From NCBI GenBank assembly GCA_029981855.1, contig JARRCS010000003.1, positions 62,001 to 126,000 of the forward strand: a stretch of DNA of 64,000 nt, written 5' to 3'. Of the stretch, positions 1 through 64,000 are shown piece after piece (the first letter of the stretch is position 1; each line of letters starts with the position of its first letter). The notes beneath the pieces were generated by a model, which was given only the letters and a program-made list of their open reading frames with translations, did no database searches and was not told the origin of the DNA. The stretch is from Halanaerobiales bacterium (GTDB taxonomy: Bacteria > Bacillota > Halanaerobiia > Halanaerobiales > DTU029). The position numbers and the translations under genes are program-made.

Positions 1-2
1 AT

Positions 3-419
3 TTTAAGGATAGTGAAAAGATTATCTGTGGAGGAGCTACCGGAAACATGGTTGCCCGGGAGATGGATTCTGAGATTGAAACAAGTCTGGAGTATATTGA
101 TTCAAGTGTGCCTCCAGTCGCTTCTATTGAAGGAATTGACCTGGTTACTGAAGGAATTTTGACCCTTAATAAATCCTTTGAGATGTTAAATCATGTTGCC
201 GAAGGGGGTAAACTGGAGGATTCAGCTGATGGAGCAACGGCTTTAAGTAGAAGGCTTTTAAAGGCAGATATGATTAGATTTATTATGGGAAGGGCAGTTA
301 ATCCCGCCCATGAAGAGTTAATGCAATCTTTACAGCTTAAACCGAGACCTGAAATTGTGGGAAAAATGGTTAAACAATTAAGGAAAATGGGAAAGAATGT
401 AGATATTGAAGTTTATTAA
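3..419 (+). CDS. SpoIIE-family protein phosphatase, C-terminal part (cut by window edge)
   Basis: The reading frame is open from the window edge, so only the last 138 codons are present. The visible start reads KIICGGATGNMVAREM and later has the stretch EGIDLVTEGILTL. This resembles the C-terminal region of the SpoIIE-type PP2C phosphatases that sit beside [FeFe]-hydrogenase genes in many anaerobic Firmicutes. An ATG at 48 is internal and should not be taken as the start. The catalytic phosphatase motifs lie outside the window, so activity cannot be judged. What follows (hydrogenase remnant, rex) fits a hydrogen-metabolism locus. Family assignment is by recall of the conserved tail and is moderately secure. 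Confidence 0.6.
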   Translation, partial: FKDSEKIICGGATGNMVAREMDSEIETSLEYIDSSVPPVASIEGIDLVTEGILTLNKSFEMLNHVAEGGKLEDSADGATALSRRLLKADMIRFIMGRAVNPAHEELMQSLQLKPRPEIVGKMVKQLRKMGKNVDIEVY

Positions 420-420
420 C

Positions 421-452
421 AAAAATTTCCAAACATCTCTCCAACATCTATT
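421..452 (+). repeat. Left half of dispersed intergenic repeat (copy 1)
   Basis: The sequence runs AAAAATTTCC then AACATCTCTCCAACATCTAT, directly after the phosphatase stop. It matches the left half of the longer copy at 13826-13934. It stops exactly where hydrogenase-like coding sequence resumes; the right half of a copy appears at 1525-1582. Confidence 0.75.
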
Positions 453-617
453 AGTGATTGTATCACTTTATTAAGAAAGATTGCAGCCGGTAAGGTTGAA
501 GCTGATTTTATAGAAGGAATGGGCTGTCAGGAGGGATGTATAGGCGGTCCGGGTACCCTGGTAAATCCCAGGGTGGCCAGGAGAGTTTTAGAAGGAGGGA
601 TAAGTGATGTTAGGTGA
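453..617 (+). pseudogene. [FeFe]-hydrogenase C-terminal remnant
   Basis: An open frame without its own start reads DCITLLRKIAAGKVEADF, then EGMGCQEGCIGGPGTL and a tail ending at TGA 615-617. The MxCxxxC-GGPG stretch is the last H-cluster cysteine motif of iron-only hydrogenases. Only about 50 codons of a protein normally above 400 residues remain, and the 5' side is a repeat copy rather than hydrogenase sequence. It cannot encode an active enzyme. The 3' end overlaps the start of rex, so the original order was probably phosphatase-hydrogenase-rex or similar. The cysteine motif makes the identification fairly firm. Confidence 0.75.
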
Positions 618-1260
618 GCAGAAAAAGAAGGAGAGGGCAATACCTGTGAGTGTCATTAAAAGACTACCGATATACTACCGTTATCTAACTATATTATTAT
701 CGAGGGAGGTTGAGAGGATATCCTCCCGCGAACTGGCTGCTAAGTTAGGGTTAACAGCTTCTCAGATCAGACAGGACCTCAGTTATTTCGGTAATTTCGG
801 CCAGCGGGGATATGGGTACAGGGTGAAAGAGTTACAGAAGACTATCGGCGAGATTCTGGGATTAAACAATAACATGCAGCTGGTTCTGGTTGGAGCAGGT
901 AATCTGGGCAGAGCAATAGTCAACTACCCCAATTTTAGCAAAAGAGGGTTTTATTTCAAGGCTATTTTTGATAATAATGAGGAAGTTATCGGTGAGTTTA
1001 TCGGTGGAATTAAGGTTCTTCACCTGGATGATTTAGCCGGTTATCTGGAGGAGAATGAGATCGATATCGGGGTGATTGCTACTCCCCCTGAGGCGGCGGC
1101 TGAGATTGCCCACCAGCTTGTCAGGGGAGGGGTCAAGGGTATCTGGAACTTTGCCCCGGTAAGTCTAAATCTGGATAAGGAGGTGATAGTAGAGAATGTC
1201 CATATTAGCGAGAGTTTACTGACCCTTTCTTTTAGAATTAAAGAGAAGTATGGTGATTAA
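607..1260 (+). CDS. rex: Redox-sensing transcriptional repressor Rex
   Basis: Rex senses the NADH/NAD+ ratio and represses fermentation and hydrogen genes when NAD+ is high. This 217-residue protein has the expected two parts. The N-terminal winged helix includes SSRELAAKLGLTASQIRQDL and the FGNFGQRGYGY wing. A Rossmann domain follows with VLVGAGNLGRAI. Length and order match the family. I chose ATG 607 because AGGAGG at 593-598 is 8 nt away; the GTG at 604 is too close. The gene sits between the broken ends of a hydrogenase and an alcohol dehydrogenase, both typical Rex targets. No complete TTGTTAA-N4-TTAACAA operator was found nearby. Confidence 0.95.
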   Translation: MLGEQKKKERAIPVSVIKRLPIYYRYLTILLSREVERISSRELAAKLGLTASQIRQDLSYFGNFGQRGYGYRVKELQKTIGEILGLNNNMQLVLVGAGNLGRAIVNYPNFSKRGFYFKAIFDNNEEVIGEFIGGIKVLHLDDLAGYLEENEIDIGVIATPPEAAAEIAHQLVRGGVKGIWNFAPVSLNLDKEVIVENVHISESLLTLSFRIKEKYGD

Positions 1261-1284
1261 CTGATAAGATTGATAAGATTATAA

Positions 1285-1518
1285 ACCACTACGGAGGGTG
1301 TCAGTAATCTGATCAAGGCTATTCAGGATTTAATGCAGGAGTTAAATATTCCTTCCACCCTGGCAGAGTGTGGTGTTGATAAAGAGAGCTTTAAAAAGGA
1401 ACTTGATGAGATGGCAGATATTGCCTTTAACGACCAGTGTACAGGAACCAATCCGCGGATGCCTCTGGTTTCCGAGATCAAGGAGATTTACCTGGAGGCC
1501 TTCGGAGAAAAAATATAG
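1285..1518 (+). pseudogene. Iron-containing alcohol dehydrogenase (AdhE-type) C-terminal remnant
   Basis: The frame opens after a TAA at 1282 and reads TEGVSNLIKAIQDLMQELNIP, then a GVDKESF stretch, then DQCTGTNPRMPLVSEIKEIY before the stop. The CTGTNPR block near the end is characteristic of the iron-dependent ADH domain of AdhE and butanol dehydrogenases. Only about 77 codons are left of a domain of about 390. The metal-binding and NAD-binding parts are missing. An internal ATG at 1333 could give a 61-residue peptide, but with no good ribosome-binding site. It is followed at once by the right half of the dispersed repeat. Confidence 0.75.
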
Positions 1519-1524
1519 TAAATT

Positions 1525-1582
1525 GTATTTGTAGTTGTTTGAAGGTAAAGTAAATTGCCAAACAAAGTGAGACATTAATTTA
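1525..1582 (+). repeat. Right half of dispersed intergenic repeat (copy 2)
   Basis: From TATTTGTAGTTG through TTGAAGGTAA and AATTGCC to AGTGAGACATTAATTTAA this follows the right half of the 13826-13934 copy with scattered changes. The left half is absent here; it is present alone at 421-452. Confidence 0.65.
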
Positions 1583-1609
1583 ATAATTTGATTAAATAGC
1601 CCAAGAGGT

Positions 1610-1640
1610 GCAGCTTAAAACTTAAGCTGCCCTTTTTTAT
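1610..1640 (+). terminator. Rho-independent terminator
   Basis: GCAGCTTAA at 1610-1618 pairs perfectly with TTAAGCTGC at 1622-1630 over a 3-nt loop and is followed by CC and six T. It would end transcription from the phosphatase/rex unit. Confidence 0.85.
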
Positions 1641-1755
1641 TGACGGGGTTATTTTAGGAGTAAGGAATATAACTAATACAGATAAACATTCACAAATAAT
1701 TTAATATTAACATAGTATATAGAGTGATTAAATTGCTGGGGGGTATATATGTGGT

Positions 1756-3468
1756 ATGGAGAATATCGTAATTAAGGTATTAAAAACCGATCTTTTAATT
1801 ATTGGTGGGGGAACCGCCGGCTGTCTGGCAGCAGTGGAAGCCAAAGAGAGAGCACCTGAGATTGATGTGCTAATTTTAGAAAAAGCCCATATTGAACGGA
1901 GTGGTTGTTTAGCAGCAGGGATGAATGCGATCAATGCTTACATAAATCCCGGGGAAACCCCTGAAAGTTTTGTGAGATATGTCCGGGCTGATGCTATGGG
2001 CCTACTTAGAAAAGACCTGGTTTTGACAATGGCCGAAAGATTAAATGAGGTGGTTCAGCGGGTTGAATCCTGGGGGCTTCCGATTGAAAAGGATGAGAAG
2101 GGAAATTATGTGCCCCGGGGGAGATGGAATATCAAAATCAATGGGGAATCCCTCAAACCAATTATTGCTAAGAGGGCAATTAAGGCCGGTGCCAGGGTTT
2201 TAAACCGGGTTCTGGTTACCAATTTGATTACCAAAGATGGCAAGGTAAGGGGGGCCATGGGCTTCGGTGTCAGGGATGGTAAATTCTATGTAGTAAGAGC
2301 TAAAGCGGTAATTGTTGCCACCGGCGGAGCAGCAGGTATCTATAAACCTAATAATGACGGCTCTTCCCACCATAAGATCTGGTATTCACCCTTTAATACA
2401 GGGGCAGGATATGCTATGGGCATCAGGGCCGGGGCAGAGATGACCTCCTTTGAAATGCGGTTTATCGCTCTTAGAACCAAGGATGTAATTGCTCCAACAG
2501 GTACTCTGGCTCTTGGGTTTGGGGCTACCCAGGTAAATGCCCGGGGAGAAAGATTTATGGCCAGCAGATATGGCCATCTGGGGGCAGAGGGAGCACCTAC
2601 ACCTCTAAGAGTTTATGGACCTACTCAGGAGATTAAAGAGGGTAGAGGCCCTGTTTTTATGGACACTACCCATTTAAAGGAAGAGGATATAGTTGAATTG
2701 AAAAAGAGTTATCTCAATATGTATCCTGAATTGGTTCTTTTCTGGGCGGCCAATGACTTTGACCCCGCTAAGGAACCGATTGAAATACAGGGTACCGAAC
2801 CTTATCTGGTTGGAGGTCATGCCCAGGCTGGTTACTGGATAACTACAAAAAGGGAGACAACTCTCCCGGGTCTATACGCGGCAGGCGATGTAGCCGGCGG
2901 TGTTCCTTATAAATTTGTCAGCGGCGCCTGGGCAGAAGGGGTAATAGCTGCTGAGAATGCCGTCAAATATATCTCCAGCCTGGATAATGAACATATACAT
3001 AGTATGGCTCTAGATGTTAGAGGAGAGATAAAAAGGGTTTATACTCCCCTTTTCCGGGAAGATGGGATCAGATCGGCTGAAATGGAGGAGAGATTACAGA
3101 AGACCATGGATGAATATGCTGGAGGGGTTAGCCGTTATTATGAGATGAATGAAAATGAACTAATCCTGGCCTTGAGAAAGATCAAGCATCTTAAGACCCA
3201 GACAAAATATTTACTAGCCAGTGACCTTCATGAACTGATGAACTGTCATGAGGTCATTGACAGGATAGATATTGCTGAGGTTCTAATTCATCACCTCTTA
3301 TATCGTAAAGAGACCAGATGGCCCGCTTACCAGAGCCGGGTCGATTATCCGAACTTAAATGACCGTGAATGGCTAAAATTTGTTAATAGCAGGCTTAAAG
3401 ATAATAGAATTGAGATCCTGGAGAGGCCGTATAAACAGTTGGTGTCCGGAGACCGTTATATACCTTGA
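1756..3468 (+). CDS. AprA-like FAD flavoprotein (adenylylsulfate reductase / fumarate reductase superfamily)
   Basis: A soluble FAD enzyme of 570 residues. The N-terminal dinucleotide site is LLIIGGGTAGCLAAVEA. Residues around 230-250 read RFIALRTKDVIAPTG, which resembles the substrate-arginine segment of adenylylsulfate reductase alpha. The second FAD segment, AAGDVAGGVPYKFVSGAWAEG split over about residues 375-395, also fits AprA better than fumarate reductase. It is shorter than dissimilatory AprA (more than 600 residues). The next gene, translationally coupled, encodes a two-cluster ferredoxin like AprB, so the pair should work as a heterodimer. No sulfate adenylyltransferase or sulfate permease lies in the window, so the substrate is unproven. 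Start ATG 1756 follows GGGGGG with a long 12-nt gap. Confidence 0.7.
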   Translation: MENIVIKVLKTDLLIIGGGTAGCLAAVEAKERAPEIDVLILEKAHIERSGCLAAGMNAINAYINPGETPESFVRYVRADAMGLLRKDLVLTMAERLNEVVQRVESWGLPIEKDEKGNYVPRGRWNIKINGESLKPIIAKRAIKAGARVLNRVLVTNLITKDGKVRGAMGFGVRDGKFYVVRAKAVIVATGGAAGIYKPNNDGSSHHKIWYSPFNTGAGYAMGIRAGAEMTSFEMRFIALRTKDVIAPTGTLALGFGATQVNARGERFMASRYGHLGAEGAPTPLRVYGPTQEIKEGRGPVFMDTTHLKEEDIVELKKSYLNMYPELVLFWAANDFDPAKEPIEIQGTEPYLVGGHAQAGYWITTKRETTLPGLYAAGDVAGGVPYKFVSGAWAEGVIAAENAVKYISSLDNEHIHSMALDVRGEIKRVYTPLFREDGIRSAEMEERLQKTMDEYAGGVSRYYEMNENELILALRKIKHLKTQTKYLLASDLHELMNCHEVIDRIDIAEVLIHHLLYRKETRWPAYQSRVDYPNLNDREWLKFVNSRLKDNRIEILERPYKQLVSGDRYIP

Positions 3469-3485
3469 AAGGGGAGGTTTTTACT

Positions 3486-3806
3486 GTGAGTGTAAAAATT
3501 GATCTAAACCTTTGTACCGGTTGTGCAGGTCAGGAGGAGGCCTTCTGTATTAAATACTGCCCTGGTGACCTGCTGGCAATTGATAAAGAAACTGGTAAAC
3601 CGTATATCCGTAGTGAAAGGGATTGTTGGGACTGTATGGTTTGTGTCAAGGCCTGTCCCTTTGAAGCAATTGAGACCAGATTACCCTACCAGTTAGCCAG
3701 CTATAAGGCCAGCCTGAAACCGAAGGTATATAAAGAAAAAATCGTCTGGAAACTAAATGACATTAACGGCAGGGAGGAGATTTACGAGCTGCAGACAGGT
3801 GGATAA
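3486..3806 (+). CDS. AprB-like 2[4Fe-4S] ferredoxin subunit
   Basis: A 106-residue iron-sulfur protein that would pass electrons to the flavoprotein encoded just upstream. Cysteines occur as LCTGCAGQEEAFCIKYCP and CWDCMVCVKACP, giving two four-cysteine cluster sets. A tail of about 45 residues follows, as in AprB, where the tail wraps the alpha subunit. GTG 3486 is taken as start because GGGGAGG at 3471-3477 is 8 nt away; an upstream TTG at 3465 overlaps the previous stop but has no good site. Function as the partner of the AprA-like protein is inferred from adjacency and cluster pattern. Confidence 0.7.
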   Translation: MSVKIDLNLCTGCAGQEEAFCIKYCPGDLLAIDKETGKPYIRSERDCWDCMVCVKACPFEAIETRLPYQLASYKASLKPKVYKEKIVWKLNDINGREEIYELQTGG

Positions 3807-3893
3807 TTAGAAGTGAGTGGGTTAGTGCTATTCCGCTGAAATGCAAGTGAGAGAAATCATAACTTTGCATAATTACTTCTGCCGGGGGGTATA

Positions 3894-4580
3894 TTGAAAA
3901 GGAAGGAGGTGATAAAAATATACTATATTAATTTATTCCTGGTTTCAATCCTTCCGGGTATTTTATGGGTCTGGTATTTTTACCGTAAGGACAAGTATGA
4001 CCCGGAACCGAAGAGATTAATTATCAGAGACTTTATCTGGGGGATACTGGTGGTAATTCCGGCTAGTCTTGCCGAATCACCTTTCGGTCAGTATTTAACA
4101 CCGCAGACACCCCTTTTACTTCTCTTTCTGGCAGCGATCTTTATCGTAGGTTTTATAGAAGAGGGGGCTAAATCTTATGTGGTTTATAAACTCCATTATG
4201 CTCATCCGGAATTTGATGAACCGGTTGATGGGATCATTTACGGTGTAACGGTTGGTCTAGGATTTGCAGCCTTCGAGAATCTATTTTATACCATACTTTT
4301 CGGTTACAGGGTAGGTCTCTTCCGGGCAGTCTTGACCAGTTTAGCTCATGCGTCCTTTACCGGAATCTTTGGTTACTATTTAAGCCGGGCAAAACTGAAT
4401 GGTAAAAAATTCCTGATCATTTATGGGTTTCTACTGGTAAGCTTTCTCCATGGCATCTATGATTTCCTGGTAATCAGTGGGATGATGGGATTTTTCTATA
4501 CTATAACAGCTATAGGACTTATGCAGGTTTATCTGGCCCTTTTGATTAAAAGAACAACAGAAAAATCTCCTTTTAAATAA
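3894..4580 (+). CDS. PrsW-family intramembrane metalloprotease
   Basis: A polytopic membrane protein of 228 residues with about seven hydrophobic segments. It carries the PrsW signature: EEGAK after a transmembrane helix, HASFTG, and a late HGIYDF. These give the E/H/H/D metal site of the family, whose best-known member cleaves anti-sigma factors. The TTG at 3894 follows GGGGGG by only 4 nt. A far better Shine-Dalgarno (AAGGAGGTGAT, 3903-3913) lies inside this reading and places an ATA codon at 3918 at ideal spacing, so real translation may begin there. The 3' end is followed by a repeat copy. The substrate is unknown. Confidence 0.85.
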   Translation: MKRKEVIKIYYINLFLVSILPGILWVWYFYRKDKYDPEPKRLIIRDFIWGILVVIPASLAESPFGQYLTPQTPLLLLFLAAIFIVGFIEEGAKSYVVYKLHYAHPEFDEPVDGIIYGVTVGLGFAAFENLFYTILFGYRVGLFRAVLTSLAHASFTGIFGYYLSRAKLNGKKFLIIYGFLLVSFLHGIYDFLVISGMMGFFYTITAIGLMQVYLALLIKRTTEKSPFK

Positions 4581-4588
4581 CAAATTGC

Positions 4589-4632
4589 CAAAAATTTCTA
4601 AACATCTCTCCAACATCTATTTATAGTTATTA
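4589..4632 (+). repeat. Dispersed intergenic repeat, left half (copy 3)
   Basis: Contains AAAAATTTCTAAACATCTCT followed by CCAACATCTATTTATAGTTA just after the PrsW gene. It matches the left half of the copy at 13826-13934; the right half is not recognisable. It sits in the 169-base gap before the COG2509 gene, where I see no clear terminator. Confidence 0.7.
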
Positions 4633-4749
4633 TTAAACGGAAGATCGATCATTATGAAAAAAATCTCTCAAAAAGAAGGATTTTTTAAAGGTTACTTGAA
4701 TATATGTAGAGGTTGACCTTTTGTTAATCTGAATATTAGGGGGGTATCG

Positions 4750-6141
4750 ATGAGTAATAATAAATATGATGTCGTGGTCGTTGGTGCCGGGCCTACCGGT
4801 ATTTTTACGGTTCTTGAATTATTAAATCATAACCCAACACTGAATATTTTAATTCTAGAGAAGGGAACTGATTTAAAACGGCGAATCTGTCCGATGGAAG
4901 TAAGGGATACCAGCTGTGTCCACTGTCCAAGCTGTTCTATAGTCTCAGGGTGGGGTGGAGCAGGTGCCTTCAGTGACGGGAAATTAAGTTTATCACCGGA
5001 GATAGGCGGTAATCTCCACCAATATATAGGTTGGGAAAGGTTAAAGGAACTAATAGAATATGCGGATGATATCTATCTTAAATACGGGGCACCTGATAGA
5101 ATTTTCGGGGTTAATGATGATACTATAAAGAAAATTAAGGAGAAGGCAATTAAGGCCCAGCTTAAGTTTATCCCGGCCAAGCTCCGCCATCTGGGAACAG
5201 GTTACACCCAGACTGTTCTCCAGGCTATGCAGGATTCTATCAAAGAAAAGGGAGTTGAAATTAAATTCGGCGTTAATGTTAAGGAGTTAATGGTCAAGGG
5301 TGAAACTATTGTTGGGGTTAGGACCGAGAAGGGAGAGGTCTTTAATGCCCGGTATGTGGTTACGGCCCCCGGGAGGGAGAACGCCGAGTGGTTAAGTCAG
5401 GAGGCTAAAAGACTGGGAATGGAGATGGCAATCAATCCTGTTGATATCGGGGTCAGGGTTGAGTGTCCTGCCGTTATAACCCGGGATTTAACCGATAATA
5501 TCTACGAGTCGAAATTAATCTATCAAACCCCGACCTTTGATGACAAGGTAAGGACCTTTTGTATGTCACCATATGGCCAGGTTGTTAACGAGAACAATCA
5601 GGGTTTAATAACCGTTAACGGACATAGCCATGCAGAGATCAAGACGGAGAATACCAATTTTGCTCTCCTGGTAAGTAAAACCTTTACCGAGCCTTTCCAT
5701 GAACCGATAACCTATGGGAAGTACATTGCTAAATTAGCTAATCTACTGGGTGGAGGTGTCCTGGTTCAGCGGCTGGGTGATCTTCTGGACGGCCACCGCT
5801 CTACTACTGAGAGGATAGCTAGGGGAATCGTAGAACCAACTTTAAAGGAGGCAACCCCAGGTGATTTAAGTCTGGTTCTGCCGTACCGCCATCTAACTGA
5901 TATTATTGAAATGATTGAAGCCCTTGATAAATTAGCTCCGGGGCTTTATTCCCGGGATACACTACTTTACGGGGTTGAAGTTAAATTTTATTCCTCACGC
6001 CTAAAGGTAAATAATAATCTAGAAACAAAGATAGAAAATCTCTTTGCCGGCGGAGATGGAGCGGGTATTACCCGGGGTTTAATGCAGGCTTCTGTATCAG
6101 GTATTGTGATAGCCAGGGCAATCCTGGAGAAGGAGGATTAG
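4750..6141 (+). CDS. COG2509-type NAD(P)/FAD-dependent dehydrogenase
   Basis: A predicted soluble flavoprotein of 463 residues. The N-terminus has VVVVGAGPTGIFTVLELL (FAD site), then the cysteine-rich stretch CPMEVRDTSCVHCPSC and the SGWGGAGAFSDGKLSLS block typical of COG2509 uncharacterised FAD-dependent dehydrogenases. The C-terminal FAD segment is LFAGGDGAGITRGLMQA. The substrate of this family is not established. Start ATG 4750 has AGGGGGG just upstream. The endonuclease-III-like gene begins 9 nt after the stop, so the two are probably co-transcribed, though no functional link is apparent. Confidence 0.85.
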   Translation: MSNNKYDVVVVGAGPTGIFTVLELLNHNPTLNILILEKGTDLKRRICPMEVRDTSCVHCPSCSIVSGWGGAGAFSDGKLSLSPEIGGNLHQYIGWERLKELIEYADDIYLKYGAPDRIFGVNDDTIKKIKEKAIKAQLKFIPAKLRHLGTGYTQTVLQAMQDSIKEKGVEIKFGVNVKELMVKGETIVGVRTEKGEVFNARYVVTAPGRENAEWLSQEAKRLGMEMAINPVDIGVRVECPAVITRDLTDNIYESKLIYQTPTFDDKVRTFCMSPYGQVVNENNQGLITVNGHSHAEIKTENTNFALLVSKTFTEPFHEPITYGKYIAKLANLLGGGVLVQRLGDLLDGHRSTTERIARGIVEPTLKEATPGDLSLVLPYRHLTDIIEMIEALDKLAPGLYSRDTLLYGVEVKFYSSRLKVNNNLETKIENLFAGGDGAGITRGLMQASVSGIVIARAILEKED

Positions 6142-6149
6142 CCTGCTTT

Positions 6150-6824
6150 ATGTATGATTGTCAGGATAGGTTCAAGGTTCTTCCGCTGGCAGAAGGTGTC
6201 GAGGAGGTTTTTACAAGATTACTTAATTATTTCGGGCCACAGCACTGGTGGCCCGGGGATACGCCTCTAGAGATAATTGTCGGGGCAATTCTAACCCAGG
6301 GGGTTAACTGGAGTAATGTTGAGAAAGCCATTAAAAACTTGAAGCAAGAGGATTTACTGGAGGTTAAAGGTCTTTACCAGGTTAATGAAAGCAAACTGGC
6401 CCGGTTGATTAGACCCACAGGTTACTACAATATGAAGGCAAAAAAGATTAAAGCCTTTATTAACTTTCTTTGCGAAAAATATGACGGTCAGTTAGATAAA
6501 ATGTTTACCCAACCCCTGTCCAAACTCAGGTCTCAACTGCTGGATGTATACGGGATTGGTCCGGAAACTGCCGATTCTATTTTACTCTATGCCGGAGGTT
6601 ACCCTGTTTTTGTCATTGATGCCTATACTAAAAGAATCTTTAGCCGGCTGGGTTATGTATCACCTGATATTAAATATCATGACCTGCAGCAAAAAATTAC
6701 CGGTAGTTTCCCGGAGGATGTAGATAAATATAATGAATATCACGCCTTATTAGTAGCGTTGGGGAATAATAAATGCAAAAAAACTAATCCTGAATGTGGT
6801 TATTGCCCTTTAAATAAAGATTAA
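6150..6824 (+). CDS. Endonuclease III / MagIII-like HhH-GPD DNA glycosylase
   Basis: A base-excision-repair glycosylase of 224 residues. The helix-hairpin-helix reads DVYGIGPETADSILLYAG, and the catalytic aspartate lies in FVIDAYTKRIF. The residue that is lysine in bifunctional endonuclease III is glutamate here (GIGPETA), which suggests a monofunctional glycosylase, as in MagIII-type alkyl-base enzymes. The C-terminal cluster loop is CKKTNPECGYC: three of the four usual cysteines are present and the protein stops five residues later, so the fourth is missing. AAGGAGG lies 14 nt before ATG 6150, a long spacing. Substrate preference cannot be told from sequence. Confidence 0.8.
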   Translation: MYDCQDRFKVLPLAEGVEEVFTRLLNYFGPQHWWPGDTPLEIIVGAILTQGVNWSNVEKAIKNLKQEDLLEVKGLYQVNESKLARLIRPTGYYNMKAKKIKAFINFLCEKYDGQLDKMFTQPLSKLRSQLLDVYGIGPETADSILLYAGGYPVFVIDAYTKRIFSRLGYVSPDIKYHDLQQKITGSFPEDVDKYNEYHALLVALGNNKCKKTNPECGYCPLNKD

Positions 6825-7102
6825 AGTTTAAGTTAAAGTTATCCACAATATTATCCACATATTAACAATCAATTAAAAATTATGGTAATTTGTCTTAATT
6901 TAGTTTAATCTTTCTGTTAATTTGATAACTTGTCTATTTATCGTACTTACACAAACGTAAAAAGCAGGGCTCATCAGTATAGTTTCCGTCTTCCCTTACC
7001 CTGCTTTTGATTATGGGAGACTATTAGTATTCATGTCTAGTAAATTATGCATAGATGATTCTGTAAATAATTTACTATTTGTGGCCTTTAGGCCAAAACA
7101 GA
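6825..7102. other. Intergenic stretch with paired DnaA boxes and inverted repeats
   Basis: This AT-rich gap holds two exact TTATCCACA boxes (6839-6847 and 6851-6859). It also holds a 10-bp inverted repeat, AAAAGCAGGG at 6960-6969 and CCCTGCTTTT at 6999-7008, with a 29-nt loop. A segment at 7035-7073 resembles the 3' end of the sigma-54 activator gene at 52 kb. No protein-coding gene is convincing. Confidence 0.5.
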
Positions 7103-7360
7103 TTATTTTGCTTTAAGATGAGTGATAATCTCATCAGGATCATCAATTTTACCATTTAGGTATTTATTTATTAAATTCTTATACTTATGTCTGGAGTTTT
7201 TTAAATCCATAAGTTCAAGATTGGCTATCATTAATGAATTTATATACTGGCGATAGATATCAACATTAAAAACCTTGCTTTCCAACTTATCGAGGACTTC
7301 TTGTTTTGCTGCCATACTTAAAATAATTGTGTTTAATAATTTTATAGTTTTTTCTGACAC
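7103..7360 (-). CDS. Hypothetical small protein
   Basis: I do not recognise this 85-residue protein. It is charged, lysine-rich and predicted helical throughout (for example KTIKLLNTIILSMAAKQEVL at the N-terminus), with no signal peptide, cysteine or metal motif. The GTG whose first base is 7360 is preferred because AAAGGAG sits 9 nt upstream; the ATG nine bases further out overlaps that site. It is isolated, with no operon partner. Upstream on its own strand are two copies of TTGTAGAAAAATA 30 bp apart, which could be regulatory. The good start signal argues for a real gene. Confidence 0.5.
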   Translation of the reverse strand: MSEKTIKLLNTIILSMAAKQEVLDKLESKVFNVDIYRQYINSLMIANLELMDLKNSRHKYKNLINKYLNGKIDDPDEIITHLKAK

Positions 7361-7413
7361 AAGTACCATCTCCTTTTAACTGTGTTTTAGCTACATAACA
7401 AGAAAGACCACTA

Positions 7414-7456
7414 TATTTTTCTACAAAAGTATGGTTATTCCTTTATTTTTCTACAA
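7414..7456 (-). repeat. Two 13-bp direct repeats upstream of the small gene
   Basis: TATTTTTCTACAA occurs at 7414-7426 and 7444-7456, a spacing of 30 bp. Read on the minus strand it is TTGTAGAAAAATA, one base from the Spo0A core TGTCGAA. They lie about 55-95 bp upstream of the minus-strand gene and may be operator sites. Confidence 0.35.
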
Positions 7457-7520
7457 TTAAATATGTAAAATTAGGAAAAATGAACTAACAGGAAAAAGCA
7501 GGGTCTCATATTAATCTATC

Positions 7521-7548
7521 AAAAAAAGCTCCATTATGGAGCTTTTTG
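7521..7548 (-). terminator. Terminator downstream of tRNA-Pro
   Basis: AAAAAGCTCCA at 7523-7533 pairs with TGGAGCTTTTT at 7537-7547 over a TTA loop. On the minus strand it is followed by a run of seven T. It would end the tRNA transcript. Confidence 0.8.
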
Positions 7549-7614
7549 CTTAAACAAAGTAAAAATAACGCAATCATTTTGTTCATGCATAGGAGTTATA
7601 TAAGGCAATAAAAA

Positions 7615-7691
7615 TGGTCTAGCTGCCGGGATTTGAACCCGGGGCCTCTGCCTCCCGAAGGCAGCGCGCTACCAAACTGCGCCACAGCTAG
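7615..7691 (-). tRNA. tRNA-Pro (anticodon CGG)
   Basis: On the minus strand the gene folds fully. The acceptor CTAGCTG pairs with CAGCTAG, the D arm is GCGC/GCGC, and the anticodon stem is CTGCC/GGCAG with loop TTCGGGA (anticodon CGG). The T arm is CCGGG-TTCAAAT-CCCGG. Discriminator A and an encoded CCA (7615-7617) end it. A TATAAT-like -10 lies about 35 bp upstream on the minus strand. Confidence 0.96.
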
Positions 7692-7771
7692 ACATAATTA
7701 ATCTCTAATTCTCTTTTAGATGTATTATAACATGTTTTAATGATTTGGTAAAGGGGAAAATTTAAATTTCC

Positions 7772-7800
7772 TTGACAAAGGTGATTATCTATGTTATATT
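7772..7800 (+). promoter_or_regulatory. Sigma-A promoter of the histidine operon
   Basis: TTGACA at 7772-7777 and TATATT at 7795-7800 are separated by exactly 17 bp, 52 bp before the hisZ start. The leader is too short for a T-box, and no His-codon leader peptide is visible. Confidence 0.8.
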
Positions 7801-7851
7801 CTTTATTATATTAAAGTGATAAATTATTAAAGTATACTGGAGGAATAATTG

Positions 7852-9126
7852 ATGAAAAACAATATTCTAAAATCTCCAGATGGTATGAGAAGTTATCTTC
7901 CCGACCTGGCCTTTAAATTTAAAGAGATTGAGCAGAGGATTTTTGATGTTTTTAAACTCTGGGGATACCAACCCGTTATCACCCCGACCCTGGAGTATTT
8001 TGATTCCTTAACTGTAGGTATGGGGTCAAGATTAAAAAAGGAACTATACAAATTTATCGACTATGAAGGTAATATCCTGGCCTTACGGCCGGAAATGACA
8101 GCCCCAATTGCCAGAACACTGGCAGGTAGGTTAGATGATTTAACCTTCCCCCAGCGTCTTTCCTATAGTGCCTCGGTTTTTCGCCATGGCCAGCCTCAAT
8201 CAGGAAAAAATAGGGAGATTTATCAGGTAGGGATCGAATTAATCGGTGAGAAAAATGCCCTGGCCGATGCGGAGGCGATTATTATTGCCATTGAGTCTCT
8301 AATCAATGCCGGGGTTAAAAGATTTAAGATTGACATAGGCCATGCGGGTTTTCTTGATGGGATTATTAACCAGCTAAATTTAAATAACCGGGAGAAAAAT
8401 AAACTTAAGGCCTTTCTCGTGCAGCGGGACCTGGTTGGTTTAAGGAACTATATTAATAATCTCAATCCGGATACTAACAGAGTGTTGGATCAACTCCCCC
8501 TGTTAAGGGGTGATAAAGATGTTTTAAACCTGGCAGGGGAGCTGGTGGATAATCGAAAATCAATAACAGCAATAGAAAACCTTAAACAGATTTATTCCTA
8601 TTTATCCGATTACGGGGTAGAGGAGTATATCAATTTTGATTTAAGTCTTATCAGAGGGCTTGATTATTATACCGGAGTTGTTTTTGAAGGATTTACAGAA
8701 AAATTGGGTTATACTATCTGTGGTGGTGGTAGATACGATAATCTAATCGGTCAGTATAGTGGGGTTGATCTACCCGCTATCGGTTTTGCTATCGGGGTTG
8801 AAAGGGTCAGACTGGCTCTGGAAAAACAAGGGTATTGCTTTCCTCTTTGCCGGGTTGATGCAGTCATTGTCTTTAATGCTGAGACCAGTAAACTGGCCCT
8901 TAAAACAGCACGAAACTTAAGAGAAAAGGGACTGGTTATTATTTCGCTGGAAAGAAAAGAGGTAGACCGTAAATTACTTTCTTTTGGTAAGAGCAAAGGT
9001 GCCAGCAAGGTGATTTCCTTTTGCCCGCCTCCGGAAGAAGATAAATTAGAGATATATGATCTGACATCAAATAGCAGGGAGACTATTTCCATAAAGGATT
9101 GGGAGGAGAGATTATGGCAGAGATAA
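7852..9126 (+). CDS. hisZ: ATP phosphoribosyltransferase regulatory subunit HisZ
   Basis: HisZ is a catalytically inactive histidyl-tRNA synthetase paralogue that pairs with the short form of HisG in the first step of histidine synthesis. This 424-residue protein has the class II synthetase core (LRPEMTAPIAR, motif-2-like SYSASVFRHGQPQSG, and GLDYYTGVVFEGF with CGGGRYDNL). It shows no full catalytic HisRS set, and the short hisG follows directly. ATG 7852 has GGAGG at 8 nt; a TTG at 7849 is less well placed. It is the first gene of a tightly packed his operon and overlaps hisG by 13 bp. Confidence 0.93.
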   Translation: MKNNILKSPDGMRSYLPDLAFKFKEIEQRIFDVFKLWGYQPVITPTLEYFDSLTVGMGSRLKKELYKFIDYEGNILALRPEMTAPIARTLAGRLDDLTFPQRLSYSASVFRHGQPQSGKNREIYQVGIELIGEKNALADAEAIIIAIESLINAGVKRFKIDIGHAGFLDGIINQLNLNNREKNKLKAFLVQRDLVGLRNYINNLNPDTNRVLDQLPLLRGDKDVLNLAGELVDNRKSITAIENLKQIYSYLSDYGVEEYINFDLSLIRGLDYYTGVVFEGFTEKLGYTICGGGRYDNLIGQYSGVDLPAIGFAIGVERVRLALEKQGYCFPLCRVDAVIVFNAETSKLALKTARNLREKGLVIISLERKEVDRKLLSFGKSKGASKVISFCPPPEEDKLEIYDLTSNSRETISIKDWEERLWQR

Positions 9127-9785
9127 TCACAGCATTACCGAAGGGCAGATTACTAAATCAGGTGATAACTATCTTAAAAGATGCCGAATTTATTTCCCCT
9201 GAATTAGATATTGATGAAATATCCCGGCAGCTGGTATTTACCGATGAATTAACTGGTAATTGCTTTATTCTGGCTAAACCGAAGGATGTACCGGTCTATG
9301 TGGAGCATGGGGCAGCAGATATTGGGATTACGGGTAAGGATGTTATCCTGGAGCATGGTAAAAAACTTTACGAACTCCTGGATCTCAGGGTTGGAAACTG
9401 TAAACTGGTAGTAGCCGTACCGGAAGAGATGGGGATTAGGGAGATTAAAGAGATTCCGGAGCACAGCAGGGTAGCAACATCTTATCCGAGCATTACCCGG
9501 GATTTTTTCCATAAACTAGGGATCCAGGTAGAGATAATCTATTTAAATGGCTCGGTTGAGCTGGCCCCTTTAGTTGATCTGGCCGATTTAATTGTCGATA
9601 TAACTTCAACGGGTACGACCCTGAGGAAAAATAAGTTAATTCCCATTGCGGAGGTTATCAGCTCTTCATCCAGACTGATAGTCAATAATGTAAGCTATAA
9701 GACTAAATATGAGGCCATAGCGGAACTATCCGCCCGGATTAAGGAAAGCAGGAGGAATAAGAATGAAAAAGCTTTATTATCCTGA
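9114..9785 (+). CDS. hisG: ATP phosphoribosyltransferase catalytic subunit HisG, short form
   Basis: Catalyses condensation of ATP and PRPP to phosphoribosyl-ATP, committing carbon to histidine. At 223 residues it is the short form, lacking the C-terminal ACT-like histidine-binding domain, so it should depend on HisZ. Visible motifs are ITALPKGRL at the start, DIGITGKDVI and the PRPP loop VDITSTGTTLRKN. ATG 9114 is chosen over an in-frame TTG at 9099 because GGAGGAG lies between them at good spacing. It overlaps hisZ at its 5' end and hisD by 23 bp at its 3' end, implying translational coupling. Confidence 0.94.
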   Translation: MAEIITALPKGRLLNQVITILKDAEFISPELDIDEISRQLVFTDELTGNCFILAKPKDVPVYVEHGAADIGITGKDVILEHGKKLYELLDLRVGNCKLVVAVPEEMGIREIKEIPEHSRVATSYPSITRDFFHKLGIQVEIIYLNGSVELAPLVDLADLIVDITSTGTTLRKNKLIPIAEVISSSSRLIVNNVSYKTKYEAIAELSARIKESRRNKNEKALLS

Positions 9786-11058
9786 GAATAGAGAAGAAAT
9801 TAAGCAGATATTGAAGAGACGGGGTTTTCAACTTCAGGACAAGCGAACTCAGATTGTAGCCGACATTTTAGAAGATGTTAAAAACAAGGGTGATCAGGCT
9901 TTATACAAATATACGGAGAGCTTTGATAAGGTTAAATTGGATGATTTAAGGGTAACAGAGGAGGAAATAGAGAGGGCCTACCGGGAAATCGACAAAGAAT
10001 TCCTTGGCTCACTAAGGAAAGCTATTGATAATATTACCAGATTTCACCGGAAACAGTTAAGGGAGAGCTGGTTTTCCTATGAGCAGGACAATATGACCGG
10101 ACAGTTGATCCATCCGTTAGCCAGGATAGGTGCCTATGTCCCGGGTGGTAAAGCCGCCTATCCTTCATCAGTTGTTATGACCGTTGTTCCTGCCAGGGTT
10201 GCCGGGGTAGAAGAGGTGGTAGTGGTATCTCCACCTGACAGGAATGGTAGACTCAATCCATATACCCTGGTGGCGGCTAAGGAGACAGGTACTGATGAAG
10301 TATACAAGGTGGGGGGAGCCCAGGCTATAGCTGCCCTGGCCTTCGGTACTGAGAGTATCGATCCGGTGGATAAAATTGTTGGGCCGGGAAATATCTATGT
10401 TACCCTGGCCAAGAAACTGGTCTACGGTATAGTTGATATCGATATGCTGGCAGGCCCTAGTGAGGTGCTGATCCTGGCCGATGATTCGGCCAGGCCGGAC
10501 TTTATTGCCGCTGATCTTTTATCTCAGGCAGAACATGACCCGTTAGCAGTTTCAATTCTAATTACCGACCGGCCAGAACTGGCTGAAGAGACTCAATTAG
10601 CTTTGGAAAAACAGCTAAAGGAGCTTGAGAGGGAGGAGATAGCCCGGGAATCTATTAATAGTAACGGTTTGATTATTATCGTGGAGGATATGGAAAGGGG
10701 GATTAAACTGGTGAACCGCTTTGCCCCCGAACACTTCGAACTGGTTGTCCGGGAACCTTTTAAATACCTCTCCAAAATCAGGAATGCCGGGGCGATTTTT
10801 ATCGGGGATTACTCCTCCGAACCCCTGGGGGACTACCTGGCCGGTCCCAACCATGTCCTACCGACCGGAGGTACCGCCCGTTTTGCCTCTCCTTTAAATA
10901 TAGATGATTTTTTGAAAAAGTCCAGCCTTATCTTCTACCAGCGGAACGGGTTGGAGGAGGTTGCCCGGGATATTGTGAGACTGGCCAGGCTGGAGGGTTT
11001 AGATGGCCATGCTAGGGCGATAGATATTCGCTTTAAAGATAAAGAAACTAAAGATTAA
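9763..11058 (+). CDS. hisD: Histidinol dehydrogenase
   Basis: Zn-dependent, NAD+-linked enzyme that oxidises L-histidinol to histidine in the last two pathway steps. The 431-residue length is usual. Recognisable blocks are YVPGGKAAYPSSVVMTVVPA, the NAD-binding VGPGNIYVTLAKK, MLAGPSEVLI, and the metal/catalytic region SQAEHDPLA together with NRFAPEHFEL. AGGAGG sits 7 nt before ATG 9763. The start lies within the end of hisG, so it is co-translated with it. Confidence 0.96.
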   Translation: MKKLYYPENREEIKQILKRRGFQLQDKRTQIVADILEDVKNKGDQALYKYTESFDKVKLDDLRVTEEEIERAYREIDKEFLGSLRKAIDNITRFHRKQLRESWFSYEQDNMTGQLIHPLARIGAYVPGGKAAYPSSVVMTVVPARVAGVEEVVVVSPPDRNGRLNPYTLVAAKETGTDEVYKVGGAQAIAALAFGTESIDPVDKIVGPGNIYVTLAKKLVYGIVDIDMLAGPSEVLILADDSARPDFIAADLLSQAEHDPLAVSILITDRPELAEETQLALEKQLKELEREEIARESINSNGLIIIVEDMERGIKLVNRFAPEHFELVVREPFKYLSKIRNAGAIFIGDYSSEPLGDYLAGPNHVLPTGGTARFASPLNIDDFLKKSSLIFYQRNGLEEVARDIVRLARLEGLDGHARAIDIRFKDKETKD

Positions 11059-11119
11059 AATAATGTGTAGTTTTCAAAAGGCTCTTAAGTTGAAAAAGAA
11101 TGAAGGATGGTGTAATAAG

Positions 11120-11719
11120 ATGGTAGAGATAGAAAGGAAGACCGGTGAGACGGAGATTAATTTAAAATTAAACCTCTCCGGTACCGGGAAAACCCATATT
11201 GATACCGGAATCGGCTTTTTTAATCATATGCTGGAACTCCTCTGTTTTCACGGTTTTATTGACCTGGAACTGGTTGTTAGAGGGGATCTTAAGGTAGATG
11301 AACACCATACGGTTGAGGATACAGGTATTGTTCTGGGTCAGGCGATTAAAAAAGCCCTAGGGGATAAATCCGGTATCAGCCGTTACGGCAATGTCACCCT
11401 GCCGATGGATGAAGTTCTGGTACAGGTGGTTCTTGATTTGAGCGGTCGTCCCTATTACTGTGATGATCTGGTTTTCTCCCGGGAACGGGTAGGGGAGTTT
11501 CCCGTTGAGCTCTTTGCCGAATTCTTCCGGGCTTTAGCCGCCAACAGCGAGATGACCCTTCATTTTATCACTTTAAGGAACGGTAATGCCCATCATCTTA
11601 TTGAGGCTTGTTTTAAGGCCTTCGGCAGGGCTCTGGATCAGGCAACCAAGGTTGATACCAGATTACAGGATAAACCCCTTTCTACCAAAGGGAGGCTGCA
11701 GGAAGGTGGTCGTCATTGA
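11120..11719 (+). CDS. hisB: Imidazoleglycerol-phosphate dehydratase
   Basis: Dehydrates imidazoleglycerol phosphate to imidazoleacetol phosphate. The 199-residue form is monofunctional, without the histidinol-phosphatase domain seen in E. coli. The metal motifs are DEHHTVEDTGI and AHHLIEACFKAFGRAL. A longer frame opens at 11063, but its first 19 residues do not resemble the family. ATG 11120 (MVEIERKTGETEI) matches usual family starts and has GGATGG upstream. Its stop overlaps the hisH start by 4 bp. Confidence 0.94.
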   Translation: MVEIERKTGETEINLKLNLSGTGKTHIDTGIGFFNHMLELLCFHGFIDLELVVRGDLKVDEHHTVEDTGIVLGQAIKKALGDKSGISRYGNVTLPMDEVLVQVVLDLSGRPYYCDDLVFSRERVGEFPVELFAEFFRALAANSEMTLHFITLRNGNAHHLIEACFKAFGRALDQATKVDTRLQDKPLSTKGRLQEGGRH

Positions 11720-12348
11720 TTGCCATAATTGATTACGAAATAGGTAATTTAGGGAGCGTTCTCAAGGCTTTAAAGTACCTGAAGGTTCCCGTTACCCTAA
11801 CTATGGATTATCAGGAAATAAAGGAGGCGGCAGGGATTATCCTCCCCGGTGTTGGCGCCTTTGGGGAGGGAATGGAAAACTTAAGGAGTCTGAAATTAGA
11901 AAAACTTATTAAAGAGGAGATAGCTAAGGGAAAACCATTACTGGGAATCTGTTTAGGTATGCAGCTTCTCTTTACCACCAGTGAGGAGGATAGAGGGATA
12001 ACCGGTTTAAACCTGATTGCAGGTCGGGTTAAAAAGTTTAACCCGGATAAGGTAGGCAAGGTTCCCCATATCGGGTGGAACCAGGTGGAACTGGTCAAGG
12101 ATGACTCTTTATTTAAGAAACTGGGGAAGGAAGATTTCTATTTCGTTCATAGTTATTATGTTGAACCGGAGAACAAAGAGGTTATTCTGGGGAAAACAGT
12201 TTACGGCAGTCATGAATTTGTATCTGTAGTTAAACAGAACAATATCTGGGGAATACAGTGTCACCCTGAGAAAAGCAGCAGGGTCGGATTACAGGTCTTA
12301 AAAAACTTTAGTGAGGTGGTCTATGATGGAGGTTATTCCAGCAATTGA
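11716..12348 (+). CDS. hisH: Imidazole glycerol phosphate synthase, glutaminase subunit HisH
   Basis: Glutamine amidotransferase that supplies ammonia to HisF for forming the imidazole ring. The class I triad is visible: nucleophile in LLGICLGMQLLF, and His and Glu in GIQCHPEKSS. The 210-residue length is normal. TTG 11716 overlaps the hisB stop (TTGA) with AGGAAGGTGG just upstream. The 3' end overlaps hisA by about 20 bp. Confidence 0.95.
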   Translation: MIAIIDYEIGNLGSVLKALKYLKVPVTLTMDYQEIKEAAGIILPGVGAFGEGMENLRSLKLEKLIKEEIAKGKPLLGICLGMQLLFTTSEEDRGITGLNLIAGRVKKFNPDKVGKVPHIGWNQVELVKDDSLFKKLGKEDFYFVHSYYVEPENKEVILGKTVYGSHEFVSVVKQNNIWGIQCHPEKSSRVGLQVLKNFSEVVYDGGYSSN

Positions 12349-13042
12349 CTTAAAGGAGGGACGCTGTGTCAGGCTGGTGCGAGGGGAATTTGATAAAGAA
12401 GTAGTCTACAGCCAGCAGCCGGTAGAGATGGCAAAATTCTGGCAGAATAAAGGCGCCTCCCGCCTCCATCTGGTCGACCTTGATGGGGCAAAGGAGGGTA
12501 AACCGCAGAATCTGGAATTGATTCAGGAGATCGTTTCCAGGCTGGAAATTCCGGTCCAGCTTGGTGGGGGTATCAGATCTCTGGAAACAATAGGGCTTTA
12601 CCTGGATTCAGGGATTGACAGGGTTATATTAGGGACTGTTGCTCTGGAAAGCCCCGATCTGGTAGAAGCGGCGATAAAACAATACGGACCGCTCCGGATT
12701 GTGGTCGGGGTTGATGCCAGGGAAGGAAGGGTAGCTGTCAGGGGCTGGCTCGAAACCAGTGAGGTGAAGGTTGAAGATCTTATTCAGGCGATGAATGAGG
12801 TTGGAGTTACTACCTTTATCTATACCGATATTAGCCGTGATGGGATGTTGCAGGGTCCGGATTTAGAAGGACTAAAGAGGTTAAATCAGATTACGGGGAT
12901 CGAGCTGATTGCCTCTGGTGGTATTTCTTCCCTCCGGGACCTGGAAGAACTTAGCCGGGCTGGAATTAAGAGCGCTATTGTCGGTAAGGCTTTATATACC
13001 GGGGATATATCCCCTGATTTTGAAAGATTTCAAAGGCTCTAA
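12326..13042 (+). CDS. hisA: ProFAR isomerase HisA
   Basis: A (beta/alpha)8 isomerase acting on 5'-ProFAR in the fourth step of histidine synthesis. The two catalytic aspartates are seen in [14 protein letters not shown] and YTDISRDGM, and the phosphate-binding loops in LGGGIRS and ASGGISS. ATG 12326 is 6 nt from AGGTGG; ATG 12323 is also possible. Length 238 residues, usual. It begins inside hisH and is followed 14 nt later by hisF. Confidence 0.95.
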
Positions 13043-13056
13043 TTGGAGGAATGAAT

Positions 13057-13824
13057 ATGCTAACCAAGAGAATAATCCCCTGTCTTGATGTTAAAGATGG
13101 ACGGGTGGTCAAAGGAATAAATTTTGTTAACCTCAGGGATGAGGGGGATCCAGTTGAACTGGCCCGGTTTTATGATCGGGCAGGAGCCGATGAACTGGTA
13201 TTTCTTGATATTACTGCCTCTCATGAGGAAAGGGATATCATGCTGGAGATAGTTAAAGAGACTGCAGCCAATGTCTTTATTCCTTTTACCATCGGTGGGG
13301 GCATCAGGACTATCGATGATATGAGGGCTATCCTGATGGCCGGTGCAGATAAAGTCTCGATTAACTCTGCGGCAGTAAAGTCACCTGAATTAATCTCTGC
13401 CGGGGCACGCCGTTTTGGCAGCCAGTGTATGGTAGTGGCGATTGATGCCCGAAAGAAGGCAGAGGGTGAATGGGAGGTATTTATCCACGGGGGTAGAAAA
13501 CCCACCGGCCTGGATGTCGTAAACTGGGCTAAAAGGGTTGAAGAGCTGGGGGCTGGAGAGATTCTGCTGACCAGTATGGATGCCGATGGTACTAAAGCTG
13601 GTTATGATATAGAGTTATTACTGGCCGTTTCCGGGGCAGTTAACATTCCGGTTATTGCTTCGGGTGGTGCGGGAAAACCGGAGCACTTAAAGGAAGCCCT
13701 TCTTGAAGGCAAGGCCGATGCTGTACTGGCTGCTTCAATCTTTCATGAAAAACAGTATACTGTCAGAGAGGTAAAGGAGTACCTGGCCAGGGAAGGGATA
13801 CCCGTCAGAATGATCGATTTTTAA
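13057..13824 (+). CDS. hisF: Imidazole glycerol phosphate synthase, cyclase subunit HisF
   Basis: Cyclase partner of HisH that makes imidazole glycerol phosphate and AICAR. The barrel has [16 protein letters not shown] with the first catalytic aspartate, AIDARK with the second, and phosphate loops GGGIRT and ASGGAG. GGAGGA directly abuts ATG 13051, so ATG 13057 with 6-nt spacing is the likely start (255 residues). It closes the overlapped part of the operon; the next his gene is 160 bp away beyond a repeat copy. Confidence 0.95.
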
Positions 13825-13825
13825 C

Positions 13826-13934
13826 TTCGATTCACTAAGGCTCATTTACAAAAATTTCTAAACATCTCTCCAACATCTATTTGCAGTTGGTTGAAGGTAA
13901 GCAAGTTGCCGAACAGAGTGAGGTATTCATTTAA
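13826..13934 (+). repeat. Dispersed intergenic repeat, fullest copy (copy 4)
   Basis: The longest copy seen. It starts TTCGATTCACTAAGGCTCAT, continues through AACATCTCTCCAACATCTAT and TTGCAGTTGGTTGAAGGTAA, and ends AGTGAGGTATTCATTTAA. It fills most of the 160-bp gap between hisF and hisI. No reading frame of note is present. Confidence 0.75.
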
Positions 13935-13984
13935 CCGCTTATAATAATCTCTCAATAAAAAACTGATAATTTGGAGATGATAGG

Positions 13985-14653
13985 ATGGATTTTTTAGATG
14001 AAATAAAATTTGATGAAAAAGGACTTATACCTGCTGTTCTCCAGGATGCGGAGAATAATGAGGTTTTAATGGTTGCCTATATGAATAGGGAGTCTTTAAG
14101 GAAAACACTGGAAACAGGTAAGGCCTGTTTCTGGAGCCGTTCCCGGCAGGAATTATGGTTAAAGGGAGAGACCTCTGGCAATTATCAGTATGTGGAGGAA
14201 ATAAGGCTTGACTGTGATAATGATACCCTGCTGGTTCGGGTAAAACCGGCAGGCCCTGCCTGTCATATCGGGAATCAGACCTGCTTTTACCGGAAAATTA
14301 TTGAACAGGGAAAGCCAGCTAAGTTAAGTAAGGTTGAACAGAATGAGAACGAAGAAGACGACTTTATCAAAAAGGCCCTCTTTTTAAAGGATTTATACCG
14401 GCTTATTAGGGAGAGAAAGGCCAACCCTGTACCTGATTCATATACCAGTTACCTCTTCAGGGAAGGTGTTGATAAGGTCTGTAAGAAGGTCGGTGAAGAG
14501 ACTGCTGAGGTGATTATCGGGGCCAAGAATGAATCCAACCGGGAGATTATCTATGAGGTTGCCGATTTAATCTATCACCTGCTGGTCTTATTAAACATCT
14601 TTGATATTTCGCTGGAGGATGTTCTGACAGAGTTAGAGGAGAGAAGGAAATAA
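13985..14653 (+). CDS. hisI: Bifunctional phosphoribosyl-AMP cyclohydrolase / phosphoribosyl-ATP pyrophosphatase (HisIE)
   Basis: Carries out steps two and three of histidine synthesis. The N-terminal cyclohydrolase domain (about 1-110) has [18 protein letters not shown], the metal site LDCDND and the cysteine region [10 protein letters not shown]. The C-terminal pyrophosphatase domain (about 125-222) has [16 protein letters not shown] linker rich in Glu and Asn joins them. Start ATG 13985 follows GGAGATGATAGG. It is the last his gene here; hisC and a histidinol phosphatase are not in this window. Confidence 0.95.
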
Positions 14654-14676
14654 AAGTTTCAAGAATATATTACAGG

Positions 14677-14706
14677 CTCCTGTTATTATAACAGGGGTAT
14701 TTTGTT
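14677..14706 (+). terminator. Terminator after hisI
   Basis: CTCCTGTTA (14677-14685) pairs with TAACAGGGG (14689-14697, one G-T pair) over a TTA loop and is followed by TATTTTG. The T run is modest. Confidence 0.65.
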
Positions 14707-14723
14707 CACTGAAACAATAAAAG

Positions 14724-14750
14724 GCCGAAGCTTTTATTATAAGCTTCGGC
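14724..14750 (-). terminator. Terminator of the coat-protein unit
   Basis: GCCGAAGCTT (14724-14733) and AAGCTTCGGC (14741-14750) form a perfect 10-bp stem with a 7-nt loop. On the minus strand a CCTTTTATTG tail follows, just past the stop of the coat gene. It may also catch read-through from his. Confidence 0.8.
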
Positions 14751-14758
14751 GTTGGTAG

Positions 14759-15418
14759 TTACCATTCCTGTTCTGGATTATTTGGATTGTTTGAGTCGTT
14801 TGGTCTGTAGGGATTCTGACTGTTCAGATATCCGGTAAACTTTTGCTGAGCCTGCTGGATTTCCTGCCGGGGGGCGGCTTTCATACTATAGAAACCATCC
14901 TTAAACATTAAGTTGAAGAGCTCCCTTTCACAATCATGGGTTTCATTTAAAATCTGCTTGATGTCGTTATATAGCTCCATATGACTGGCCTCGCGGGTAA
15001 AGACATTAAAATTATCTGTCAGGTATTTCTCATTTGCCAGGATATCATTGAGATAGTCACAGTCATTCATCTCCGGGCCTTTTACTTGCGGGACTATATT
15101 TGTTTGGGGGTTTTTAACCTCCAGTGGCTGCTGTTGCTGGTATTGCTGCTGGCCATACTGGCCTGGGTTATATTGTACCTGTTGCTGCTGACCATACTGA
15201 CCGGGATTATACTGTGGCTGCTGTTGGCCGTACTGACCGGGATTATACTCTGCTTGTTGCTGGCCATACGGGTTATATTGTCCTGTATACTGTGGTTGAT
15301 TAGAATTTCCTCCATACTGCTGTTGACCGTATTGCCGGCCATATTGATTCTGGTTCTGCCAGTTATATTCTCCCTGATTTTCCTTGCGATACTGCCCTTG
15401 ATTTTGCTGATTTTCCAT
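14759..15418 (-). CDS. CotF-like spore coat protein with Tyr/Gln-rich repeat N-terminus
   Basis: A 219-residue protein in two parts. The N-terminal ~100 residues are low complexity, dominated by Gln, Tyr, Asn and Gly, with three tandem YNPGQYGQQQ units. The C-terminal ~100 residues match the CotF coat family: NDCDYLNDILANEKYLTDNF, then helical sequence ending in KDGFYSMKAAP. CotF-type proteins sit in the outer layers of spores. ATG 15418 (minus strand) has AGGAGGG upstream. It lies 13 bp after another coat-like gene and before a good terminator, so the two form one unit, presumably made late in sporulation. Confidence 0.8.
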   Translation of the reverse strand: MENQQNQGQYRKENQGEYNWQNQNQYGRQYGQQQYGGNSNQPQYTGQYNPYGQQQAEYNPGQYGQQQPQYNPGQYGQQQQVQYNPGQYGQQQYQQQQPLEVKNPQTNIVPQVKGPEMNDCDYLNDILANEKYLTDNFNVFTREASHMELYNDIKQILNETHDCERELFNLMFKDGFYSMKAAPRQEIQQAQQKFTGYLNSQNPYRPNDSNNPNNPEQEW

Positions 15419-15431
15419 CTAAGAAACCCTC

Positions 15432-15680
15432 CTAATGCATTGTTGGTCTGGCTTTACTGGGATCAAGATGTTTAAGTAGCATTTTATAGTGTTTTTCATG
15501 CATTCTTCCTGCCCTCTCTATAGCCTGCCTGATCTCGTTGTTATTACATTCCTGGGCAAAGTGGTGGCATTTTTTCATTGCTAGTAGTTCCCAGGACATT
15601 GCATCTGTTAAATAGGCTAAATCCTTCGTAGAAATAAAGTTTGGCGGTTGCTGCATTCTCTGTTGATTGTGTTGATGCAT
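15432..15680 (-). CDS. Small CotF/ferritin-like coat-associated protein
   Basis: An 82-residue His/Gln/Met-rich protein beginning MHQHNQQRMQQPPNFISTKD, followed by two helices (SWELLAMKKCHHFAQECNN and the segment with MHEKHYKMLLKHL). This helical pattern with paired His and Glu is common in small coat-associated proteins of clostridia. The ATG at 15680 has AGGAAAGGTG upstream; a longer frame from 15710 lacks a site. It is co-directional with the CotF-like gene 13 bp downstream, and that neighbour supports the coat assignment. Exact family uncertain. Confidence 0.6.
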   Translation of the reverse strand: MHQHNQQRMQQPPNFISTKDLAYLTDAMSWELLAMKKCHHFAQECNNNEIRQAIERAGRMHEKHYKMLLKHLDPSKARPTMH

Positions 15681-15738
15681 ATTATTCACACCTTTCCTCA
15701 ATATTTTCATTTTCTATTATTAACCTGTTTGTGAAAAA

Positions 15739-15746
15739 AATGTATG
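15739..15746 (-). promoter_or_regulatory. Possible sporulation-sigma -10 element
   Basis: On the minus strand CATACATT lies about 60 bp before the small coat gene and matches the sigma-E type -10. The -35 region is not convincing. Confidence 0.25.
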
Positions 15747-15760
15747 GCAAATTTTGCATA

Positions 15761-16294
15761 TTATTGGAATTGATCTTTCTTGTCTTTTAGTTTAAATACT
15801 ATATCTCTTGTTCTAGGCCGGTTGTTAACTATTACCAGGATAAGTAGGAATACCGGCCAGTAGGTTTTGAGTATTTGCCAGAGAATGGTTTCTAATCCCT
15901 GATGGTAGATCAGACTTATTATTATCAATACTATTCCCAGGCCCAGAGGCCAGTAATAATTGATACTGGGTGATCCGGAAGAGTTTCCGATAAGGTTATT
16001 AATAATAAAAATTCCTATTAGAGAAAGCCCGAGAGAGATAATTATAATTACCTGATTTCTTAAGCCAACCGGTAGATTATTGGCAATGATCAGCTGGCTT
16101 ACACCTGCCCCAAGCAGGGTGAAACCCGGCAGTAAATATAATAATTTCTTTTCTTTTAAATAAAATAACATGGTTAGCAGTCCTATGTAAAGAAGAAAGG
16201 GATCTCCACTGAAAATAGTTATTTTTCTGTAGAGGAGATAGAATCCTGTAATAATGAGGATTAAGTTTGGTAAGTCTAATTTCAACAATCTCAT
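15761..16294 (-). CDS. Hypothetical membrane protein
   Basis: Not recognised. The 177 residues hold about five to six hydrophobic helices with short basic loops (YYRK-like loops and FYLKEKKLLYL). A lysine-rich cytoplasmic tail (KLKDKKDQFQ) ends the protein. There is no signal peptide or enzymatic motif. The topology resembles the N-terminal membrane region of LiaF/LiaI-like cell-envelope stress proteins, but that is only a guess. AAAGGAGGTTG lies just upstream of ATG 16294 on the minus strand. It precedes the coat genes by 80 bp on the same strand and could be read with them. Confidence 0.65.
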   Translation of the reverse strand: MRLLKLDLPNLILIITGFYLLYRKITIFSGDPFLLYIGLLTMLFYLKEKKLLYLLPGFTLLGAGVSQLIIANNLPVGLRNQVIIIISLGLSLIGIFIINNLIGNSSGSPSINYYWPLGLGIVLIIISLIYHQGLETILWQILKTYWPVFLLILVIVNNRPRTRDIVFKLKDKKDQFQ

Positions 16295-16388
16295 TTTTCA
16301 ACCTCCTTTTATTTAATCTTATCAATATAGTTTATGATGGAAAAAAGGAAATGGTGCAGGCAGGAAAAGCGGCCTTTATTCTAGAATA

Positions 16389-16432
16389 AAAATATTATCC
16401 AGACATTTCTCCAATATCTATTTGCAGTTGTG
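16389..16432 (+). repeat. Dispersed intergenic repeat, diverged copy (copy 5)
   Basis: TATCCAGACATTTCTCCAAT, then ATCTATTTGCAGTTG, aligns with the middle of the 13826-13934 copy but with several changes. It lies about 50 bp before the pcrA start. Confidence 0.55.
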
Positions 16433-16482
16433 CAGAACTACCCGGAAATTTGATCTTGCAGAGAAATAAGGAGTGATTTTTT

Positions 16483-18672
16483 TTGGTTGCAAACAGTATT
16501 CTAAAAGGGTTAAACCCTGAACAGAGTAAGGCTGTTCAGCATCTGGACGGTCCTCTCTTAGTTTTAGCCGGAGCGGGAAGTGGCAAAACCAGGGTTTTAA
16601 CAAGGCGGATAGCCTATTTAATTGAATATCATCATGTCTCTCCCTATCATATCCTGGCCGTGACCTTTACCAATAAGGCAGCAAATGAAATGAAAGAGAG
16701 AGTAGCAGCTCTCCTTGATGGGCTTAAGGAAGACCTCTGGGTGAGTACCTTTCACTCCTTCTGTGTTCGGATTTTAAGGAGAGAGATTGCTAAACTCGGG
16801 TTTAACGATAATTTCGTTATCTTTGATACCTCTGACCAGCAGAAAATGATGACCAGGGTATTAAAGGAGTTAAATATAGATTCCAAAAGGACCAAACCCG
16901 CGGCGGTTCTGGCAGAGATCAGTAAGGCGAAAAACGAATTAATTGGCCCGGAGGAGTATGCGGAAACGGTAGGCAATTTCTTTATGAAGATTACTGCCCG
17001 GGCTTATAGTCTTTATCAGGAGAAACTTAAGGAGAATAACGCCCTTGATTTTGATGACCTGATTATGAAGACGGTCGAGCTCTTCAGGCGGTACCCGCAG
17101 GTTTTAGAGTATTACCAGGAGCGCTTTCGCTATATATCTATTGATGAATATCAGGATGTTAATACTGCTCAATACCAGCTGGTACAACTTCTGGCAAAAA
17201 AATACAGGAATCTCTGTGTGGTAGGGGATCCTGATCAGGGTATCTATGGCTTCCGGGGGGCCGATATCAGGAATATCCTTAATTTTGAAAAGGACTATCC
17301 CGATGCCAGGGTGATTAAACTTGAACAGAATTACCGTTCAAAAGAGAAGATTCTTGAGGCGGCTCATAGTGTGATTTCCAATAATCTGGCCCGTAAGGAG
17401 AAGAAGTTATGGACTGACCGGGGCAGCGGTAAGGATATAAATTTTTATCTGGCTTATAATGAGAAGGATGAGGCTGCCTATATCTGTAAAAAGGTTAGAG
17501 ACCTGACTGCAGAGGAGTATAAATACGGGGATATTGCTGTACTCTACCGGACCAATGCCCAGTCCCGTGCCCTGGAGGAGATGCTGGTTAAGTATGCTAT
17601 TCCCTATCAGATTGTGGGGGGACTGCGTTTTTATGATCGGATGGAGATCAAGGATATAATTGCCTATCTCAGGGTTATCTACAATCCTGATGATGAGATC
17701 AGTCTGCTCAGAATAATCAACCGCCCTAAACGGGGCATTGGTGATGGAACTATCAGTATACTGCAGCACTACGCCAGTAAGATGGGGCTCAGTCTTTGTA
17801 AGGCCGGATTAAGGGCCACTGATATTCCGGGTCTTAGCTCTACTCTTCAAAAGCGGGTTGCCGGGTTTTTCTCCCTGCTGGAGGAATTTAGGGCTGCCAG
17901 CCAGCAGATGACTATCGACCGGTTAACCCAAAAGATCCTTATAGAGACGGGTTATCAGAGGGAGCTTGAGGAAGACGGAAGTATCCAGGCCCAGAACAGG
18001 CTGGAAAATATTCAGGAACTATTTTCCGTGATGAAGGAGTTTCTTAAAAAGAGTGAAAATAACACCCTGGCAGGTTTTCTGGAAGAGGTTTCCCTGCTGT
18101 CGGATGTTGACCGGATGGAAGAGAGTGATGATTTTATAACCCTGATGACCCTGCATTCGGCCAAGGGGCTTGAGTTCCCGGTGGTCTTTATGGTAGGAAT
18201 GGAGGAGGGTCTCTTCCCCCATGCCAATTCTTTAATGGAGGCTGAGGGGATTGAGGAAGAGCGCAGGTTGTGTTATGTAGGTATTACCAGGGCCATGGAG
18301 GAGCTCTTTTTGACCATGGCCAGAGAGAGGATGCGTTTCGGAGAGCGGCAGGTAAACCCTCCCTCCCGCTTTCTGCAGGAGATCCCCTCTCATTTGCTGG
18401 CTGAAAGCGGGGAGGATTTTAAGGAAACCGGAGATGAAAAAGATTATGAGAAAACTACGGAAACAGAAGCTAGCAACGAAGTCCTGGATAAAATGGTTTC
18501 TAATGGTAATAATTACAATTATAGGGTCGGTCAGCGGGTCTTACATCCTAAATGGGGTGTGGGTAAGATTATTGAGATCAGGAATAATAATGGTCTGGAA
18601 CTAAAAATTAAATTTTTCCGGGGTAAATCCCGGACCCTGCTGGCGGAGTATGCACCGCTCCAGCGGGTTTAA
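16483..18672 (+). CDS. pcrA: ATP-dependent DNA helicase PcrA (UvrD/Rep superfamily 1)
   Basis: 3'-5' helicase for nucleotide excision repair, removal of RecA filaments and plasmid replication. The 729 residues carry all SF1A signs: Walker A AGAGSGKT, TFTNKAANEM, the DEYQDVN box, GDPDQGIYGFRGAD, QNYRSKE, and the late TLHSAKGLEFPVVF and VGITRAMEEL. A C-terminal Tudor-like RNA polymerase-binding domain reads YRVGQRVLHPKWGVGKIIEI. TTG 16483 has AAGGAG 9 nt upstream. ligA follows after a repeat copy, the common pcrA-ligA order of Firmicutes. Confidence 0.96.
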   Translation: MVANSILKGLNPEQSKAVQHLDGPLLVLAGAGSGKTRVLTRRIAYLIEYHHVSPYHILAVTFTNKAANEMKERVAALLDGLKEDLWVSTFHSFCVRILRREIAKLGFNDNFVIFDTSDQQKMMTRVLKELNIDSKRTKPAAVLAEISKAKNELIGPEEYAETVGNFFMKITARAYSLYQEKLKENNALDFDDLIMKTVELFRRYPQVLEYYQERFRYISIDEYQDVNTAQYQLVQLLAKKYRNLCVVGDPDQGIYGFRGADIRNILNFEKDYPDARVIKLEQNYRSKEKILEAAHSVISNNLARKEKKLWTDRGSGKDINFYLAYNEKDEAAYICKKVRDLTAEEYKYGDIAVLYRTNAQSRALEEMLVKYAIPYQIVGGLRFYDRMEIKDIIAYLRVIYNPDDEISLLRIINRPKRGIGDGTISILQHYASKMGLSLCKAGLRATDIPGLSSTLQKRVAGFFSLLEEFRAASQQMTIDRLTQKILIETGYQRELEEDGSIQAQNRLENIQELFSVMKEFLKKSENNTLAGFLEEVSLLSDVDRMEESDDFITLMTLHSAKGLEFPVVFMVGMEEGLFPHANSLMEAEGIEEERRLCYVGITRAMEELFLTMARERMRFGERQVNPPSRFLQEIPSHLLAESGEDFKETGDEKDYEKTTETEASNEVLDKMVSNGNNYNYRVGQRVLHPKWGVGKIIEIRNNNGLELKIKFFRGKSRTLLAEYAPLQRV

Positions 18673-18686
18673 CCCTGATACTATAA

Positions 18687-20798
<2,112 letters not shown>

Positions 20799-20803
20799 TA
20801 GTT

Positions 20804-21175
20804 ATGAGTAAGATTAACTACACTATTCTAGTCTCTTTATTTATGGTAATTATTCTGGTAATCCAGCAGAGCCCGGTACTCTGGCCGGGGACATTTTTCC
20901 TGTTAGTTCAGAGCCTTCTTCTGCTGGTAATCCACCTGCTAATTAAAGCCATGCGGGAAAGGGGAAGGTTACAGCTCTTACCGGTCATCCGCCAGTTCCA
21001 GGTCTTTTTCGGGGTAATCTTTCCCCTCTGGATTCTACTGGCCGTTACAGGCCAGCTGGCTACGGTTATCGGCCGGATCTTTGTGCTCTTAGTTTTGCTT
21101 ATTTTCTTTGCCCTGGCGATAGTTTTAATGCTCCGTTTACTGACCGCCATAGATCTCCTGGACCGCTTTAAATAA
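20804..21175 (+). CDS. Hypothetical small membrane protein
   Basis: Not recognised. The 123 residues form about four transmembrane helices, two on each side of a basic loop (KAMRERGRLQLLPVIRQF). No signal peptide, cysteine or catalytic motif is seen. It starts 5 nt after ligA and ends about 50 nt before gatC, so it is probably co-transcribed with both. Its place between replication/repair and translation genes says little about its role. Confidence 0.65.
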   Translation: MSKINYTILVSLFMVIILVIQQSPVLWPGTFFLLVQSLLLLVIHLLIKAMRERGRLQLLPVIRQFQVFFGVIFPLWILLAVTGQLATVIGRIFVLLVLLIFFALAIVLMLRLLTAIDLLDRFK

Positions 21176-21226
21176 CAGGCCATGAGATTTTGGGAAGAAA
21201 AATATAATGAAGAAAGGATGAGTAAG

Positions 21227-21514
21227 GTGATCAACAAGAAGGATGTCGAGTATATAGCTAATCTGGCCAATTTAAAGATTGATGAAGATGATAAGGAGCT
21301 TTTTACCAGACAGTTAGATGATATTTTAAACTATGTGGAGAAGTTAAATGAGCTTGATACCGAAGGAGTGGTTCCCACAGCCTATACGGTACCCATGAAG
21401 AATGTACTTAGAGAAGACAGGGTTGGGCTCTCTATTCCCAGGGAAAAGGCCCTGGCCAATGCCCCCGACAAAAAGGACGGGCAGTTCAGGGTTCCCAGGA
21501 TTATCAGTGAATAA
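21227..21514 (+). CDS. gatC: Asp-tRNA(Asn)/Glu-tRNA(Gln) amidotransferase subunit C
   Basis: Small stabilising subunit of GatCAB, which makes Gln-tRNA (and often Asn-tRNA) from mischarged tRNAs. The sequence has the family pattern DVEYIANLANLKI, LDDILNYVEKLNELDTEGV, PTAYTVPMKNVLREDRV and a late FRVPRII. GTG 21227 gives a typical N-terminus (INKKDVEYIA) and has AAAGGA 8 nt upstream; ATG 21218 is the alternative but abuts that site. The order gatC-gatA-gatB is standard, and 19 nt separates it from gatA. Confidence 0.92.
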   Translation: MINKKDVEYIANLANLKIDEDDKELFTRQLDDILNYVEKLNELDTEGVVPTAYTVPMKNVLREDRVGLSIPREKALANAPDKKDGQFRVPRIISE

Positions 21515-21533
21515 ATATGGAGGTGAAAGTTAA

Positions 21534-22988
21534 TTGGAGTTATATGACTTAACGATTCACGAATTAAAGGATAAACTTGCTAGCAGGGAGATATCGGTTA
21601 ATGAGTTACTTGATAGTTTTTATAAAAGAATAGGTGGTGTTGAGGAAAAGGTCAAGGCCTATGTTACTTTAACGGAAAAGGAAGCCAGGGAGAGTGCTAA
21701 AGAATTGAAGGCTGAGTTTAAGGGTAAGCTTGCCGGTATTCCACTGGCAATTAAGGACAACCTCTCTACGGAGGGGATTAAAACAACCTGTTCTTCCAGG
21801 ATTCTGGAGAATTATGTTCCTCCCTATGATGCAACTGTAGTTAGCAGGTTAAAGGAAGCTGGAGCAATAACCTTAGGTAAGACCAATATGGATGAGTTTG
21901 CCATGGGTTCATCTACCGAGAATTCCGGTTTTTTCCCGACCCGAAATCCCTGGGATCTGGAGCGTGCCCCAGGTGGATCCAGTGGGGGATCTGCAGCTGC
22001 TGTTGCTGCCGGAGAGGCTGCCGGAGCTTTGGGTTCTGATACCGGAGGCTCTATCCGCCAGCCGGCCGCTTTCTGCGGTGTTGTTGGTTTGAAGCCGACC
22101 TATGGCCTTGTTTCCCGTTACGGGCTGGTTGCCTTTGCCTCTTCCCTGGACCAGATAGGTCCTATTACCAAAGATGTGGAGGATGCGGCCATTCTCTTAA
22201 ATGTTATTGCCGGTCATGACCCCATGGATTCCACTTCGGTTAAGATGGAAATTCCTGATTATACTAGATTTCTCAAAGAAGATGTTCAGGGAATGAAGAT
22301 CGGTCTGCCAAGGGAGTACTTCTCTATGGACTTTGCTGCAGAGGTAAAGGAGAGTGTTTTAGCAGGTGTGCAGAGGTTAGAGGAAGCCGGGGCTAAGGTT
22401 GAAGAGGTTAACTTGCCCAGTGCTGATTATGCCCTGGCGGCCTATTATATAATTGCCCCGGCAGAGGCCAGTTCCAATCTGGCCCGTTATGATGGGGTTC
22501 GCTATGGTTACCGGAGTAAAAAGGCTCATGATGTAAAAGAGATGTTTACCAATACCAGGAATGAGGGTTTCGGTGATGAGGTTAAGAGGCGGATTATGCT
22601 GGGAACCTATGCCTTAAGCTCGGGTTATTATGATGCTTTTTATCTGAAGGCTCAGAAAGTCAGAACCATGATTAAGGAAGACTTTGATAGATTATTTTAT
22701 GAATATGATCTCTTAATCTCCCCTACAACTCCTACCACTGCCTTTAAGATCGGAGAGATGACCGATCCTCTGGAGATGTATCAGGCCGATATCTTTACCG
22801 TTCCGGTAAATATTGCCGGAATACCGGCCATCTCTATCCCCTGCGGTTTCGATAGTAATAATCTACCCATCGGTTTACAGATAATGGGACCGCATTTCGG
22901 GGAAGGCAAGATAATCCAGGCTGCCTATACCCTGGAGCAGATCCTGGAGATAAAAGACAGGAGACCAGAACTGGAGGTGTCAGTATGA
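21534..22988 (+). CDS. gatA: Asp-tRNA(Asn)/Glu-tRNA(Gln) amidotransferase subunit A
   Basis: Amidase subunit that hydrolyses glutamine to ammonia for transamidation. The amidase-signature triad is visible: Lys in [10 protein letters not shown], the cis-Ser in [15 protein letters not shown] and the nucleophile Ser in [13 protein letters not shown]. The 484-residue length is usual. TTG 21534 has GGAGGTGA 7 nt upstream. Its stop overlaps the gatB start by ATGA, indicating coupling. Confidence 0.96.
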
Positions 22989-24427
22989 CGACTGAATACG
23001 AAGTAATTATTGGTCTGGAGGTTCATGTCCAGTTAGCTACCGAATCGAAGATATTCTGTGACTGCAGCACCGAGTTCGGTGCCGAGCCCAATACCCATAC
23101 CTGTCCTGTCTGTTTGGGATTGCCCGGAACACTACCGGTTTTAAATAAAAAGGTGGTGGATTATGCCATCATGGCCGGACTGGCCTTAAACTGCGAGATC
23201 AGTGAGTATAGCAAGTTTGACCGGAAGAACTATTTCTATCCCGATCTACCGAAGGCCTATCAGATCTCACAGTATGACCTGCCCCTCTGCCAGAATGGTT
23301 ATATTGAGATTGAGACCGGGAATGGAAGTAAGAAGATAGGGATTACCAGGATTCATATGGAAGAGGATGCCGGTAAACTGGTGCATGAGGGCAGCATAGA
23401 TAGATCGACGGGAAGTCTGGTCGATTATAACCGGACTGGGGTGCCTTTAATCGAGATAGTCAGTGAACCCGATATGAGGAGTCCTGCTGAGGCCCGTGAG
23501 TATTTGACTCAGCTGAAGAAGATTCTGGAGTATCTCGGGGTGTCTGATTGTAATATGGAAGAAGGCTCACTACGCTGTGATGCCAATGTTTCTATTAGAC
23601 CGGTTGGTCAGGAGGAGTTCGGGACCAAGACCGAGTTGAAGAATATGAACTCCTTTAAGGCAGTAGAAAAGGCTTTGGAGTATGAGGTTGAACGGCAGAA
23701 GCAGGTACTGGCCCGGGGTGAAGAGGTAATTCAGGAGACCAGAACCTGGGATGATAGCCTGAATAAGACCATCTCCATGAGGGGGAAGGAGGAAGCCCAT
23801 GATTACCGTTATTTTCCTGAGCCCGACCTTGTACCCCTGGAGATTGATGCAGAATGGGTCAATGAGATCCGGGAGAACCTACCCGAGCTGCCCTTAGAAA
23901 GGAAGGAACGCTTTATTAGTGACTATGGTCTACCGGCCTATGATGCCGGGGTACTGACCGATAGCAGGGATCTGGCAGACCTCTTCGAAGAGTGTGTTCA
24001 GGCCTATGATGACCCTAAGACCGTCAGTAACTGGATTATGGGCGAGTTCTTGCGTCTGGTAAAGGAGGCCGGTATCGAGGTTGCAGAGAGTAAGATTACC
24101 GGAAAACTCCTGGCAAAGATGTTAAGGCTAATGGATGATGGAACTATCAGCAGCAAGATTGCCAAGACGGTCTTTGAGGAGATGTTTAAGACCGGGAAGG
24201 ACCCAGAAACCATTGTCGAGGAGAAAGGCCTCAAACAGATCAGTGATGAAGGAAAGCTGGAGGAGATTGTTGATCAGATAATCCTTGCTAACCCCAATGT
24301 GGTTGAGGATATTAAAAACGGCAAGGATAAGGCTATCGGTTTCCTGGTCGGCCAGGTAATGAAGGAGACCAGGGGTAAGGCCAATCCCCAGCTGGTAAAT
24401 AAGCTTTTACGGGAGAAGATTAAATAG
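22985..24427 (+). CDS. gatB: Asp-tRNA(Asn)/Glu-tRNA(Gln) amidotransferase subunit B
   Basis: Kinase/transamidase subunit that phosphorylates the mischarged aminoacyl group and accepts ammonia from GatA. Conserved blocks include [17 protein letters not shown], the zinc cysteines FCDCST and [29 protein letters not shown] and [15 protein letters not shown]. The C-terminal tail-and-YqeY-like region ends [17 protein letters not shown]. 480 residues, full length. It ends the operon and is followed by a long inverted repeat rather than a classic terminator. Confidence 0.96.
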
Positions 24428-24433
24428 CCCCCT

Positions 24434-24488
24434 CTGTCACAAAGCTTGTAATTAATATATATTTTGGCTGGCGCAAGCTTTGTGACAG
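24434..24488. repeat. 15-bp perfect inverted repeat, 25-nt loop
   Basis: CTGTCACAAAGCTTG at 24434-24448 is the exact reverse complement of CAAGCTTTGTGACAG at 24474-24488. No T run follows, so it is not an ordinary terminator. It lies between gatB and the ACT-domain gene. Confidence 0.75.
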
Positions 24489-24564
24489 TTCCTGCGGACA
24501 CGGGCACGGCGGAAAAGTAGGTTTAAATATTTGACAGTACTCTAGCTTTAGAGGGGGTGAAAAG

Positions 24565-24819
24565 ATGGATTGTTCAACAATAATGGCAGTTCTGCTTGAT
24601 AAAAGAACCGATGCAGCACCGACAGTTCAGGAAATATTAACAAGATATGGGAGTATAATTGGTACTAGAATCGGCCTTCACCAGTTTAATGATACAGAAG
24701 AAGGATTGATTCTCTTACATCTCAATGGCGGAGATAATGAGATCGAAGACCTGGAAAGAGATTTATCAGAATTGAATAGGGTTAAGGTCGAGAAGATGAC
24801 AATTAGTTTTGATGATTAG
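24565..24819 (+). CDS. ACT-like protein of the iron-only hydrogenase regulator (TM1266) type
   Basis: An 84-residue alpha/beta protein with a ferredoxin-like ACT layout. A helix (TVQEILTRYGSIIG) leads to TRIGLHQFNDTEEGLILLHL, then a second helix (NEIEDLERDLSEL) and a final strand VKVEKMTISF. This pattern matches the small proteins annotated as putative iron-only hydrogenase system regulators. A biochemical role has not been shown for the family as far as I know. ATG 24565 has GAGGGGGTG upstream. It stands alone between two long inverted repeats. A hydrogenase remnant is in this window, but an intact hydrogenase would have to be elsewhere. Confidence 0.65.
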   Translation: MDCSTIMAVLLDKRTDAAPTVQEILTRYGSIIGTRIGLHQFNDTEEGLILLHLNGGDNEIEDLERDLSELNRVKVEKMTISFDD

Positions 24820-24894
24820 ATTTAACAGACATTTCAGGAGATCTCGACAATGAAGGTCGAGTTTGATGAGGAAGAATAAAGGGGAGAGAACTTG

Positions 24895-24948
24895 CCCCGG
24901 AAAAGTAAGTGAAAGATAACCTGCCTTGAAAAAATTACTTTTCCGGGG
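24895..24948. repeat. 14-bp perfect inverted repeat, 26-nt loop
   Basis: CCCCGGAAAAGTAA at 24895-24908 is the exact reverse complement of TTACTTTTCCGGGG at 24935-24948. A related single stretch, CGGAAAAGTAGGT, occurs at 24510, on the other side of the ACT gene. Confidence 0.75.
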
Positions 24949-24956
24949 TAGTCTAC

Positions 24957-24985
24957 TTGACATTTATATTAATATATTTTAATAT
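24957..24985 (+). promoter_or_regulatory. Sigma-A promoter of the arsR/CoADR unit
   Basis: TTGACA (24957-24962) and TAATAT (24980-24985) are 17 bp apart, about 40 bp before the regulator gene. Confidence 0.7.
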
Positions 24986-24994
24986 TAAAATATA
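24973..24994. promoter_or_regulatory. 22-bp perfect palindrome, probable ArsR operator
   Basis: The sequence TATATTTTAAT plus its reverse complement ATTAAAATATA is perfectly symmetric and covers the -10 element. AT-rich palindromes of this size at the promoter of their own gene are typical for ArsR/SmtB repressors. Confidence 0.65.
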
Positions 24995-25024
24995 ATAATT
25001 TAAGGCGGTGAGGTGGATATTATA

Positions 25025-25315
25025 GTGAAGAATATCACAGAAAAAATGGATATAATTGAAGGAAAGGCCAAAATTTTAAAGGCACTCTCCCATCCCATTA
25101 GATTATGTATTGTTAAAGGTCTAGTAAAACGGGAGGGTTATAATGTTTCCGGGATGCAGGAGTGTTTAAATATTCCCCAGTCAACCCTCTCACAGCATTT
25201 AACTAAATTAAAGGATCTGGGTATACTTGAAGGGAGAAGAAACGGACTTGAGATTAACTATTATGTTATTAATGAAGATGCCCGTAAAGTAATTAAGGCA
25301 TTATTTCATGATTAA
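25025..25315 (+). CDS. ArsR/SmtB-family transcriptional regulator
   Basis: A winged-helix repressor of about 96 residues. The DNA-binding part reads ALSHPIRLCIVKGL, then helix-turn-helix NIPQSTLSQHLTKLKDLGIL and the wing GRRNGLEINYYVI. The classic metal box ELCVCDL is absent. Two cysteines remain (RLCIV and QECLN), so a sulfur or redox signal is more likely than arsenic. GTG 25025 has GAGGTG 9 nt upstream; GTG 25013 is an alternative. A palindrome over its promoter suggests autoregulation, and the sulfur-enzyme gene 25 nt downstream is the evident target. Confidence 0.85.
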   Translation: MKNITEKMDIIEGKAKILKALSHPIRLCIVKGLVKREGYNVSGMQECLNIPQSTLSQHLTKLKDLGILEGRRNGLEINYYVINEDARKVIKALFHD

Positions 25316-25340
25316 ACATATTTAGGAAAGGAGTAATAAT

Positions 25341-27836
25341 ATGAGTAAAAAAATTGTTATTGTTGGTGGGGTTGCCGGCGGTGCTAGTACAGCCGCCCGG
25401 TTAAGAAGGCTTGATGAAGAGGCTGAAATAGTTGTCTTTGAAAAGGGTGAGTATATCTCTTTTGCTAACTGCGGGCTTCCATACCATATAGGAGAGGTTA
25501 TTGAGGATAGGGAGAGATTACTGGTTCAGACTCCGGAGTCAATGAAGGCCAGATTCAATATCAGTTGTAAAATCAAAAATGAGGTTATAGCTATTGACCG
25601 GGAGAGGAAGGAGGTTCGGGTTAAGGACCTTGAAAAAGATAAAACCTTTAGTGAAAGTTATGACTATCTCATTCTCTCGCCCGGTGCCAGTCCTATCAAA
25701 CCACCCCTTGAGGGAATTAATAACCCCAATGTCTTTACCTTAAGGAATATACCCGATACTGATGAAATTAAAGAATTTATTGATAAGAGGAAACCCGAAA
25801 GGGCTGTTGTTGTTGGCGGTGGTTTTATCGGGCTAGAGATGGTTGAAAATTTACACGCCCGGGGAATCGATGTTTCTCTGGTAGAGATGGCTGACCAGGT
25901 CCTGCCACCCATAGATTATGAGATGGCAGCTATGGTTCACAACCATTTAAGGATGAAGGGAATTCACCTCTATTTAGGAGACGGGATTGCCGGAATTAAG
26001 GAAGAGAATGATGGGACTAAAGTTATTCTCCAGAGTGGTACCGGGATTGATACCGATATGGTTATCCTGGCGATCGGGGTCAGGCCCGAAACAAAACTGG
26101 CCGAAGAGGCAGGTCTGGAGATAGGTTCTACCGGTGGTATTAAGGTGAATGAATACCTACAGACCTCTGATGAGAACATTTATGCCCTGGGAGATGCTAT
26201 TGAGGTCACTGATTATGTAACCGGTGAGCCCGCCTTAATCCCCCTGGCAGGACCGGCAAATAAACAGGGGAGAATAGTGGCCAATAATATTGCCGGCCGG
26301 AAGGAAAAATATCAAGGGACACAGGGAACTTCCATTGCCAAGATCTTTGATCTGGCCGTTGGGTCTACCGGTGTAAATGAAAAACGGTTGAAAAAGGCCG
26401 GGCTCGATTATCAGGTTTCCTATACTGATTCCAATAATCATGCCGGTTATTATCCAGGGGCAAAACCGATGTTTATCAAGATTCTCTTCACCCCCGATGA
26501 AGGTAAATTGCTGGGAGCCCAGATAGTAGGGCATGAGGGGGTGGATAAGCGAATAGATGTCTTTGCTACCGCTATCAGACAGGGGTTGACGGTCTTTGAT
26601 CTCCAGGAACTGGAACTGGCTTATGCCCCTCCCTTTGGTTCCGCCAAGGATCCGGTTAATATGGCCGGTTTTACAGCAGGAAATATCTTGAATGGTATCG
26701 TTGAGCCCATTCAGTGGCATGAGATAGATGATCTTGATCAGGATACTATTATTCTTGATGTTAGACAGGAGATTGAGACTAAACTGGGAAAGATTGAAGG
26801 CTCTATTAATATCCCGTTAAATAGTTTGCGGGACCGGCTTGCTGAATTAGATAAGGATAAGGAAATAGTTGTTTACTGTGCAATTGGTTTGAGGGGTTAT
26901 ATTGCCTGCCGGATTTTAATGCAGAATGGTTTTGAAAAGGTCAAAAATCTGGCCGGTGGTTACAAGCTTTATAAAGCCGTCCAGGATGACCGGAATCAGG
27001 TTATTGAAGGTCCCGAACAGGAAGAATTGACCTCTGCCTCCAATCCGGAAAAAGGTCAGATAGTCGGGGAAAAGGTTGCCCAAAAAAAAATCGGTAAAGA
27101 GGTGAAACTTGATGCCTGCGGCTTGCAGTGCCCGGGTCCGATTATGCAGGTCTATAGAAAGATGGAGGAACTTGAGGAAGGGGATATTCTGGTTGTTACC
27201 GCTACCGACCCCGGTTTCAGAAGGGATATTGAATCCTGGTGCAGGAATACCGGTAATACTCTGATAAATGCTGAAGATGAAGCAGGGAAAATAAAGGTAT
27301 CTATCCGTAAAGGACGGGGGGAGGAGAGTGCTACCAGGGAGGCTATCAACCTATCCTCTCCGGCTAAAAAGAGCAAGACTATGGTAGTATTCAGCGGGGA
27401 TTTAGACCGGGCAATTGCTTCCTTCATTATTGCTAATGGTGCCGCAGCCATGGGAAATGAGGTTACCCTCTTTTTTACCTTCTGGGGGCTGAATATCCTG
27501 AGAAAAGATAAATATGTTGATGTTGATAAGGGTTTTATGGATAGAATGTTCAGCAAAATGATGCCCCGGGGCAGCAAGAAACTTCCCCTCTCAAATATGA
27601 ATATGTTCGGTCTGGGACCCAAGCTGATCCGTAAGGTAATGAAGGATAAGGGGGTTAATTCCCTGGAGGAGTTGATCGGTCAGGCTAAATTAAATGGAGT
27701 AAGACTTGTCGCCTGTCAGATGTCGATGGATGTAATGGGTATTAAGAAGGAAGAGCTGATAGATGGGGTTGAAGTCGGTGGGGTGGCCACCTTCCTGGGG
27801 GCAGCCGATGAATCAAATATGACCCTCTTTATTTAA
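25341..27836 (+). CDS. Four-domain CoA-disulfide/persulfide reductase: FAD oxidoreductase-rhodanese-TusA-DsrE fusion
   Basis: An 831-residue sulfur-handling fusion. Residues 1-450 are a pyridine nucleotide-disulfide oxidoreductase of the CoADR type: FAD motif VGGVAGGASTAARL, single redox cysteine in FANCGLPYHIG near 43, NAD motif VVGGGFIGLEM. Residues ~460-555 are rhodanese with active cysteine in VVYCAIGLRGY. Residues ~585-660 are TusA-like, LDACGLQCPGPIM. Residues ~675-831 are DsrE/F-like (VVFSGDLDRAIASFII). CoADR-rhodanese enzymes reduce CoA-disulfide, persulfide or polysulfide; the added sulfur carriers suggest transfer of sulfane sulfur in cis. It follows the ArsR gene and is closed by a terminator. 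Confidence 0.88.
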   Translation: MSKKIVIVGGVAGGASTAARLRRLDEEAEIVVFEKGEYISFANCGLPYHIGEVIEDRERLLVQTPESMKARFNISCKIKNEVIAIDRERKEVRVKDLEKDKTFSESYDYLILSPGASPIKPPLEGINNPNVFTLRNIPDTDEIKEFIDKRKPERAVVVGGGFIGLEMVENLHARGIDVSLVEMADQVLPPIDYEMAAMVHNHLRMKGIHLYLGDGIAGIKEENDGTKVILQSGTGIDTDMVILAIGVRPETKLAEEAGLEIGSTGGIKVNEYLQTSDENIYALGDAIEVTDYVTGEPALIPLAGPANKQGRIVANNIAGRKEKYQGTQGTSIAKIFDLAVGSTGVNEKRLKKAGLDYQVSYTDSNNHAGYYPGAKPMFIKILFTPDEGKLLGAQIVGHEGVDKRIDVFATAIRQGLTVFDLQELELAYAPPFGSAKDPVNMAGFTAGNILNGIVEPIQWHEIDDLDQDTIILDVRQEIETKLGKIEGSINIPLNSLRDRLAELDKDKEIVVYCAIGLRGYIACRILMQNGFEKVKNLAGGYKLYKAVQDDRNQVIEGPEQEELTSASNPEKGQIVGEKVAQKKIGKEVKLDACGLQCPGPIMQVYRKMEELEEGDILVVTATDPGFRRDIESWCRNTGNTLINAEDEAGKIKVSIRKGRGEESATREAINLSSPAKKSKTMVVFSGDLDRAIASFIIANGAAAMGNEVTLFFTFWGLNILRKDKYVDVDKGFMDRMFSKMMPRGSKKLPLSNMNMFGLGPKLIRKVMKDKGVNSLEELIGQAKLNGVRLVACQMSMDVMGIKKEELIDGVEVGGVATFLGAADESNMTLFI

Positions 27837-27847
27837 AATCGATTGAT

Positions 27848-27886
27848 AAAAACCACGGGGAGAATTTATCTACCTGTGGTTTTTTC
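27848..27886 (+). terminator. Terminator after the CoADR fusion gene
   Basis: AAAACCAC (27849-27856) pairs with GTGGTTTT (27876-27883), with CGGG/CCTG extending the stem inward, and leads into TTTTTTC. Confidence 0.8.
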
Positions 27887-27925
27887 TGTGTTCATGAATA
27901 AATTATGAGGAAGAGAAAAATAAAA

Positions 27926-27991
27926 CTATGTTTGCAGCAAACTCCAGAATATGCTATAATATAAACAAACATGTGTATTCTTAGATAGGTT
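27926..27991 (+). promoter_or_regulatory. DNA-repair promoter/operator module, copy A
   Basis: TTGCAG (27932-27937) and TATAAT (27955-27960) are 17 bp apart. A LexA-like palindrome, AAAC-ATGT-GTAT (27967-27978) with ACATGT core, overlaps the expected transcription start. The 66-bp block differs at one base from 38453-38518. It drives the YhaO/YhaN/AddB/AddA-like operon. Confidence 0.75.
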
Positions 27992-28046
27992 CCGGTAAAC
28001 AGACCGGAGCAAAACTATATCTACCGTTACCGGGGGGAAGTCAGGT

Positions 28047-29417
28047 ATGATCTCCTATGTATATGATAGTATTCGCTTTATTCATGCTGCAGATATCCAT
28101 CTGGGGAGTCTGCCTCATGTTAGCGGTGAACTACCTGAGGAACTTAATGACATCATTAAGCAGGCTACATACCGGGCCTTTGCCCGGATCTGTAAGAAAG
28201 CCATCGATTATAATGTAGATTTTTTAGTCTTATCCGGTGATGTTTATGACCGGGAAGCCCGTTCGGTTAAGGCCATGAGGTTCTTCAATGAACAGTGTGA
28301 AAGGTTGCAAAAAAATTCAATACCGGTATACACCATTACCGGTAACCATGACCCCCTGCGGGAACGGGGTGAGCTTTTAAAACTGCCGGAAAATGTCCAT
28401 GTTATCGGTAGTGAGCAGGTAGATATCCGGGAGGTCAGAAATAAAGAGGGTGAAGTGATAGCCCGTATACTGGGCAGGTCATATAAAGAGAGGGTCCTGT
28501 CCGACCGGGAGCTTTTCAAACACTTTAACCTTCCCGATAGTGGTGTCTGGAATATCGGGCTTTTACATACACAACTGGATCCTAATAACAGTAATTATCT
28601 TCCCTGTTCCCTTGATGATCTCCGTGCGGTGGACAACATCCACTACTGGGCTTTAGGACATATTCATAAATGCAGGATCCTTCAGCATCAATGGCCGGTG
28701 GTGGCCTATTCAGGGATACCACAGGGGCGTGATTTCGGAGAAGAAGGACTGGGTGGCTGTCTTCTGGTGGAGATGAACCCCCACCGGGCCCCGGAGATTA
28801 AATTCTTACCCCTTTCTCCTGTGGTGCTGGAACGGGTGGAGGTCAAAATTGATGAAGATCCGGACCGTATTCCGGGGAATATCCCCGAGCTGGAAGAACT
28901 GGTCCTGAGGAAGGCTAAAAACATCCTGGATGGAGGACCGGTGATACCCGGTGGTTTAAAAGCGGTCGAAGGGGAAATCGGTAATATAGAAGGTTATATT
29001 ATCCAGTGGGTAATTACGGGGAGAGGAGAAATCCACCAGCAGTTGGAGGAACAGGAGGAAGAGGTCCGTCAGGTCCTGGCGGATAGCCTGAGGCAGAGGT
29101 TGCGGTATGAAAAACCCTTTATCTGGACTGATTCTGTTTTGATCAGGACCGGTAACCAGCTTCCTGAACTTGAGGTACTGAAAGACAACAACCCCGTCTT
29201 CAGGGAAGTTGAAGAAGTGATTAATTTATGCCTGACCGACCGGGGTATGAGAGAGAAACTGCTTGAGGAAATTGGACAGGTCTGGGAAATAAACCCGGAC
29301 CACGAAAGGATAGATGAAACCAGGATACAGCTGGATGATGACATGATCGGGGCCATTATTGAGCAGGCCCGCCAGCTGGTAGTTGAAAAACTGGTAGAGG
29401 GGAGGGGCCCTAAATGA
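28047..29417 (+). CDS. YhaO/SbcD-like DNA repair exonuclease (Mre11 family)
   Basis: A metal-dependent nuclease of 456 residues. The calcineurin-like phosphoesterase motifs are complete: FIHAADIHLG near 10-20, LSGDVYD near 62, ITGNHDPL near 95, LLHTQ near 173 and ALGHIHKC near 203. A C-terminal region of about 200 residues would contact the partner ATPase. ATG 28047 follows GGGGGG by 9 nt. The stop overlaps the next gene by ATGA, so nuclease and ATPase are made together, as in Mre11-Rad50 and B. subtilis YhaO-YhaN. Expression should follow the 27926 promoter, probably DNA-damage inducible. Confidence 0.88.
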   Translation: MISYVYDSIRFIHAADIHLGSLPHVSGELPEELNDIIKQATYRAFARICKKAIDYNVDFLVLSGDVYDREARSVKAMRFFNEQCERLQKNSIPVYTITGNHDPLRERGELLKLPENVHVIGSEQVDIREVRNKEGEVIARILGRSYKERVLSDRELFKHFNLPDSGVWNIGLLHTQLDPNNSNYLPCSLDDLRAVDNIHYWALGHIHKCRILQHQWPVVAYSGIPQGRDFGEEGLGGCLLVEMNPHRAPEIKFLPLSPVVLERVEVKIDEDPDRIPGNIPELEELVLRKAKNILDGGPVIPGGLKAVEGEIGNIEGYIIQWVITGRGEIHQQLEEQEEEVRQVLADSLRQRLRYEKPFIWTDSVLIRTGNQLPELEVLKDNNPVFREVEEVINLCLTDRGMREKLLEEIGQVWEINPDHERIDETRIQLDDDMIGAIIEQARQLVVEKLVEGRGPK

Positions 29418-32293
29418 AGATAAAAAGACTGTACATTAAGGATTTCGGGATCTTTAGGGAGCAACAACTTAAGGACCTGTCTCCCGGGGTAATTGTAATC
29501 GGAGGGCCGAACAGGGCCGGGAAAACCACCCTCTTACATGTTTTGCGTTATCTCTGGTATGGTTTCCCTCCCGGGGGCAACTTGCCTCCCGCTACCAGGA
29601 GATATGAGGTCGAAGTGGATATAACAGATGGTTCAGAAGAGTTTAACCTCTATCTGGAGGGTTATGCTAAACCCAAACTGACCTGTAACGGAAGTACCGG
29701 CAAAAAGATTAGCCATGAAGAGCTCTTCCGCCTCGATGCCTTTACCTACCACCGTTTATTTACCGTTTCTCTTGATGAATTACGTAATATTCCGGCCGGG
29801 GTCGATGACACCGAGAGGTTGCAGTCCATCCTGCTGGGAGCGGGATTGGGAGAGATCGTTATGATACCGCAGCTGGAAGAAGAACTGAATAAAAGGGCCC
29901 ATGATATAGGGCGCACCAGGGGAAACCCCAGATACGGCTCTTTTACCCCCTATTACCGCCAGATTGAAGAGGGAATTAAGCTCAGGCAGAAGGCCTTAAA
30001 CCAGATCAACGAATATGAAGAGAAAAAAAGGGAACTGGAACTAATCAGTAATCAAATTTCAACCCTGGAAGAAAAAACCATTCCCGAACTTGAAGATAAA
30101 TACATCGTCCTTGATGTTTTAAAGAATAACTATCTTAATTATCAGGAGAAGGAAAGGCTTAGACTTCAGCTGGACCGTTCCGATATTCAGGACCTGCTCC
30201 GGAACTTCCCGGCCGCTAGAGTGGAAAGGGTTAAAAATATACAGGAAAGATACCATCAGGCCCTTGAGGATTATAACTACCGGTTAGACCGGTTCCGGCA
30301 GGTGGTAACCGGGGAGAAGATTGAAGAGATTAAGGACACATTTTTACAACACAGAGATGAGTTTCGCCAGTATACCCACCTCCTATCGGGGTTGAGGGAA
30401 AGGGTAAATAATTACTTCATAAGGCTTGGAGAGCACCGTGATCAGAGAAATGAAATATATATGGAAATGAAACAGGTCAATTCCGCCTGGGATGACTTTG
30501 AAGTACTAAAGGAGATCAGAACCGATTGGCTTGAACAGGATACCCTGAACCGGAATATAGTTAACTGTATAGAATTACAAAAGGAACAGAGAGACCTTTC
30601 CAGAGAGATTGAAAAACTGGAAGTGGAAAAGGAGCTGCTGGAAAGACAGCTTGCCACCGGGGTTAATGAACCGGAAGCGGATCTAAGAAACTATTTTATT
30701 CTGTCTATCCTGTTTGCACTGGTGGGTGCCGGATTGTCACTGTTTAATGTCGTGGCAGGTTTAATCATCGGACTGGCCGGTATCATTGGTACCGCATTCT
30801 TTCTCTGGAAAAGAAGCATATCCGCTCACAGTCAGAGGCAAGACCGGGAACAGTTACGCAGGAAATTGGAAGATGTACTAACCAGTCTGGATTTTAATAA
30901 AAAGGAACTGGAAAAGACCGGAAAAAGGCTAAGCCCCCTGGAAACACAGCTCCAGGGCTACCGCCGTCTGCTGGGAGTGGATGATAACGTTTCTCCGGAA
31001 ATGGTCAGGGTGATCTTTAGTCGGGTCCGGGATTTAAAGGAAAAGCTTTATCGCTGGGAGCAGCAGGAACAGGAACAGGAACGGAACGGGCAGGAACTGG
31101 ATCAGGAACTTAAAAGAATCGAGCAGCTTTTACAGCAGTTTACAGAGATCATCGATAACCGGGTATTATCTGATTTCAGCAACAGGGACTTAATTGAAGA
31201 AAGAATCCGGGCCGGTGAAAAGTTACTTGTTCTTCTTGAAGAGTTCTGTAAATACTGTGAGTTGGCAGTAGAACTGGACGACAAAGAACACAGGGTCAGG
31301 GAGATTGAAAAAGAAATTTACCGGCTCCTCGAAGTAGAGGATGAGTCGGAAGACCTGACGGAGGAATTAAAACTATTTCTGACAAAAGGGGAGGATTATA
31401 GAAGGTATAAAGAACTTGAAGAAAGGTGTGAACTGCTGGAGTTACAGATATCCAGTAAGCTCGGGACCGAGAGGGTAAGGAAGGCCCTGAAGAATCTCTT
31501 TGCCGAAAAAAATGATGATTTTAATGATGAAAGGATGTCTGTTCTTTTTGCTGAATTTTACAGCCATTATACCTCACTCGAAGATGTTGAGAATGATTAC
31601 CGGGAGACGGAGAAAAGACTGCATGAGTTAAAGAAGGAACTGGAGGGGTTAAAAGGGGAGCAGCTATCCCTGCAGGAAAAACTGGAAGAATTAGCGACAA
31701 CAAAAAAACTGGAGGAAGCCCAGAGAAAGATTGACGAAGCCAGGGCGGAAATAAAACCTCTGGCCGAAAAATATGCGGTATACAGGGTAGCGACCTTTAT
31801 CCTGGGCCAGGTCAGAACCAGGTTTATGAACAGGGCAAGGGATACACTCCTGGACCAGGCCAGTAAGGTTTTAAAAAAGATGACCGGTGGTGAATATGTA
31901 AGGATTTTAGCCCCTGACAACCTGCTGGAAGCTGATTTCCAGGCCCTGTTACACGATGGCAGAAAACAGGGAACGGTTAATATCCTGAGCAGGGGAACCA
32001 GGGAACAGCTCTTTCTGGCGATCAGGGTCAGCAGGTTGAGGGAAATAGAACCCCCATTGCCGGTAATAGTTGATGATTCCCTGGTCAATTTCGACAGGTA
32101 CCACCTGGACAATACCGTGGAGATACTCCTGGATCTGGCCAGAACCCACCAGCTATTTATTCTGACCTGCCATCCGCATCTTGTTGAGTGTATTGCCGGC
32201 AAAAAGAACCGGGAAACGCAGTACTGGAAGTTAGAGGAGGGAAATTTTACTCTATCCACCGGAGAAGAACTGATCAGGGTGCTATCTAAATGA
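29414..32293 (+). CDS. YhaN/SbcC-like (Rad50-type) SMC ATPase with membrane hairpin
   Basis: A 959-residue ATPase that would open or hold DNA ends for the YhaO-like nuclease. Walker A is VIGGPNRAGKTT near 31-42. Long coiled coils rich in Glu, Leu and Arg fill about 180-420 and 470-810. Near 425-468 two hydrophobic helices (ILFALVGAGLSLF and AGLIIGLAGIIGTAF) interrupt the coil, as in YhaN rather than SbcC, so it may be membrane attached. The C-terminal head has the signature ILSRGTREQLFLAIR near 857 and Walker B PVIVDDSLVNFD near 882. There is no CXXC zinc hook. ATG overlaps the previous stop. Confidence 0.87.
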   Translation: MKIKRLYIKDFGIFREQQLKDLSPGVIVIGGPNRAGKTTLLHVLRYLWYGFPPGGNLPPATRRYEVEVDITDGSEEFNLYLEGYAKPKLTCNGSTGKKISHEELFRLDAFTYHRLFTVSLDELRNIPAGVDDTERLQSILLGAGLGEIVMIPQLEEELNKRAHDIGRTRGNPRYGSFTPYYRQIEEGIKLRQKALNQINEYEEKKRELELISNQISTLEEKTIPELEDKYIVLDVLKNNYLNYQEKERLRLQLDRSDIQDLLRNFPAARVERVKNIQERYHQALEDYNYRLDRFRQVVTGEKIEEIKDTFLQHRDEFRQYTHLLSGLRERVNNYFIRLGEHRDQRNEIYMEMKQVNSAWDDFEVLKEIRTDWLEQDTLNRNIVNCIELQKEQRDLSREIEKLEVEKELLERQLATGVNEPEADLRNYFILSILFALVGAGLSLFNVVAGLIIGLAGIIGTAFFLWKRSISAHSQRQDREQLRRKLEDVLTSLDFNKKELEKTGKRLSPLETQLQGYRRLLGVDDNVSPEMVRVIFSRVRDLKEKLYRWEQQEQEQERNGQELDQELKRIEQLLQQFTEIIDNRVLSDFSNRDLIEERIRAGEKLLVLLEEFCKYCELAVELDDKEHRVREIEKEIYRLLEVEDESEDLTEELKLFLTKGEDYRRYKELEERCELLELQISSKLGTERVRKALKNLFAEKNDDFNDERMSVLFAEFYSHYTSLEDVENDYRETEKRLHELKKELEGLKGEQLSLQEKLEELATTKKLEEAQRKIDEARAEIKPLAEKYAVYRVATFILGQVRTRFMNRARDTLLDQASKVLKKMTGGEYVRILAPDNLLEADFQALLHDGRKQGTVNILSRGTREQLFLAIRVSRLREIEPPLPVIVDDSLVNFDRYHLDNTVEILLDLARTHQLFILTCHPHLVECIAGKKNRETQYWKLEEGNFTLSTGEELIRVLSK

Positions 32294-32307
32294 AAGGGAG
32301 AACAGGG

Positions 32308-34902
32308 ATGAAGGTTAATTATCTAAATTATAAACAGGACCTTTTTCAGGAAGCAATTGATAATAAAGAACCTGTAGTTTATGTCTTTGATAACAACCAC
32401 AACAGGTTGCGGGCCAGGGAGTATTACGAAAGGCCCTTCCTTAAGCAGGAAAGCATTTTCCTGACCGTGGCCGAACTGAAAGAGAAACTATTTCCGGCAG
32501 ATAGACTGGTCCTGAAGGAAGAGAAACTGGCTGTTATTTTTTATGAACTGCTGACGGAGGAAGAGAAGCGGAAACTGAAGATAGATTCCTATTTTGATGC
32601 CATCGAACTGGCTGCAGAATTTTTTAACTTTTATGCTGAATTAAATGAGTATAATATTGGGAAACTAGAGGGTTTAAGGGACTGGCAGCAACAAAAATAC
32701 AACATTTTGCAGGGTATCAGGGAAAGGTACCTGGCCCGGATGGAGGAATTAAACTATACCGACCGGACCCTGGCTTTTAATTTTAATAACCTCTGCCTGG
32801 ATTACCTGAATGGTTACCGGAAGGTTGTTTTTGTAAACATAGTCAATTTTACCCCGAAGGAGAAGGAGTTGCTTGAAAGGCTGGAATTAGCGGGAATGAA
32901 GGTAGAACTGTACCTGCAGCTGGCCCCGCAGGATTTTGATGAAGGGAACCTAAGTCTAAAGTCAGTATCCCTCCCGGCTGACCCCGGGACAGCAATAAGA
33001 CTGTACCATACCGGGGATGATCTGCTCCAGCTTATTAATCTCATCATCCGGTGCGGCCAGGACTGCACCATTTTGGATGCTGATTATGATAACAGCAACT
33101 ACCACCGACTTTTATCCCCGGATAAAATCATAATAGATAAGGAGATCAGTTTCAGTGAGACGAAGATCTTCAGGTTCTTAAATAATCTTTACCGGCTGTA
33201 TGTTAATACCGGGCAGAGGGAGCATTATCTCATCCTGCCGGTAAATGATTTGCTGGAGGCCTGTTATCTCAGGGAGTTCAGGGACTACTACAGCCTTACC
33301 GGGTATAACCTGAGGGCCCTGCAGGAACTGGCCAGGAGTGGTTATGTTTACTTTTCACCTGAACTGACCCGGGACCACCGGGGACCTGCTCTGTCGGGGT
33401 TTGAACCCGTTATGGAGGACATAAAACAAATTAACGGGATGAGAACATTAAAGGAGTTCTGCAGTTTTCTGGAAGGGGTTAACCTCAGGAAACTAAATGA
33501 TTACTGGCTTGTGGACAATGTATCCCAGTACTTTGATGCCCTGCTGGAGCTGAGCTCGATTGAAGAGATGGGGATAGTCAGTTCCTGGAATAGATATTTT
33601 GACGATACTGCCCGGGGCCTGTTTCGAATGATCCTCAATTATTTGAGATATAAAAAGGTGAAACCGGTTAAAAATGGTGAAGGAGAAGGGGTCCGGCTGG
33701 ACAGCCTGCTTACGGCCTGTCATGATAAACGGGAAAGGGTAATTATTTTAAATGCCTCCCGGGGGGTGATTCCCTCCGAAAGGGAAGGTGGTTTCCTGCT
33801 GACGGAAAAGCAGCGCCTTGCCCTGGGTTTAAGGACCTATTCCGACCGCAGACTGGAAGAGAAGTACTACTTTTTCCGCCATCTTTTCAGCAGTAAGGAA
33901 GGGATTGTTTTCAGTCTGAAGAACCTGGAGGGGAATGTGACCAGTAGTTCCTTTGTCGATGAACTGAAGATAGAGTACGGCCTGGAAATAAGTGAAATGG
34001 AGGTAAGGGCCGTACACTATCCGGCAGTTATCAGCAGGATCTTTTCTCCGGAACATCTTTCTACTGCGTACAGGCCGGCCCCGGACAGCATCAGGGCGGA
34101 CAACCTGGTGATTGAAAGAGAAGATTTTTCGGAAGGGGTTTTTACACTGGGTTATTATAAATATAATACCTTAAAGGACTGTTACTACCGGTTTTACCTT
34201 GAACACATTGCGGATCTGGAAGAAGAAAGGCTGTTGATCAAAAAGGAATTAGACCCCATGGTTATCGGTAATTTTGTCCACGAAATCTTTACCGAGCTGA
34301 TTAATCGAACGGGGGTAAGTTTGCAGGTTGACAGAAGTCTGGTAGAGGAAGTAGTTGAAGAGAGGTTCAATTCATATGACCTCAGGATTGATGATTACTA
34401 TAAGAGGTACTACCGGGATGTATTGCTGAAAAAGATTAAGGAATCGGTTCTCTATTTTTTCGGGCTAATGAGAAAAAGGGTTAAGGAAGGGATTAAAAGT
34501 GTTAGGGTAGAGTGGCAGCCGGAGAACGGGCCCGATTCCGTCTTTTTCCGGCATCAAATGGTTGACCTCTATCTAAACGGTAGGATCGACCTTATTATTG
34601 ACACCGGGGAAAGGAAGTATATAGTTGATTTCAAGACCGGTGGCAGCAGCACCGATCAGCTGGATTTTTATTCCCTGCTTTTAAACCCTGACCTGGTAAA
34701 GGACTACCGGATCGAAAAGGGTATATATTCGGTAATGGAGGAAAGGTATATCCCCGGTCGACCGGGGACCGAATTCGATTTTGCCGCAGAGTTATCCGGT
34801 AACATAGAAGGATTATTTAGCTCCGGGGAATACAGGGCTGAGTATAGGTCAAGGTGTAAGAGGTGTATTTTTCTGGACATCTGCAGGGTGGTGATGGGAT
34901 GA
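32308..34902 (+). CDS. AddB-like subunit: inactive helicase fold plus PD-(D/E)XK nuclease with Fe-S staple
   Basis: A large 864-residue protein. The C-terminal third holds a PD-(D/E)XK nuclease: NFVHEIFTELI, GRIDLIID and YIVDFKTGG near 760-785. An AddB-type iron-sulfur cluster is implied by one cysteine before the nuclease (LKDCYYRFY) and three at the end (RCKRCIFLDIC). The N-terminal part shows no intact Walker A, as expected for AddB. ATG 32308 has AGGGAG 8 nt upstream; ATG 32290 only overlaps the previous stop. Its stop overlaps the AddA-like gene. Together they should resect double-strand ends. Overall similarity to Bacillus AddB is low, so the name is by architecture. Confidence 0.75.
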   Translation: MKVNYLNYKQDLFQEAIDNKEPVVYVFDNNHNRLRAREYYERPFLKQESIFLTVAELKEKLFPADRLVLKEEKLAVIFYELLTEEEKRKLKIDSYFDAIELAAEFFNFYAELNEYNIGKLEGLRDWQQQKYNILQGIRERYLARMEELNYTDRTLAFNFNNLCLDYLNGYRKVVFVNIVNFTPKEKELLERLELAGMKVELYLQLAPQDFDEGNLSLKSVSLPADPGTAIRLYHTGDDLLQLINLIIRCGQDCTILDADYDNSNYHRLLSPDKIIIDKEISFSETKIFRFLNNLYRLYVNTGQREHYLILPVNDLLEACYLREFRDYYSLTGYNLRALQELARSGYVYFSPELTRDHRGPALSGFEPVMEDIKQINGMRTLKEFCSFLEGVNLRKLNDYWLVDNVSQYFDALLELSSIEEMGIVSSWNRYFDDTARGLFRMILNYLRYKKVKPVKNGEGEGVRLDSLLTACHDKRERVIILNASRGVIPSEREGGFLLTEKQRLALGLRTYSDRRLEEKYYFFRHLFSSKEGIVFSLKNLEGNVTSSSFVDELKIEYGLEISEMEVRAVHYPAVISRIFSPEHLSTAYRPAPDSIRADNLVIEREDFSEGVFTLGYYKYNTLKDCYYRFYLEHIADLEEERLLIKKELDPMVIGNFVHEIFTELINRTGVSLQVDRSLVEEVVEERFNSYDLRIDDYYKRYYRDVLLKKIKESVLYFFGLMRKRVKEGIKSVRVEWQPENGPDSVFFRHQMVDLYLNGRIDLIIDTGERKYIVDFKTGGSSTDQLDFYSLLLNPDLVKDYRIEKGIYSVMEERYIPGRPGTEFDFAAELSGNIEGLFSSGEYRAEYRSRCKRCIFLDICRVVMG

Positions 34903-37900
34903 AAAAGGTACTTAAAGCCAGTGCCGGGACGGGAAAAACCTACAGACTATCGCTGGAGTATGTGGCCGCCCTGCTCAGAGGGCAGTCCTTTGAAGAGATA
35001 GTGGTCATGACCTTTACCCGGAAGGCAACGGCTGAAATAAGGGAGAGAATAATCGAACAGATCGAGGATATCCTGCAGAATGGGGAAGAAAGCAATATTT
35101 TTCAAAGCCTGAGGGGGGTTTATAAAGGGATCAACCTCAACCTTCCTGCCCTCCAACACATTTACCGGGAGATGCTGAAGAATAAAGACAGGATTAACAT
35201 CTATACCATCGATAGTTTTATCAACAGGATTTTTAAACAGGCCATAGCACCCTATCTCGGTATCTACAGGTACGAGATCATTGAAGATGAGCGCAATAGA
35301 GAGGTAATTGAAGAGGTCTTTAAAAGGATTCTGGACAATCCGGATGATTTTTCTCTGCTGGAGAGGTTTTTTACCGATAACACGGAAAGAAAAATTGATA
35401 AATACCTGAAACTGATCGGAAACATGCTCAATAACCGCTGGAAGTTTTTATTGATCGAACACAGGGCGCGGGCCCGCCGGCCCGTGGGTAATCTGGTAGC
35501 CCTCCTTGATGAGTGTATCGATACCCTGAGGGTGGTGGTTGCTGAGAAGGGACAGGCTTTTTCGGAGGAGTTCTTTACTACCCGTTTCCGCTCCTTTATT
35601 CCTGACTACCTGGAAGAAAAGGACCCGGCCGCCAGGCAGGATATAATTATAAAAAACCGCAACCACTTTTTCAATGACACCTTCTGGAATGGAAATAAAA
35701 TACGGGGCAGGGCCCTGGCCCCTCTCAGAGAGGAGCTTGCAGCCCGCTATGAGAACTTTCTGGAGCAACTGGCCGCTTATATCTACAATGAAGAGATGAT
35801 ACCCTATGAGGAAGAAATCTTTAACTTCTCTTCCCGGGTTTTTGAGATCTATGATAGTATTAAATTCCGGGAAAGGGTCTTTACCCATACTGATCTCAGT
35901 AATTATACCTACCAGTATTTCTATCATGATGAACTGGACCTGCTGGAAGGAAGAACCGTAAGTGATTACTTTTTTGAACTGCTGGGGACGGAGGTTAAAA
36001 GCCTTTATATCGATGAGTTTCAGGACACCAGCATTCTCCAGTGGAAGATACTGAAACCGTTGATTGACAGGTGTGAAAATGTAATAGCTGTAGGGGATGA
36101 GAAACAGTCGATTTACGGCTGGCGCGGGGGAGAAAAGGAGCTGTTTACCGCCCTGGACGGGATACTGGAGGGAGAATGTGAGTCCCTTTTAACCTGTTAC
36201 CGCAGTGAAAGGGAGATCATGGATTTCATCAACCGCTTTTTCCTGAACCTGGAAATCGACTGGGGGTATGAGGAGGTAAACCATGTACCCCATAAAGATG
36301 GGGGCTATGTGGAAGTATTGCTGGGGGGTGAAGGTGCCAGGATAAATACGGAAACCAATAAATTCAACAGTCTAAGTCAGGAAAGGCAGATGGAATTAAT
36401 TGCGATTAACGAGAGGTTGACCGGGAATCTAAAGAGGGAGATAGCCCTCAGGATTAAAGAACTACCTTCCTACAGCAATATCGGGGTCCTGGCCCGGGCC
36501 AATAACGACCTGGCTGAGATTGCAATTGAACTTGATAAAGAGGGCATACCCTATATCCTGGAGAGTAAGGACAGCCTGTTCGAACATGAGGCGGTAAAAC
36601 CTCTCTACTTTCTTTTAAACTACCTTGCCTATCGTGATTATTTTCAATTACTGAAATACTTAAGAAGCGACCTGGTCAGGGCAAATAACAGAGTCTTAAA
36701 ATACCTGCTTTGGAATAAAGATAGAGTACAGGGATTCATGTCCGGTAAACAGGACAGACTGGATTTAGGGGATGTGCAGGGTGTCCTGACTGAAATAAAG
36801 ATGCTTTTTAATCTTGATTACCGGCAGTTAACAAACTACCTGCTGGAAGAAACGGGTATCATGGAGCTTTACCGTGATAACGGTGGTGCACTAAAGAACC
36901 TTTACCATTTTTTCAGGTTAATGCGTCGGTTTTCCGATCTCAGTGACTTCATGAAGTACATTGAACAAAACTACGAAAGTGAAGAGCTAAAGCAGGTCGG
37001 TGTCCGGGAGAAAAATGCAGTAAAGTTAATGAGCATCCATAAGGCCAAGGGATTATCCTTTGAAACGGAGTTTTTTTACTGGAACCCCGGGTCAGGAAAT
37101 GGCGGCAGGTCCGGTAAGATGGAGATGTATATCAGTTTTGATGACCACTTCCAGGAAGTAACGGACTACCTGCTTACGGATTCCAAATATGAGAAGATAT
37201 TTAAAATCCTGGGGATAAACTTTGCCGAAGAAAAGGCCGAAAAGGAATTGATGGAGGAATTAAATAATGTTTATGTAGCACTGACCAGAGCCGAAAAAAA
37301 CCTCTTCTTCTTTATTGAAGCCCCCCGGAAGCTGGAAACCAATAGTGAGGGTAGGTGCTGGAGCGGTAGTGTTTCTTATGGGTTTTATGAAGAAGCTGTT
37401 CTCAGGGCTGCCGGTGTTTCTACCTTATGTGATCTGGTCGAAGGAAAGAGGCTGGGAGAGTTACAGGTAAGCGAACAGGAGGAGACCGGTAAAGGGATCG
37501 ACCTCCCCGAGTTAGCACCTTACTTCAGGCCGGCAGAAATACCGCCGGAGATTATTGAGGAGGCTAACAACAAAAAGGATTTCAGGATGAGCCTGGAAAA
37601 GGAGATAATCAGGATAGAAGGCCTGGCTATCCACTATTATCTGGAGCACGTGAAGTACGGGACCGAAGAGGAAAGGAGGCTGGGCCGGAATATGGTCCTG
37701 GCCCGGTACGGGAACATACTGGGGCCTGTGAGAACGGAAGAAATCATCAAACGGGTAGAGAAGTTTATAGAGGGCAATCCCCGGTACTTTGACAGTAGAT
37801 GGCGGGTCTTTAACGAGTATGTCATAAAGGGAGAGGATAAGGAATACAGAATAGACCGGCTGCTCATTGATGAAGACAGCAAGCTAATGGTTATCCTGGA

Positions 37901-38012
37901 TTATAAAAGCGGACAGACCAGAGAAGACTCCCAGCTGGAAAATTATAAGGAGATCATGATGAACATGACCAGGGGAGAATATAAAATTGAGACACATTTT
38001 GTAGATATATAA
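34899..38012 (+). CDS. AddA/RecB-like helicase-nuclease
   Basis: A 1037-residue UvrD-family helicase with a C-terminal nuclease. It starts KKVLKASAGTGKTYRLSLEY (Walker A), then VMTFTRKATAEIRERI, IDEFQDTSILQW, GDEKQSIYGWRGGE, SIHKAKGLSFETEFF and VALTRAEKNLFFF. The nuclease site is YRIDRLLI then ILDYKSGQ near 985-1010, with a following glutamine. ATG 34899 overlaps the AddB-like stop (ATGA) and has GGGTGG upstream. As the last gene of the four it would unwind and cut DNA ends for RecA loading. No clear terminator follows; AT-rich intergenic sequence begins at once. Confidence 0.85.
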   Translation: MKKVLKASAGTGKTYRLSLEYVAALLRGQSFEEIVVMTFTRKATAEIRERIIEQIEDILQNGEESNIFQSLRGVYKGINLNLPALQHIYREMLKNKDRINIYTIDSFINRIFKQAIAPYLGIYRYEIIEDERNREVIEEVFKRILDNPDDFSLLERFFTDNTERKIDKYLKLIGNMLNNRWKFLLIEHRARARRPVGNLVALLDECIDTLRVVVAEKGQAFSEEFFTTRFRSFIPDYLEEKDPAARQDIIIKNRNHFFNDTFWNGNKIRGRALAPLREELAARYENFLEQLAAYIYNEEMIPYEEEIFNFSSRVFEIYDSIKFRERVFTHTDLSNYTYQYFYHDELDLLEGRTVSDYFFELLGTEVKSLYIDEFQDTSILQWKILKPLIDRCENVIAVGDEKQSIYGWRGGEKELFTALDGILEGECESLLTCYRSEREIMDFINRFFLNLEIDWGYEEVNHVPHKDGGYVEVLLGGEGARINTETNKFNSLSQERQMELIAINERLTGNLKREIALRIKELPSYSNIGVLARANNDLAEIAIELDKEGIPYILESKDSLFEHEAVKPLYFLLNYLAYRDYFQLLKYLRSDLVRANNRVLKYLLWNKDRVQGFMSGKQDRLDLGDVQGVLTEIKMLFNLDYRQLTNYLLEETGIMELYRDNGGALKNLYHFFRLMRRFSDLSDFMKYIEQNYESEELKQVGVREKNAVKLMSIHKAKGLSFETEFFYWNPGSGNGGRSGKMEMYISFDDHFQEVTDYLLTDSKYEKIFKILGINFAEEKAEKELMEELNNVYVALTRAEKNLFFFIEAPRKLETNSEGRCWSGSVSYGFYEEAVLRAAGVSTLCDLVEGKRLGELQVSEQEETGKGIDLPELAPYFRPAEIPPEIIEEANNKKDFRMSLEKEIIRIEGLAIHYYLEHVKYGTEEERRLGRNMVLARYGNILGPVRTEEIIKRVEKFIEGNPRYFDSRWRVFNEYVIKGEDKEYRIDRLLIDEDSKLMVILDYKSGQTREDSQLENYKEIMMNMTRGEYKIETHFVDI

Positions 38013-38160
38013 AAGTATATAGACCTCCAGACAACTTTATATTTTCCATTATAGCTTTTAAAAAAGAGATATCCAGAGGATGATAGTGATAATACAATTA
38101 AACATCAAGAAGGAAAAACCATTTTTTTGTAGAATATTATAAAACAGGATATTGGAAAAA

Positions 38161-38206
38161 TGTCGTCGACCTCCGGTAGTGCAAAAACCCCCGGGGGCCG
38201 ACGACA
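38161..38206. repeat. GC-rich imperfect palindrome (16-bp arms, 14-nt loop)
   Basis: TGTCGTCGACCTCCGG (38161-38176) pairs with CCGGGGGCCGACGACA (38191-38206) apart from one A-C mismatch and one G-T pair, over TAGTGCAAAAACCC. A-rich or T-rich flanks on both sides could make it a bidirectional terminator, but the composition is strikingly unlike its surroundings. Confidence 0.7.
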
Positions 38207-38320
38207 AAAAAGAAAAGGTCATAAACCTTGTTATAACAGTATTCTTTATCTGCATATTACACAAATCACCAATATGGATGACACTTATTAAAAAACAAAG
38301 CTTCCTTACATTATGCATAT

Positions 38321-38416
38321 TAAATTAGTCTACCTATGAGGAATTGAAACCCGGGAAGTACTGGCTGGAGAAGCATACATAAAAAGATTTCTAGTCTACC
38401 TATGAGGAATTGAAAC
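38321..38416 (+). CRISPR. Orphan two-repeat CRISPR remnant
   Basis: Two 30-nt units (38321-38350 and 38387-38416) share 25 identical bases, TAGTCTACCTATGAGG followed by AATTGAAAC, a form typical of type I-B repeats in clostridia. The five leading bases differ. The single spacer (38351-38386) is 36 nt, a normal size. No cas gene or longer array is in the window, so this is probably a relic or a mini-array served in trans. Confidence 0.7.
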
Positions 38417-38452
38417 TGTCAATATCTTTTATTCTTTGGCAAAAAAATAAAT

Positions 38453-38518
38453 CTATGTTTGCAGTAAACTCCAGAATATGCTATAATATAAACAAACATG
38501 TGTATTCTTAGATAGGTT
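38453..38518 (+). promoter_or_regulatory. DNA-repair promoter/operator module, copy B
   Basis: Same module as 27926-27991 with a single base change. TTGCAG (38459-38464), 17-bp spacer, TATAAT (38482-38487), and the LexA-like AAAC-ATGT-GTAT (38494-38505) at the start site. It drives the radical SAM repair pair. Confidence 0.75.
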
Positions 38519-38537
38519 GGATGGAGAGGTTGTTAAT

Positions 38538-39836
38538 ATGGAACTTCGTGAAAAGCTTAAGATTCTGTCTGGTGCAGCCAAATATGATGCCTCCTGCTCC
38601 TCCAGCGGGAGTAACCGCAAAAATACCCCGGGAGGTATCGGTAATGGGGCAAGCAGCGGGATCTGTCATAGCTGGTCCGATGATGGGCGCTGTATCTCCC
38701 TGCTTAAAATTCTTTTTACCAACTACTGTATCTACGACTGTGCCTACTGCATTAACCGGGTCTCCAATGACCTGCCCAGGGCCTCCTTTACACCGGAGGA
38801 GGTTATAAAGCTAACGATTAATTTTTACCGCCGCAACTACATAGAAGGGCTCTTCTTAAGCTCGGCTGTAATTAAGAGCCCGGATTATACCATGGAATTA
38901 CTCCTTAAAACCGTCAGAAAACTGAGAGAGGAGTACAAATTTAACGGTTATATCCATCTTAAAGCAATACCCGGGGCAGATTTTTCTTTAATTGCCCGGG
39001 CAGGTAGATATGCCGACCGGATGAGTGTCAATATTGAGCTGCCTTCTAAAAAGAGCCTCAGTCTGTTAGCACCCCAGAAGAAGATGGAGAGTATATTAAC
39101 CCCGATGAAGGAAATCGGGCTCAATATTAAAGAGAATAGGGAGGAACGAAAGAAGAGTAAGAACCTGCCCAGGTTTGTCCCTGCCGGACAGAGTACCCAG
39201 TTAATCATCGGGGCCAGCCCGGAGACCGATTATCATATTCTCAAACTATGCGAGGCTCTCTATCAAAGGTTTAATTTAAAAAGGGTTTATTACTCTGCCT
39301 ACATTCCCGTTAGCAATAATCCCAGCCTGCCCCAGTTGAGAAGACCCCCGCTGCTTAGAGAGCACCGTCTCTACCAGGCCGACTGGTTACTGCGTTTTTA
39401 CGGTTTTGCTGCCGATGAACTTCTGGACAGGGCAAACCCAAATTTTAATCCTAAACTTGACCCTAAGGCTAACTGGGCCCTGAATCACCTCCATCTCTTT
39501 CCCCTGGAGGTCAACCGGGCTGATTATGAAATGCTGCTCAGGGTTCCAGGGATAGGCATAAAATCAGCCAGACGGATTGTCTCGGCCCGCAGGACCGGTA
39601 GCATTGATTTTGATGATTTGGAGAAATTTGGAACCGTATTAAAAAGGGCCAGGTATTTTATTACCTGTAAGGGAAAGTATTACGGAGGTATTCCCTTCAG
39701 GGAAGAATTAATCAAAGAGAGGCTGGTTGAAGGCAAAACAGGTTTGCATAGGCAGCAGCTTTCGTTATTTGATGATAATTCAATATCCGATATTGATGGT
39801 TTTTTGAGTGAAACAGTTGGAGGAAAAGAGGGATGA
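38538..39836 (+). CDS. Putative DNA modification/repair radical SAM protein (TIGR03916 type)
   Basis: A 432-residue radical SAM enzyme. The cluster motif is NYCIYDCAYC (CX3CX2C), preceded by the conserved GICHSWSDDGRCISLLK. The C-terminal region has a helix-hairpin-helix (LLRVPGIGIKSARRIV) expected to bind DNA. This combination defines the TIGR03916 family of presumed DNA repair enzymes; the chemical substrate is not known. ATG 38538 follows GGAGAGG; the frame opens at 38517, but those codons lie in the promoter repeat. The stop overlaps the TIGR03915 gene, its usual partner. The shared promoter supports a DNA-damage role. Confidence 0.88.
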   Translation: MELREKLKILSGAAKYDASCSSSGSNRKNTPGGIGNGASSGICHSWSDDGRCISLLKILFTNYCIYDCAYCINRVSNDLPRASFTPEEVIKLTINFYRRNYIEGLFLSSAVIKSPDYTMELLLKTVRKLREEYKFNGYIHLKAIPGADFSLIARAGRYADRMSVNIELPSKKSLSLLAPQKKMESILTPMKEIGLNIKENREERKKSKNLPRFVPAGQSTQLIIGASPETDYHILKLCEALYQRFNLKRVYYSAYIPVSNNPSLPQLRRPPLLREHRLYQADWLLRFYGFAADELLDRANPNFNPKLDPKANWALNHLHLFPLEVNRADYEMLLRVPGIGIKSARRIVSARRTGSIDFDDLEKFGTVLKRARYFITCKGKYYGGIPFREELIKERLVEGKTGLHRQQLSLFDDNSISDIDGFLSETVGGKEG

Positions 39837-40573
39837 TTTATTATATCTATGATGGAAGTTTTGAAGGTCTTTTGACTGCAATTTATGAAGCTTTTTATCA
39901 TGATGTTAAACCGGATATGATTCTGAAAAGGTCGGATTATCAGGAAAATCTTTTTGCTGAAAGGGTTGAAATCGTAACTGAACGGAATAAATCTGATAGG
40001 GTATATAACGCGGTCCGGGAGAAGATATCATCAAGGTCACTGCGAAAAATTTATTATGCCTTTTTGTCAGAGATAAAGGGAGTTGAAACCAGGATTTATC
40101 ACTATCTGCAATTGGGTTTTAAGATAGGGAGAAAGATTGATGGGCATTTAACAGATGATACCGTTTTAGAGCTAAATAGAATTAGCAATAAAGTTGGTCT
40201 GGAAAGGCACCGGCTCTTGGGGTTGATCCGTTTTCGCAGATTGGATAACGATATATACTATGCCCCCATTGAACCTGACTATAATATTATTGCTCTACTG
40301 GCTCCTCATTTCAGCAAAAGATTAGCCGACCAGAACTGGGTTATCCATGATCTCAAAAGAAAAGTGGCGGCTGTTTATAACCGGGAGGAATGGGTTTTGA
40401 CCGGGTTTTCCGGACAACCAGGCAGTTATGCTGAGGATGAGGCCATTTACCAATCCCTCTGGAAGGATTTCTTCAAGAATATAGCAATCACCAACAGAAA
40501 GAATTCCAGGCTGCAATTGCAGTTTATGCCCGTACGGTACTGGAAACATTTAATTGAAAAGGAGACTACTTAA
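39833..40573 (+). CDS. TIGR03915-family DNA repair partner protein
   Basis: A 246-residue protein starting YYIYDGSFEGLLTAIYEAFY, the hallmark of the TIGR03915 / DUF4130 family, with LGLIRFRRLDNDIYYAPIEP and PHFSKRLADQNWVIHD further on. Members are found beside TIGR03916 radical SAM genes, as here (ATGA overlap). They are annotated as probable DNA metabolism proteins; the activity is not established. No metal-binding cysteines or membrane segments are seen. A terminator follows directly. Confidence 0.85.
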   Translation: MIYYIYDGSFEGLLTAIYEAFYHDVKPDMILKRSDYQENLFAERVEIVTERNKSDRVYNAVREKISSRSLRKIYYAFLSEIKGVETRIYHYLQLGFKIGRKIDGHLTDDTVLELNRISNKVGLERHRLLGLIRFRRLDNDIYYAPIEPDYNIIALLAPHFSKRLADQNWVIHDLKRKVAAVYNREEWVLTGFSGQPGSYAEDEAIYQSLWKDFFKNIAITNRKNSRLQLQFMPVRYWKHLIEKETT

Positions 40574-40574
40574 A

Positions 40575-40612
40575 AAGACAGTCGAGCGGCTGTCTTCTAA
40601 TTATTTTTACTC
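40575..40612 (+). terminator. Terminator after the radical SAM repair operon
   Basis: AAGACAG (40575-40581) pairs with CTGTCTT (40590-40596), with an inner CGAGCG loop region, followed by CTAATTATTTTTA. Confidence 0.75.
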
Positions 40613-40614
40613 AA

Positions 40615-40735
40615 CTTTCGGAGGACTCTATTATACCATAAAGAAGGAGGGTTTTCGTTATTTTTCGCTAAATTTTTTGAGCAAATCCCAATAATATCAA
40701 AGGATTTGATCAGTTATTTTACTCCGAAAGGAGTA
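40615..40735. promoter_or_regulatory. Candidate upstream activator sites for the sigma-54 promoter
   Basis: CTTTCGGAG at 40615-40623 and its inverse CTCCGAAAG at 40722-40730 are 107 bp apart. The second is part of a palindrome, TACTCC-GAAA-GGAGTA (40720-40735). Another palindrome, ATCAAA-GGA-TTTGAT, is at 40696-40710. All lie 230-350 bp upstream of the -24 element, the usual distance for enhancer sites. Confidence 0.35.
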
Positions 40736-40961
40736 TTTATACTATATACTATTAATAAATGTTTAGGAGAAATCTTCCTATTCGATTTGAACCAATTTTT
40801 CTAAAAGGGTAATATTTAGGCTAATTAGGTGCCAGAATTAAGTCTTAATTATAACCTAAATAACCTATTTTAAGCTAGTAAAGAGATAAAATAATAAAAT
40901 CTTTTTTTTCAATGGCGTAAAGACAAAGCATTTTAAGCACTTATTTTCGTATTAATTTTAA

Positions 40962-40980
40962 TTTGGAATAATTTATGCAT
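40962..40980 (+). promoter_or_regulatory. Sigma-54 (-24/-12) promoter of the catabolic operon
   Basis: TTTGGAATAATTTATGCAT has GG (40965-40966) and GC (40977-40978) separated by exactly 10 bp and good flanking bases for TTGGNNN-TTGCAT. It lies about 100 bp before the dipeptidase gene. A sigma-54 activator gene closes the same region at 52 kb. Confidence 0.6.
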
Positions 40981-41082
40981 TTATCAACAAAATAATAAAA
41001 ATTTCGCTTCTTTTTGGTTCGCAGATACTAAATTTTATAGAGTTAATACAACTAACAATAAAAATAAGAAAGGGGATACAAA

Positions 41083-42300
41083 ATGGGTTTAAAAAAAAAT
41101 TACAAGGGGTATAAGTCATTTAAGTATCTGGAGGAAGGGCGAGATTATAAGTATTTTAAACTTGCCGATGAAGTTAATAGAGTGGATGAATATTTAATTC
41201 CCTTAAGTGAAGAGGAAGAAAAGAGGGTTGAAGATATTGTCAAAAATAATATTATGATTTCTCTTCATGATCATCTTGAGATCTTTCCGGATGATATTAA
41301 CGAAACTTTTGCTTATATCAGGGAAGGCAGGATGGCTACTGCTTATGAAGGGTTGTCTCATTCATACTGGGATGCAGTATTTGACAATCTGATGGACGGA
41401 ATCTGTACAATAACATCTAAAAGGGGCTGGAAGTGGAGAGATGTTCTTTATGATCTGGGAATGAAGCTCTGCGATTTAGCTCACCAAGATTTTCTCATCC
41501 GCTGTGAGAAGGTTGAGGATATCTATAGGGCCCACCGTGAGGGTAAGATTGCCGTGATCCCCACTATTGAGGGAGCGGCCATGCTGGAGAATGAGGTTGA
41601 CAGGGTGGATATCCTTTACGGATTTGGCGTAAGGGCTATGGGTATAACCTACAGTGAAGCAAATTCTCTCGGTTCCGGATTAAAGGAAAAGGGTGATGGC
41701 GGACTAACCCACCTGGGACGCCAGGTTGTTGAAAGAATGAACAAGGTAGGGATGCTGATAGATTGTTCACATGTAGGAGATAAAACGACTTTAGATGTAG
41801 TTGAGGCCAGTGAAAAACCCATTTTCCTGAGCCATACCGGAGCCAGAGCACTATGGAACACTAATAGATTAAAGCCCGATGAAGTCTTGCTTGCCGTTGC
41901 CGAAAAAGGTGGTGTAATCGGCATCGAAGCTGCCCCCCATACCACCTTGACTGAAAACCATCCCCAGCATAGTATAGAGTCATACATGGAGCATTTTGAA
42001 TATATTAAAGATCTGGTTGGTATTGACCATGTAGGTTTTGGTCCCGATACCCTTTATGGGGATCATGTAGGATTACACCATGCCTACAGCAGTAATTTGT
42101 CTATTCAGGAAGCCTTTAGGAGAACTGGAGAGCAGGCCAAAGAATTTAAAGAAGTGGAATATGTAAAGGGGTTGGAAAATCCAACTGAAGCTTCACATAA
42201 TATCGTTAGATGGCTGGTTAAGCATGGTTATAGTGATGAAGACATCATAAAAGTGATTGGCGGAAATACATTGAGATTACTTGAAGAGGTGTGGGAATAG
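41083..42300 (+). CDS. Membrane dipeptidase-like metallopeptidase (M19 family)
   Basis: A 405-residue zinc amidohydrolase-fold peptidase. Family motifs are present in order: LHDHLE (first metal ligands, slightly different from the usual DGHND), IPTIEGAAM (bridging Glu), MLIDCSHVGD, FLSHTGARAL and GIDHVGFGPD. M19 enzymes split dipeptides, including those with D-residues. No signal peptide is visible, so it is probably cytoplasmic. ATG 41083 has AAAGGGG upstream and a sigma-54-type promoter about 100 bp away. It is the first gene of a long catabolic operon and overlaps the AOR gene by one base. Confidence 0.85.
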   Translation: MGLKKNYKGYKSFKYLEEGRDYKYFKLADEVNRVDEYLIPLSEEEEKRVEDIVKNNIMISLHDHLEIFPDDINETFAYIREGRMATAYEGLSHSYWDAVFDNLMDGICTITSKRGWKWRDVLYDLGMKLCDLAHQDFLIRCEKVEDIYRAHREGKIAVIPTIEGAAMLENEVDRVDILYGFGVRAMGITYSEANSLGSGLKEKGDGGLTHLGRQVVERMNKVGMLIDCSHVGDKTTLDVVEASEKPIFLSHTGARALWNTNRLKPDEVLLAVAEKGGVIGIEAAPHTTLTENHPQHSIESYMEHFEYIKDLVGIDHVGFGPDTLYGDHVGLHHAYSSNLSIQEAFRRTGEQAKEFKEVEYVKGLENPTEASHNIVRWLVKHGYSDEDIIKVIGGNTLRLLEEVWE

Positions 42301-44201
42301 TGGAAGCACATTCAGGGGAGATTGTTAAATTAAACCTTGCCAATTCGAAGATTGACAGGGAACCTTCTCTTGATTATTTTGATAAGTTTCCTGGAGGGCG
42401 GGGTTTGAACCAGTATCTACTATTCAAAGAATTACTGCCGGGAACTGCTCCTTTTGATCCGTCGAATGTGGTTATTTTCGGTGCCGGTCTTCTTGTGGGA
42501 ACAGGGGCCCCAGGTGACTCCCGTTTGAATATTGATTCCCTCAGTCCTTATACCGGAGGCATCGGTTCCAGTAATGTCGGAGGAAACTTTGCAGTAGCCC
42601 TGAGGGCAGCCGGAATTGATCACTTTATGGTTAAGGGAAGGAGTAAGCAACCTGTTTATATATTTATTGATGACGGACAGGTTATATTACGTGATGCCAG
42701 TCATTTGCGTGGTAAAGGGACTTTAGAAACCGAAAAGATAATAAAAGAAGAATTAAAGATACCTGATCTTCAAATCCTGGCAATCGGTCCTGCCGGAGAA
42801 AATCTTGTCAGGCCATCTTCAATTATGGTTAATACCGCGAGGGCAGCTGCCAGGTGTGGCTTAGGAGCGGTTATGGGGTCAAAGAATTTAAAGGCCATTG
42901 CCGTTAGAGGAAGGAGAACTATTGAACCGAAGAGTAAGAAACATTTCCAAAAAAAAGTAAATGAATTAATTACTAAGTTGAAAGAAAACGAATTTAATAA
43001 AAAGAGAATGAAATATGGTGTCTACTGTTATGACCCCTGGATAGATGAGACTCCTTATCGAAACTTTCAGGGAGGGTTGATACCTGACGAGAAACTTACT
43101 GCTAAAATCAGACCTGATGTGTTTTTACAGTATAAAAAAGGAACCAGGACCTGCAATAATTGTCCTATAAGATGCTGGGGTGTATATGAATTCCAGGATA
43201 AAAACGGGATAGTTATTTCAGAAGCCCTACAGGGGAATGACCCCCATAACTTTGCAGCCAAGCTTAATATCTTTGATGCCCGTGATATCTTAAAAGCACA
43301 TGCAATCTGTAATAATCTGGGTCTTGACGTTGATAATGTTGCCGGGACAATAGCCTGGGCCTTTGAATGTTATCAGAGGGGTATTCTATCTGAAGAGGAA
43401 ATAGATGGGCTAAAACTGGAATGGGGTAATTCTGAAGTTGTTTTTACTCTCCTGTACAAGATTGCTTATCGGGAAGGATTTGGTGATATTCTGGCTGAAG
43501 GGTCAAGACGGGCTGCTGAAATTTTAGGTAAGGGGCATGAATACAGTATAAACATAAAGGGGCAGGACCTGATGGAAAGCTTAAGATCTTCTGTAAGCTG
43601 GGCTCTGGGAACTGCTGTTGCTGCCAGAGGAGGAACCCATACACGTGGAGCCGTTATTGAAGGGCGTCTGCAGAACCTTTCAAAGGAGAAAAGCCAGCAG
43701 ATTTTCGGTATTACAGATATTGGGCGTCCCGATTCTTATGAAGGAAAGGAGAAAATGGTCCATTTCTTCGAAAGACTGGAAGCAATGATGGACTGTCTGG
43801 GAATTTGTATGTTTACCAATAGTTTAAGGGTAGATATGGTTATGCCTGAAGACCTGGCAGAGCTTCTTTCACTGGCAACCGGACTGGAAGTCAGTACTGA
43901 TGAATTTATGTGGCTTGGGGAAAAGGTTCATACACAGGAAAAGTGTTTTAATGTATTACATAGAGGGTGGACAAGAATTCATGATTACCCACCGGATAGA
44001 TTTTTTGACGAACCAATAGTTAATGGGCCTATGGAGGGGCAGTCACTGGATAGAGAAAAGTGGGGCCGTTTGCTTGATAGATATTATGATATCCATGGTT
44101 GGGATAAAAAAACAGGGTGGCCAAGGAAGGAAACCCTCTTAAAGCTTGGTCTTGAGGAAATTGCTGATAAGCTGGCGAAATATAACAGGCTTCCTGAATA
44201 A
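42300..44201 (+). CDS. Aldehyde:ferredoxin oxidoreductase (tungsten AOR family)
   Basis: A 633-residue tungstopterin enzyme that oxidises aldehydes to acids, or runs in reverse, with ferredoxin. The N-terminal domain has the family GGRGLNQYLL and GIGSSNVGGNFA blocks. The [4Fe-4S] cysteines are at CNNCPIRC near 285 and DCLGIC near 497, the positions expected for AOR. GTG 42300 is chosen because GAGGTG lies 8 nt upstream; it overlaps the previous TAG by one base. In a peptide- or amino-acid-degrading operon it could oxidise aldehydes from 2-keto acids. It stands out in this operon because its neighbours handle peptides and amides. Confidence 0.9.
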   Translation: MEAHSGEIVKLNLANSKIDREPSLDYFDKFPGGRGLNQYLLFKELLPGTAPFDPSNVVIFGAGLLVGTGAPGDSRLNIDSLSPYTGGIGSSNVGGNFAVALRAAGIDHFMVKGRSKQPVYIFIDDGQVILRDASHLRGKGTLETEKIIKEELKIPDLQILAIGPAGENLVRPSSIMVNTARAAARCGLGAVMGSKNLKAIAVRGRRTIEPKSKKHFQKKVNELITKLKENEFNKKRMKYGVYCYDPWIDETPYRNFQGGLIPDEKLTAKIRPDVFLQYKKGTRTCNNCPIRCWGVYEFQDKNGIVISEALQGNDPHNFAAKLNIFDARDILKAHAICNNLGLDVDNVAGTIAWAFECYQRGILSEEEIDGLKLEWGNSEVVFTLLYKIAYREGFGDILAEGSRRAAEILGKGHEYSINIKGQDLMESLRSSVSWALGTAVAARGGTHTRGAVIEGRLQNLSKEKSQQIFGITDIGRPDSYEGKEKMVHFFERLEAMMDCLGICMFTNSLRVDMVMPEDLAELLSLATGLEVSTDEFMWLGEKVHTQEKCFNVLHRGWTRIHDYPPDRFFDEPIVNGPMEGQSLDREKWGRLLDRYYDIHGWDKKTGWPRKETLLKLGLEEIADKLAKYNRLPE

Positions 44202-44315
44202 ATACCTATATAAAAGTAGAGGTTGTTAATGTCACAATATAGGTATAGCACAGTTTCACATAATTATGTTCCTTCATAATAGATATAATTTCCTTAAAAA
44301 CAGGAGGGGTTTACT

Positions 44316-45071
44316 GTGAAAATTAGATATATAATTCCTGGTCCAATTAGTAAGACTGAACTTGGCAAGAAGGAAGTAGAAAGGAGGCTTGGTAAATTAA
44401 AAAAATGGGCAAGTTCAGAGACTGAGGTTGATATAACAGATGTCGATTATGGACCGGCTTCTATTGAGTCAATGTTTGAGGAGTACCTGAGTATTCAGGG
44501 TACCGCAGAAGAAGTACAGAAGGCAGAGAAGGAAGGCTATGATGCTGTGATCATCGGTTGTTTTGGTGACCCCGGGCTTGATGGCTTAAGGGAGATAACG
44601 GACATGCTGGTAGTTGGACCCGCCGGAGTTTCAATGAGTATGGCGGTTACCCTGGGGCATAAGTTTTCAGTCGTTACGGTAACAGATACTATACTGGCTG
44701 CACTGGAAAAACTGGCCTGGGAGACAGGAGTCTATCAGAAACTGGCATCGGTAAGAGCTATTGATATACCGGTAATAGAACTAAATAAAGATCACTCCCG
44801 TGGTGTTGAAAGAATGATAGAAATTGGCAAAAAAGCTGTAAAAGAAGACCGGGCAGATGTTCTTGTGCTTGGTTGTATGAGTATGGGTTTTCTTGATGTT
44901 GCTCAAAAAATGATGGATGAGCTTGGGGTTCCTGTCATCAACCCGTCACAGGCTAGCCTTAAGTTAGCTGAGGCTTTAATATCCTGTAATTTGAGCCATA
45001 GTCCTCTTGCCTACCAGATTCCACCTAAAATACGCAGCGGTAAGACTGTAAAGGAGCTCTTGTTAAAATAG
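44316..45071 (+). CDS. Asp/Glu/hydantoin racemase family protein
   Basis: A 251-residue cofactor-independent racemase fold. The two catalytic cysteines are seen in AVIIGCFGDPGL and LVLGCMSMGF. The overall pattern (RYIIPGPI, VGPAGVSMSMAVTLG, GVPVINPSQASLK) fits hydantoin racemases. It would interconvert D- and L-forms of an amino acid derivative. AGGAGGG precedes GTGAAAATT near 44316. The 114-bp gap before it shows no terminator, so it may still be read from the operon promoter. Confidence 0.85.
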   Translation: MKIRYIIPGPISKTELGKKEVERRLGKLKKWASSETEVDITDVDYGPASIESMFEEYLSIQGTAEEVQKAEKEGYDAVIIGCFGDPGLDGLREITDMLVVGPAGVSMSMAVTLGHKFSVVTVTDTILAALEKLAWETGVYQKLASVRAIDIPVIELNKDHSRGVERMIEIGKKAVKEDRADVLVLGCMSMGFLDVAQKMMDELGVPVINPSQASLKLAEALISCNLSHSPLAYQIPPKIRSGKTVKELLLK

Positions 45072-45084
45072 GGAGGTGCTTATA

Positions 45085-45807
45085 ATGTTTAAGAAAAAAA
45101 TCATCTTTTTGATATTGTCCTTCTTGATTTTACATCTTTTAATCCTGGGGAATGTAATGGCTGCTGGCGGGAACATTAACGAGCTAAAAATGGTTGTCGA
45201 GGTAGGCCGGGATAAGTCAGTATCTGAAGTTAAACTTAATTATAACCTAAAGATTGAGGAGAACACAAAAGAGATTCCATTAACTTCTCTTTTGGTTTCC
45301 GATACAAGCATTAAAGATGTTAGAGCGGTCCTGGATGGGGAGAATCTCGAGGTAGAATTAGATGACTCTAATTTACCTGTTCTGACGGGAAAGATCATTC
45401 TACCTGACGGATTACAGGCCTCAGATGATGTCCCACTTCAGTTGAACTATCTGGTAGAGAATTCAATGAACAGGAAAGGGGACAGCTTTGTATTTGAAGC
45501 TCCTGTCCTGGTAGTCAAGTGGATTCCTGCCACAACCCAGCTTGACCTATTTAATGTCGAAACAAAGCTGCCCGGAAAGGTATACATTGAGGAAAATTTT
45601 CCCTCCACACCTAAAACCGTTGAACGTAATGGCGATGTCACAAGTGTTGCCATGAGCCTGCAGACCGTTCCGGCCATGGTCAGATTGAGCGGAAGTATAG
45701 GCAAACCCGTATTTCTGACCTATGGCAGGAAGGTTGATCTGTTAGTCATCCTGATCTTAATTGTAGGCGGTTATTTTGGCTGGAAGGCATTGAAGAAGGA
45801 GAAGTAG
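45085..45807 (+). CDS. Secreted/membrane-anchored protein of unknown function
   Basis: Not recognised. The 240-residue protein has an N-terminal signal-like helix (IIFLILSFLILHLLILGN) ending in MAAGG. A beta-rich extracytoplasmic region of about 180 residues follows, without cysteines, and then a C-terminal transmembrane helix (LLVILILIVGGYFGW) with KKEK. It is therefore probably anchored at the C-terminus with its body outside. ATG 45085 has GGGAGGTG upstream. It sits between a racemase gene and a symporter with its small peptide, so a role in substrate capture or symporter support is possible but unproven. Confidence 0.65.
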   Translation: MFKKKIIFLILSFLILHLLILGNVMAAGGNINELKMVVEVGRDKSVSEVKLNYNLKIEENTKEIPLTSLLVSDTSIKDVRAVLDGENLEVELDDSNLPVLTGKIILPDGLQASDDVPLQLNYLVENSMNRKGDSFVFEAPVLVVKWIPATTQLDLFNVETKLPGKVYIEENFPSTPKTVERNGDVTSVAMSLQTVPAMVRLSGSIGKPVFLTYGRKVDLLVILILIVGGYFGWKALKKEK

Positions 45808-45826
45808 AAGATAAGGAGGTATTTAT

Positions 45827-45937
45827 ATGGGTTTTATATTTTGGGGGGTATTTGCCGTTTACGGATTATTTGTTCTCGGTTACTTAATCTGGATGTTTGC
45901 TACCGATAAAAATTCGTCTTCAGGAAGGAGTGAGTAG
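45827..45937 (+). CDS. 36-residue single-pass membrane peptide
   Basis: A short gene with AAGGAGGT 6 nt before ATG. The peptide has one transmembrane helix (WGVFAVYGLFVLGYLIW) and a hydrophilic tail (DKNSSSGRSE). It ends 2 nt before the symporter start, whose Shine-Dalgarno lies in its last codons, so the two are probably co-translated. Small one-helix proteins encoded just before sodium:solute symporters are known in other bacteria. A partner role here is inferred from position. Confidence 0.65.
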   Translation: MGFIFWGVFAVYGLFVLGYLIWMFATDKNSSSGRSE

Positions 45938-45939
45938 TT

Positions 45940-47355
45940 TTGAGCCTGCAGGTAATAATCTTTATAATATATTTTCTGCTTGTTTTAGGTATCGGTGTAT
46001 ATTCATATCAAAAGACTGAGGAAGAGGCAGACTATTGGATAGCCGGGGGAAACTTAGGCTGGGCTGTTGGCGGTGCCACTATCGCTTCAACCCAGATGAG
46101 TGCAGGACTATTTATTGGAACCATCGGTATAATGTATTCGATCGGCTGGTCCTTTGCCTGGGTTTTGCTTGTCTTTCCCATTTCTTACTGGGTAATGGTC
46201 TCTGTAATTGCCCCCAGGTTTACTAAGGTCAAGGAACTTACCCTACCTAGTTTTATAGAGAGGAGGTATTACAGTAAGTCAGCCAGGGCTATTGCAGCTG
46301 TTATTATTCTGGTCAGTATGGTAGTTTATATCCAGGCCCAGATCGTTGCCGGGGGTATAATCGCCAACATCGTATTCGGTATTCCACAGAGTTACGGTAT
46401 GGTTGCATTCACGATCATCCTGTTACTTTATACATTTATTGGCGGTATGCTGGCAGTTGTTTATACCGATTTTCTGCAGATGATGATTATGCTGCTGGGT
46501 GCAATCGTTGCCCTGCCATTATCACTCCATTATCTCGGAGGAATGTCAAATCTACTTAAATATGTCCAGGCAGTAAATCCCATTACCTTTACCTGGAAGG
46601 GTATGCCCCCTTCGCTGCTCTTTACAATCGGGTTAGCTTTTTTACTGGGTAGTATGGCCAGACCCGAACAGCTGGTGAGATTTTATGCTATGAAGGATAT
46701 GAAGACCATTAAGCGGGGAATCTTATTTACTTTGATACTGGTAGGCATAGCCCACTTTTTTGTATTCTTTCTCGCTCTGGCAAGCCGGGTTTTCTTTCCC
46801 GTCCTGCAGAAAGGCGATATGGCAATGCCGATGATTGCCAGCGGTGTGTTACCTATATTTGTGGGAACAATTCTGCTGGCTGCAGTTACGGCGGCCATGA
46901 TGTCAACGGTTGATTCCCTGTTAATTGTTGCAGCATCTGCTTTATCTCATGATATTTATGAAAACATCTTTGCACCTGAAGCCTCAGTTAATAAGAAACT
47001 GTGGATTGGCCGTATCGGAGTTATCATAGTCGGTTTCATGCCGGTACTGCTGCTTTTAACCGGGCTTTCGGGTGGTGACATTATTCAGCTGATAGTTGCC
47101 CTCTTTAGTGCATTAATGGGAGCAAGTTTCCTGATGCCCGTACTCCTTGGGGTTCTCTGGAAGAGGACGACAAAAGAGGGGGCCATTGCGGCAATGATTG
47201 CCGGAGTTTTAGTTACATTTTTATGGAAATTGTATGGTATTCCAACCATCGATCCGGTTGTCCCCGGATTCCTGGCTTCAACCATATTATGTGTTGGAGT
47301 TAGCTTGCTCACTCCTCCACCACCTGAATCTGCTGTTTCGATTTATTTCGACTAA
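45940..47355 (+). CDS. Sodium:solute symporter (SSS family)
   Basis: A 471-residue transporter with about 13 transmembrane helices. It has family features such as YWIAGGNLGWAVGGATIAST near the first helices, the VYTDFLQ segment, and AAMMSTVDSLLIVAASALSHDI. It should use a sodium gradient to import a small organic solute; neighbours suggest a peptide, amino acid derivative or carboxylate. TTG 45940 has AAGGAGTGAG upstream. A hairpin at 47403 follows the gene. Confidence 0.92.
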   Translation: MSLQVIIFIIYFLLVLGIGVYSYQKTEEEADYWIAGGNLGWAVGGATIASTQMSAGLFIGTIGIMYSIGWSFAWVLLVFPISYWVMVSVIAPRFTKVKELTLPSFIERRYYSKSARAIAAVIILVSMVVYIQAQIVAGGIIANIVFGIPQSYGMVAFTIILLLYTFIGGMLAVVYTDFLQMMIMLLGAIVALPLSLHYLGGMSNLLKYVQAVNPITFTWKGMPPSLLFTIGLAFLLGSMARPEQLVRFYAMKDMKTIKRGILFTLILVGIAHFFVFFLALASRVFFPVLQKGDMAMPMIASGVLPIFVGTILLAAVTAAMMSTVDSLLIVAASALSHDIYENIFAPEASVNKKLWIGRIGVIIVGFMPVLLLLTGLSGGDIIQLIVALFSALMGASFLMPVLLGVLWKRTTKEGAIAAMIAGVLVTFLWKLYGIPTIDPVVPGFLASTILCVGVSLLTPPPPESAVSIYFD

Positions 47356-47403
47356 ATGTTGGTTCTTCTATAGATCTTTAGATCGTCTGTTTGGATATAG
47401 TAA

Positions 47404-47434
47404 GGGGGAGAGTTTTTACTCTCCCTCTATTTTC
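47404..47434 (+). terminator. Possible terminator/attenuator after the symporter gene
   Basis: GGGAGAG (47406-47412) pairs with CTCTCCC (47419-47425) over a six-base loop and is followed by TCTATTTTC. The next gene starts 28 bp later, so it may only reduce read-through. Confidence 0.5.
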
Positions 47435-47452
47435 ACATACCGGAGGTAAAAT

Positions 47453-48553
47453 ATGTCCAGAATAATAAGTGTTCAGACCACGTTAAAAAATGTTTACTTA
47501 AAGGGTGATTTTCGTATTTCCCATACGGTTATGAGGAAAGAACAACCCAGGGTTTTCATCAGGGTTGAAGATGACCGGGGGAACTATGGCCTGGGAGAAG
47601 CGGCTCCTCTTTCATTTTTTAATGGTGAAGTGGCCCAGACTATAAAAATGATGATAGATACCGTGCTGGCACCGGCGGTAATCAATATGGATACCCTGCA
47701 GGTCCGAAAGGCTATCATTGCCATGAACAGGGCGATACCCGGTAACAATACTGCTAAAACAGGGTTGGAAATGGCCCTCTGGGACCTGGCGGGCAAGGTG
47801 CTGCATCTACCTATCTATCAACTTTTAGGAGGTAAATATAGAGATAAGGTCAGGATGGCCTATGTGCTGGGTTTAAAAGAACTCCCCGCGATGGTTGAAG
47901 AGGCAAAATCTGCTGTCAGGCAGGGGTTTAAAACCCTTAAGGTTAAATTAACTGCAGAAGTAGAAAAGGATCACGAGATGATTAAAACTATCAGGGAGAA
48001 CGTGGGTAATGATGTTCTAATAAGGGCAGATGCTAATTCCGCTTATTCTGTAAAAGATGCCCTGCTGGCTGTCAGGGTACTCGAACCCTATAGATTACAG
48101 TATCTGGAACAACCCTGTTCCCCAGATAATCTCGAGGGTTTGTTAGAGATCAGTAAGAACAGTACTATTCCGATAGCCGCTGATGAAAGCCTGCTCTCGG
48201 TAAAAGATGCTTTAAGGTTAATCAGAGGCCGGTTCGTGGACCATTTAGTTATAAAATTGATCAAGGTAGGTGGAATCCTGGCCGGTCTCCAGATTGCAGA
48301 TATGGCCTATACTGCAGGTCTGGGCTGTACCCTCGTCAGCCCCATAGAGACTTCAATCGGAGCTGCCGCGGGAGTAACCCTGGCTGCAGTTGCTCCTGCT
48401 GCAGGTGTTGACCATGAATTGAATGGACCTGATTATCTGGAAGAAGACTTTGCCAGTGGTTTGATCCATCAGGGTAATTTATATTATCCATCTGATAAAC
48501 CGGGGCTAGGTGTGAACATCAAAGAGGGACTCTTTGGAAAGGGGGCTGAATAA
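47453..48553 (+). CDS. Enolase-superfamily dipeptide epimerase / muconate-lactonizing-like enzyme
   Basis: A 366-residue member of the MLE/mandelate racemase superfamily. The catalytic lysine pair is in TLKVKLT. The magnesium ligands are Asp in IRADANSAY, Glu in YLEQPC and Asp in AADESL. The opposite lysine lies in VIKLIKVGG. These residues suit 1,1-proton transfer as in L-Ala-D/L-Glu epimerase or N-succinylamino acid racemase; the exact substrate cannot be read off. GGAGG precedes ATG 47453. With the M19 dipeptidase and hydantoin-type racemase it suggests use of D/L-dipeptides or acylated amino acids. Confidence 0.85.
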   Translation: MSRIISVQTTLKNVYLKGDFRISHTVMRKEQPRVFIRVEDDRGNYGLGEAAPLSFFNGEVAQTIKMMIDTVLAPAVINMDTLQVRKAIIAMNRAIPGNNTAKTGLEMALWDLAGKVLHLPIYQLLGGKYRDKVRMAYVLGLKELPAMVEEAKSAVRQGFKTLKVKLTAEVEKDHEMIKTIRENVGNDVLIRADANSAYSVKDALLAVRVLEPYRLQYLEQPCSPDNLEGLLEISKNSTIPIAADESLLSVKDALRLIRGRFVDHLVIKLIKVGGILAGLQIADMAYTAGLGCTLVSPIETSIGAAAGVTLAAVAPAAGVDHELNGPDYLEEDFASGLIHQGNLYYPSDKPGLGVNIKEGLFGKGAE

Positions 48554-49763
48554 GATATACAAACTTATTAAATCAAAATTATTGATAGATGGTACCGGTG
48601 GCGAAGTGATAGATGCAGGGCAAATACTTATTAAGGACGGAGTGATTGAGAAAACAGGTAGTCCTGGGGAAATGGGTGATATTCCGGAAAATGCAGAGGT
48701 GGTAGATCTAAGTGATTATTATATCCTGCCTGGTCTCATTGACTCACACACCCATCTTTCGATTGTTCCCGGTGAGGGAAATCAGCTAGAGCAGATGCGG
48801 TTGCCGGCAGGAAAAGGTATCTTAAGGAGCATACCGAATATTTACAAAAATATAAAATCAGGTGTCACTACCGCGAGGATTATGGGGGAAGAAAACTATA
48901 TAGACATAGATATCAAGGAGGCGATTGAACAAAAGTTGATACAGGGCCCGCGTCTGTTAGTAAGCGGCAGGGGAGTTGTGGCCACCAATGGACATGGAGT
49001 TGCCCACACCGTTGCCGATGGCCCGGATGAGGTCAGGAAGCTCTGCCGGCAGAATCTGGCCCGGGGTGCGGATTTAATCAAGATATTTGTTACAGGTGGT
49101 GTCAGTAGCCGGAACAGTACTCTTGATTTTTGCGGCTATACCCTGGAGGAGGTTGCTGCGGCCGTCGAGGAGGCTGAGAGGGCCGGTACATATGTTGCTG
49201 CCCATGCCCATGGGGGTAGGGGGGCTGACCTCTGCATCCAGCAGGGGGTCAGGTCGATAGAGCATGGGGCCTTTATCAATGAGGAACAGTTAGAGAGCAT
49301 AATTAAGAAAGATATGTGGATAGTGGGGACCTTTACCATCTTATTTCATCCCGAAGGTATTGAAAAAACGGATTTCAATGTACCCCAGATCAGGGAAAAG
49401 GTATTAAGTGTCAGGGAAACGGTAGCTAAAAACTTTGAGCGGATAATTAAATCGGGGGCTAATCTAGCTATAGGTACAGATAGTATGCACGGGTTCATCG
49501 GGTTTGAAATGGAATGCCTCGTCGACTTTGGGGCCAGTAATATGGAGGCTATTTTAGCGGCTACCAGAAACGCGGCCCGGGCCTGCAGAGTAGAAGATAA
49601 GCTAGGCACACTGGAAACAGGTAAACTAGCCGATTTTATTGCCCTCGCCGGGAATCCCTTAGAAGATATAAAACATATCAGAAAGGTTGAATTTGTATTT
49701 AAGGAAGGAGAGATGGTTAATATTGAAGGTATTGGATTTGATAAAACTACTTCAGGATATTGA
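48534..49763 (+). CDS. Metal-dependent amidohydrolase (imidazolonepropionase/prolidase-like)
   Basis: A 409-residue amidohydrolase-superfamily enzyme. The first metal motif is LIDSHTHLS; others are the lysine region ADLIKIFVTGGV, VAAHAHGG, SIEHGAFI, and the final aspartate in AIGTDSMHG. It belongs with cytosolic N-acyl amino acid or Xaa-Pro hydrolases of that superfamily. The frame opens with TTG 48534 inside the previous gene. A much better Shine-Dalgarno (AAGGGGG, 48539-48545) lies 9 nt before ATA 48555, right after the upstream stop, so an ATA start is possible (protein then begins YKLIKSKLLIDGTG). Confidence 0.85.
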   Translation: MERGLNKIYKLIKSKLLIDGTGGEVIDAGQILIKDGVIEKTGSPGEMGDIPENAEVVDLSDYYILPGLIDSHTHLSIVPGEGNQLEQMRLPAGKGILRSIPNIYKNIKSGVTTARIMGEENYIDIDIKEAIEQKLIQGPRLLVSGRGVVATNGHGVAHTVADGPDEVRKLCRQNLARGADLIKIFVTGGVSSRNSTLDFCGYTLEEVAAAVEEAERAGTYVAAHAHGGRGADLCIQQGVRSIEHGAFINEEQLESIIKKDMWIVGTFTILFHPEGIEKTDFNVPQIREKVLSVRETVAKNFERIIKSGANLAIGTDSMHGFIGFEMECLVDFGASNMEAILAATRNAARACRVEDKLGTLETGKLADFIALAGNPLEDIKHIRKVEFVFKEGEMVNIEGIGFDKTTSGY

Positions 49764-50277
49764 TCAGTATGAGAATGCCCCACTGGACAGTAAGGAAGTC
49801 TGTGATCTGCTGGAGGCGGTACGCTGGTCTCCCTCTGCCGCAAACATACAGCCCTGGGAAGTTTATGTCATTGAGGATAAGTCTCTCAAAAAAGAACTTG
49901 ATGGGTGTGTACTTGATCCGCTTTTAAGGGAAAAGATGCAGGATAACAGGATTTCAAAGGCGCCTGTGGTTATTGTAATAGCGATGGATAAAAAGAGAGC
50001 CCGGGCCAGGTTCGGGCAGAGCGGAGAAGAATTTTATGCCCTTCAGGACCTGGCTGTTGCCGCAAATAATCTTAGGCTGGCAGCTGCCGAAAGGGGTATC
50101 GGTTCTACCTGGATAAGGGAGGTTAATCTGGAGAAGGTGGCTAAGGTATTAGGTTTGTCAAAACTGATCAGACCGGTAGCCCTCCTTACTATGGGTTATA
50201 CGGCAAATCGGGATTCTACTCGTCCTGCCCCCCTGGAAATCAAAGAATGGGTACATGTACATAAAGGAGGAGATTAA
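49723..50277 (+). CDS. Nitroreductase-family FMN protein (first of pair)
   Basis: A 184-residue flavoprotein of the nitroreductase fold, with AVRWSPSAANIQPWEVYVI (FMN site), LQDLAVAANNLRLAAAERG and GSTWIRE. Members reduce nitro groups, quinones or enoate-like substrates with NAD(P)H; the real substrate is unknown. The frame extends upstream to 49687, but AAGGAG (49705-49710) favours a start at TTG 49723 or the preceding ATA 49720. It overlaps the amidohydrolase 3' end and the second nitroreductase gene. Confidence 0.8.
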   Translation: MKVLDLIKLLQDIDQYENAPLDSKEVCDLLEAVRWSPSAANIQPWEVYVIEDKSLKKELDGCVLDPLLREKMQDNRISKAPVVIVIAMDKKRARARFGQSGEEFYALQDLAVAANNLRLAAAERGIGSTWIREVNLEKVAKVLGLSKLIRPVALLTMGYTANRDSTRPAPLEIKEWVHVHKGGD

Positions 50278-50836
50278 GATAGACTGTCTTAAAGCTATTA
50301 AGAGAAGAAGAAGTATAAGGAGATATATCGATCGAGATGTAACAGAAGAACTGCTTAAAGAGGTAATCAATGCAGGCCGGCTGGCACCTTCGGGCGGGAA
50401 TATGCAGCCCTGGGAGTTTATTGTAGTCAGGGAAAGGGATAAGATAAAGGAGGTCGTTGAAACTACTTTTGTAGGTTTTGATAGTAAAAGTGGACAGAAA
50501 CAGAGCTGGCTTGAAACTGCTTCCCTATTGATAGTAGTCTGTACTGATTATAAGAGGACCGTTGCCAGGTATGGTGAAATGGGAAGAAAGATTGCCCTGA
50601 TGGATACCTCTGCCGCTATAGAAAATATGTTGCTGGCGGCTACATCTTTAGGTTTAGGCAGCTGCTGGGTGAGCGGTTTTAACCAGGAGGAACTGGCAAA
50701 GTTGCTTGAGATACCCGGGCAGATTGAGCCGGTTGCTATCCTGCCCCTGGGTTATTTTGAAGGGATGACAAAATCTCCGAGTAAGTTTTCCCTGGATGAG
50801 ATCATTCATTATGAAAGGTACGGCAATTTAAAATGA
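50255..50836 (+). CDS. Nitroreductase-family FMN protein (second of pair)
   Basis: A 193-residue paralogue of the preceding gene's product. It has IKRRRSIRRYIDRDV, RLAPSGGNMQPWEF and AAIENMLLAATSLGLGSCW, all typical for FMN-binding nitroreductases. Two adjacent copies could form a heterodimer or act on successive substrates. ATG 50255 lacks a ribosome-binding site. A strong one (AAAGGAGG, 50263-50270) instead faces ATA 50279, 8 nt away and just beyond the upstream stop at 50277, so the protein may really begin DCLKAIKRRRS. The stop overlaps the MFS gene by ATGA. Confidence 0.82.
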   Translation: MYIKEEIKIDCLKAIKRRRSIRRYIDRDVTEELLKEVINAGRLAPSGGNMQPWEFIVVRERDKIKEVVETTFVGFDSKSGQKQSWLETASLLIVVCTDYKRTVARYGEMGRKIALMDTSAAIENMLLAATSLGLGSCWVSGFNQEELAKLLEIPGQIEPVAILPLGYFEGMTKSPSKFSLDEIIHYERYGNLK

Positions 50837-52059
50837 GGGAGCCAGGTACGAACTGGAAATTCCTGTTATTAATGCTGGTAGCCTATATTTCAACCAATAT
50901 TAATTTACAGGGTTTTTTAGCATTGATGCCTTTTCTACAGGCAGACCTGGGGTTGAGCAGAACACAGGCCGGTTTATATTCTACCTTCTTTTTTCTAAGC
51001 ACTATTTTTCTTGCCTTTTTAAGCGGTAGGCTGGTAGATAAGGCCGGTTCTAAGCGTAGTATGGTTCTCGGGATTAGTTGTGTTGGCTCTTTGATGTTGC
51101 TCCATTCCCTGGCAATTAATTTTACAATTCTTCTGGTACTGGCTTTTTTAACCGGGATTGGTTTTAGTGTTGTTGCCCCGGCAGTAAATAAAGGGGTTAT
51201 GGAGATGGTTTTACCACAAAACCGGGCATTCTCGATGGGGATTATTCAATCCGGTGTTGGGGTAGGTGGTTTCCTGGGTGCTGTCTTACTTCCCTTTCTG
51301 GGTAAATTTTTTGGCTGGAGGAGAGCCGTTCTTTTTCCCGGGATATTAGCTCTGTTACTTGCCCTGGTTATCTTTAAACTATTTGAAAAGGAAAGAGGTG
51401 GTTTGAAAAAGAATACCAATCTGGCTGATAAAACCGGTTCTCTTAAAGGAGTCCTACTTAACCTGTTTAAGAACAAAAAATTAATGGCTATCAGTTATTT
51501 GTGTTTAATATTTGGGATCGTACAGGGTTTTCTGATTACACATTATATTTTGTTCTTAAATCAGGATATTAGTTTAAGCGAGACTCTGTCAGGCCTTGCT
51601 CTGGGTATCATGCAAATCGGGGGCCTGATAGGACAGTTGTTCTGGGGCTGGTTCAGTGATTATTTTTTTGCCGGCAATAGAAGGATAGGGGTTTTGATTA
51701 TCGGACTTTCCTGCACCCTGACAGTATTAATCTCAGCAATTGCCGCGGGTTTCTCTATGCCGCTTTTAATGATTCTGGTCCTGGCCTTTTTCCTTGGTTT
51801 ATCAGGGATGGGCTGGATGGGACTTTTCTTTACCATTGTAGGCGAACTGGCCGGGAAGGCCCATACGGGTACAGCTTTTGGTTTTGCTCTTTTTTTCATG
51901 CGGCTCGGGATTGTTCTAGGCCCTCCTGTACTAGGTTATTTTTCTGATCTTAAAGGCAGTTATAGCCTTAGCTGGATTATTATTGGGTTTAGTGTTACAG
52001 TTTTTACGGTCTATTTTAGCTTGGTAGATAAAAGGAAGAAGGTTTCAGTGATGTCCTAA
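50833..52059 (+). CDS. Major facilitator superfamily transporter
   Basis: A 408-residue permease with 12 predicted helices. The signature loop after helix 2 is SGRLVDKAGSKRSM, and a long cytoplasmic loop (EKERGGLKKNTNLADKTG) divides the two halves. It resembles the oxalate/formate antiporter-like and cyanate permease-like MFS groups in layout, but the substrate is not clear. The operon thus encodes two importers or an importer and an exporter. The gene is translationally coupled to the second nitroreductase and ends 1 bp before the convergent activator gene. Confidence 0.88.
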   Translation: MREPGTNWKFLLLMLVAYISTNINLQGFLALMPFLQADLGLSRTQAGLYSTFFFLSTIFLAFLSGRLVDKAGSKRSMVLGISCVGSLMLLHSLAINFTILLVLAFLTGIGFSVVAPAVNKGVMEMVLPQNRAFSMGIIQSGVGVGGFLGAVLLPFLGKFFGWRRAVLFPGILALLLALVIFKLFEKERGGLKKNTNLADKTGSLKGVLLNLFKNKKLMAISYLCLIFGIVQGFLITHYILFLNQDISLSETLSGLALGIMQIGGLIGQLFWGWFSDYFFAGNRRIGVLIIGLSCTLTVLISAIAAGFSMPLLMILVLAFFLGLSGMGWMGLFFTIVGELAGKAHTGTAFGFALFFMRLGIVLGPPVLGYFSDLKGSYSLSWIIIGFSVTVFTVYFSLVDKRKKVSVMS

Positions 52060-52060
52060 A

Positions 52061-52098
52061 TTATCCACAGAATTCATCTGTGCATAATTTACTAGACT
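52061..52098 (-). repeat. Segment repeated near 7.0 kb
   Basis: Read on the minus strand, TCTAGTAAATTATGCA followed by CAGATGA and TTCTGT then ATAATTTA recurs with few changes at 7035-7073 on the plus strand. Here it codes the C-terminal residues and stop of the activator. Confidence 0.55.
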
Positions 52099-54118
52099 TT
52101 AAAAAATTGATTCCAGCATTTGTAATCCTGGTACCCTGTCTAGTTGTGCCGATGGATACCAGCCCCATTTCTTCTAGTATTTTCAACCTATTTCTGATCA
52201 TGCTAGAGGTAAGATTCAGGTTCAGTTTTTTTAGATTTTCTTTAATCCTGTATCTGCCCAGGCCCATATTTTTTTCTCCGGCCTGCTGAAGCTCTTTTAA
52301 GATAAAGATAAATTCTTTAATTTCTGCGTGTTTCATTAATGATTTTTTAATCCCCTCCCAGTGGTGAATGGCTGATTCATGATAGTCCGGCAAATTAAAA
52401 TCTTCGGGAAGGTCATCTAAATGTACTGTATCTGACTCCACTACACATGTGATGTAGTTGATCAAATTTTCAAGTTCCCGGATATTCCCGGGCCAGTGGT
52501 ATTTTGAAAATACCTCGTATACTTCGTCAGTAATTTTCTTATCCGAATTATTTTTTTTGAGAAAGTATTCAACCAGGGAATAGATATCCTCGGTGCGTTC
52601 CCTTAAAGGTGGTATAGTAAAGTATAAAACCTTCAGTCTGTGATATAAATCTCTTCTAAATTTACCTTCTTCAACCAGCTGGGCGAGGTTTTTATTGGTG
52701 GCTGCTATAACCCTGACATCTACCGGTATGATACTATTACCACCAATCCTCATTATCTCTTTTTCCTGTAAAACCCGCAAAAGTCTGACCTGTAGGCTTA
52801 AAGGTGCATCTCCTATTTCGTCAATAAAGATAGTACCTGTATGGGCCTGTTCAAAGAGACCGATCTTGCCCCCCTTCCTGGCACCTGTAAAAGCTCCATC
52901 TTCGTAGCCGAAAAGTTCACTTTCGATCAGTGACTCTGAAAGCGAGGCCAGGTTAACAGCAACAAAGGGATTTTTTCTTCGTTTAGAAGCGTTATGGATC
53001 GCCTGGGCAAATAACTCTTTTCCCGTGCCGCTTTCACCCCTGATTAACACGGTTAAGTCATTGCTGGCAATTTTTTTGGCTATATTGACAGTCTTTTTCA
53101 TTTGTTCACTGGTACTGATTATATCGTTAAAACTGTATTTGGCTATGAAACCCTTTTTTCTCAGCTTTTTTCTGACCTCATACTCTATTTTTTGAATTTC
53201 AGTTATATCCTTAAAACTAATTATCTTGCCGTTAAAAACACCCTCCTGGGAGAGGTTTTCTTTGTTGGTTAGTATATATCTATCATTATAGAAGACTATC
53301 TCGTTTATCCTGTTATGATTATCAGTTATGATATTTAGTAATTTTTTGTCACTTAAAATATCACGGATATTTTTATTAATGGTGTTTAGAGCAGGAATTC
53401 CCAGTAACTCACTGGCCATTTTATTAAAAAACAAAATGGTATTTTTATCATCAACAGCGATGATACCATCATGAGAAGTAGATAGTATACCCATTAAGAC
53501 CATGTTTAGCTGACCGCTATATTTATTTAGATTAATCATTCTCTTTGTATACATGGCTGCCAGTAGATTGGTATTTTCTAAAGGAAGTTCCAGGAATAAT
53601 AAAATCTCGATAATAGTTGAAATATCGATTGATTTAATACCCAGATCGATAATTTCACTTATCCCGTCAGGAACAAGGTGTTTTCCTCCTGAGGTAACCG
53701 CTATTTCTGTTTTATAGTATTCTGCTCCGGGGTAGTAAGGTATATAATTGACATGTTCGATGCCTAGTTCCTTTAACAATTTGATGGTTTCCAATGCTGT
53801 ATAACGGTAGTTGCTGACAACCAGAACGTTTTCATTCTTCGGCAAATTGATAACCTTGAAGATATTTTCCAGATTAATGGCCCTTCTTACCGTTATGACT
53901 TTTATGTTTTCCGGGACAACATTCCTGACGGTCTCGTATATTACTTTGCTTGAACAAACAACAAGGTCATAATCTGAAACACTTATCTTTTCTTTTTCAG
54001 CCAGAGCGACTTTATGAATGATGATGCTCTCGCCAAAAATATCAATAAGCTGGCTGGCAAAAGCATCCCTGATTAATTTATCCCAGGCTACAAGCATAAT
54101 TTTTTTAGATTTTGGCAT
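52061..54118 (-). CDS. Sigma-54-dependent activator with PrpR_N-type sensor domain
   Basis: A 685-residue enhancer-binding protein. Residues 1-200 form a PrpR_N-like sensor (two Rossmann-like lobes). About 205-310 is PAS-like (LMGILSTSHDGIIAVDDKN). The AAA+ domain has Walker A RGESGTGKELFAQ, the sigma-54 contact loop GAFTGA, Walker B TIFIDEIGD and RRDLYHRL. The C-terminus is not a Fis helix but a winged-helix-like region (SSMIRNRLKILEEMGLVSIG) ending with two cysteines (LCTDEFCG). It converges with the 41-52 kb operon and is the obvious activator of the sigma-54 promoter at 40962. The ligand is presumably an operon substrate. Confidence 0.9.
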   Translation of the reverse strand: MPKSKKIMLVAWDKLIRDAFASQLIDIFGESIIIHKVALAEKEKISVSDYDLVVCSSKVIYETVRNVVPENIKVITVRRAINLENIFKVINLPKNENVLVVSNYRYTALETIKLLKELGIEHVNYIPYYPGAEYYKTEIAVTSGGKHLVPDGISEIIDLGIKSIDISTIIEILLFLELPLENTNLLAAMYTKRMINLNKYSGQLNMVLMGILSTSHDGIIAVDDKNTILFFNKMASELLGIPALNTINKNIRDILSDKKLLNIITDNHNRINEIVFYNDRYILTNKENLSQEGVFNGKIISFKDITEIQKIEYEVRKKLRKKGFIAKYSFNDIISTSEQMKKTVNIAKKIASNDLTVLIRGESGTGKELFAQAIHNASKRRKNPFVAVNLASLSESLIESELFGYEDGAFTGARKGGKIGLFEQAHTGTIFIDEIGDAPLSLQVRLLRVLQEKEIMRIGGNSIIPVDVRVIAATNKNLAQLVEEGKFRRDLYHRLKVLYFTIPPLRERTEDIYSLVEYFLKKNNSDKKITDEVYEVFSKYHWPGNIRELENLINYITCVVESDTVHLDDLPEDFNLPDYHESAIHHWEGIKKSLMKHAEIKEFIFILKELQQAGEKNMGLGRYRIKENLKKLNLNLTSSMIRNRLKILEEMGLVSIGTTRQGTRITNAGINFLKSSKLCTDEFCG

Positions 54119-54154
54119 GTTAACACCTCACGGGAGATATGTGACATTAACAAT

Positions 54155-54183
54155 ATTATATCTAATTGGTTTTTAGTGTTCAA
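54155..54183 (-). promoter_or_regulatory. Sigma-A promoter of the activator gene
   Basis: On the minus strand TTGAAC (54178-54183) and TATAAT (54155-54160) are 17 bp apart, about 37 bp before the start codon. Confidence 0.65.
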
Positions 54184-54298
54184 GTTATGAAAACATGTAG
54201 GCATATATAATGTTAATGCTTTAGTCCGGGAGAATTAAATCAAACCAGGTTGCTGTCCGCAAAAGGTTAATAAAGGAAAGAGTCGTATACATGATCAG

Positions 54299-54327
54299 TT
54301 GACAATTCCAGAATATAAATATATAAT
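54299..54327 (+). promoter_or_regulatory. Consensus sigma-A promoter of the GntR gene
   Basis: Perfect TTGACA (54299-54304) and TATAAT (54322-54327) with a 17-bp spacer. This is unusually strong for a regulator gene. Confidence 0.8.
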
Positions 54328-54380
54328 AATAGTATACTAGTCAAATAGTGCATTAATTAAGAAATGAAAGGTGGTTGTTG

Positions 54381-54746
54381 ATGAAGATAAATTTTGATGT
54401 CTCTAAACCTATTTATGAACAGATTATCGATCAAATAAAAAAGATGATTGCCAGAGGAGAACTAAAACCGGGTGATAAACTGCTTTCCCAGCAGGAGATG
54501 GCGCGCTTGATTGAGGTTAACCCCAATACCATTCAACGCGCTTATAGAGAAATGGAGGTTTTAGAGTTGGTTGAGACCAAAAGAGGAAGAGGAACATTTA
54601 TTAAAGAGGGTGAGGAAATGATCAGTAATATTAAAAGAGAGATGGCTCAGGAAGCCGTCTCCAGGTTTATCGAGGAGATGAGCTCTCTTGGTTTTTCCAC
54701 AGCGGAGATAATCAGCTGGGTGGAAGAAGAGTTAACCGAGCGGTGA
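54381..54746 (+). CDS. GntR-family regulator, YtrA type
   Basis: A 121-residue repressor. The winged helix comprises PIYEQIIDQIKKMIARGEL, PGDKLLSQQEMARLIEVNPN, TIQRAYREMEVLELVETKRG and GTFI. Only a short helical tail follows, so it belongs to the YtrA subfamily, which usually controls an adjacent ABC transporter. No such transporter follows here. Instead there is about 145 bp without a convincing gene and then a terminator, so either its partner was lost or it acts elsewhere. ATG 54381 has GAAAGGTGG upstream; a TTG just before it is also possible. Confidence 0.88.
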   Translation: MKINFDVSKPIYEQIIDQIKKMIARGELKPGDKLLSQQEMARLIEVNPNTIQRAYREMEVLELVETKRGRGTFIKEGEEMISNIKREMAQEAVSRFIEEMSSLGFSTAEIISWVEEELTER

Positions 54747-54892
54747 GGAGAGAAGTGATACCGAAGTTTTTTATGAGGTTACGGTCTTTGCTGATACGTC
54801 ATGCTTATTTAAGCTGTGAAAAGGCAAATAAAATAGAGAAAAAGAGTGAAAGCGGATAGAGAAGATGCATGAGGAAAGGTTTTTAAATAGTT

Positions 54893-54925
54893 AAACCCGG
54901 GAGGTTTTACTACTCCCGGGTTTTT
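54893..54925. terminator. Bidirectional terminator between gntR and the DapA-like gene
   Basis: AAACCCGGGAG (54893-54903) and CTCCCGGGTTT (54913-54923) form a perfect 11-bp stem with T runs outward on both strands. Confidence 0.88.
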
Positions 54926-54954
54926 AAGAACTTAAATGGTCGGGTTTTAAGAAA

Positions 54955-55872
54955 TTAGATAATATCAAGTTCTTCCATTACCTGTCTTACCTTTGCTTTC
55001 TCTTCTTCTGTGCCAGGGGTTAAGGGCAGTCTGGATACGCCGGCATTGTATCCAATCATATTCATTGCATCTTTTATCAAACTGACCGGGTTGGTACGGT
55101 TATTCTGTCCCATAATCCTAAATAAGGGTAAAAAACTCTGCTGCAGTTCGGCAGCTTCTTGGACGTTTCCGGCCAGGAATGTCTCAATCATATTTCTGAT
55201 CCGGTTTCCTATCAGATGAGATGCACCGCTTACTACACCGCCAATTCTATGTTTACCTCCCTGAGCATAGGTTTCAATAATCATGGTATCATCACCATTA
55301 TAGATGATAAAATCGTCGGGAGTTACATTTATAAACTCCGTTATTTGTTTAACGTTAAGCTCTGCTTCATCTTTAATTCCAATAATATTTTCGATTTTAG
55401 CCAGTTTGGCAACTGTCTCTGGATTTATATTTACTCCCGTAAAGATTGGGATATTGTAAAGCATAATTGATATATTAATTGATTCAGCAATAGTTTTATA
55501 ATGATTATAAATCTGCTCCTGATTTGGCTTAGTATAATATGGAGCAACAATCATTACTAATTCAAACCCTAATTCCTCAGCCTTTTTACTCAGGGCAATT
55601 GTTTCTACAGTAGAAGCACAACCTGTTCCTGCAATCAGAGGAATTTTATCACCCACCGCTTCTTTAACAACCTGAAACAGTTTTACCCTTTCTTCAAAAG
55701 TCATTGTGAAAAATTCGCCGGTAGTACCCGTAAGAATAATCGAATCAGCTTTATTATCCGCAATTAATTTTTCAGCAATACTTACTGCAGCATCATAATC
55801 AACACTCTGGTCTTCTTTGAAAGGTGTTACCATTGGTACGAGTATTTTTCCGTAATAATCTTTGTTATACAT
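54955..55872 (-). CDS. DapA/NAL-family aldolase (dihydrodipicolinate synthase-like)
   Basis: A 305-residue (beta/alpha)8 class I lyase. It shows GTTGEFFTMTFEERVKLF, the Schiff-base lysine in IIGIKDEAE and the tyrosine of MLYNIPIFTG. Members split or condense 2-keto acids with pyruvate. Context points to a catabolic aldolase rather than lysine synthesis: it is transcribed away from a TRAP transporter and near LarA-like, IclR and dehydrogenase genes. The GGAGGG site lies just upstream of ATG 55872 on the minus strand. The 550-bp divergent region carries paired operator-like half-sites. True DapA activity cannot be excluded. Confidence 0.82.
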   Translation of the reverse strand: MYNKDYYGKILVPMVTPFKEDQSVDYDAAVSIAEKLIADNKADSIILTGTTGEFFTMTFEERVKLFQVVKEAVGDKIPLIAGTGCASTVETIALSKKAEELGFELVMIVAPYYTKPNQEQIYNHYKTIAESINISIMLYNIPIFTGVNINPETVAKLAKIENIIGIKDEAELNVKQITEFINVTPDDFIIYNGDDTMIIETYAQGGKHRIGGVVSGASHLIGNRIRNMIETFLAGNVQEAAELQQSFLPLFRIMGQNNRTNPVSLIKDAMNMIGYNAGVSRLPLTPGTEEEKAKVRQVMEELDII

Positions 55873-55977
55873 TAATTTTTCCCTCCAAATTTAGATTTGA
55901 TATGAATTAATGTTAATAAATAAATAGGTATATAAGCTTTTTATTACCACCTCCTAAATAGGATATCCGCATAAATA

Positions 55978-56009
55978 GAACAACGTTAAAAAAAATATTG
56001 AACAGCGTT
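55978..56009. promoter_or_regulatory. Operator-like half-site pair, aldolase side
   Basis: GAACAACGTT (55978-55987) and GAACAGCGTT (56000-56009) are in the same orientation and 22 bp apart, two helical turns. They lie about 105-140 bp upstream of the minus-strand aldolase start. Confidence 0.4.
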
Positions 56010-56196
56010 TTATTTTAATATATATATTATATATTTATAAGAAAAATCCTGCAAAATTTTTTTAAAAAAAACAAAAAGTTTTCCTCTATATTTTGACCAA
56101 TTTTTGGTATACTTTAAAAGTCTAATAAATTTTTAAAAAAAAATTTATTGTTTTATGAAGGATTTTTAGAAAAGACGAAGAATATAAAAATATATA

Positions 56197-56229
56197 GAAC
56201 ATTGTTCAAAAATAAATTATATATTGTTC
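56197..56229. promoter_or_regulatory. Operator-like half-site pair, TRAP side
   Basis: The palindrome GAACATTGTTC (56197-56207) and a second TTGTTC (56224-56229) are again 22 bp apart, in the inverse orientation to the first pair. An IclR-family gene in this cluster (60835) is a candidate binder. Confidence 0.4.
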
Positions 56230-56422
56230 TACTATATTTAACAGGGATGATTTAAAAATGGTAATGACATCGAAGAAAAGATGTTAAAGTTAGGGGGTGA
56301 TGAAAAAATAGAGCATACTAAATGTTAAACGAGGTGGTTGGTTCTGGAATATTTAACTAAAGACTTTAGCTTTAAGGACTGAATTAATGTAAAAATTAAA
56401 ATTAAAAACAGGAGGGTTATAA

Positions 56423-57469
56423 ATGAAAAAAGGTTTAATAATTACGCTAACTTTATGTCTTGGTTTATTAAGTAGTCTGGCATTTATTGTCTCTGCAGCT
56501 GATGCTCCGATTGTTATTAAGTTTGCTCACTCTTCTCCAGTTGATCCTTACGAACAGCCTACCAGTGCTGAAGCAGCGGTATTCGAATATCTGGTTAATA
56601 AATTAACTGCTGGAAGAGTACAAGTAAAGAGTTATCCGAATAGCTCATTAGGAGACCAGGTAGCTACATTGCAACAGACTAGAAAAGGAACAATTGAAAT
56701 GACAAATGTTGCCAGTGGAGTTCTGGCAAGTGCTATGTATGAACCCCTTTCCCTGTTTGATATTCCCTATCTGTTTAAATCCACAGCAGTGGCTTGGGAA
56801 CTTACTAGACTGGACAACCCCTTTACTAAAAGAGTGGTGGAAGAAGTCAGGGAAAAAACAGGTTTAAGAATTATTGGTATTCAGCCTATGGGTTTCAGAC
56901 ACTTTACTAATGATGTAAGACCGATTAAAGAACCTAAAGATCTGAAAGGTCTAAAAATCCGTACAATGCAGGTTAAACCCCATATCAAAATGGTTGAAGC
57001 AATGGGTGGTCTACCCACTCCTATTCCTTTCTCTGAACTCTATACCAGCCTACAGACCGGTGTAGTAGATGGGCAAGAAAATGCTACAATGAATATCATG
57101 GCTCAGCACTTTGATGAAGTTCAAAAATATATGACCCTTGATGGCCATGTCTTACTCTTAGCTATTACTATGGTCAATGATAAATGGTTCAGTAGCTTAC
57201 CCGAAGATATTCAGGCCAAGATTCTTGAAGCTGAAGACGGCGCCCGTACTGCAGCAACCGGGTTAAACTTTATTAAAGATGCTACCGGTTTAAAGGAATT
57301 GAAGAAAAGAGGAATGGAAATCTATTCACCAACAGCAGAAGAAATGAATAAATTTAAAGAAGCAACCCAGAAACCGGTAATTGAGTATCTGAAAGGAAAG
57401 ATTGATCAAGAATACTTCGATCTATTATTTGCTGAGATTGAAAAGATTGAAACCAAGTTAGGTTACTAA
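56423..57469 (+). CDS. dctP: TRAP transporter solute-binding protein DctP
   Basis: Extracytoplasmic receptor of a tripartite TRAP transporter. The 348 residues start with a signal peptide (KKGLIITLTLCLGLLSS, then the A-rich cleavage region VSAADAP). The conserved fold follows: IKFAHSSPVDPYEQP, FDIPYLFKS, LKGLKIRTMQVKPH (arginine that binds the substrate carboxylate) and ELYTSLQTGVVDGQEN. No lipobox cysteine is present. ATG 56423 has AGGAGGG upstream. A strong hairpin between dctP and dctQ probably makes the receptor more abundant than the membrane parts. Confidence 0.93.
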   Translation: MKKGLIITLTLCLGLLSSLAFIVSAADAPIVIKFAHSSPVDPYEQPTSAEAAVFEYLVNKLTAGRVQVKSYPNSSLGDQVATLQQTRKGTIEMTNVASGVLASAMYEPLSLFDIPYLFKSTAVAWELTRLDNPFTKRVVEEVREKTGLRIIGIQPMGFRHFTNDVRPIKEPKDLKGLKIRTMQVKPHIKMVEAMGGLPTPIPFSELYTSLQTGVVDGQENATMNIMAQHFDEVQKYMTLDGHVLLLAITMVNDKWFSSLPEDIQAKILEAEDGARTAATGLNFIKDATGLKELKKRGMEIYSPTAEEMNKFKEATQKPVIEYLKGKIDQEYFDLLFAEIEKIETKLGY

Positions 57470-57482
57470 ATATCAAAATAGA

Positions 57483-57520
57483 TAACAGGAAAGGTATATA
57501 ACTATATACCTTTCCTGTTA
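57483..57520 (+). terminator. 17-bp perfect stem-loop between dctP and dctQ
   Basis: TAACAGGAAAGGTATAT (57483-57499) pairs fully with ATATACCTTTCCTGTTA (57504-57520) over AACT. Only TACTTTAGC follows, so it more likely protects the dctP message or ends transcription partially. Confidence 0.6.
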
Positions 57521-57603
57521 TACTTTAGCATTAAAAGTAGTATTGAAATTAGATCATGATACTTATGTTTTTAGATTATATTTGTTTTGAGAGGGAGGAT
57601 TTT

Positions 57604-58107
57604 ATGGTTTTATTAGAAAAGGTCAGGGATTTTCTCTTCAAAGTCATTGAAAAAACGCTAATCCCCTTAGTTGCCTTAGTTTTTATTTTGATATTTTTAC
57701 AGGTTCTATTCAGGTATGTTTTTAACTTTTCCCTTTTCTGGATCCAGGAAACTGTATTGTTTTTAATGGCCTATGTGGCTTTTCTTGCTGCAGCCAATGG
57801 CATCCATGAGGACTCCCACCCAAAAATGCGGTTTTTATTAGCAATACTCCCGGAGAAGATTAGATTATTTCTCCATCTAATTATTAATCTGCTTATAATC
57901 TGGTTTGCTCTAGTATTTGCAGTTGAAGGTTATAAACTGGCTATTTTTTCTATACCAATAAAAACTTCCGGTTTAGGTATTTCCTTATTCTGGCCATATC
58001 TCGCTATGCCTTTAGGTGGAGGATTAATGAGTATTACTGCTATTATTGATACGATAATGATGATTGTCAAAAGGGAGATACCTTTTGCTACCCAGGAATT
58101 GGAATGA
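57604..58107 (+). CDS. dctQ: TRAP transporter small membrane subunit DctQ
   Basis: A four-helix membrane protein of 167 residues that bridges receptor and channel in TRAP transport. Features include FRYVFNFSLFWIQETVLFL and GIHEDSHPKMRFLLAILP, typical of DctQ. ATG 57604 follows GGGAGG; the frame opens earlier, at 57556, without a site. dctM follows after about 30 bp. Confidence 0.9.
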   Translation: MVLLEKVRDFLFKVIEKTLIPLVALVFILIFLQVLFRYVFNFSLFWIQETVLFLMAYVAFLAAANGIHEDSHPKMRFLLAILPEKIRLFLHLIINLLIIWFALVFAVEGYKLAIFSIPIKTSGLGISLFWPYLAMPLGGGLMSITAIIDTIMMIVKREIPFATQELE

Positions 58108-58139
58108 GAAATATTAAAGGAAATTAGAGGAGGATTTTG

Positions 58140-59426
58140 ATGGAACCAGTAACCATAATGTTAATTCTTTTTTTTGTCTTTCTCATTACAGGAGTCCCCT
58201 TGGCGTTTAATATGGGGATTTCCAGCTTAATATACTTTATTTTAACGAATCAGGATTTATCAACGATCCCCAGTATGATGTTTGATGGAACAAAGACTAT
58301 CGTCTTTCTCGCTATTCCCCTCTTTATGCTGGCAGGACAAATAATGAATGAGACCGGGGTTACCGATAGAATAATTAAATTTGCCAATTCCCTGGTGGGA
58401 CATTATCGGGGTGGACTGGCTCAGGTAAATGTTGTGGCAAGTATGCTTTTTGCCGGAACTTCAGGTTCAGCCCTGGCAGATATTTCTGGTCTGGGGTCTA
58501 TTTTGATACCTGCAATGGAGAAATCAGGATATGACAGAGACTTTAGTGCCGGTGTTACCGCCTCTTCTGCCATTCAGGGGCCAATTATTCCGCCCAGTAT
58601 ACCGATGGTTATTTTTGGTGCCATTACGAGTGTCTCTATTGGGGCCTTATTAATTGGGGGTTTAGTGCCCGGGGTTTTAATTGGGATCAGTGATATGATT
58701 GTCGTATATTTTATTTCTAAAAAGAGGGGATTCCCTGTAAATTCTGCCAAGCCAACTTTGAAAGAGATTTTTATAAACTTCAAGGCAGCCTTTGGGGCGG
58801 TTTTGATGCCGGTAATAATTATGGGGGGAATTTTAACCGGTGTTTTTACACCCACCGAAGCAGCGGGTATTGGAGTTGCATATGCAATTTTTATCAGTTT
58901 CATACTTTACTCTTCTCTCGGGAAGGAGAAGGCAAAAAATATTTTGATAGAGGTAGGTAAACTATCAGCTGTTATTTACATGTTAATTGCTACTGCTAGT
59001 GTTTTTAGCTGGATCTTAGCTCTGGAAAGCATTCCACAAATTCTAGTAAACATTGTTTCAAATGTTACTACTAATCCCTATGGAATTATGTTCATTATTA
59101 ATGTTTTGCTTTTGATATGGGGATTTTGGATGGATACAACTCCGGCAATAATCCTTTTAGGCCCAATCTTAACTCCCTTGGCTCAGAGTATTGGCGTTCA
59201 TCCAGTACACTTTGGGGTTGTTATGGTCACTAATCTTGTTATTGGATTAATAACACCTCCATATGGGGTAGCTCTCTTTATGACCTCAATTGTTGGAAAG
59301 ATTTCCCTGGAAAGGTTGTCTAAAGCTATTGTACCATACTTCTTGATTAATCTGATAGTACTTGGTTTAATTACCTATATCCCCGATTTAATTCTCTTTT
59401 TACCAAGGCTCTTTGGCTTAATCTAG
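58140..59426 (+). CDS. dctM: TRAP transporter large membrane subunit DctM
   Basis: The sodium-driven channel subunit, 428 residues with about 12 helices. Typical stretches are FLAIPLFMLAGQIMNETGVT, MLFAGTSGSALADISGLGSI, GPIIPPSIPMVIFG and LGPILTPLAQSIGVHPVHFG. ATG 58140 has GAGGAGG upstream; the TTG just before it is less well placed. It completes the transporter, and the LarA-like gene follows 16 bp later. Confidence 0.94.
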   Translation: MEPVTIMLILFFVFLITGVPLAFNMGISSLIYFILTNQDLSTIPSMMFDGTKTIVFLAIPLFMLAGQIMNETGVTDRIIKFANSLVGHYRGGLAQVNVVASMLFAGTSGSALADISGLGSILIPAMEKSGYDRDFSAGVTASSAIQGPIIPPSIPMVIFGAITSVSIGALLIGGLVPGVLIGISDMIVVYFISKKRGFPVNSAKPTLKEIFINFKAAFGAVLMPVIIMGGILTGVFTPTEAAGIGVAYAIFISFILYSSLGKEKAKNILIEVGKLSAVIYMLIATASVFSWILALESIPQILVNIVSNVTTNPYGIMFIINVLLLIWGFWMDTTPAIILLGPILTPLAQSIGVHPVHFGVVMVTNLVIGLITPPYGVALFMTSIVGKISLERLSKAIVPYFLINLIVLGLITYIPDLILFLPRLFGLI

Positions 59427-59442
59427 AAAGGAAATGACATAA

Positions 59443-60720
59443 ATGATTGTCGAGATTCCTTATGGAAAAGAAAAGGAAAAAATTCAATTACCACAGGAGA
59501 GAATAATTGATATTTTAGAGCCATTAGCAGGGGAAGAGGTTGAGAATTTAAATGAAGTAATAAAAGAATCTCTTCAAGAGCCGGTTGGTTGTCCGCCATT
59601 AAAGGAGCTAATTAAAATAGATTCAAAAATAGTAATTATTATTGATGACATTACAAGGCCTACTCCGACCAGGAAAATCCTCCTCCCTGTTCTGGAAGTT
59701 TTAGAAGAAAAGGGGGTTTTACCCGGGAATATAAGGATTATCATTGCCCTGGGCAAACACAGAAAAATGACCAGGAAAGAACAGGAGGATCTTCTCGGTA
59801 GGGATATTTGTGAGAGATATATTGTGGAGAATCATGAAGCCCGTAATCCCGACTCATTAATTGACCTGGGTCGGACTTCCTTCGGTACCCCGGTTAAGTT
59901 AAATAAGCAGGTTTATCAGGCCGATCTCAGGATCTTAACCGGTTTAATTAAACCGCATAATCTCGCCGGTTATTCTGGTGGTGGCAAATCGATCCTACCG
60001 GGAGTCTGTGGATTGGAAACTGTTAATAGCAACCATGGATTCCGCTCTACCGCTCACCCCCGTTCCGGTCTGGGTATGATTAAGGGCAATCCCATCCGGG
60101 AAGATATTGAAGAGGTCTTAGGGCTAATTGGGCCAAGTTTTATCGTTAATGTAGTTCTCGATTACCGGGAAAGGATCTGCCAGGTTGTAGCCGGGGATGT
60201 AATTGAAGCCCATCGGGTAGGAGTAAGGTTTTTAGATAGGCTCGTTAAGAGGAAGGTCAGTATGCCGGCTGATATCTGTATCTGTGGTACACCTCATCCG
60301 GTCGACCTTAGCTTTTATCAGATGTTAAACTCTGTTGGAGCCCCTTACCGGCTAGCAAAACCAATAATTAACCCCGGAGGGACAATTATAGTTGCCGGAA
60401 AGGCTGTAGAGGGTATCAGCGATGGGGATTTTTATGAAAAGCTGAAAAATAACGATAGAAGGGATTTATGGAATAAGCTGGAGCAGGAAACCCTGGAGAG
60501 TGAAGATAGACAGGCTTTACAGGTCTTCCTGCAAGGGGCTTTAAATTATAAGATTGTAGTGGTTTCGGAAAGTGAACATGAACAATTATTTAGAGATATG
60601 GGTATTGATTTTTTCTCCGATTTACAGTTAGCTGTTGAGCAGGTGATGAAGGATTATCGAAATAAAGAGAACATTATAGTTATGCCTTATGCACCTTATC
60701 TAATTCCTCATTTAAAGTAA
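59443..60720 (+). CDS. larA: LarA-family (DUF2088) lactate racemase-like protein
   Basis: A 425-residue protein of the nickel-pincer lactate racemase family. It shows IIDDITRPTPTRKILLPVL, ALGKHRKMTRKE (histidine), LTGLIKPHNLAGYSGGGKSI and PGVCGLETVNSNHG, all typical of LarA. The family also contains racemases of other 2-hydroxy acids, so the substrate need not be lactate. Position in a TRAP cluster with a DapA-like aldolase and a dehydrogenase suggests an imported hydroxy acid is epimerised before oxidation. Maturation genes larB, larC and larE are not in the window. Confidence 0.82.
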   Translation: MIVEIPYGKEKEKIQLPQERIIDILEPLAGEEVENLNEVIKESLQEPVGCPPLKELIKIDSKIVIIIDDITRPTPTRKILLPVLEVLEEKGVLPGNIRIIIALGKHRKMTRKEQEDLLGRDICERYIVENHEARNPDSLIDLGRTSFGTPVKLNKQVYQADLRILTGLIKPHNLAGYSGGGKSILPGVCGLETVNSNHGFRSTAHPRSGLGMIKGNPIREDIEEVLGLIGPSFIVNVVLDYRERICQVVAGDVIEAHRVGVRFLDRLVKRKVSMPADICICGTPHPVDLSFYQMLNSVGAPYRLAKPIINPGGTIIVAGKAVEGISDGDFYEKLKNNDRRDLWNKLEQETLESEDRQALQVFLQGALNYKIVVVSESEHEQLFRDMGIDFFSDLQLAVEQVMKDYRNKENIIVMPYAPYLIPHLK

Positions 60721-60834
60721 AGGTTATTAAACTGATTAATTATTAATTTAGGTAATATTAAAGAGGAGAGGGACCGGGTATGTTGAATAAGTAAAATAAG
60801 TTAATAAGATTAAATCATAGAAGGGGTGTTAGAT

Positions 60835-61599
60835 ATGGGTAGTAAAATTATTCAATCAATAGACCGGGCCTTACAGGTCCTCGAGCTGTTTACTATGGAG
60901 AAACCCGAATGGGGGGTAACAGAGATTAGCCAGGCTTTAAACCTTTACAAGAGTTCGGTTCATAATATCCTTTCGACTTTAGAAGAAAGGGAATTTATTA
61001 AAAAGGATCCTATCAGTGAAAAGTATCGTCTGGGGATAAAATTCCTTTTGTTAGGGAATATAGTCGACCAGCAGATAGATGTAAAACAGGAGGCAATTCC
61101 TTATATAGGCAAACTGGTTAAGGAGTTTAATGAGACTGTTCACCTGGGAATTCTGGATGGCAACGAGGTCTTATCTATCGACCAGGAGGACTCGCGTCAG
61201 AGCCTGCGTTCACATATTAATGTAGGTCAGCGGGCACCCCTTTACTGTACGGCTGTTGGTAAGGCTCTTTTGGCCTATCAACCCAAGGATAAGGTTTCCT
61301 CTGTCATTAAGGAGACAGGTTTAAAACGTTATACCGAAAATACCATTACTGATCCGGAAGAGCTAAAAGAGGAGTTGAAAAAGATCAGGGAGCAGGGATA
61401 TGCTGTTGATAATATCGAGCATGATGAAGGAGTTCGCTGTGTTGCTGCCCCGATCAGGGACTATACCGGGGAAGTTATTGCTTCATTGAGTGTCTCCGGA
61501 CCGGCCTCTCGGATCAACGAGAAGAGTATCCCTGTGATTGCCAAGCGAGTTAAGGAATACTGTCAGGAAATTTCCAAAAAGATGGGATATATTACCTAA
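60835..61599 (+). CDS. IclR-family transcriptional regulator
   Basis: A 254-residue regulator. The N-terminal winged helix reads IIQSIDRALQVLELF, then GVTEISQALNLYKSSVHNIL. The C-terminal IclR effector domain includes RAPLYCTAVGKALLAY, EQGYAVDNIEHDEGVRCVAAPI and SLSVSGPASRI. Such proteins usually control adjacent genes for aromatic, hydroxy or keto acids. ATG 60835 has AAGGGGTG upstream. The likely targets are the TRAP and aldolase promoters at 56 kb, where paired half-sites occur. No matching half-site was found before its own gene. Confidence 0.92.
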   Translation: MGSKIIQSIDRALQVLELFTMEKPEWGVTEISQALNLYKSSVHNILSTLEEREFIKKDPISEKYRLGIKFLLLGNIVDQQIDVKQEAIPYIGKLVKEFNETVHLGILDGNEVLSIDQEDSRQSLRSHINVGQRAPLYCTAVGKALLAYQPKDKVSSVIKETGLKRYTENTITDPEELKEELKKIREQGYAVDNIEHDEGVRCVAAPIRDYTGEVIASLSVSGPASRINEKSIPVIAKRVKEYCQEISKKMGYIT

Positions 61600-61729
61600 A
61601 AAGACTCAAATAAACCTTCTTTTGTTGGTAAATAGTCATTAAAGATCTCCGTCTAGTAAAATGGATTTTACAGGAAAGAGCTTTTATTAATAGTAGTTAA
61701 ACAAATTTTGCCGGAGGTGGAAGAAGACA

Positions 61730-62860
61730 ATGAAGATAGATATAAACTACTCGTTTGAACGAATTGACAGAAACAGAAAGAGGATAGCCGCCTGGAAGAA
61801 CTGGGAGTATGTAGATAGGGTTCCGGTTGTCCTGGGGGTGGAGTGTAGATTGCCATTACGGAAGCGTGGGGTTAGCTTTAAGGAGTATTTTGCTAGCCCG
61901 GAAAAGCAGTTTATGCACCAATTATTAAATTATAAATGGATCTTAGAGAACATTGATGATGACCGTTTGACAGATACGGTGCTGGTGATAAAGCCAGATT
62001 TCCAGAATGTTTTATTTGCCGGGGGATTCGGTGCTAAGATCGGCTGGTTTGATGATTCTCCACCACGCTGTACCCCGGTTATTAATAAACCGGAGGATAT
62101 TAACAAATTAAAGGTTCCTTCTTCCAAAGATCATTTATGGGGTACCTATTATGAATGGTATAAAAGAATGCAGGAATTAAAAGATGATATTGAATTATCA
62201 TTTAATGGTGTTCCGGGTGAAGTTGTGGTTACTATGGGGCCCGGTGTTACTAATTTATTTTCTACAGCAGTGGAATTGGCAGGTGATAATTTTTATTTAT
62301 GGCTCAGCACCAATCCCAAAGAATGTCATCGGTTACTGGAGATAATTATGGAAGGGATTATTAACTTTGAAAGGTTCAGGAGAGAAAACTCACCGGATAT
62401 TGACTTCCATTTGGTAGGAGAGGATGCCGCCCAGTTAATCTCCCGGGATATGTTCAGAGAATTTGCAGTTCCATATTTAAAGAATATCTATGAAGAATTT
62501 CCTGGTGAACGGCAGCTCCATATGTGTGGTCAGTCCAAACATTTACATGAAATTATAATTGAAGAGTTGGAAATTGATTATTTTAATGGACTTGGTAGAG
62601 ATGTTCCTCCGGAGGAAGCTGCCAAGACACTGGGAGGCAAGGTAAGGATCTCCGGTAATGTCGACCCGATGATAGTAGAATCCGGGAGCGAAGAGGAGAT
62701 CAGAGGGGAGATTAGAAAAGCCCTTGAGTATTTTGCGCCCCTGGGTGGATATATGTTACAGGATGGCTATAATCTCACGCCTGACACACCGCTGGAGAAT
62801 ATCAATCTTTTTATGGATGAGGCTAAAAAATACGGTCTACCAAAGGTAACAGTTTCATAA
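61730..62860 (+). CDS. Uroporphyrinogen decarboxylase (URO-D)-like / methyltransferase-fold protein
   Basis: A 376-residue member of the URO-D superfamily. The N-terminus RNRKRIAAWKNWEYVDRVPV is the usual opening of clostridial URO-D-like proteins. Near the end come QLHMCGQSKHLHEII, LGGKVRISGNVDPMIV and GYMLQDGYNLTPDTPLENI. The histidine/cysteine in HMCGQ suggests a zinc site as in MtaA/CmuA methyltransferases rather than true HemE, whose GARTDAW-type tail motif I do not see. In this catabolic cluster a methyl-transfer or lyase role is more likely than heme synthesis, but no substrate can be named. GGAGG precedes ATG 61730. Confidence 0.78.
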   Translation: MKIDINYSFERIDRNRKRIAAWKNWEYVDRVPVVLGVECRLPLRKRGVSFKEYFASPEKQFMHQLLNYKWILENIDDDRLTDTVLVIKPDFQNVLFAGGFGAKIGWFDDSPPRCTPVINKPEDINKLKVPSSKDHLWGTYYEWYKRMQELKDDIELSFNGVPGEVVVTMGPGVTNLFSTAVELAGDNFYLWLSTNPKECHRLLEIIMEGIINFERFRRENSPDIDFHLVGEDAAQLISRDMFREFAVPYLKNIYEEFPGERQLHMCGQSKHLHEIIIEELEIDYFNGLGRDVPPEEAAKTLGGKVRISGNVDPMIVESGSEEEIRGEIRKALEYFAPLGGYMLQDGYNLTPDTPLENINLFMDEAKKYGLPKVTVS

Positions 62861-62888
62861 AAGAATAAATTACAGGAGGTTAAAACAG

Positions 62889-63992
62889 ATGGAAAAAGGT
62901 CTTGTTAATCCTTATCTACAGGCCGCTCCGGCTCACTATCTCAATGAAGAGGGGATTATGGAAAAGAGCGGCGAGTATATCTCAGAATTGGGTAACAGGG
63001 TTCTAATCAGCGGAGGTGTCAAAGCCCTTAAATCGGTTGAAGAGAAACTCACTTCTTCTCTGGACAGTTCCGGTCTTGCCTGGGAGAAACACGTCTTCAG
63101 GGGGGAGTGTAGTGAAAAGAATGTTTCTTTAATTATTGAGAAAGCGGAGGCCTTTTCCGCTGATGTTTTGGTTGGTGTAGGTGGAGGAAAATCCCTCGAT
63201 TGTGCCAAAGCTGCAGCTGAGGAGTGTGGGATTCCGATTGTTACTATACCGACTATTGCCGCTACCTGTGCTGCAACAACACCCGTTTCAATCATCTATA
63301 ATGAGCAGGGGGAATATGAACGGGATTATTTCCTGACCACAAACCCCGATTTAGTACTAGTTGATCCGGAGGTTATTGCTAAAGCCCCGGTAAAATACCT
63401 TATCGCTGGTATCTTTGACGCCCTTTCCAAATGGTATGAGGGGAGGGCAGCTGTTAAGAATATTAAAAACCCGGATATTTTTACCGCTTCTGCCATTAAA
63501 CTGGCGGAACTGCTCAACAACAGGATGACTGAAGAGGCCCTGGAGGCGGTTGAACTGGTTAAAGAGAATAAAACTGGTAATGCCTTGATCGATGTTATCG
63601 ATTTAAATATCTATTTAACCGGGGCAATTCAGAGTCTGGGACAAAAAACATGCCGTAATGCTGCCGGCCATGCAATCCATAACGGCTTAACCATTATGAA
63701 AGAGAGTCACGAATTATTACATGGTATTAAGGTCGGGTATGGTATTATCGTCCAGTTATTGATAGAAGACTTACCGGAGGAAGAGATTAGAGAGGTAGTC
63801 TCCTTCTTTAGAGAGTTAGGTCTAGAGCCCTCCCTGAAAGGCTTGAATCTCCCCTATAACAGGGAAGTAATTCAGGCGGTAGCTAAAAAAGCGGTAGTTG
63901 ACCCGGTCATGCAGTTTATGCCCTTTAAGGTTACGGAAGAGATGGTAATTTCGGCAATTGAGAAACTGGAAGAGAATATTGATAATTACTAA
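62889..63992 (+). CDS. Glycerol dehydrogenase-like iron/zinc alcohol dehydrogenase
   Basis: A 367-residue member of the GldA branch of metal-dependent alcohol dehydrogenases. The NAD motif is VGVGGGKSLDCAKAAAE, then IPTIAATCAATTPVSIIY. The metal ligands are Asp in GIFDALSKW and histidines in NAAGHAIHNG and ELLHGIKVGYG. The substrate may be a 2-hydroxy acid or polyol delivered by the TRAP system. AGGAGG precedes ATG 62889, 28 bp after the URO-D-like gene, so both are in one unit. The window ends just after the stop; the operon may continue. Confidence 0.88.
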   Translation: MEKGLVNPYLQAAPAHYLNEEGIMEKSGEYISELGNRVLISGGVKALKSVEEKLTSSLDSSGLAWEKHVFRGECSEKNVSLIIEKAEAFSADVLVGVGGGKSLDCAKAAAEECGIPIVTIPTIAATCAATTPVSIIYNEQGEYERDYFLTTNPDLVLVDPEVIAKAPVKYLIAGIFDALSKWYEGRAAVKNIKNPDIFTASAIKLAELLNNRMTEEALEAVELVKENKTGNALIDVIDLNIYLTGAIQSLGQKTCRNAAGHAIHNGLTIMKESHELLHGIKVGYGIIVQLLIEDLPEEEIREVVSFFRELGLEPSLKGLNLPYNREVIQAVAKKAVVDPVMQFMPFKVTEEMVISAIEKLEENIDNY

Positions 63993-64000
63993 AAGAGTAT

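Follow-up and report, generated by a model that had tools for sequence, protein, structure and literature searches.

The Gram-positive LexA/SOS regulon, as described in B. subtilis, C. difficile and S. aureus, relies on operators of the type GAAC-N4-GTTC/T that overlap promoters. The locus analyzed here harbors the same operator type in the same promoter-overlapping position, and the operator is likewise present at recA, uvrB, lexA/yneA, sbcD and dinB. The right half-site is nevertheless often TGTAT rather than TGTTC, and the operator in front of the genes studied here lies 3' of the -10 element.

Three described systems are particularly close to this locus. The radical SAM operon CAC3343-CAC3344 of Clostridium acetobutylicum is a predicted LexA target (PMC3828012). 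Judging from its description, it consists of the same gene pair as the TIGR03916/TIGR03915 pair considered below and, as here, has a LexA-type operator upstream; unlike here, it has one promoter and no inserted repair operon. Bacillus yhaONM is listed as lexA/SOS, and H2O2 was found to induce it in Bacillus pumilus (PMC3896406), in line with the SOS control that we predict for a YhaO-YhaN-type pair. In our locus, AddB-AddA follow in place of YhaM, and SOS control would have been gained via promoter duplication and would not be common to relatives in its order. Finally, S. aureus sbcDC has a LexA box, CGAACAAATGTTCT (PMC11442139), meaning that a Mre11/Rad50-type nuclease is under LexA, as predicted here. 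Its counterpart in our genome is a separate sbcD locus (CGAACAAATGTATT), not the operon described below. The literature searched contained no mention of addAB being controlled by LexA.

A module repeated in front of two repair operons

We analyzed a stretch of 64,000 nucleotides (the window) from a Halanaerobiales bacterium, in which the initial annotation had noticed two 66-bp copies of a promoter/operator module that are one base apart. This was confirmed, as positions 27926-27991 and 38453-38518 differ only at 27938 (C) versus 38465 (T), but the repeat in fact extends over 76 bp with two differences (Table 1). The two copies are separated by 10,527 bp, and their final 53 bp are exactly matched, which is far beyond chance. 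A scan of the whole 2.59-Mb genome, suggested at the same time, returned just these two copies. The promoter elements and the palindrome read from the sequence beforehand were all located in both copies: TTGCAG (27932-27937 and 38459-38464), a 17-bp spacer, TATAAT (27955-27960 and 38482-38487) and AAAC-ATGT-GTAT (27967-27978 and 38494-38505), the last having two mismatches to GAAC-N4-GTTY. In both copies, AAACATGTGTAT lies directly 3' of the extended TATAAT. An inverted repeat, TCCGGTaaacagACCGGA, was additionally seen at 27990-28022, within the predicted 5' untranslated region of the genes behind copy 1.

Table 1. Features of the locus (positions refer to the window).
Feature	Position	Strand	Remarks
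CoA-disulfide-reductase-like gene, ancestral left neighbor of radical SAM pair	25341..27836	+	adjoins TIGR03916 in relative G001
Module copy 1, promoter/operator, before operon 1	27916..27991	+	74/76 identity to copy 2
Operator A copy 1, possible weaker site TAAAACTATGTTTG	27921..27934	+	overlaps -35; PWM rank 5 in window
Core promoter copy 1	27932..27960	+	TTGCAG, 17 bp, TATAAT, extended -10 TGC
Operator B copy 1, predicted LexA box CAAACATGTGTATT	27966..27979	+	just 3' of -10; joint-best PWM score
YhaO-like, Mre11/SbcD-type metallophosphoesterase, operon 1 gene 1	28047..29417	+	PF00149 5e-15; SbcD/Mre11 models weak
YhaN-like AAA_27/Rad50-type ATPase, operon 1 gene 2	29414..32293	+	PF13514 1.5e-12, PF13476
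AddB-like PD-(D/E)XK nuclease, operon 1 gene 3	32290..34902	+	PF12705 1e-22
AddA-like UvrD/RecB helicase, operon 1 gene 4	34863..38012	+	PF00580; RecB-like helicase model 5e-88
Two-repeat CRISPR remnant, right end of insert	38319..38416		Rfam CRISPR-DR2
Module copy 2, promoter/operator, before radical SAM pair	38443..38518	+	promoter-like match 10/12 with TG
Operator A copy 2, possible weaker site TAAATCTATGTTTG	38448..38461	+	overlaps -35; rank 3, all-genome PWM
Core promoter copy 2	38459..38487	+	TTGCAG, 17-bp spacer, TATAAT, extended TGC
Operator B copy 2, predicted LexA box CAAACATGTGTATT	38493..38506	+	score equal to copy 1, joint best
TIGR03916 radical SAM gene	38538..39836	+	665 bits, cut-off 343.5
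TIGR03915/DUF4130 partner	39833..40573	+	279 bits, cut-off 112; 4-bp overlap with radical SAM gene

Profile matches agreed with the earlier placement of copy 1 before nuclease/ATPase/AddB/AddA-like genes and of copy 2 before the radical SAM pair. Operon 1 consists of four overlapping genes with module copy 1 in front, the first two overlapping by 4 bp. These two encode a metallophosphoesterase and an AAA_27 coiled-coil ATPase within one operon (PF00149 and PF13514), and their assignment to YhaO/YhaN rather than to SbcDC is based on the AAA_27 domain and on the existence of a separate true sbcD (L229). The other two encode a UvrD-type helicase and its adjacent PD-(D/E)XK partner. An orthologous pair exists in relatives, in which the AddB-like orthologue adjoins AddA and the AddA orthologues are 57-62% identical to ours. 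Since the NCBIfam AddA equivalog cut-offs were not reached, we refer to this pair as AddAB-like. Operon 1 holds the sole clear copies of both YhaO and AddA in the genome. The TIGR03916 and TIGR03915 genes are adjacent, and both proteins score above the curated cut-offs.

The LexA motif in this genome and in its relatives

We gathered the upstream regions of TIGR03916 from other genomes, which gave 98 unique sequences, our own genome being excluded. De novo motif discovery (EM) on these 98 radical SAM promoters yielded CGAACATATGTTTG, which is the Gram-positive LexA box and is comparable to the AGGAACAAATGTTTGC carried by C. difficile lexA (PMC4234289). EM on mixed recA and radical SAM upstream regions returned a GC-rich coding-type motif, and this attempt was discarded. 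When a PWM was refined on Halanaerobiales promoters alone, again leaving out our own genome, the promoter-overlapping operators of the two module copies ranked first and second among 63,987 positions of the window with 17.5 bits, the third position reaching 12.1 bits.

Throughout the genome, the pattern RAACANNTGTWYK had 33 matches, compared to 8 for the reversed control, and these include recA (two sites), uvrB, sbcD and dinB. A second pattern added the yneA side of the lexA/yneA region. If 10 core SOS genes of 250 bp each are assumed, the binomial probability that 5 or more of 22 sites fall close to such genes is about 2e-11. The patterns also match non-SOS genes and IS-like repeats, and those IS-like repeats at contig ends that contain GAACAAATGTACG did not enter the regulon list. 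Exact GAAC-N4-GTTC was not enriched in the genome (13 matches versus 29 in the control), so that the canonical dyad has little predictive value on its own in this genome. The search for lexA proposed in the initial annotation identified a gene of the Gram-positive type (TIGR00498, 234 bits) with a divergent LysM yneA-like gene. The description of the palindrome as LexA-like is thus borne out by a motif of the same type in front of the SOS genes named above, and the proposal that both operons belong to one SOS-type regulon gains support from the operator motif that they would share with these core genes.

We then considered the relatives. When 60 related genomes were searched blindly with the module at the DNA level, eight genomes, our own included, gave matches. 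In two members of the same family (G005 and G007), the best matches were the lexA promoters, which share with the module the same 30-bp TTTGC..TATAAT layout and have a LexA box where the module has the weak operator A. Indeed, the position equivalent to operator A reads GAACGGTTGTTTG in a same-family lexA promoter.

Operator conservation in relatives was taken as supporting evidence for a LexA target and not as a requirement. When up to one mismatch was allowed, 76/98 sequences had a LexA site upstream of TIGR03916, compared to 16.3 in dinucleotide shuffles, and perfect sites were present in 37/98 (0.9 in shuffles). In Halanaerobiales and Clostridia alike, the promoter of the radical SAM pair bears a LexA box. 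In contrast, no clear enrichment was seen upstream of YhaO-like genes (6/27 versus 3.8 shuffled) or of AddB (2/12 versus 1.9 shuffled), and the operator is hence conserved for orthologues of the radical SAM pair but not for those of operon 1. These counts indicate that the radical SAM pair has long been under its predicted SOS control, a state that is widespread and ancestral to this lineage, while the SOS control predicted for YhaON-AddBA, whose orthologues have no conserved operator, looks newly acquired via promoter duplication. What is unusual compared to relatives is therefore the predicted SOS control of operon 1, not that of the radical SAM pair. The suggested tie between TIGR03915/TIGR03916 and DNA damage is supported by the operator in 76/98 promoters, but the link is not new, as it had been predicted in PMC3828012. 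Our operator survey extends this single published prediction (CAC3343-CAC3344), and the conserved operator would link these uncharacterised genes with DNA damage in both Clostridia and Halanaerobiia.

Insertion of operon 1 and alternative explanations

In the relative G001, just 195 bp separate the CoA-disulfide reductase gene from TIGR03916 and TIGR03915, with no operon 1 in between, and in G004 two small genes lie between the reductase gene and the radical SAM pair. Operon 1 was found at this locus in none of the other sampled same-family genomes. After removal of positions 27992-38518, our sequence aligned with the G001 intergenic region from the reductase end to the radical SAM start. Copy 1 is thus ancestrally placed with respect to the left neighbor and copy 2 with respect to the right one, with a 10.5-kb insert between them. 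This alignment indicates that the 10.5-kb operon is inserted at the promoter of the radical SAM pair, with one promoter copy left at each end. The conservation of the module had been attributed to selection or recent duplication; the comparison with G001 settles this in favor of duplication, brought about by the insertion of operon 1. Integration of a circular molecule by promoter homology, or DNA capture at a staggered break, would fit such a duplication.

The position of the operator is informative as well. G001 has its box, GAACGTGTGTAT, in the spacer that separates -35 and -10. The same register in our genome reads ACTCCAGAATAT, which is decayed, and the box is now found just 3' of the -10 in both copies. 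Because this shift is common to both copies, either the duplication came later or homogenisation has made the copies alike afterwards. The YhaON pair and AddBA are located away from this locus, and from one another, in the relatives examined, and the four-gene operon is thus itself a new combination. AddA is an ordinary orthologue of those of family members, and a foreign origin of operon 1 was not supported by GC content (0.44-0.50 inside, 0.37-0.45 around).

At the right end of the insert, CRISPR-DR2 reached its gathering score at 38387-38416 and matched more weakly at 38319-38350. No other copy of this repeat was found in the genome. The possibility that the module is a CRISPR leader was rejected, since the repeats are upstream of the module, the G001 promoter aligns with it and copy 1 has no repeats. 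In G001, AddB-AddA follow a different SbcD/SbcC-like pair of 386 and 809 aa (L275, 2818-12169), apparently an independent coupling of a Mre11/Rad50-type pair with AddBA.

We weighed several other explanations of the repeat. It could be a by-product of a recent rearrangement, copy 1 having no regulatory meaning and operon 1 having another promoter. With just two differences in 76 positions, the copies are possibly too young to show selection, and LexA boxes are not enriched at the YhaON and AddBA genes that relatives express. We nevertheless consider this explanation unlikely. Indeed, the promoter is intact and the operator identical in both copies, the module is the sole promoter-like match in the 351 bp scanned around the operon 1 start, and a functional promoter 56 bp 5' of the first start codon would act whatever its origin. 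The near-identical 66-bp repeat could also have caused a false join during assembly, the true order being the ancestral one and operon 1 lying elsewhere. The genome is a draft in 39 contigs, and the order in relatives equals our locus minus the insert. The copies differ at two bases, however, so both must exist, and operon 1 would still have to be flanked on both sides by the same promoter, for example in a 10.5-kb circle. Such an artefact is therefore very improbable.

Direct repeats flanking a 10.5-kb insert with a CRISPR remnant at one end are also what one might see if the repeat were a recombination or transposition site that resembles a LexA operator by coincidence. We give this hardly any credence, as the module can be aligned to the G001 promoter of the radical SAM pair, which is the ancestral one, and resembles lexA promoters, its operator matches those of SOS genes, no further copy exists in the genome, and no integrase or transposase is found among the annotated operon 1 genes. 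Similarly, the chance that both operons answer to another repressor recognising a similar site appears minimal: although two more LexA-like peptidase-domain proteins are encoded (C15:342 and C37:36030), the genome's own lexA and recA bear the same motif, which throughout Clostridia represents the canonical LexA box of the Gram-positive type.

Predicted regulation and further LexA-type sites

We regard it as likely that a LexA-controlled promoter was duplicated by the insertion of operon 1 and that both operons are induced by damage. Our computations, on one genome of the genus and one draft assembly (39 contigs), show the repeat, an operator motif that also occurs at SOS genes, and the insertion in comparison with relatives. 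From these we infer LexA binding, damage induction, a feedback and the route by which the insert recombined into this place. It speaks against this explanation that the module operator is imperfect and located 3' of the -10, whereas the box of relatives lies between -35 and -10.

According to the proposed mechanism, the module would be a promoter of the sigma-A type whose start site is covered by a LexA operator, with a second, weaker operator probably covering the -35. As long as the cell is undamaged, LexA on the start site would keep both operons repressed. Upon damage, RecA filaments would form and stimulate LexA cleavage, and both operons would be induced jointly. The copy in front of the radical SAM/DUF4130 pair would be the ancestral one. 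A 10.5-kb segment (yhaO-yhaN-addB-addA and the CRISPR remnant) would have inserted at this promoter in this lineage, with a promoter copy at each end, the radical SAM pair keeping its switch and the inserted operon gaining one. The locus would thus represent a clear natural case of regulon expansion via promoter duplication, in which both the ancestral and the derived states are visible.

AddAB is usually seen as an upstream, non-inducible trigger of SOS, and if AddAB is SOS-induced here, this view would fail for this lineage. The main DNA-end-resection enzyme is apparently under damage control through a duplicated switch. Resection by AddAB yields the ssDNA onto which RecA is loaded (reviewed in PMC11442139). 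Since AddAB makes the ssDNA for RecA filaments, placing it under LexA should close a positive feedback loop within the response to damage. That an entire double-strand-break operon joined the SOS regulon in one step via a duplicated SOS promoter, thereby closing this loop, is a reading to which we give an even chance.

A few further LexA-type sites and proteins were observed. Repeated GAACAAATGTACG/AAACAAATGTACG sites occur on contigs C1, C9, C14 and C16 of G000 (L206-L210, L216, L219, L220), several of them at contig ends, and probably belong to an IS-like repeat bearing a LexA-box-like sequence. The two additional LexA-type peptidase-domain proteins (G000:C15:342-704 and C37:36030-36443) score below the LexA cut-off and are possibly phage or UmuD-like repressors. 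Finally, positions 1501-1648 of L034 (G000:C29:47443-47454) hold a LexA box that is a perfect palindrome (GAACATGTGTTC). Behind it come a strong Shine-Dalgarno sequence and a 20-codon ORF (MSDFKIEMTIKITDESGKVE) with a terminator-like hairpin, and this ORF may encode a small SOS-induced peptide.
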